DNA of 20,649 nucleotides, from positions 1 to 20,649 of the IMG/VR virus record IMGVR_UViG_3300036715_001696, one strand, 5' to 3'. This stretch comes from a virus. The notes under the pieces are model-generated. The model did not search any database. It was not told the DNA's origin and was given only the letters and a program-made list of their open reading frames with translations. This document shows positions 1 through 20,649 of this stretch, one piece after another. The position numbers and the translations under genes are program-made. Numbering within the stretch: position 1 is the first letter of the stretch; the number at the start of each line of letters is the position of its first letter.

Positions 1-130
1 TTCTCTATTTCTCTATTTCTCTCTACATAAACAAAGAAATATATTCAATTACAAAAACTTCTCTATTTCTCTATTTCTCTCTACATAAACAAAGAAATAT
101 ATTCAATTACAAAAACTTCTTTATTTCTCT
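1..130. repeat. 58-bp tandem repeat, two full copies plus a partial third
   Basis: Bases 1-58 are repeated without change at 59-116, and a degenerate third copy begins at 117 and fades by about 130. Each unit opens with a pyrimidine tract made of TTTCTCTA-like steps and continues with an A-rich half containing ATAAACAAAG (27-36 and 85-94). The reverse complement of that 10-mer, CTTTGTTTAT, lies at 129-138 just past the array, so either copy could pair with it. The array sits at the very edge of the window. It could be a real intergenic or origin-type repeat, or an assembly artefact of a contig end; the sequence alone does not decide this. Confidence 0.85.
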
Positions 131-352
131 TTGTTTATAAAAAACTTTAATTCATACTTAACTGGTCTAAAGACCAAGTCCTTCAAGAAGTATTCGCTTC
201 GTATACTCAGCTTCATACATTCTTTTCTGACTATTATGCTTCGCATCTTTTATTATTCATCTTTTATTATTCAACTATTATTAAAACGAAGTAATATTAT
301 TATAATAATTGCTTTTGACTTACCACTGATTCAGGTCCGAAACTTCAGTCAA

Positions 353-376
353 TATCTCGCTGTTTCCAGCGAGATA
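353..376 (-). other. strong stem-loop with GAAA tetraloop (minus-strand reading)
   Basis: TATCTCGCTG pairs perfectly with CAGCGAGATA around a four-base loop: 10 bp, with no mismatch. Read on the minus strand the loop is GAAA, a classic GNRA tetraloop. A run of seven T residues lies just 5' of the stem on that strand, so this is not a normal intrinsic terminator in either direction. Together with the second GAAA-loop hairpin at 496-507 it suggests a folded minus-strand RNA, which is an inference. Confidence 0.6.
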
Positions 377-923
377 AAAAAAGGTTCATGTCCGGTGCTC
401 ACGCCTCAAGCATCTTAGGTATCTATTTGATCGGGTACTAGTGAAGGCTAGTAGACGGTAGGGCGGACAGCATTTTCCCAGCTTACACTATCTCTTTCCT
501 TTCGGAACTGTCGCAATGCATATAAAACCTTTTCAGGTGCTCACGGTTGATAAGACTCGGGCATGCATCCTTGTTGGCGTTTTTACACTCTTTTTCTGCC
601 AGAGCAAGATCTATCTTTATTACATGGATAACTCTCTTCATACTGAATACACTCCACAATGTATTAGGTGCATCCTAGAATCCGACAGCACAGCTTCACC
701 TGTACAACCTCAAAGGATAGTCTGTAACCAGACCAACAAGGCACAATAAAAGGTATTTGTTACTTAATTATGATTTTAAATTTATGATATGGTATCTGTT
801 TTATTTGTTTGCTTTAGTGTAATGCTTAATGGGTAGTAATTAATGATGTATATTATTATAAGAATCCTAAACGCTATTGTCCTTGTACGTTCACAGGTCA
901 CGTTACTCCTGCTACCTATTTTT

Positions 924-945
924 AATTAAAACAGTTTTTGCTGTT
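924..945 (-). terminator. weak intrinsic terminator downstream of the endolysin gene
   Basis: On the minus strand AACAG (945-941) pairs with CTGTT (934-930) around a six-base loop and is followed by TTTTAATT. It lies about 50 bases past the stop of the minus-strand endolysin gene, where a terminator is expected. The stem is only 5 bp, so the call is tentative. Confidence 0.4.
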
Positions 946-994
946 ACTACTAATTATCGTCAGAGGGCAAGGTAAGTTAATAAAAGTGGTTTGT

Positions 995-1579
995 TTAAAA
1001 TGTTTGAGCTTTATTAGTAACAAAAGCTCTCATTTCAGTTACTCTACGTAGCCATCCTGCTAAGAATTTTTGTTGAGAAGGATCTTGATCAACAATATTT
1101 TTATAAAATTTTTCTCGTTGATCACATACATCATTGCATATAGAAAAAACATCTTTTGAATTAATAATTGATAACGAGTTAGGACCAATAACACCGTCAG
1201 CAGTGATCCCAGCAGCTCTTTGTATAAATTTTGCAGCAGTGCTCGGGCCGTGCTGAACAGCACCGTCAAAATGTAATGCAGCCAGGTGCCCATTCAGCTT
1301 ATCGCACTTAGCGTTTAGCCAATAATTGGCGAAATAAACAGCCTTTGCAGTATCCCATGCTAAATGTGTAACATCAATTTCCGTATGTGATTTTTTAGCT
1401 ATTCCGTACTTAGTTTCACCGCCGCGATCACCTACAGTATTTGTATACCCACATGCTTTCCTATGTTCTGGTGTATCTATTAATCCATCTTTCGCGCCTG
1501 GCGTATTAATATTCCATTGTCCGCCTACTTCGTATAACATACAATGATTAACTGCTTTTTCAAATGCGTCTGAGTACAT
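995..1579 (-). CDS. endolysin, GH108-type N-acetylmuramidase with C-terminal peptidoglycan-binding-like region
   Basis: A 194-residue protein predicted to cleave the glycan backbone of peptidoglycan, most likely as the lysis enzyme. The N-terminal half carries the GH108 (ZliS-type) pattern: a Glu followed by Gly-Gly (E17 in YEVGGQW, the likely catalytic acid) and the DxGGETxYGI block at about 51-60. The C-terminal half fits the family's PG_binding_3 region: NGHLAALHFD around 96-105, ITADGVIGP around 125-133, and REKFY plus FLAGWLRRV around 155-180. About 25 residues separate E17 from the GGET block, more than the short spacing I recall for the family, so this loop may be expanded. There is no signal peptide or membrane segment, so a holin encoded elsewhere would be needed for release. 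The start is supported by AGGAG about 7 bases upstream, and a late promoter lies just beyond. It is divergent from the neighbouring nuclease gene. Confidence 0.85.
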   Translation of the reverse strand: MYSDAFEKAVNHCMLYEVGGQWNINTPGAKDGLIDTPEHRKACGYTNTVGDRGGETKYGIAKKSHTEIDVTHLAWDTAKAVYFANYWLNAKCDKLNGHLAALHFDGAVQHGPSTAAKFIQRAAGITADGVIGPNSLSIINSKDVFSICNDVCDQREKFYKNIVDQDPSQQKFLAGWLRRVTEMRAFVTNKAQTF

Positions 1580-1600
1580 TGTTATCTCCTGTTTTATTGA

Positions 1601-1609
1601 TTATTTATA
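1601..1609 (-). promoter_or_regulatory. T4-type late promoter for the endolysin gene
   Basis: The minus strand reads TATAAATAA, containing the exact T4 late -10 box TATAAATA. Transcription should begin near 1596, leaving a leader of roughly 17 bases that contains the AGGAG ribosome binding site before the ATG at 1579. Late transcription fits a lysis enzyme. The extended match ATAAATAATCAA is shared with the late promoter at 19250. Confidence 0.7.
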
Positions 1610-1615
1610 TACGTT

Positions 1616-1624
1616 GATAAATAA
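1616..1624 (+). promoter_or_regulatory. T4-type late promoter for the PD-(D/E)XK nuclease gene
   Basis: GATAAATAA matches the box found upstream of three baseplate units in this window. Predicted initiation is near 1629-1630. This puts the TTG at 1614 upstream of the transcript and supports a later start codon for the gene. It lies back to back with the minus-strand late promoter, with six bases between the two boxes. Confidence 0.6.
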
Positions 1625-1643
1625 AATAAACATGGGACTTAAT

Positions 1644-2168
1644 ATGCCGAGTAAATCAAAAACAAAGGGAAATGGTTGGGAATTAGACGTAGCTAAATTT
1701 TTAACAGACAGGTATGATAGTACTTTTCTTAGAGTACCTAGCAGTGGAGCATTTGTAGGTGGTAAGAACAACTTTAGAAAGGCGACATTAGACCAAGCAC
1801 AATTACAAAGTAAGAAAGGAGATATACATCCTCCACAAGATTGGAAACATTTTAACTGTGAATGTAAATGCTATGCAGATTTCCCATTTCACCAATTATG
1901 GACCACAGATGTAAAAATATTAGATTCGTGGATACAGCAACAGCACGATGTTGAAGATGAGGGTGATTTAAATTTAATTTTAATTAAAATTACGAGAAAG
2001 GATAAATGGGTGGTGTACCAAGAAAACTTAGGATTTATCTCTTCTCGTGGTTTGTTATATAAAGGATGGATATTTACTAGTTGGGATGATTTCTGGGATA
2101 AAGAAGCTAATGTTAATTTAGTTCAGAAATATTCTCTAAATTCAATTCTATCTGCACAGGTGATGTAA
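1644..2168 (+). CDS. PD-(D/E)XK nuclease, Holliday-junction-resolvase-like
   Basis: A 174-residue protein counted from the ATG at 1644. In-frame alternatives are ATG 1632 and TTG 1614, but the late promoter covers 1616-1624, and GGGA lies about 7-10 bases before 1644. Visible motifs fit the PD-(D/E)XK fold as used by Hjc-type resolvases: E13 in GWELDVAKFL (helix 1 acid), RVPSSGAF around 30-37, D60 in GDI, and E73-C-K75 on the next strand (ECKCY). The likely role is cleaving branched DNA, possibly replacing T4 endonuclease VII (gp49) in processing recombination intermediates before packaging; this role is inferred, and the fold assignment is firmer than the substrate. Its last 56 bases overlap the end of the convergent minus-strand gene. 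Downstream is T-rich (2169-2195) without a clear hairpin. VRR-Nuc-like or general phage nucleases are alternatives. Confidence 0.65.
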   Translation: MPSKSKTKGNGWELDVAKFLTDRYDSTFLRVPSSGAFVGGKNNFRKATLDQAQLQSKKGDIHPPQDWKHFNCECKCYADFPFHQLWTTDVKILDSWIQQQHDVEDEGDLNLILIKITRKDKWVVYQENLGFISSRGLLYKGWIFTSWDDFWDKEANVNLVQKYSLNSILSAQVM

Positions 2169-2883
2169 GTTTTTTCAATTTTCTTTTTTGTTTAGTTTCT
2201 TCGTCTTCTATTACTTTAACAACCGGTAATAGAGGCAATAGTAACTTTTTCCAAAAATCAAAACCTATAGTAGGAATAGCAGTAGATGCCCGTTTACCTA
2301 AACTCATAAACACTGAGAGTTTAATATTAAGTGTGCCAGATGATGGAACAGTTCTTGTATTTAGGTATTCAGCCATAGTGTTGCCATCAATCTCAAAACA
2401 ATCTATTATATCTTCGTTTCTGCTATCAAACAACATTAAGAGAGTATCTATTCCTTTTGAACTAATATTATCTTTTATGTTGTATGATGCATTGTATGAA
2501 GATTTTAAACTAGTTGTATTGTGTTTATAGACAATATTATTGATAATTTTATCAGGGCTAACTGAATATACTGTATCAGCTATTGTTTTATAAAATTTTG
2601 ATTCATCTGTATAACTAGACTTTAATTCGACAGGCACAAATATCTTACCAATAAGTTTTATAGCATCAGGGCCTGTCTTTTTAGCTAATATAGGTAAGAA
2701 TCCCAATATAACAGCACAGCGTATATCATGCGCCTTAGATGAGAGTGTAGTTGACGTTGCTTTACCTGATTCGATATCGAACCCGTGATATTCTTTTAGA
2801 TCAAAAGAATTATTTGCTAATTGTCTAATATATGTTAATGTATTCTGTGCTACTCGTAATTTATATGTATCAATTGAAATCAT
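2113..2883 (-). CDS. unknown 256-aa protein, possible PD-(D/E)XK nuclease
   Basis: I do not recognise this protein. It is the last gene of the gp55-gp47-gp46 operon, in the slot where T4 has the sliding clamp gene 45, but it does not look like a clamp. One suggestive pattern is P72-D73 followed after about a dozen residues by a hydrophobic strand ending E86-L-K88 (IFVPVELKSS), the spacing seen in PD-(D/E)XK endonucleases. A second acidic stretch, DIIDCFEIDG, lies at 158-167. The C-terminal part has a Pro/Leu-rich segment (LLLPLLPVV, 214-222) and a Lys/Glu-rich run at about 225-239. There are no signal peptide or clear membrane segments. The start at 2883 is supported by AAGGA seven bases upstream, but that site lies inside a long inverted repeat. 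The 3' end overlaps the convergent nuclease gene by 56 bases. The gene call is fairly safe, the nuclease idea weak. Confidence 0.6.
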   Translation of the reverse strand: MISIDTYKLRVAQNTLTYIRQLANNSFDLKEYHGFDIESGKATSTTLSSKAHDIRCAVILGFLPILAKKTGPDAIKLIGKIFVPVELKSSYTDESKFYKTIADTVYSVSPDKIINNIVYKHNTTSLKSSYNASYNIKDNISSKGIDTLLMLFDSRNEDIIDCFEIDGNTMAEYLNTRTVPSSGTLNIKLSVFMSLGKRASTAIPTIGFDFWKKLLLPLLPVVKVIEDEETKQKRKLKKLTSPVQIELNLENISELN

Positions 2884-2884
2884 A

Positions 2885-2954
2885 AGTCCTTGAAATGTTA
2901 ATAGAAGTTCAGTTTACAATAGAACTTCTATTAAAATCAACATTTCAAAGGACT
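2885..2954 (-). promoter_or_regulatory. long inverted repeat covering the ribosome binding site of the 256-aa gene
   Basis: Bases 2885-2910 pair with 2922-2954. Three perfect blocks, 5, 10 and 11 bp long (AGTCC, TTGAAATGTT, AATAGAAGTTC and their complements), are separated only by a one-base bulge and a six-base bulge on one arm, with an 11-base loop at 2911-2921. In minus-strand mRNA the structure fills most of the 75-base gap between gp46 and the next gene and ends two bases before its ATG. The Shine-Dalgarno AAGGA is therefore paired. No T-run follows, so a translational control hairpin fits better than a terminator. Confidence 0.75.
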
Positions 2955-2958
2955 CCAA

Positions 2959-5790
2959 CTAACTACTTGCTGTTTCAATTGACGTAAATCCGCCCTCTTT
3001 TACCACCTTTAGAACATTAGATATTCTGCCTACTAATTCATCTCTATGAGAAATTAAATAAATATTTCTTTTATTTTCTCTTCCCATTTTCTTTAATATA
3101 CTTACAGCAGCTTCTACACCACTTGCATCTAAACCTTGGTCTAATAATTCATCTACAAATAGCAAATTAATCTTATCATTCATATTTTCGAACACATCAC
3201 GAAAAGCCCAAGATAAAGATAATACAAGCCGAGTTCGTTCTCCGCGACTTAGATTATCAAAATCAAATTCTTTGCCTAACATACTAATCTCAACTTCTAA
3301 GTCTGATTTGAATTTTACAGAATGAGGCAACCCTATGTCAGTTAAGTAATAACTTAGACGTTGGTTAAGGTATGTAAGATTTTGATCAATGATTTTCTTA
3401 CGAATAAAACTATCTTTATTAGTTAATAATTTTAAAAGATATTCTTGATGGTCTTTGAGTACAGTTAAATCGTTTATCTTTGTAAAATCAATTTCTTGTA
3501 ATCCTGTTTTTCTTAAAGCATCAATTTGTTCTAAATAAGGATTAGAAGTTTCTAACTCTGATGATAGACTATTTCCTAATGTATCTAATGTTGTCTTATG
3601 ACTGTATGCTTCGTCTATTGTTAAATAAAATGTATTAGGTAATTTAGGAATCATAGATGATACAGACGATGTTAGATGTTTTACATCGTCTCGCTTTAGT
3701 GATTTTTCAATTAGTTTTTCATTAGCTTCTTTAAGTTGTAATATATACTCGTCATGTACTTTAGTATGTGTTTCTTTATCCATATCTTGATTACATGTAG
3801 GGCATATACTTTCAACTGATGTTGCTAATATTTTATTTAATCTAGAAACAGATATAGACGAGGATGCTACTTCTCTCTCTAATGTTGATAATTCTTTTGA
3901 TAAAGATCTATATTCAGTATTCAGATCTTCTACATCTTTTTTAGATTTATGTAAAGAAATTTCAGCATCAATATTAACATTCATTAATTCTAGAATAGCT
4001 TGTTGTAGTTTTGTAATCTTTAATTCTTTAGATTTGTCCCATTCTTCGGATTTAACATTTAAAGCTACAATATTCTTTTCTATGCGTTTATTTGCTTCAG
4101 AAGCAGCAGATATTCTGAATTCCTCTTCTCTAATTATATCTTTAGTTATTCTTACTTCTTCCTTAAGTTTATCAGCTTTTTCCGAAAGTTTAGTAATTCC
4201 TAATAATTGTTCGATAATAATTCGTTGATCGTTTGTTCTTAATGATAAAAACGGCTCAACATATGTATTCAAAGCAAGAGTATGTTTAAACATATCATGA
4301 GAAATACCTATAAGTCTTTCAATTTCAGCTTGTGTATTACGACCCTCGCCTTGTGATTCATCATCACCAGAATCTTTCTCTATGCCATCTTTAATAAATT
4401 TAAAAATACCAGGCCTACGACCTCGCTCAATTTTATAATTGACACCATTTATTTCAAATGTCAATGTAACTAACATATTTTTCATGTTAGATTTGTTCAC
4501 TAAGTTATCTTTTTTAATATTTGTTAGTGCAGTTCCGTATAAGGCATAGCTAAGGGCATTAACAATGGCCGAATTATGAGTAACAATATAATTGTCAGTA
4601 ATATATAAATGTCGAGGATGGTCAATTAGGATACATTTTGAATCTTGTAATCCTAGTTTTTCTATTTTATCGATGCGAAGTCTTAAATTACTGTATTGAT
4701 GATTGGCAGAGATTTTATTTATTTTCCGAGATAACTTTGACAATTTTCTCGGATCAGAATATCGAATAGAAATATTATAATTTTGCAAACCTGTTTTACG
4801 TTCGCCTTTATATGTATAATACGGAATCTTAGAAGTAATCTTAGCTATACCCCCAATTGACCGTACTATTTCTTGAATATCTTCTGCCATATTTTTACTT
4901 GATGTTGATATAGAGATACTACTGCTACTACCTACATGCCCATCAGTGTCTACTAAACCAGCTAATAAATCTAATTTTTGATTTTTAGATGCTAATTTAT
5001 ATATACCCGGTATAAATTTTGTATGTGATAAAGTATCTCTTAAACCTAACTCTGTAATTTTTAATCGCAAAGGGTGGTTCTTTTGCTGACCACACAAAAT
5101 ACTATACTTATAATTTTCTATATTAGATTTTTTAATATATAAACCGTCCGGTAATCTCGAAGATATATTATCTGAAATTTCCTGATCGGCAGAAGTAAAC
5201 CCAATAGTATTCCCTCCATATCCAAACGACTCATCACCGAGTAATGTGCCTAATATGTATGGGTCTATAGGTAATTCAATATCAGACGAATTATCGTCAA
5301 TTAATGGAATATACATATATCTAATATTAGCATTATTCCCATTATTATATTTGCATCTATCTAATAATGGTATAATTTCTTTTGTTGTTAATACCTTTGT
5401 TGTTTGTTCACCCTCTTTTCGCCATTGGTGGGAAAATACTTCCCATAGATGATTTTCACAACACTCTGTAGTTCGTCCATCAGCGAATGTGATTCTATAT
5501 GTGTCGATTTTACCTTGAGGGAAAATATCTGTAACAATGGACGACGTACCGTCTGGACACGATACTGTATCACCTATCTTAATGTCTCCCATAGTAGTCC
5601 ATCCATCTGGCGTTTTAATTTTCGAATGTAGCGGTTGAGCTTTACCTACACCGTTCCTATTATCGTTACCGCCTAGATCTAAATTCTCACCTAATACAAG
5701 GACCAAATCATTACTATTAAAATTAATGGCTTGAGAGACATTACCTACAGACATGAAATTTTTAATTGTTAATCCGTTTAGTTTAATCAT
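2959..5790 (-). CDS. 46: gp46-like recombination endonuclease subunit (SbcC/Rad50 family), intein-interrupted
   Basis: A 943-residue precursor: 50 residues of N-extein, a 356-residue intein (51-406), then the rest of gp46, giving a 587-residue mature protein close to T4 gp46 (560). gp46 is the ATPase partner of gp47 in resecting DNA ends for recombination-dependent replication. Seen here: the Walker A end NGVGK^S, split by the intein; long coiled-coil-like charged stretches at about 530-720; the zinc-hook CPTC at 663-666; the ABC signature LSRGE at 847-851; Walker B LLFVDE at 876-881; the D-loop LDASG at 887-891; and the switch His915 (ISH). The segment preceding the P-loop is longer than in T4 and lacks the usual first Gly of GxxGxGKS, as I recall for marine T4-like gp46. 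The gap from gp47 is only 5 bases and no clear ribosome binding site is seen, so translational coupling is likely. Removing the intein is required for ATP binding. Confidence 0.93.
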   Translation of the reverse strand: MIKLNGLTIKNFMSVGNVSQAINFNSNDLVLVLGENLDLGGNDNRNGVGKAQPLHSKIKTPDGWTTMGDIKIGDTVSCPDGTSSIVTDIFPQGKIDTYRITFADGRTTECCENHLWEVFSHQWRKEGEQTTKVLTTKEIIPLLDRCKYNNGNNANIRYMYIPLIDDNSSDIELPIDPYILGTLLGDESFGYGGNTIGFTSADQEISDNISSRLPDGLYIKKSNIENYKYSILCGQQKNHPLRLKITELGLRDTLSHTKFIPGIYKLASKNQKLDLLAGLVDTDGHVGSSSSISISTSSKNMAEDIQEIVRSIGGIAKITSKIPYYTYKGERKTGLQNYNISIRYSDPRKLSKLSRKINKISANHQYSNLRLRIDKIEKLGLQDSKCILIDHPRHLYITDNYIVTHNSAIVNALSYALYGTALTNIKKDNLVNKSNMKNMLVTLTFEINGVNYKIERGRRPGIFKFIKDGIEKDSGDDESQGEGRNTQAEIERLIGISHDMFKHTLALNTYVEPFLSLRTNDQRIIIEQLLGITKLSEKADKLKEEVRITKDIIREEEFRISAASEANKRIEKNIVALNVKSEEWDKSKELKITKLQQAILELMNVNIDAEISLHKSKKDVEDLNTEYRSLSKELSTLEREVASSSISVSRLNKILATSVESICPTCNQDMDKETHTKVHDEYILQLKEANEKLIEKSLKRDDVKHLTSSVSSMIPKLPNTFYLTIDEAYSHKTTLDTLGNSLSSELETSNPYLEQIDALRKTGLQEIDFTKINDLTVLKDHQEYLLKLLTNKDSFIRKKIIDQNLTYLNQRLSYYLTDIGLPHSVKFKSDLEVEISMLGKEFDFDNLSRGERTRLVLSLSWAFRDVFENMNDKINLLFVDELLDQGLDASGVEAAVSILKKMGRENKRNIYLISHRDELVGRISNVLKVVKEGGFTSIETASS
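4573..5640 (-). mobile_element. full-length class 3-type intein with LAGLIDADG homing endonuclease, in the gp46 P-loop
   Basis: Precursor residues 51-406 interrupt the Walker A motif exactly between K50 and S407. The first residue is Ala (AQPLHSKIKTPDGW, block A), not Cys or Ser. The end is IVTHN followed by Ser+1. The Trp-Cys-Thr triad that defines class 3 inteins is present: B:12 Trp116 (two residues after B:10 His114), F:4 Cys386 (KCILID) and G:5 Thr404. In class 3 splicing F:4 Cys attacks the N-terminal junction directly. B:7 is Cys111 where Thr is usual. The middle holds two LAGLIDADG helices, PYILGTLLGDE (177-187, D186) and LLAGLVDTDGH (275-285, D283), both with their acidic residue, so the homing endonuclease may be active. 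The reading frame is intact. Insertion in a conserved nucleotide-binding loop is typical of inteins. Confidence 0.92.
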
Positions 5791-5795
5791 TTATT

Positions 5796-6815
5796 TTATA
5801 ATCCGTTATAAATTTCGATAAATTTATTAATATCATAGTTTGAATCTTTATCTAAAGCACCTAATGACTCAACTACAATCTGATCTACTGTTTTGAATAT
5901 TATATTTTTGGTAAGGTCAGTAGACACTTCGTCATCTGACGTCCTAATTAGTTTAAATTCTCTAACATTATATTGTTCTAAGAATGTTTCTCTAAGATAT
6001 GCTGCTTCTTCGTAAGTTATGTCTGCATCGACGACTACCTGTAAATATGTTTTTGGCTTTAAATAAAGATCAGGATCTGACAATAATGCAGAAAGTGTGA
6101 TATTTATAAATCTAGGTCCAGCAGTATAATTTAAATATTCTGGCTCCTTATCCCATTCTAAGTACATACAACCTCTTTCAAAATCCCATACATCTGCATA
6201 GTTATGCCCAAATGGATTACCAATATAACTAATTTTACCTTTAATTTGTCGTATATGGAAATGGCCTGAGAATACATAGTCTTGATTTTTAAAATGTGTC
6301 GAATTTAAGTGTCCGTGATCAGGCATTTCTACCTGAGCATTCATTTTAAACCCAGGTAATTCTAAATGCCCAAACAAATATTTTGATTTAATTTTAGTAA
6401 CTGCTTTCCATTCGTCATCAATTAACCAAGGAATTAACGCAACATCACCGGATATTAAATGATTGTCTACTAGAATAATATTAGGGAATAACGAAGCAAA
6501 CTTAATCGAAGTTATAGATCTATTATCTCGAAAATATAGATCATGATTTCCGACCATAAAATAAGTTTTTTCAAACGAATCATTTAATTTAGATAATAAT
6601 TTTATACCATATTCTAGTGTTAATGTATTAATTGTGTTCCTATGGTGATAGAAATCTCCCATGAATATACAAGTTTCTGCACCTCTATCCTTAGCTTCTT
6701 GTATAAACCAATCAACATAATCAATACAATCATCTAAATGATCTTTAGAGTTATGCCTAAGCCCGAGATGAATGTCAGAAAACACACACGTTTTCTTGAA
6801 TAGTTGTTTAGTCAT
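5796..6815 (-). CDS. 47: gp47-like recombination endonuclease subunit (SbcD/Mre11 family)
   Basis: A 339-residue calcineurin-like metallophosphoesterase, the same length as T4 gp47. It is the nuclease partner of gp46 and acts on DNA ends during recombination-dependent replication and host DNA degradation. All metal-binding motifs are visible: D14-x-H16 (FSDIHLG), GD at 53-54 with the following His residues, GNHD at 89-92, H150 (FGHLE) and GHFH at 184-187. The C-terminal 150 residues would form the cap and the gp46-binding region, which I cannot confirm from sequence. The start at 6815 overlaps the end of the gp55 gene by 8 bases (ATGACTAA) and is preceded by a strong GGGGAGA ribosome binding site inside gp55. 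gp46 follows after 5 bases. The order 55-47-46 is as in T4. Confidence 0.95.
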   Translation of the reverse strand: MTKQLFKKTCVFSDIHLGLRHNSKDHLDDCIDYVDWFIQEAKDRGAETCIFMGDFYHHRNTINTLTLEYGIKLLSKLNDSFEKTYFMVGNHDLYFRDNRSITSIKFASLFPNIILVDNHLISGDVALIPWLIDDEWKAVTKIKSKYLFGHLELPGFKMNAQVEMPDHGHLNSTHFKNQDYVFSGHFHIRQIKGKISYIGNPFGHNYADVWDFERGCMYLEWDKEPEYLNYTAGPRFINITLSALLSDPDLYLKPKTYLQVVVDADITYEEAAYLRETFLEQYNVREFKLIRTSDDEVSTDLTKNIIFKTVDQIVVESLGALDKDSNYDINKFIEIYNGL

Positions 6816-7749
6816 TGTCTCCCCTAGCTGCTTCTTGCGCTTCTTCTCGTAGATACCTAATATCAGCTTCTAATGCTAGTTGTCTAGAAAAACTAGGACT
6901 AGCACCACTATCAATTAATAGATCATCGCGGAGTTCTTGATTTCTTTTTTCTAAATTTAGTACTCTTGTAAAACTATTTTGCATTGATTGTGTATAGTAT
7001 GAGAACGGGTTATCACTTTTTGCTTCATCAAACTGTAGCCCCATTTGTGCTAATTGCAATAATGCCTGTCCTTTCATTTCGTCTATATATGTGTAACTTC
7101 TCCAATTGCTGCGTTGAGCATATCTATTTACTAGTAATATATACATATTTGCTAGCTTATTTGTAATACACCCTTTTTCGAGATTAAATTTACCGTTTTT
7201 TGAATGAGAACGCCCTACTTCAACTGCCTTACCGCCTTCGATGATAAAATGTTTAAAAGGAAAGAAATTTAGTTTTACGTGGTTATCTGCTTGATTCTTT
7301 GGATTCTTTTTGCGACCAGGCGCTAGTGGTATGTGATCAAATGTTAGTACACGATAAACCAAAATATCAGTTGAGATTGTTTCTGGTTTTACTTTATGAT
7401 CTATTAATCGCGGTTTTTCAGAACGGGTCGAGGTATTAGCAATAGCATTAGCAAACGCAATAGCACCCATTCTTGCTGCACGTGATATTCTGCCACTTTC
7501 CTGAACTTCTGGGAGGAATATTTCTTCTATACTTTCAACAATAACATCGTAATCTCGATATTTAATATCAGTATATTCTGAAAACGAACTCTTACTTAAA
7601 TGTATTTCTTTTAACATATCTTTATTATTAAGATAATTAATTTTCTTTACTGGATAATTTGTAACTATTTCCTCTTCAATTATTGTTTCGCTAAATGTTT
7701 CTTCGCCTATCCCACCTTGATCGTCTTGATCGTCTAAAAAGTCTGACAT
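6808..7749 (-). CDS. 55: gp55-like late transcription sigma factor, enlarged
   Basis: A 313-residue protein matching the divergent sigma factor that directs host RNA polymerase to phage late promoters. The N-terminal INYLNNKDMLKEI (38-49) resembles the T4 gp55 start. The sigma region-2-like core is at about 200-270 (NKLANMYILLVNRY, YIDEMKGQAL, FDEAKSDNPFSYYTQ, FTRVLNLEKRNQE), aligning with FDETKYKNPHAYITQ in T4. T4 gp55 has only 185 residues. The excess here is an acidic leader (1-30) and an insert at about 61-187 of unknown fold. The T4 C-terminal clamp-binding motif (SLDFLYE) is not evident, and the chain ends in a charged tail (REEAQEAARGDND). The gene is first in its operon, with AGGAG six bases before the ATG and a sigma70-type promoter upstream. 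Its presumed target boxes occur five times in this window. Confidence 0.87.
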   Translation of the reverse strand: MSDFLDDQDDQGGIGEETFSETIIEEEIVTNYPVKKINYLNNKDMLKEIHLSKSSFSEYTDIKYRDYDVIVESIEEIFLPEVQESGRISRAARMGAIAFANAIANTSTRSEKPRLIDHKVKPETISTDILVYRVLTFDHIPLAPGRKKNPKNQADNHVKLNFFPFKHFIIEGGKAVEVGRSHSKNGKFNLEKGCITNKLANMYILLVNRYAQRSNWRSYTYIDEMKGQALLQLAQMGLQFDEAKSDNPFSYYTQSMQNSFTRVLNLEKRNQELRDDLLIDSGASPSFSRQLALEADIRYLREEAQEAARGDND

Positions 7750-7775
7750 TAATTTCTCCTATAATGCTCGTCAAT

Positions 7776-7804
7776 ATTGTAATGAAAACCAAATAATAAG
7801 TCAA
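7776..7804 (-). promoter_or_regulatory. sigma70-type promoter for the gp55-gp47-gp46 operon
   Basis: On the minus strand TTGACT (7804-7799) and TACAAT (7781-7776) are separated by exactly 17 bases, a near-consensus sigma70 promoter. Transcription should begin about 20 bases before the gp55 ATG, leaving room for the AGGAG site. This would let the unmodified host polymerase express the late sigma factor and recombination genes early or in mid infection. It lies back to back with the late promoter at 7839. Confidence 0.65.
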
Positions 7805-7838
7805 GAATTTCTATATAAATTTAGCAAATTTTGACACT

Positions 7839-7847
7839 GATAAATAA
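7839..7847 (+). promoter_or_regulatory. T4-type late promoter for the baseplate cluster
   Basis: GATAAATAA is located 21 bases before the ATG at 7869. Predicted initiation is near 7852, just before the AGGGAG ribosome binding site at 7855-7860. It is the first promoter of the plus-strand structural cluster. A TTGACA at 7831-7836 is too close to act as its -35 element, and T4 late promoters do not need one. Confidence 0.7.
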
Positions 7848-7868
7848 GCAAGTTAGGGAGAATGTCAT

Positions 7869-8540
7869 ATGGCACAGCAAGATCAACGCGCAAGATTACA
7901 ACCAAAATCTTTAGAAAACGAAGATGTTTTAGGGCCACGCGACCCGTCAAATTTATTATTCCCTTTATGGTCAACACGTGGCGTCTTATTTCCGTACACA
8001 CCGTCTGTAGCAACCGGTAATGTAACAGAATACGACCCTACAAGCTTTATTCATTCTAATTACGGATATAACGCATATGTGCGATCTTATCCAAAACCAA
8101 TTAGTATTACCGCAGAATTTACAGCACAATCTAATGACGAAGCACTATATTTATTAGCAGTAATACATTTCTTTAGATCAGTTACAAAATCTTACTTTGG
8201 TATTAACCCATACAATAAAGCGGGCACGCCGCCCCCTACATTAGTATTTAATTATTTGGGTGATTATCAATTTAATAATGTTCCTGTAGTTGTTAAAAAT
8301 TTCGAATATACATATGAAGCAAACATAGATTATGTTCCGGTTAATACAGCCGATATATCGTTTTCTAATAATTTCGGAGTTAGCTTACCGGCCGGTAAGA
8401 ATGACGGTTATACCTGGGTACCTACACATATAACCGTCCAGATGGATTTAGACACTCAATATATACCTATTAAATTACGAAATGAATTTAATTTAGATGA
8501 ATTCAGACAAGGAAAATTAATTAATAAAGGATATTTATAA
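7869..8540 (+). CDS. 48: baseplate tail-tube cap protein, gp48-like
   Basis: A 223-residue structural protein that fits the gp48-type protein of T4-like marine phages, which caps the baseplate hub and starts tail-tube assembly. Characteristic stretches are LLFPLWSTRGVLFPYTPSV (29-47), a HSNYGYNAY segment, FTAQSNDEALYLLAVIHFFR (a conserved helix near 90-110), GTPPPTLVFNYLG, a PVVVKNFEYTY strand, and the ending RNEFNLDEFRQG. T4 gp48 is longer (364 residues), and I rely on remembered cyanophage-type relatives rather than on T4 itself. gp54 is related and cannot be fully excluded. A strong AGGGAG ribosome binding site sits eight bases before ATG 7869. The next gene starts one base after the stop codon, so the two are likely translated together. 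Confidence 0.65.
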   Translation: MAQQDQRARLQPKSLENEDVLGPRDPSNLLFPLWSTRGVLFPYTPSVATGNVTEYDPTSFIHSNYGYNAYVRSYPKPISITAEFTAQSNDEALYLLAVIHFFRSVTKSYFGINPYNKAGTPPPTLVFNYLGDYQFNNVPVVVKNFEYTYEANIDYVPVNTADISFSNNFGVSLPAGKNDGYTWVPTHITVQMDLDTQYIPIKLRNEFNLDEFRQGKLINKGYL

Positions 8541-8541
8541 T

Positions 8542-8829
8542 ATGGCATCAAATTCTAAAGATACTAGCCAGTATTCGTTAACACCTATAAAAAATTGGTA
8601 TCTAGATTTGTGGATACCTAGAACAGTTTCTAAAAATGAACATGATAAATTATATGTGATTCCGGCCGCATATGACCAACGTCCTGACTTATTAAGCCAA
8701 CAAGAATATGGAACCCCTAGATTGTGGTGGGTATTTGCACTAAGGAATCCTGACTTAATTATAGATCCTATAGACGACTTTGTAGCAGGATTAGAAATTT
8801 TTATACCAGACAACATCTTAAAACAATAA
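8542..8829 (+). CDS. 53: baseplate wedge subunit, gp53-like (short form)
   Basis: A 95-residue protein with the gp53 family pattern: Y-V-I-P-A-A-Y-D-Q-R-P-D-L-L around 38-51, then YGTPRLWWVFALRNPD around 56-71, then a P-I-D-D-F turn and the closing GLEIFIPD. In T4, gp53 (196 residues) joins neighbouring wedges while the baseplate assembles. This copy is half that length, which I recall as common in marine T4-like phages; it seems to keep the LysM-like core and drop the rest. AAGGA lies ten bases upstream. The stop codon shares its last base with the ATG of the next gene (TAATG), which suggests coupled translation. Position after the gp48-like gene and before the hub supports the call. Confidence 0.8.
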   Translation: MASNSKDTSQYSLTPIKNWYLDLWIPRTVSKNEHDKLYVIPAAYDQRPDLLSQQEYGTPRLWWVFALRNPDLIIDPIDDFVAGLEIFIPDNILKQ

Positions 8830-11477
8830 TGCCAGATAAATCATTTATGACAGGTGCTAATAGTACTAATAATGCTACAGCATCGCAAACCCCTTCTCAG
8901 CCCGCAGTATCCCAACCTGCTGTAAAAAATGTTGCTCCTAGCAATAAGCCCTTGCCGCCTGGAGGCCGACTAAATAATTCTGAGACACAAACTGCATATG
9001 CAAATAATGCAGGATCTAAAGAAAAAATTGATATTAAATTCTTACCAAATATATTAGACAATTATGATGTATATACATACCATTGGAAATTTTTTATTGT
9101 ACCTTTACAGAAGTCTTCAAGTGGAGAAGTATTAAACACAGATTATCAAACTATTATTGCTGAAAGCGGTGTATCTGACCTAACAATTGACAAAGTTGAA
9201 TTACAGGGTATTACAACTCCGTCAGTTGAATGCGGCACAGGAACAATGACACATCTAAAATTTGAAATTGTAGAACCGTCAGGTGCTGGACTACTAGATA
9301 AAATGTTTTATGAATCTATTTCATTAGGTATAGGCAATTGGATGGTCACACCGTACTTCTTACAACTAGAATTTAAGAGTAGAAACCCAATTACAGAGAG
9401 TGTTGAAATTAATGGAACATCTGGCGGCCTAAGTTCGATGAAATGGGTATGGCCAATTAAATTAACCTCTTCAAAAGTTAATGTCACACATGTTGGTACT
9501 AGATATGAATTTGACGCAATAATGTACGATGAATTAGCTCAGTCAAACTCGTACTTTGCAGTTCAACATAATGTTTCTCTTGCTAAATTAACAACATTTG
9601 GCGATGCTATGAAGGATTTGGAAAATAAGCTAAATGAAGATTGTTATGAAAAATTAATCGATAATTATAGTATTCCGGATACATATAGAATCGTTGTTGA
9701 TCCTATTTTAGCAAAAACCCCATTAGTGAACCCCGATAGTAATAAGAATACTGCTAGATCTTCAGACTATGTTGATTTTTCAAAGAAGTCAGCAACGTTT
9801 AGTACAGGCACAAGTATTGATAAAATTGTAGATTCTTTATTAGGTAGCACATCACTTGGGCAACAGAAAGCGCAAGATTCCTCTACTCCTTCATCTACTC
9901 CGAAGCCGATTCAAGCAGAAACAAAATCTATGAAGAAATTATGGAGAGTTGTTACTGAAACAAAACCTATTGCATTTGATGCATTAAGGCAAGATAATGC
10001 AGTTGCTATCACAATATATGTTGTAGAGTACGCTATAGGTGTGCTAGATGCTAACCCGTCACAAACTGGACAAACACCTGACACAATTTCTGCTTCTAAG
10101 AAGCGATTAGACGAGTATATGAATAATCGTATATTGCGAAAAAAATATAATTACATATTTACAGGATTAAATGACCAAGTTATTGCATTAGACCTTAATA
10201 TGAATTATGCATTTGCTGCTGCTACAGCAAGATTCGGCGGCATATATATTGACGGTGCAGCAGGATCATCAAAAGGTGCGTCCCAACAAGAAAATCAAGA
10301 AAATGAGAAAAAAGCAGGAGAAATCATTAGAAAGACTTTGCAATATATTAATAGTGCAGAACCAGGTACAAATCTAGATTCTAAAATCGCAGATGCTAAA
10401 AAGTCTATCTCAAATACTAAAGTTAGTAAAGAAGTTGCTGACCGATATAGCGTATTATTAGAAAAAGCTAAACCTGCGAATAAAACAGCATTTATTAAGG
10501 AGTTACAAACCGGGGGCGGATTAAGCAGCAATGGAAGAGTAGGGGCATATGACGAAAAAGGTAATTTATTACCTACCGTTCAGGCTGCATCACTAGCATC
10601 AAGTAACAACGGACTAACATTTATATCTGATGTTAATGCTAATTCGCCAGAAGCTAAGAAAATTAGGGAAATTGCAGACTCTACGAGAAAAGGTAAATTA
10701 CGCCCAGTCCCATATAGAGAAGCATCACAAGAAGGTAATTTTACAGGTATTGACCCTGCTAGTGATGCTGGACGAGCAAGAACATCAAGTATGTTTGCAA
10801 CTGCCTTATATTCGTCGTTAGATGGTAGTATGCAAAGTATGAAATTAACAATTAAAGGTGACCCGTTTTGGTTATTCCCGAGAAGTACTGGATCTAATCA
10901 AACTTCTTTAAATTACAAATCAAACATGGCTGATTCTGTAGCAATAGCAGAAATTAAGAATGCTCACACAACATATGGCGAATCTGTTAATGTTCTAGGT
11001 ACAGATAATTTTATTATCATTAGATTTAGAACACCGAGGATTTATAACGATACAACAGGGTCGCTTGATCCGTTCACTGAAGTAGACACCTTTAGTGGTG
11101 TATATAAAGTTATAAGAATTGTAAGTAAATTTGATACTGGCAAATTTACTCAAGATATTGAGTGTATATTAGACCCTGTTGTCGATTTATCTCAATTGTC
11201 CGACTTTATTAAATTTATTGATAGAATAGAGGTTGCTAATAGCCAGCCAGACCCTGAATTATACTCAGTTGCACAAACTATGCCTACAACATCTGTAAAA
11301 GCTAATAAACTTATAGGAACAGATACACCTAATGGACAAGATCCTACACCAGGTGTGACGCCTATTTTAAATTTAAAACAGACATATGGTAATATTCAGG
11401 ATAATAATTTAACATCGAACATACCAGCAGTGCCGTCAACAGAAAAAATTGCATTTGAAAATGCAAAAAAAGGTTAA
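8829..11477 (+). CDS. large baseplate hub-like structural protein (possible gp27 counterpart)
   Basis: An 882-residue virion protein that I cannot tie to a T4 gene by sequence. Residues 1-60 are rich in Ala, Pro, Ser, Asn and Gln and look disordered. A folded N-terminal part begins near 72 (PNILDNYDVYTYHWKFF). A low-complexity linker with many Ser, Thr and Pro lies near 350-370. The C-terminal third has features of tail hub proteins of the gpD/gp27 type: LTIKGDPFWLFP followed by a strand-rich region and FSGVYKVIRIVSKFDTGKF, similar to the 'Y-x-V-x-x-V-x-H, G-x-F' segment of those hubs. It directly precedes the spike gene, and T4 gp27 is the partner that seats the gp5 spike, so a hub role is the best inference. 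The final about 80 residues again look flexible. Translation is likely coupled to gp53 (TAATG). Confidence 0.6.
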   Translation: MPDKSFMTGANSTNNATASQTPSQPAVSQPAVKNVAPSNKPLPPGGRLNNSETQTAYANNAGSKEKIDIKFLPNILDNYDVYTYHWKFFIVPLQKSSSGEVLNTDYQTIIAESGVSDLTIDKVELQGITTPSVECGTGTMTHLKFEIVEPSGAGLLDKMFYESISLGIGNWMVTPYFLQLEFKSRNPITESVEINGTSGGLSSMKWVWPIKLTSSKVNVTHVGTRYEFDAIMYDELAQSNSYFAVQHNVSLAKLTTFGDAMKDLENKLNEDCYEKLIDNYSIPDTYRIVVDPILAKTPLVNPDSNKNTARSSDYVDFSKKSATFSTGTSIDKIVDSLLGSTSLGQQKAQDSSTPSSTPKPIQAETKSMKKLWRVVTETKPIAFDALRQDNAVAITIYVVEYAIGVLDANPSQTGQTPDTISASKKRLDEYMNNRILRKKYNYIFTGLNDQVIALDLNMNYAFAAATARFGGIYIDGAAGSSKGASQQENQENEKKAGEIIRKTLQYINSAEPGTNLDSKIADAKKSISNTKVSKEVADRYSVLLEKAKPANKTAFIKELQTGGGLSSNGRVGAYDEKGNLLPTVQAASLASSNNGLTFISDVNANSPEAKKIREIADSTRKGKLRPVPYREASQEGNFTGIDPASDAGRARTSSMFATALYSSLDGSMQSMKLTIKGDPFWLFPRSTGSNQTSLNYKSNMADSVAIAEIKNAHTTYGESVNVLGTDNFIIIRFRTPRIYNDTTGSLDPFTEVDTFSGVYKVIRIVSKFDTGKFTQDIECILDPVVDLSQLSDFIKFIDRIEVANSQPDPELYSVAQTMPTTSVKANKLIGTDTPNGQDPTPGVTPILNLKQTYGNIQDNNLTSNIPAVPSTEKIAFENAKKG

Positions 11478-11484
11478 TTAAAAT

Positions 11485-14070
11485 ATGGGATATATAAACA
11501 CATCGACTCGAACTACAAAACCTACATCTAGGGATAGTTTTCAACCAGCAGGTAGGTCAACCTTATTAAGCGGTGTATACCTGGGATTTGTTAAAGAAGC
11601 AACTGATGTACAACGCAACGGTCGTCTTAGAGTATGGATACCAGAACTAGGTTCTGCACCCGATAATGCAAATGGATGGGTTATTGTAAACTATTGTTCA
11701 CCGTTCGCTGGTGCAACTAATGTCGACTCCATTAGCTCCACTGATACACATTCGTTTGATACAACACAAACATCGTACGGTATGTGGATGGTTCCACCGG
11801 ATGTTAATAATGAAGTATTAGTAATGTTTATAAACGGAGATCCTTCTAGGGGTATTTGGATCGGGTGTCTATATAATCAATTTATGAATAACATGATACC
11901 TGGAATGGCAGCTGATGCTAAAAACTGGGAATATCCAGGTAAATCAGTGCCTGTAGCAGAATATAACAAATGGGATACATCAGTTACAGAACCTGATCGT
12001 GCAATTAAACCTTTTGAAAAAACTAAATTTAAAGGTTTAGGAAATCAAGGATTGATTACCGATAAGGGAAGGGGAATAACAACATCAAGTGCTCGAAGAG
12101 AAGCACCTAGCAATGTATTTGGTATTATTACCCCGGGCCCTGTAATCGATGATAAGGTGACTTCGGATAAATTTAGAAGAAAAGGTGGATCCTCGTTTAT
12201 TATGGATGACGGGGTCGGGTCTGAATATGTACAGCTTGTAACAAAGACTGGTGCTCAAATTAGATTAGACGAAACAAACGGGTTTGTTTATTTAATTAAT
12301 AGAGACGGCACATCATGGGTACAAATGGATCAAAAAGGCAATGTTGATATATTTGGTGCAAGAGATGTTGCAATTCGCGCACAGCGAGATTTTAATATTC
12401 GTGCCGATCGAAATATCAACATTGAGGCTGGCCAAAACATATTTATGAAGGCTGCAAAGGATACATTAGAAGAAACAACAGTGTTTACGTATGATGTTAA
12501 TAATATACCTAAGACAAAAGTTATACCAGCATGGAAATATAAAGGCGAAGGCAACGGCGCTGGCGGCAATATTGTAATGCAAGCATTAGGTAATTGGCAT
12601 AGTACTACAAAGAGTAATGCTTTTTTGACAGTAACTGAAAATAATTTCAATATTAATGTAGGTAACGGATTTAATGTTACAACATTAGCAGGTGGTCAGC
12701 AGTATAATTCTAAGTTAGGTATAAAGATGACTACAGATGCCGCAGTAGATATTGCAGCAACAGGTAATATCCGTGTCGGGTCAAATGGTAGTATTTCAGT
12801 AGTCGGTAATAATGGTATGGCATTATGTACTAATTCGTCTGTTAGTATTAATGCTTCTAATAATATTATATGTACTGCGGCAGGTAAGATTTCTGCAGAT
12901 GCAATGGAAGTCGATATTGGCACAAGTGTTAAAATAAAAGGTAATTTAGATGTTACGGCAACAGTAAAAGCAAAGAGTTCACAGGCTGCAACAATGAAGT
13001 CGTCTACTGTATGTATAGATGGCCAATCATTAGGAGGCGGCAGCCCTGCTGCACCGGTGTCGCCAACTACCCTAAATCCGTCTATAGCAGAACAAGCAAT
13101 GTCAGCTGATTTAGCAAAAATTGCCGAAATTAAGCCTCTTATCGAGAAGATTAATATACTTGCAACATGGGAAACATCTGTAAAATACATAGATTGGCAA
13201 CAAAATACCGCTTACCAAGGTGGTGATATTAGGGCATATAATAAGGTATTGTTTATTGCTAATAATAAAGGTGCGCCTGCATCCCCGACATTTAATACTT
13301 CGTACTGGATAATATATACTCCAGAAGATAAATTTAAAAGAAAAGCAGAATCAGTAGAAACTACAGTTTCTAGATTACCTACGTATGAGCCGTGTCCAGA
13401 GCACGAAACTTTTACCTTTGCTAGTATCACTGGTTATATACCAACTCAAACAGAAGCGGCAAAGACATATAATGGTTCAGCAGGTGCAGGAAATGACGCA
13501 ACAAGTTCGCCGGCACCAAATACTGACCCAGGTGCCAACAATAAAGACTTACCACCGGCGAATGCAGACGATAGTGCAGTGTCTAAAGATTTTAACATGC
13601 CAGCCTACGAGTGCGAATTAAAAATAAATGAAGGTGTTAAATATGTATCATACAATGATTCTAGAGGTTTACCAACAGCAGGAATAGGGCATTTATTGCG
13701 AACAAATGAAATTTCTAAATACCCTGTCCCGACACCTGTACCATCAGATCAAGTGTCAGCATGGTTCCAGTCAGATGCACCGGTATCAATCACTGGTGCG
13801 CAACGACTATTAGGTATAGACTGCTGGGGTAATCTATCAGATATAAGAAAACGTGCATGTGCAGATCTTTGTTATAACATGGGCGAAGCAGGCTTAGGTA
13901 AATTTAAAAACTTTTTAGCCAGTATGAAAGCAAACGATTTCAATGCTGCCGGTGCTGCATTACGAGACTCTGCTTGGTTTAAACAAGTAGGTCAACGAGG
14001 CCCTAGAATCATAACAATGATTACTCAGGATGCAGATCCAAATGGTTGCGATAAAAAATTTCCAGGATAA
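11485..14070 (+). CDS. 5: gp5-like baseplate spike with C-terminal T4-lysozyme-type domain
   Basis: An 861-residue central spike protein that pierces the envelope and cuts peptidoglycan during injection. Domains in order: an OB-fold (about 27-135; GVYLGFVKEATDVQRNGRLR to GIWIGCLYNQF); a linker; a repetitive beta-helix (about 235-515) with VgrG-like short repeats such as VDIFGARDVAIRAQRDF and NINIEAGQNIF; a compact module at about 559-617 (NTAYQGGDIRAYNKVLFIA, then YWIIY) resembling CBM5/12 chitin-binding domains; a Gly/Pro/Asn-rich linker; and a GH24 lysozyme domain at about 702-861. The T4-lysozyme catalytic triad is conserved: E716, D725, T731 (EGVKYVSYND, then PTAGIGH), as is CYNMGEAGLGKF. 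In T4 gp5 the lysozyme lies between the OB-fold and the helix; here it is last. AAGG lies upstream of ATG 11485. The M15 peptidase gene follows after three bases. Confidence 0.87.
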   Translation: MGYINTSTRTTKPTSRDSFQPAGRSTLLSGVYLGFVKEATDVQRNGRLRVWIPELGSAPDNANGWVIVNYCSPFAGATNVDSISSTDTHSFDTTQTSYGMWMVPPDVNNEVLVMFINGDPSRGIWIGCLYNQFMNNMIPGMAADAKNWEYPGKSVPVAEYNKWDTSVTEPDRAIKPFEKTKFKGLGNQGLITDKGRGITTSSARREAPSNVFGIITPGPVIDDKVTSDKFRRKGGSSFIMDDGVGSEYVQLVTKTGAQIRLDETNGFVYLINRDGTSWVQMDQKGNVDIFGARDVAIRAQRDFNIRADRNINIEAGQNIFMKAAKDTLEETTVFTYDVNNIPKTKVIPAWKYKGEGNGAGGNIVMQALGNWHSTTKSNAFLTVTENNFNINVGNGFNVTTLAGGQQYNSKLGIKMTTDAAVDIAATGNIRVGSNGSISVVGNNGMALCTNSSVSINASNNIICTAAGKISADAMEVDIGTSVKIKGNLDVTATVKAKSSQAATMKSSTVCIDGQSLGGGSPAAPVSPTTLNPSIAEQAMSADLAKIAEIKPLIEKINILATWETSVKYIDWQQNTAYQGGDIRAYNKVLFIANNKGAPASPTFNTSYWIIYTPEDKFKRKAESVETTVSRLPTYEPCPEHETFTFASITGYIPTQTEAAKTYNGSAGAGNDATSSPAPNTDPGANNKDLPPANADDSAVSKDFNMPAYECELKINEGVKYVSYNDSRGLPTAGIGHLLRTNEISKYPVPTPVPSDQVSAWFQSDAPVSITGAQRLLGIDCWGNLSDIRKRACADLCYNMGEAGLGKFKNFLASMKANDFNAAGAALRDSAWFKQVGQRGPRIITMITQDADPNGCDKKFPG

Positions 14071-14073
14071 TAT

Positions 14074-14847
14074 ATGGCTTGTAATACACCAGTGATTGTA
14101 GTAGGCGGAACTACAATAGCAACAACAGATTACCAAAATGCACAAGAACTTCTTAAGATAAGTGGTGACGATGGAGATCCTACGTTAGATGGCTATGATG
14201 AAAATATAGCAGGCGGTAACAATGATAGAAGTACAACAGGCGTACAAATCGGTGATCCGCCTGTGCAAACATCGCCACCGACACCTAGCCCAGTGCCTGG
14301 CACAGAATCAAATAATGCTCCACCACCACCTGTGGCATCTTTACCAACAACATGCATACCCTGGGACGGCAATTATGATTTTCAACTTAGTGATAATTTT
14401 AAAGTCAGAGACTTTACTATTAATGCAGTGTTTCCTAATGAATTAATAGATTACCTTACATACACTAAAGATGTAAGATGTTGCAATTTACAAGCATTGG
14501 CAAGAAATGTTGCTGAGCCTTTATTGGCTAAGTTCGGTAAATTTAAAATAAATTCGGCATTAAGAAATAAATCGTCTACTCCTTCAGGGATTAGTCAACA
14601 TATAACAGGACAAGCAGTAGATGTTCAGTTCGATGGCTGGTCATATGACAAATACTGGGATAATGCCGCATGGGTTAAAGACAATATACCATATGATCAA
14701 TTTATTTTTGAACACAGTGATAAAACAGGCCTAGCATGGTTCCATTTAAGTTTTAGTCAAGATAATCCTCGTCCTGCAACAGATCGTACTAAGGTAATGA
14801 CAATGTATAGAAATCATTATGACCCTGGTTTACAAAAACATGGTTAA
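14074..14847 (+). CDS. M15-family zinc peptidase (peptidoglycan cross-link/stem peptide hydrolase)
   Basis: A 257-residue protein. The first about 100 residues are of unknown fold and end in a Pro/Thr/Ser-rich linker (about 62-95). The C-terminal 150 residues match the M15 peptidase fold (Peptidase_M15_3 type): LSDNFKVRDFT around 109-119, LARNVAEPLLAKFGKF, ALRN, then the zinc-binding SQHITGQAVDV with H176 and D183, E213 (FIFEH) as catalytic base candidate, and WFHLSF with H224 as third ligand. Such enzymes cut D-Ala or Ala-Glu bonds in cell-wall peptides. There is no signal peptide. It is packed between spike and gp25 genes, with AGGA overlapping the end of the spike gene, so it is probably a virion-associated wall enzyme near the spike tip rather than the lysis enzyme; this placement is inferred. 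No PAAR motif is seen in the N-terminal part. Confidence 0.82.
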   Translation: MACNTPVIVVGGTTIATTDYQNAQELLKISGDDGDPTLDGYDENIAGGNNDRSTTGVQIGDPPVQTSPPTPSPVPGTESNNAPPPPVASLPTTCIPWDGNYDFQLSDNFKVRDFTINAVFPNELIDYLTYTKDVRCCNLQALARNVAEPLLAKFGKFKINSALRNKSSTPSGISQHITGQAVDVQFDGWSYDKYWDNAAWVKDNIPYDQFIFEHSDKTGLAWFHLSFSQDNPRPATDRTKVMTMYRNHYDPGLQKHG

Positions 14848-14855
14848 ATTGCTTC

Positions 14856-14864
14856 GATAAATAA
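14856..14864 (+). promoter_or_regulatory. T4-type late promoter for gp25 and downstream genes
   Basis: GATAAATAA occurs just after the peptidase gene ends, in the only noticeable gap (35 bases) of the first baseplate block. Predicted initiation is near 14869. The leader contains AGAGAG before the ATG at 14883. Confidence 0.65.
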
Positions 14865-14882
14865 TAAAAAAGAGAGATAATT

Positions 14883-15302
14883 ATGTCATCAAACCAAAAA
14901 GGTTTAGTACAGAAGAATATTGTAACTAGACGACCTTATTTCGTCGGATTCAACACAGTGGGTCAGCCAAATCCCCCATATTCGTTAACTAATATAGATA
15001 TAGTTAAAAGGGATATCTTAAACCAATTTGCAACACCAATAGGTTCTAGGGTGATGCTTCCGGGGTTTGGTACTAATATTTATAGTTATTTATTTGACCC
15101 GTTTGATGAATACACAAAGAACGCAATTATAGAAGATGCAGTAAGAGTAGTGACTGATGATCCAAGAGTACACTTTGTATCAATAGATGCATATCAGAAA
15201 GATCAAACATTAACTATTGCATTAGTATTATTATTTTTACCAGAATCAGTTACAGATAATTTATTTGTATCGTTTTCACTAACGGATAAGGAATCCTTTT
15301 AA
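14883..15302 (+). CDS. 25: baseplate wedge subunit gp25
   Basis: A 139-residue protein, close to T4 gp25 (132), of the gp25/GPW family also found in contractile injection systems. In the baseplate it forms part of the inner wedge and touches the sheath, acting as its assembly start point. The family core is clear: DIVKRDILNQFATPIGSRVMLPGFGTNIYSYLFDPFDE (about 40-77, conserved Asn-Gln, Gly-x-Arg, Pro-x-Phe-Gly and Leu-Phe-Asp-Pro), then an amphipathic helix and the strand pair around DDPRVHFVSI. It was once called lysozyme-like, but the family is structural. It is led by its own late promoter and a GAGAG ribosome binding site. The stop codon shares a base with the start of the gp6 gene (TAATG), as expected for proteins that work together. 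Confidence 0.93.
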   Translation: MSSNQKGLVQKNIVTRRPYFVGFNTVGQPNPPYSLTNIDIVKRDILNQFATPIGSRVMLPGFGTNIYSYLFDPFDEYTKNAIIEDAVRVVTDDPRVHFVSIDAYQKDQTLTIALVLLFLPESVTDNLFVSFSLTDKESF

Positions 15303-18300
15303 TGTCAGCAAGTATTAGAACATCAAACCTCTTCACAGGAGAGGATTATAAAAAGATATTCCAGGCGTATGCTTTTATTGATTACACTGCATATGATTTT
15401 GATACATTAAAGCAAGCTCTTATTAATTACATACAGGCATATTATCCTGAAAGCTTTAATGACTATATCGAAAGTTCTGAATTTATTGCAATTATTGAAT
15501 TAATTGCCTATTTAGGTACGAGTTTAGCATTTAGAACAGATTTAAATAGTAGAGAGAATTTTATTGATACGGCTGAACGTAGAGAAAGTATTATACGCCT
15601 AGCACAAATGGTTAACTATGTACCTAGCAGAAATATTGCAGCAAGCGGTTTATTTAAGGTTGCATCAGTGAGAACTGATCAGCCTTTAACTGATGCAAAC
15701 GGCATAAACATTAATGATCGCACGATATTCTGGAATGACCCAAATAATCCTGATTGGTTTGATCAATTTATTCAGATATGCAATGCATCGTTTAGTCGAC
15801 TAAATCCATTCGGTCGCCCAACAAAAAGTGGGCCAATAGGAAGTATACCTACAGATTTATATCAATTAAATAATGTTCTACGACTAAACGTAACATATCC
15901 GCTTGCTATTACAATTAATGGCCAGCAATACCCGGTTGATATTTGTAATCCAGATTTTGTTCCAAATCAAACAATTTATGAAAGAGACCCTGATCCTGCA
16001 AATGCATTTAACTTTATTTACAGAAATGATAGCTTAGGTGTGTCTTCTGCCAATACAGGATTTTTTCTTTACTTTAAACAAGGTAACTTAATTAACACTG
16101 ACGTTAGTTTTGATTTTCCTATCCCTAATCGTTTATTTCCAATTGACGTACAAAACATTAACCAAGATGATGTATATGTACAAGAAACAGACCAATCAGG
16201 TAATGTAATAACAAAATGGGTTAAGGTACCGGCTTTAGCAGGTGAAAATATCATATACAACAGTATTCAGTTTGCTCAAAGAAACATATTCGATGTGTTA
16301 TCTGGTGCAAACGACACAGTAACAATCCGATTTGCAGACGGTAATTTCGGTAATGTACCTACAGGGTTATTTAGATTCTGGACACGAATTAGTGCAAATC
16401 AATCATTAGTTATTAGACCAACCGATGCTCAAGGATTACAGATTAGTATTCCGTACATCGGAGTTGATCAACAGACATATACATTAAGTATTTCTTTTAA
16501 TCTAGAACAAACAATAGGTAATGCAGCACCTGCTGAAACAAATGATCAGATCAAATTACGTGCACCGGAAGTTTTTTCAACTCAGTCTCGTATGGTTAAC
16601 GGTAGCGACTATAATGTTCTTCCATTAATTTACGGAAATCAAATTGCTAAATTACAGGCATTAGACAGAACATATAGCGGACAAAGTCGATATATTGATT
16701 TAAATGACCCTACAGGATTTCACCGAGACTTAATTATTTTTGGGCAAGATGGCGCCTTATTTAGAGATAATCAAAATGTACTACAACAGGTCATTAAAGA
16801 TTCGTCAAACCTAGGTACTATAGATCAAATACTTATAAACACTATACAAGAAATGTTAAGAGATGATAGGGTTAATAAATTTTTCTATGACGAATATATT
16901 ACACAATTTGAAAACAAGGTTAGGGTTAATAAACAAACAATACATGATCCTGGATTTTCTATTCTAGATTTAAGTAATACTTATCAGCAACCATTGTATT
17001 GGAAAACAAGTCCGCTTAAATTTAAGAATACAACCGGGTATTTTGCAAATTTAACCGTACCGTTAGCTCCGTATGCAGAATTAACTAATACATTAGATCC
17101 GAATAATACTGCGACAGGTACATATCAACCGTGGGGATTTATTAGGGCTGGGTCTGTGTTAGAATTTGCTAACCCGTTAGACCCTGTTGCTACATTAAAT
17201 TCTGTTGGTGTAAATAGCGTAATACAAGCTGGCGTGCCTCTTATTGTCAATCCGTTGAATCCATATGCAAATATTGGACCAGTTGAGTTAGGGGTAGAAG
17301 AGCAAACAAATTATCAGGCTAGAAAATTATATCCTGCTTTCCGAAACGTGTTAAATACAACTGAGATAGCAGAAATAGTATCAGCAATTGATGCTGGTAT
17401 ATCTTTTTGGTTATATTATGATTTATTAACTGATGAATGGCATGTTTCTACAACTGCCACACTTGGCCTTTCTAATCAAGCAGACCAACCATGGCAATAT
17501 GCTACACCAGATGTTGTATTAGGGCAAGAACAAATTTATTCGACAAACAACTGGCCATTAAACGCAGCCGGTGGATTATTATATGTTGCAATTGCAAGCA
17601 ATAGTCAACTAGGCACCACAACATATGATTTAACTGCTAGAGGCAGAACATATGTTTTCGAATCATACAGAGATGTAAGATTTTACTGGGAGCCTAATCA
17701 AGTAGTTGTTGATAGTTCTACAGGATTAGCACTTAAAGATTCTATCGAACTTATGCCGTTTGTTAATACAAATAGATTAGTAGATAATAATGCCCCTATT
17801 ATACCCCCGCCGCCTATTAAACCATTTATAAGTAAAGAAGTGAGTTTTAATATAACAGGTGTGTATATCCAAGATGATGGTTACCAAGATACATCTAAAG
17901 TTCAGGTATCGTTGATAGATAAGAACAGTGATGGTATACCAGATGACCCTACAGCATTTGATAATATTGTCAGCCCTACAGATAGAATAGTTTTTGAATA
18001 TTTTACAGATGCTCTCTCTGGTTATCAAGGTACACGACCATGGATATGTAAATGGAAAACATTATTAGAGAATATAACAACCCCCTTATATGTATATTTT
18101 CCGATGTTGGTTCCGGGTGTAGATACATCATTATATAGTTCTCCATATATAGCTGATCAATTATTATCAGGTGTAAATATTCTAGACCCCGGGTCTGTTA
18201 TCGGGCTTAACTATGTTTATATGGATGAAGTTGATTTATTGTTTATTAACAATTTGTCACAAATTGAATATACAGACCCTATAGGTCATGGCACCCCGTA

Positions 18301-19228
18301 TCCGATAACTATTGCAAATCAGTTAAGTGCATTTTTTAATAACGATACTTCGCTGTATCCGTGGTTAGTAGGAACACAATCATTATTAAATAAATCCGGT
18401 ATTTTAAGCCAGTATTTTTTAAATAAATCTTACCTGTTATCGTCTATAAGTCCTCCAGGGTACGGTGTATATTATGCCCTAGCGTTTGAAAATACTGCTA
18501 ATTCTGGTTATCCAACTGGTAGTATAATATCAGAGGTTAGTGATTTATCACATTATGATAAAAACGGAAAATGTTTTACACAAAACTCGACTATACAAGA
18601 CTCGCAACAAATACCGTTATATTTCAAATGGAGTCATTTTGCACCAATTGATCAACGTGTTGATCCAGCTGCAACTAATATTATCGATATGGTTGTAATA
18701 ACTAATAGCTACTATACAGATGTTGTAAATTGGAAAAACGGTAATGGATCTTTAATTGAATTTCCGGTTGCACCAACAACTGAAGATTTAAGAGTACAAT
18801 TTCAAAACTTAGATCAGTATAAAATGGTTAGTGATGCAATGGTATGGAATTCTGGTACATTTAAAATTTTATTCGGAAACCAATCTGCGCCAGAGTTACA
18901 AGCTACATTTAAAGTAGTAAAATCAGCATCAACAAATATCAGTGATAATGAAGTTAAGACAATGGTTATAACTGCAATTGATCAATTCTTTGATATCAGA
19001 AACTGGGATTTTGGTGAGAAATTCTTCTATACCGAACTTGCAGCATTTGTACACCAACAATTATCTAAAATCATTAGTTCTATTGTTATTGTACCAAATA
19101 ATGCAAATTCTTTATTTGGTAATTTGTTTGAAATTGTGGCAGGGCCTACAGAATTATTTGTTTCTACAGCAAAAGTTACTGATGTGCAAATTGTAGCGAA
19201 CCTCACTGATGCAAATCTTCGTATTTAA
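15302..19228 (+). CDS. 6: baseplate wedge subunit gp6 (baseplate J-like), greatly enlarged
   Basis: A 1308-residue wedge protein, twice the length of T4 gp6 (660). gp6 forms the ring that holds the inner baseplate together. The N-terminal region is typical: YPESFNDYIESSEFIAIIE (about 53-72), then LNSRENFIDTAERRESIIRL and VNYVPSR. A baseplate-J-like middle region appears near 410-450 (DQIKLRAPEVFSTQSRMVNG, DYNVLPL). The C-terminal gp6 segment is at about 1210-1308 (NEVKTMVITAIDQFFDIRNW, FGEKFFYTELAAFVHQQL). Between about 500 and 1190 lies added material I do not recognise, including DKNSDGIPDD at 873-882, which fits a DxNxDGxxD calcium-binding loop. There is no sign of a fused frame or an intein. 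Start ATG 15302 has AAGGA upstream and overlaps the gp25 stop. Enlarged gp6 proteins may be usual in some marine groups. Confidence 0.87.
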   Translation: MSASIRTSNLFTGEDYKKIFQAYAFIDYTAYDFDTLKQALINYIQAYYPESFNDYIESSEFIAIIELIAYLGTSLAFRTDLNSRENFIDTAERRESIIRLAQMVNYVPSRNIAASGLFKVASVRTDQPLTDANGININDRTIFWNDPNNPDWFDQFIQICNASFSRLNPFGRPTKSGPIGSIPTDLYQLNNVLRLNVTYPLAITINGQQYPVDICNPDFVPNQTIYERDPDPANAFNFIYRNDSLGVSSANTGFFLYFKQGNLINTDVSFDFPIPNRLFPIDVQNINQDDVYVQETDQSGNVITKWVKVPALAGENIIYNSIQFAQRNIFDVLSGANDTVTIRFADGNFGNVPTGLFRFWTRISANQSLVIRPTDAQGLQISIPYIGVDQQTYTLSISFNLEQTIGNAAPAETNDQIKLRAPEVFSTQSRMVNGSDYNVLPLIYGNQIAKLQALDRTYSGQSRYIDLNDPTGFHRDLIIFGQDGALFRDNQNVLQQVIKDSSNLGTIDQILINTIQEMLRDDRVNKFFYDEYITQFENKVRVNKQTIHDPGFSILDLSNTYQQPLYWKTSPLKFKNTTGYFANLTVPLAPYAELTNTLDPNNTATGTYQPWGFIRAGSVLEFANPLDPVATLNSVGVNSVIQAGVPLIVNPLNPYANIGPVELGVEEQTNYQARKLYPAFRNVLNTTEIAEIVSAIDAGISFWLYYDLLTDEWHVSTTATLGLSNQADQPWQYATPDVVLGQEQIYSTNNWPLNAAGGLLYVAIASNSQLGTTTYDLTARGRTYVFESYRDVRFYWEPNQVVVDSSTGLALKDSIELMPFVNTNRLVDNNAPIIPPPPIKPFISKEVSFNITGVYIQDDGYQDTSKVQVSLIDKNSDGIPDDPTAFDNIVSPTDRIVFEYFTDALSGYQGTRPWICKWKTLLENITTPLYVYFPMLVPGVDTSLYSSPYIADQLLSGVNILDPGSVIGLNYVYMDEVDLLFINNLSQIEYTDPIGHGTPYPITIANQLSAFFNNDTSLYPWLVGTQSLLNKSGILSQYFLNKSYLLSSISPPGYGVYYALAFENTANSGYPTGSIISEVSDLSHYDKNGKCFTQNSTIQDSQQIPLYFKWSHFAPIDQRVDPAATNIIDMVVITNSYYTDVVNWKNGNGSLIEFPVAPTTEDLRVQFQNLDQYKMVSDAMVWNSGTFKILFGNQSAPELQATFKVVKSASTNISDNEVKTMVITAIDQFFDIRNWDFGEKFFYTELAAFVHQQLSKIISSIVIVPNNANSLFGNLFEIVAGPTELFVSTAKVTDVQIVANLTDANLRI

Positions 19229-19240
19229 AAATCACCAAAG

Positions 19241-19304
19241 AATCCCATAGATAAATAATCAAAAGAGATAGAAACATACGGTTTCTATCTCTGTCTATGG
19301 GATT
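19241..19304 (+). promoter_or_regulatory. two-part inverted repeat enclosing a late promoter and covering the next gene's ribosome binding site
   Basis: The outer arms AATCCCATAGA (19241-19251) and TCTATGGGATT (19294-19304) are perfectly complementary (11 bp). Inside, AGAGATAGAAAC (19264-19275) pairs perfectly with GTTTCTATCTCT (19281-19292) around the loop ATACG (12 bp). The late promoter box occupies 19250-19258, so a late transcript should begin at about 19263, at the foot of the inner hairpin, and would lack the outer left arm. Read-through RNA from gp6 would contain both arms and pair the GGGA ribosome binding site. On the minus strand the inner stem is followed by TTTT, so a weak antisense terminator is also possible. 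Confidence 0.75.
19250..19258 (+). promoter_or_regulatory. T4-type late promoter inside the inverted repeat
   Basis: GATAAATAA, followed by TCAA as in the endolysin promoter. Predicted initiation at about 19263-19264 gives a leader that begins with the inner 12-bp hairpin and leaves TATGGGATTTAAA unpaired before the ATG. Confidence 0.65.
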
Positions 19305-19308
19305 TAAA

Positions 19309-20649
19309 ATGACTCAATTCATAAAAAAACTGCCGGCAGTATTTCAAACAACAACTGAGAAAAAGTTTTTTGACTCTACGTTTGATCAAGTTTTTTCCAA
19401 AAAAGATAGTAATTTATTATCGGGATATATAGGTCGCAGAACATCTGGCGATTATAATCCTGTTACAGATTTTTACCTACCAGAACCTACTAAGGATAGG
19501 ACCTGGTGGCAATTAGAAGCAACTGCATTTGCACAAGATGCTAGTAGCAATAAAACAAATATTTTCTTCTATGAAGACTTACTGGAAAGAATTAGATATT
19601 ATGGTGGTAATACACTAAATCAAGATAGATTATTTGAGTCTGAATATTATAGTTTCGGTCCTCCGATCGATTACGATATGTTTATCAATTACCAAAATTA
19701 TTACTGGGTAGAACAAGGACTTGCTGTTGTTAGTATTACAGGTGTAACTTCTTCAGATATTATTGGTAAATTAACTTTTAATACCAATGAAGTGCCTGGA
19801 GCAACACCTGCGAATTTACAAGTTACATCTGGAATGTCAATATCACTTTTAAGCGACCCTGCTTATAGCTCTCCTCATACTGTAGAAAATATTGGCGAAT
19901 GTATCGGTATCCGATTAGTACCACAATTTCCAGATTTTACTGAAGGTACTATCTTTGAATTCTTACCGTGGGATGGGAATACACAGTTATCAACTGGCAG
20001 GATTATCAATAATGCACGATGGGATGGGAATACGTGGGATACACAAACCCAACCACTTAGCGGAGATTATATAACTATCGAACGCGGATCATTGGATAGA
20101 AATGCATGGTCCAGAACAAATAAATGGTTCCATATAAGTGCAATTAGTACAACAATTGCAGCAACAGGTACATCGTTTCCCGCAAACTCAACAAGAGCAT
20201 TACGCCCTATTATCCAATTTGTTGCTGATTTAAATTTATGGCAATCAGGTACACAATTTAGATCAGATATTAACTATGGTTTTAGAAATGACGTTTATGG
20301 AAACCCTATTAGATTTTTAGATTACCAAGGTGAACAAGTTACAACAGTAAATTCTCAATTAGGCACTAATCTTGCTAATGGGGAATTATTATGCTTCTTT
20401 AATGACGACACTCTTATTGGAGATCCGGGATCAGGGACAAATTTATATAATCAATATATATTTTTTGTTTCAATTCTTTTAGATGGTACGGTTGACTTTA
20501 CACCATATACATCGTGGGCAACACCTATCTTAGAAGGAGATATTGTATTTGTGACAGAAGATGGGCTTGGGAGTTCCGCACAGCGAGGACAATCATGGTA
20601 TTATGATTTGGGTACGTGGTTAGAGGTTGCAAATGACAAAGCGCAGGTT
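19309..20649 (+). CDS. large virion structural protein, 5' part only (gp7 position)
   Basis: An open frame of 447 codons runs from ATG 19309 to the end of the window without a stop, so the gene continues beyond it. The protein starts MTQFIKKLPAVFQTTTEKKFF. It contains segments I recall from large, poorly named structural proteins of marine T4-like phages: RTWWQLEATAF (around 65-75), FFYEDLLERIRYYGG (about 86-100), then DRLFESEYYSFGPPIDYDMF and INYQNYYWVEQG at about 105-144. Later parts are rich in Asn, Thr, Gly and Trp, as in tail proteins. T4 gene 7, a wedge protein of 1032 residues, directly follows gene 6, so gp7 is the best positional guess, but I see no decisive gp7 motif. The ribosome binding site GGGA (19299-19302) is weak and lies in an inverted repeat. 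It is driven by its own late promoter. Confidence 0.75.
   Translation, partial: MTQFIKKLPAVFQTTTEKKFFDSTFDQVFSKKDSNLLSGYIGRRTSGDYNPVTDFYLPEPTKDRTWWQLEATAFAQDASSNKTNIFFYEDLLERIRYYGGNTLNQDRLFESEYYSFGPPIDYDMFINYQNYYWVEQGLAVVSITGVTSSDIIGKLTFNTNEVPGATPANLQVTSGMSISLLSDPAYSSPHTVENIGECIGIRLVPQFPDFTEGTIFEFLPWDGNTQLSTGRIINNARWDGNTWDTQTQPLSGDYITIERGSLDRNAWSRTNKWFHISAISTTIAATGTSFPANSTRALRPIIQFVADLNLWQSGTQFRSDINYGFRNDVYGNPIRFLDYQGEQVTTVNSQLGTNLANGELLCFFNDDTLIGDPGSGTNLYNQYIFFVSILLDGTVDFTPYTSWATPILEGDIVFVTEDGLGSSAQRGQSWYYDLGTWLEVANDKAQV

Follow-up and report, generated by a model that had tools for sequence, protein, structure and literature searches.

Class 3 inteins are defined by a Trp at position B:12, a Cys at F:4 and a Thr at G:5 (the WCT set), are usually followed by Ser or Thr at position +1, and do not need a nucleophile at residue 1 (PMC5222942). 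They are considered to be monophyletic and of phage origin (PMC3196547), and they usually have an Asp at B:7 (the DxxH motif), for which a role in positioning the N-terminal scissile bond has been proposed (PMC6195587). Insertion into a P-loop between its Lys and Thr has been described as classic (PMC5050341). Here we describe an insert in the gp46 gene of a viral DNA stretch of 20,649 nucleotides (the window), which is the whole of its source record. We consider it very likely that this insert is a full-length class 3 intein, with a Hint and a LAGLIDADG domain in the Walker A motif of gp46, and that it splices and homes as proposed below. The kind of intein is known, and the gp46 host and the CxxH variant at B:7 are modest extensions of it.

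The gp46 locus and its insert

gp46 and gp47 form a core recombination complex of large phages, and their SbcC/SbcD equivalents are practically universal in jumbo phages (PMC7824862). In the window, the exteins of the interrupted open reading frame match the SbcC-like PHROG 77 in a PHROG profile search (E 3.8e-90) and the gene adjoins that of its gp47 partner, so that homology and gene neighbourhood both point to the gp46/SbcC family. A late sigma factor gene lies beyond gp47 (PHROG search). Since the gene order matches that of PA5oct-like phages, with identities of 54% for gp46, 58% for gp47 and 54% for the sigma factor, the window most likely represents part of the genome of a large myovirus. 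A megablast search of the window against phage records gave no matches, hence no near-identical empty allele was found, and a search for a second intein within the 20.6 kb record was likewise negative.

The insert is in frame and lies exactly between the Lys and the Ser of Walker A (RNGVGK/SAIVNAL, with a slash marking the junction here and below), giving the junctions RNGVGK/AQPLHSK and IVTHN/SAIVNALSYALYG. Using the joined exteins we fetched 49 gp46 loci, of which 46 (46-78% identity) align through the insertion site without an insert and carry NGVGKSTIVNAL or close variants there; in the remaining three the alignment is broken, but there is no match to an intein. Mature gp46 thus lacks the segment in the 46 relatives. 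The closest intein-free relatives are 70-78% identical to the window's gp46, and the intein is a sporadic, and probably recent, gain within the window's own gp46 clade. The earlier note on this DNA, made from the sequence alone, had placed an intein between the Walker A Lys and Ser, and its junction, coordinates and residue assignments proved exact: the relatives lack the insert at precisely that point, and none of the 46 that can be aligned carries the segment within mature gp46, which the note had named as evidence that would count against it. The features are listed in Table 1.

Table 1. Features of the intein-bearing gp46 gene and its partner gene, in window coordinates
Feature	Position	Strand	Remarks
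gp46 (SbcC/Rad50-like ATPase) precursor ORF	2959..5790	-	943 aa; PHROG 77, E 3.8e-90
gp47 (SbcD/Mre11-like), partner subunit, directly upstream of gp46	5796..6815	-	PHROG 100, E 2.7e-61
N-extein, 50 aa, ending RNGVGK (Walker A up to Lys)	5641..5790	-
Class 3 intein, 356 aa, AQPLHSK...IVTHN	4573..5640	-	precursor residues 51-406
C-extein, 537 aa and stop, beginning SAIVNALSYALYG	2959..4572	-
Ser+1 codon (G:8), Walker A Ser and predicted second nucleophile	4570..4572	-
Block A, begins with Ala1	5602..5640	-
B:7 Cys61 (C111 in precursor)	5458..5460	-
B:10 His64	5449..5451	-	invariant in 141/141 relatives
B:12 Trp66 (W116 in precursor), part of WCT	5443..5445	-	invariant in 141/141 relatives
LAGLIDADG homing endonuclease domain, approximate limits	4681..5355	-	PF14528, PF05204; AlphaFold2 model; PI-SceI match
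Motif 1 Asp136 (LLGDESF; D186 in precursor)	5233..5235	-
Motif 2 Asp233 (LAGLVDTDG; D283 in precursor)	4942..4944	-
F:4 Cys336 (C386 in precursor), part of WCT, predicted first nucleophile	4633..4635	-	invariant in 141/141 relatives
G:5-G:7 Thr354-His355-Asn356 (Thr is T404 in precursor)	4573..4581	-	Thr invariant in 141/141 relatives

Several other genes of the window were assigned. A baseplate hub or tail lysozyme gene (11485-14070, plus strand) matches phage endolysins over its C-terminal residues, approximately 712-836, and another gene, at 995-1579 (minus strand), is GH108 endolysin-like. A PDDEXK_15 or Holliday-junction-resolvase-like nuclease is encoded at 1614-2168 (plus strand), opposite to gp46. 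Downstream of gp46, an ORF of 256 aa (2113-2883, minus strand) had no family match in Pfam and PHROG searches and does not resemble the gene that a PA5oct-like phage has in this position.

Class, fold and position B:7

The window's intein carries every residue of the class 3 definition, namely W66, C336 and T354, together with Ser+1, H64 (B:10), H355 (G:6) and N356 (G:7), and it begins with Ala1 in place of the Cys, Ser or Thr of class 1; the first step is predicted to proceed via the F:4 Cys. The WCT residues and the B:10 His are invariant in all 141 distinct relatives that we aligned, which came from viral contigs, phage records and bacterial genomes. Their N-side flanks end in GK in 133 of 140 cases, and the +1 residue is Thr in 111, Ser in 29 and Cys in one. 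In a tree of splicing domains, six class 1 inteins were separated from 68 WCT inteins, including those of mycobacterial DnaB, with support of 99/94 and with the window's intein on the WCT side, the class 1 outgroup being small and on long branches (NpuDnaE and gp41-1, checked against their PDB sequences, with the remainder from phage records). Both the class 3 assignment of the earlier note, based on Ala1, WCT and Ser+1, and its expectation that a tree with known class 3 inteins would not place the segment with class 1 are borne out.

It could be argued that this is a class 1 or class 2 intein resembling class 3, in which splicing would begin with residue 1 or with Ser+1 attacking directly, and in which the F:4 Cys would be incidental. 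Class 1 inteins can indeed have Cys at F:4, and an intein of Lactococcus phage LW81 (L241) combines Cys1, Cys F:4 and Thr G:5 without Trp B:12, so the F:4 Cys alone is not diagnostic. However, class 1 chemistry is impossible with Ala at residue 1, the window's intein has Trp B:12, the 99/94 split sets class 1 apart from its clade, and class 2 has been described in KlbA only (PMC3196547), which together make this alternative extremely improbable.

A Hint or intein model was sought in the whole gp46 ORF with Pfam and NCBIfam and was not found, only the LAGLIDADG part being detected; in Pfam, PF14528 (E 2e-8) and PF05204 match the second half of the intein. Of the two domains for which the earlier note had suggested a Pfam search, the endonuclease was therefore recovered and the splicing domain was not. 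As these libraries detect LAGLIDADG alone, identification of the splicing domain rests on PHROG profiles, PDB matches, the structural model and the tree. The PHROG profiles that the insert matches (E 6e-33) derive from terminases and helicases that contain inteins, and this match, like that of the exteins to PHROG 77, goes far beyond chance. Used alone as a query, it matches solved intein structures in the PDB as well as 757 phage records, every one of them below 60% identity. AlphaFold2 modelling with a 34-sequence alignment gave a confident Hint plus LAGLIDADG fold (pLDDT 92.2, pTM 0.92), for which PI-SceI is the best whole-length match (Z 28.4 over 336 residues). The class 3 Msm DnaB intein 6bs8 (Z 19.1, rmsd 1.4 A, 123/125 residues) ranks highest among structures of splicing domains only, with others, class 1 domains included, scoring nearly equally. 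The predicted fold supports an intein and by itself does not give the class.

Both LAGLIDADG motifs of the window's intein keep their catalytic acid (D136 and D233), and motif 1 reads GDE, where 116 of the 126 relatives that keep the motif 1 Asp have GDG. The intact homing endonuclease of the earlier note thus holds for the two acids and the predicted fold but not for the usual form of motif 1, and intact should be taken to mean the presence of both acids and of the fold, nothing more.

The usual, non-defining Asp at B:7 is absent from the window's intein, which has Cys61 at this position, directly preceded by Cys60. Cys is clearly a common alternative in the sequences aligned: the 141 relatives have 58 Cys, 58 Asp, 10 Ser and 15 other residues at B:7, a Cys to Asp ratio that is no census, as the relatives were gathered using the window's intein and its kin as queries. 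Among the 23 gp46 inteins, including the window's own, the residue is Cys in 10, Asp in five, Ser in four, Gly in three and Thr in one. The earlier note had treated Cys instead of Thr as a peculiarity, which does not stand given these counts and the fact that Thr is the norm of class 1, that of class 3 being Asp. One may speculate that these inteins include a CxxH subclade, in which a B:7 Cys replacing the usual Asp beside the scissile bond would provide a second active-site thiol, acting either in a relay or in a disulfide with the F:4 Cys, and would render splicing redox-sensitive; we consider this unlikely. If it were true, the redox state would affect the splicing of gp46 and of other phage replication and repair ATPases. 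The variation between Cys, Asp and Ser makes the role of B:7 in class 3 chemistry directly testable.

Residue 1 also varies among the relatives. Twelve of the 13 inteins with Cys1 belong to UvsW-like helicases and have full WCT and Cys at B:7 (L185, L197-L200, L205-L207, L210, L218, L224 and L225); the nucleophiles of class 1 and class 3 are both present, providing a natural test of which one acts. Three gp46 inteins (L106, L107 and L122) have Ser1, WCT and Ser at B:7, and three others (L175, L186 and L238) start with Phe (FQ.VD), an unusual residue 1, and have Gly at B:7.

Recurrence and kinship of gp46 inteins

Besides the window's own, 22 other distinct viral inteins were found at the same gp46 seam, between GK and Ser or Thr. 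A degenerate pattern for the C-terminal junction (THN-[ST]-gp46) retrieved 19 viral contigs, each with a gp46 gene that has an intein at GK/T, and further cases came from the A1 scan with the host assigned by flanking sequence (L190 and L230 being the least certain). Among GenBank phages there is at least one gp46 intein, in gene 539 of Salicola phage SCTP-2, which has it at the same seam and is annotated as a hypothetical protein; with both junction queries, SCTP-2 was the best and the sole recognisable gp46 host among the GenBank phage matches listed. We found no report of an intein in gp46, SbcC or Rad50 in the open-licence papers searched, and gp46 is apparently undescribed as an intein host, though recurrent. 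The possible novelty that the earlier note saw in a gp46 host with B:7 Cys is reduced accordingly, as 22 further gp46 inteins exist and 10 of the 23 have this Cys. gp46 is hence a host in which class 3 inteins recur at a single fixed seam. Because Pfam and NCBIfam miss the splicing domain and gene 539 is annotated as hypothetical, annotation-based intein censuses will undercount.

The window's intein is one of 19 among the 23 that keep Asp at both aligned endonuclease positions, whereas L057, L100, L117 and L119 have lost both acids, and together they form a natural series for the homing cycle. Two further phage loci came to light. SCTP-2 gene 204 (L242, 1403-3373, plus strand), RecA-like and annotated as hypothetical, has two class 1-type mini-inteins (Cys1, ...SHN/S), and the T4-like gp41 helicase of Shigella phage ESh36 (L240, 1382-4362, plus strand) is interrupted by a split intein, the halves of which flank a nuclease-like ORF.

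The nearest kin of the window's intein are the UvsW inteins L051 and L052, at 57 and 53% identity. A tree of splicing domains only leaves its place among gp46 and UvsW inteins unsettled, and we used full-length trees instead, which group it with L051, L052 and the AAA-ATPase-like L164 (99/96 and 88/95) and not with other gp46 inteins. A constraint that keeps all 23 gp46 inteins in one group comes at a cost of 69 log units (p-AU 0.017), and one that keeps the window's intein with its four best gp46 counterparts (L112, L115, L118 and L162) gives p-AU 0.011; for the 14 gp46 inteins with intact endonuclease the value is 0.08. A single site-specific lineage of all gp46 inteins is disfavoured with the 23 rows but less so with the 14. 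As the nearest inteins lie in UvsW-like helicases rather than in other gp46 genes, inteins have probably entered gp46 more than once, a reading that is moderately supported. The lineage as a whole occupies the seam between GK and Ser or Thr in many phage P-loop ATPases, the names UvsW, PhoH, DnaB and TerL for hosts other than gp46 being our reading of flanks and record annotations. The DNA at the UvsW sites of L051 and L052 is identical to that at the gp46 site in 13 and 12 of 36 bases, respectively, so that a jump between these hosts would need relaxed recognition.

In three pairs of gp46 inteins, the intein is more conserved than the adjacent C-extein (82 versus 73%, 81 versus 61% and 73 versus 54% identity), which fits spread between phages after their host genes had diverged, with a maintained endonuclease. 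The two closest pairs have dN/dS values of approximately 0.08 in both the splicing and the endonuclease parts (NG86; dS is high and in some cases saturated). This shows purifying selection in related gp46 inteins, the window's own intein having no close relative for such a comparison.

Proposed mechanism and comparison with known systems

The precursor gp46 would be unable to form a working P-loop and hence to use ATP, as suggested by the insertion site and by the precedent of the RadA P-loop (PMC6195587). We propose that Cys336, aided by His64 and Thr354, would attack the peptide bond between Lys50 and Ala1, that the N-extein would pass to Ser+1 and that Asn356 would then cyclise, leaving the joined exteins as normal gp46 in which ...GVGKSAIVNAL is uninterrupted. 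The endonuclease would cleave gp46 alleles that lack the intein at their conserved P-loop codons, and repair would copy the intein in. Splicing, the order of its steps, DNA cleavage, the direction of transfer and any regulatory role are inferred. The earlier note went too far in stating that the insertion ties recombination-dependent replication to splicing, as an inactive precursor is a consequence of the insertion site and not evidence of regulation, which is possible by analogy.

Two other accounts of the insert need to be weighed. If it were a decayed intein or an assembly artefact, it would be retained in the protein, and gp46 would either lack activity or depend on a further copy for rescue. 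There is a precedent for a class 3 pseudogene that does not splice (Arth_1007; PMC3196547), and a second gp46 could lie elsewhere in the phage, of which the window is a 20.6 kb fragment. Against this, the gene is a single open frame of 943 codons with all catalytic residues kept, the recurrence of this insertion among 22 further distinct inteins excludes a chance chimera, and SbcC/SbcD are practically universal in jumbo phages (PMC7824862), so that we regard decay or artefact as very improbable. The intein might instead be kept as a regulatory switch, for example a redox switch via Cys61, Cys60 and Cys336, with recombination-dependent replication awaiting splicing, a role that is compatible with a splicing and homing class 3 intein. 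A DnaB class 3 intein can be stalled by a disulfide to its F:4 Cys, and in the structure of that intein B:7 is close to both Ala1 and the N-terminal scissile bond (PMC6195587); Cys at B:7 is also common in the clade (58/141). However, the closest gp46 relatives live without the intein, its distribution and the divergence between intein and extein fit a selfish homing element, and B:7 varies freely among Cys, Asp and Ser within gp46 inteins, which leaves a switch improbable, if somewhat less so than decay.

As a full-length class 3 intein, the window's intein can be compared with several described systems. It shares WCT, His B:10, Ala1, Ser+1, P-loop insertion and the Hint fold (Z 19.1, rmsd 1.4 A) with the class 3 DnaB inteins of mycobacteria (Msm DnaBi1, 6bs8; Mch DnaB1, 6rix), but differs from them in its gp46 host, in having Cys rather than Asp at B:7 and in sequence (26-29% identity). 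It also carries a LAGLIDADG domain, whereas the solved 6bs8 and 6rix constructs are splicing domains only. The inteins of mycobacteriophage TerL and DnaB belong to the same class, and the TerL1-a site is the same P-loop seam between Lys and Thr (PMC5050341). In the splicing-domain tree, actinobacterial DnaB and terminase inteins form another subclade, apart from the gp46/UvsW/PhoH clade. PI-SceI (the Sce VMA intein), a class 1 intein with Cys1, is alike in fold, endonuclease included, but lies in a eukaryotic host gene and is 16% identical. The SCTP-2 gene 539 intein has in common with the window's the gp46 host, the P-loop seam (GK/T), WCT and Cys B:7, but it is 32% identical and has lost both endonuclease acids (to Arg and Ile). 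The UvsW-like helicase inteins L051 and L052 are, like the window's intein, full length, share its motifs, including Cys at B:7 and both endonuclease acids, are inserted at the P-loop seam (GK/T), and differ from it in their host protein and the flanking 36 bp.

Follow-up and report, generated by a model that had tools for sequence, protein, structure and literature searches.

A nested hairpin at the gp6/gp7 junction

The window (the whole 20,649-nucleotide stretch of viral DNA analyzed here) ends within a gene at the gp7 position. This gene directly follows a gp6-like gene (Table 1) and is downstream of late baseplate genes, whereas gp46, gp47, and gp55 are encoded on the other strand. A search of phage-record DNA for near matches to the window found none. 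The gap between gp6 and the gp7-position gene contains the two perfect stems, of 11 and 12 bp, that the initial annotation had described around a late promoter, and both were confirmed in the sequence. The outer stem pairs AATCCCATAGA with TCTATGGGATT, its left arm beginning 12 bases 3′ of the gp6 stop codon (19226–19228), and it encloses an inner stem that pairs AGAGATAGAAAC (19264–19275) with GTTTCTATCTCT (19281–19292) across a loop of 5 bases. The late promoter box, GATAAATA, sits between the two left arms, with its first two bases forming the end of the outer left arm, and GGGA (19299–19302), a weak Shine–Dalgarno sequence, falls within the outer right arm. The leader strand had a folding energy of −33.7 kcal/mol (z = −9.6), which none of 200 dinucleotide shuffles equaled. 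It was also the sole instance in the window of a perfect stem of at least 9 bp enclosing another; 100 shuffled windows yielded three nested pairs in total (0.03 each), at a looser threshold.

Table 1. Positions of the genes and leader features in the window.
Feature	Position	Strand	Basis
gp6-like baseplate wedge gene, putative source of read-through RNA	15302..19228	+	PHROG baseplate wedge subunit, E 0
Outer left arm AATCCCATAGA, predicted in read-through RNA only	19241..19251	+	Perfect complement of 19294–19304; fold
Late promoter GATAAATA (gp55-type)	19250..19257	+	Motif enrichment; position kept in relatives
Predicted late RNA start	19263	+	T4 spacing (box at −13 to −6)
Inner 12-bp hairpin, predicted to be 5′-terminal in late RNA	19264..19292	+	Pairing; inner arms covary in relatives
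Outer right arm TCTATGGGATT with GGGA	19294..19304	+	Pairing, fold, opening energy
gp7-position virion structural gene (ATG 19309–19311), continuing past the window end	19309..20649	+	PHROG virion structural protein, E 1e-54; relatives' alignment
gp25-like gene, late promoter and start	14856..14885	+	Pfam GPW_gp25

The window encodes a gp55-like late sigma factor (6808–7749; PHROG E 1e-71). Because the ATAAATA core is frequent by chance in this AT-rich window, it is the placement of the box rather than its presence that carries information. In three related contigs of 363–385 kb, GATAAATA was the top-enriched 8-mer 5′ of genes, preceding 34–50 genes where about 4–5 were expected (8–11-fold enrichment), and by this measure it is a genuine late-promoter motif in this phage group. 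Late boxes of T4 lie approximately one helical turn 5′ of the start and require no other element (PMC2988020). Applying the T4 box-to-start spacing places the predicted late start of the gp7 RNA at 19263, past the end of the outer left arm at 19251, such that the late RNA would lose that arm.

Computed accessibility of the start region and comparison with T4

The initial annotation had also proposed that GGGA is hidden in read-through RNA and freed in late RNA. Because the duplex energy of the arms alone proved to be a blunt score, with a similar share of genes lacking a late promoter reaching −10 kcal/mol or lower, we instead calculated how much free energy it takes to unpair the start region (−14 to +3) in the read-through RNA and in RNA from the predicted late start, and checked this score on T4. 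For the gp7-position gene the computed cost of opening fell from 16.8 kcal/mol in the read-through RNA to 2.5 kcal/mol in the late RNA, in agreement with the proposal, and the same calculation for T4 gene e (lysozyme) gave 17.4 and 1.9 kcal/mol. When 25 T4 late sites were ranked by this score, e, I-TevI, I-TevII, 49, 26, segB, and 51 came out on top, all of which except 51 are named as structure-controlled in reviews (PMC3014915, PMC2988022); soc, which the reviews also name, ranked lower. The first ATG of the ORF, at 19297, was rejected as the gp7 start, since relatives align at 19309 (MTQ.IKKLPAVFQT) and opening the earlier codon would cost 17.4 kcal/mol even in the late RNA.

Judging from the stems, the promoter motif, and the computed accessibility, together with the conservation and the association with a possible upstream source of RNA described below, it is likely that the leader acts as a transcript-dependent lock on translation. 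RNA entering from gp6 would contain the outer left arm, form both stacked stems, and hide the Shine–Dalgarno region, leaving the gp7-position gene untranslated from the read-through RNA. RNA begun at the late promoter (about 19263) would lack the outer left arm, retain a 5′-terminal hairpin, and expose the site. We infer that read-through does occur and that the long RNA is silent. The most likely purpose of such a lock is to tie gp7 to its own late promoter rather than to read-through within the late operon, and the element probably shields gp7 from RNA that reads through from gp6 by acting on translation.

Occlusion of this kind is already known, and the leader fits the T4 gene e type in mechanism while differing from it in context. 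In T4 gene e, I-TevI, soc, and gene 49, the stem that hides the ribosome-binding site contains the late promoter in its 5′ strand, which is missing from the late RNA (PMC3014915). The window leader likewise has its promoter in the 5′ strand of the stem, has computed energies nearly equal to those of gene e, and shares three features of the type: the start is paired in the predicted read-through RNA, the position of the box would remove the 5′ arm, and the pairing is conserved. It differs from the T4 leaders, to which we saw no sequence relationship, in having a second, nested stem that the late RNA would retain at its 5′ end. Moreover, the silent RNA of T4 is early or middle, whereas the genes upstream in the window are late. 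The leaders of T4 I-TevII and segB and of Aeh1 mobE have the same promoter-in-hairpin layout (PMC2988022), and homing endonucleases appear locked in large relatives of the window too, but the lock described here would guard essential-looking baseplate genes (at the gp25 and gp7 positions). RNA structure is likewise found at the gp25 start in the split ribosome site of T4 genes 26-25 (Malys and Nivinskas, cited in PMC3014915), but there it aids translation by shortening the spacing, whereas the stem here would hide the site.

The initial annotation had invoked the logic of T4 gene e as a whole, including its timing. The mechanistic part of that analogy held up in the computed energies; the temporal part carries over less obviously, because the upstream baseplate genes are late and lie opposite to gp46, gp47, and gp55, such that the read-through RNA is probably late as well and early read-through is not evident. 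A temporal switch exactly like that of gene e, in which early or middle RNA reading into the gene is silent and late RNA is active, would account for the shared architecture and energies and for the homing endonuclease genes (the T4 and Aeh1 cases) that also appear locked in large relatives, as well as for the HNH gene behind the element in relative L016. The location of gp7 behind late genes speaks against such a switch, as do the sigma-70-like sites near the element, which a scan found at chance level only, although early promoters of another host type may lie upstream. We consider a switch of this kind somewhat unlikely and prefer insulation within the late operon.

Conservation at the gp7 and gp25 positions

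The base pairing that the initial annotation had expected to persist in related phages was kept there, through different arms. Relatives were identified as gp6 matches in viral contigs and confirmed by tblastn. Across 24 distinct gp7 leaders with a promoter (that of the window and 23 others), opening of the start region cost a mean of 9.0 kcal/mol in the read-through RNA versus 2.4 kcal/mol in the late RNA, and most of the 23 others kept the locked read-through form using different arm sequences. Their commonest layout was TAATTTCC..GATAAATA..GGAAATTA or a close variant, where the window instead has AATCCCATAGA/TCTATGGGATT; paired with each other, the window's arms scored −17.4, compared with averages of just −4.3 and −7.1 when they were paired with the arms of relatives. 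When pairing of each arm with its own partner was compared with pairing to the partners of other relatives, about 2 of 20,000 permutations did equally well for the outer arms and 0 of 20,000 for the inner arms, with ancestry ignored in both cases. Locks were weak in L005, L014, and L020 (read-through opening of 2.2–4.3 kcal/mol).

More than a quarter of the relatives had neither promoter nor stem, the conserved pairing and the promoter being missing together in about ten, and in the nearest cultured group (PA5oct) gp6 and gp7 are a mere 6 bases apart. At nine promoter-less junctions the start region was open (median 3.0 versus 7.9, p = 2e-4). On the gp6 tree the state of the element changed at least five times on well-supported branches, and L005 and L008, a well-supported sister pair, had opposite states. 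The openness of the promoter-less junctions, taken with these changes, suggests that lock and promoter have been gained and lost together.

The relatives also bear on the possibility that the hairpin mainly marks RNA ends, as a 3′ stabilizer or weak terminator of the gp6 RNA and a 5′ stabilizer of the late gp7 RNA, with hiding of the site being secondary. The inner hairpin of the window would start one base into the late RNA, as this explanation would have it, and would persist there as a 5′ hairpin, as it would in L005 and L055; but in most relatives the late start falls past the beginning of the inner left arm, such that the inner stem would be broken in the late RNA. Three distant relatives, GAP32, 121Q, and Vibrio phage 2.275.O, do have terminator-type hairpins with T-rich tracts between gp6 and gp7 (L218 5950–6060, L222 5945–6056, and L223 6345–6470), and in the first two a NATAAATA late promoter box comes after the hairpin. 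Those terminators would likewise part gp7 expression from gp6 read-through, but by stopping the RNA itself, whereas the window element would stop its translation. The window's mRNA strand has no T run after the stem, and a scan of that strand for intrinsic terminators (a GC-rich stem followed by a T run) found none, with the minus strand alone scoring. What the outer arm covers, moreover, is consistently the start region, and an inner hairpin is missing altogether from the gp25 element described below. A primary role in marking RNA ends thus seems improbable.

Also decidedly improbable is translational coupling, in which ribosomes finishing gp6 would open the lock and read-through RNA would yield gp7 in parallel with gp6. 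Relative L049 is suggestive in this regard, as its left arm includes the gp6 stop codon and would be opened by terminating ribosomes. In the window, however, the 12 bases between stop codon and arm bring the arm to about where we would expect the edge of the ribosome to be, most relatives have a similar gap, and coupling leaves unexplained why the lock is accompanied by a promoter of its own.

In L016 gp6 is followed by an inserted HNH endonuclease gene (7458–8189), which comes immediately after the late promoter and hairpin. Separately, a TATAATT before GATAAATA is common to the gp25 and gp7 sites, but we set aside the idea of a mobile cassette, the shared bases being at least partly explained by pairing with those preceding the ATG; a literature search on promoter stem-loop cassettes returned no paper directly on this layout.

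The lock proposed for gp7 has a counterpart at the gp25-like gene, which lies two genes 5′ of gp7 (start 14883) and carries its own GATAAATA. In relatives the box at this site is typically flanked by ATAATTCTCTT and AAGAGAATTAT, the latter directly before the ATG, forming a simple hairpin whose loop holds the promoter, with no inner hairpin. Across 52 leaders, including that of the window, mean opening energies were 11.1 kcal/mol in read-through RNA versus 0.9 kcal/mol in late RNA; the window's own gp25 site was weakly locked (4.0 versus 2.4 kcal/mol). The arms were paired in 84% of cells, versus 47–69% after sliding, and covariation was modest, with 3–4 of 500 shuffles scoring as high. The gp25 fold was stronger in the mRNA sense than in the antisense in 41 of 47 cases (p = 2e-8), which points to RNA rather than DNA; no such strand bias was found for the gp7 fold (p = 0.34).

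Operon-internal late promoters in three large relatives

We then scored late promoters throughout three large related genomes (G001–G003, ~370 kb each), with gene starts taken from a simple caller. A site was called locked when its opening energy was raised by at least 6 kcal/mol, and the expectation was obtained by swapping upstream flanks between sites; the scan included promoters less than 25 bases from the start, and palindromic divergent promoters were kept from distorting the result. Among codirectional (operon-internal) late promoters, 28 of 88 were locked versus 5.6 expected (maximum of 15 in 5000 swaps), a comparison in which homologous sites are shared and ancestry is ignored, and each of the three genomes was significant alone (P = 4e-4 or less). 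Divergent late promoters in the three genomes showed no enrichment (2 of 26 versus 2.0 expected). Genes without a late promoter were locked in 14 of 220 cases versus 10.3 expected, with a slight excess at a threshold of 10 kcal/mol (4 versus 1.1). A lock that silences read-through would be expected only where there is a codirectional upstream gene, and the enrichment fits this expectation. The locked genes included gp25, virion proteins, three homing endonucleases, and the tail sheath gene (L123 15650–18436, in G003), whose late promoter had a computed lock of 10.2 versus 4.2 kcal/mol.

That the arms are a DNA-level element, serving as inverted repeats for the late promoter or as a terminator of antisense RNA with no role in the mRNA, is highly improbable: although strand makes no difference to the strength of the gp7 stems and the minus-strand inner hairpin (19264–19292) is followed by TTTGATTATT in terminator-like fashion, most late promoters lack such arms, divergent late promoters are not enriched for them, the gp25 stems are biased to the mRNA sense, and T4 late promoters need the box alone (PMC2988020). 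As a separate matter, facing late promoters between diverging genes (GATAAATA...TATTTATC) form a palindrome of their own in G001–G003, for example at G001 + 193343 and G002 + 317185, as do the facing late promoters of T4 genes 26/51 and 4/53.

Returning to the lock on translation, it is perhaps an even bet that arms locking the ribosome-binding site at operon-internal late promoters serve as a general means of insulation in this giant-phage group, with about a quarter of such promoters silencing read-through translation (an excess of ~22 of 88) and the arms filling the role that terminators would have between gp6 and gp7 in GAP32-like phages. If so, long late RNAs would go untranslated at genes equipped with their own promoter. 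The switch of T4 gene e has hitherto been seen as confined to a handful of special genes barred from early expression, but the conservation at two baseplate genes, the recurrent joint gain and loss of lock and promoter, and the enrichment only where read-through is possible suggest a more general rule, by which one long late RNA may run across many genes and yet the output of a given gene is set by its own promoter. The contrast in opening energy offers an easy way to look for such genes from the sequence of any phage related to T4.

Two further observations concern the minus strand of the window. The ORF at 2116–2883 (256 aa) occupies the position where T4 gene order would suggest a sliding-clamp gene, and a nested double hairpin at 2890–2948 covers its ribosome site without any GATAAATA, with an opening energy of 16.2 kcal/mol; no relatives of this gene were found in viral contigs, and a further search gave one weak match that lacks a hairpin. 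In addition, the gp46-like gene (2959–5790) contains an apparent intein with a LAGLIDADG domain, located in the ATP-binding P-loop.
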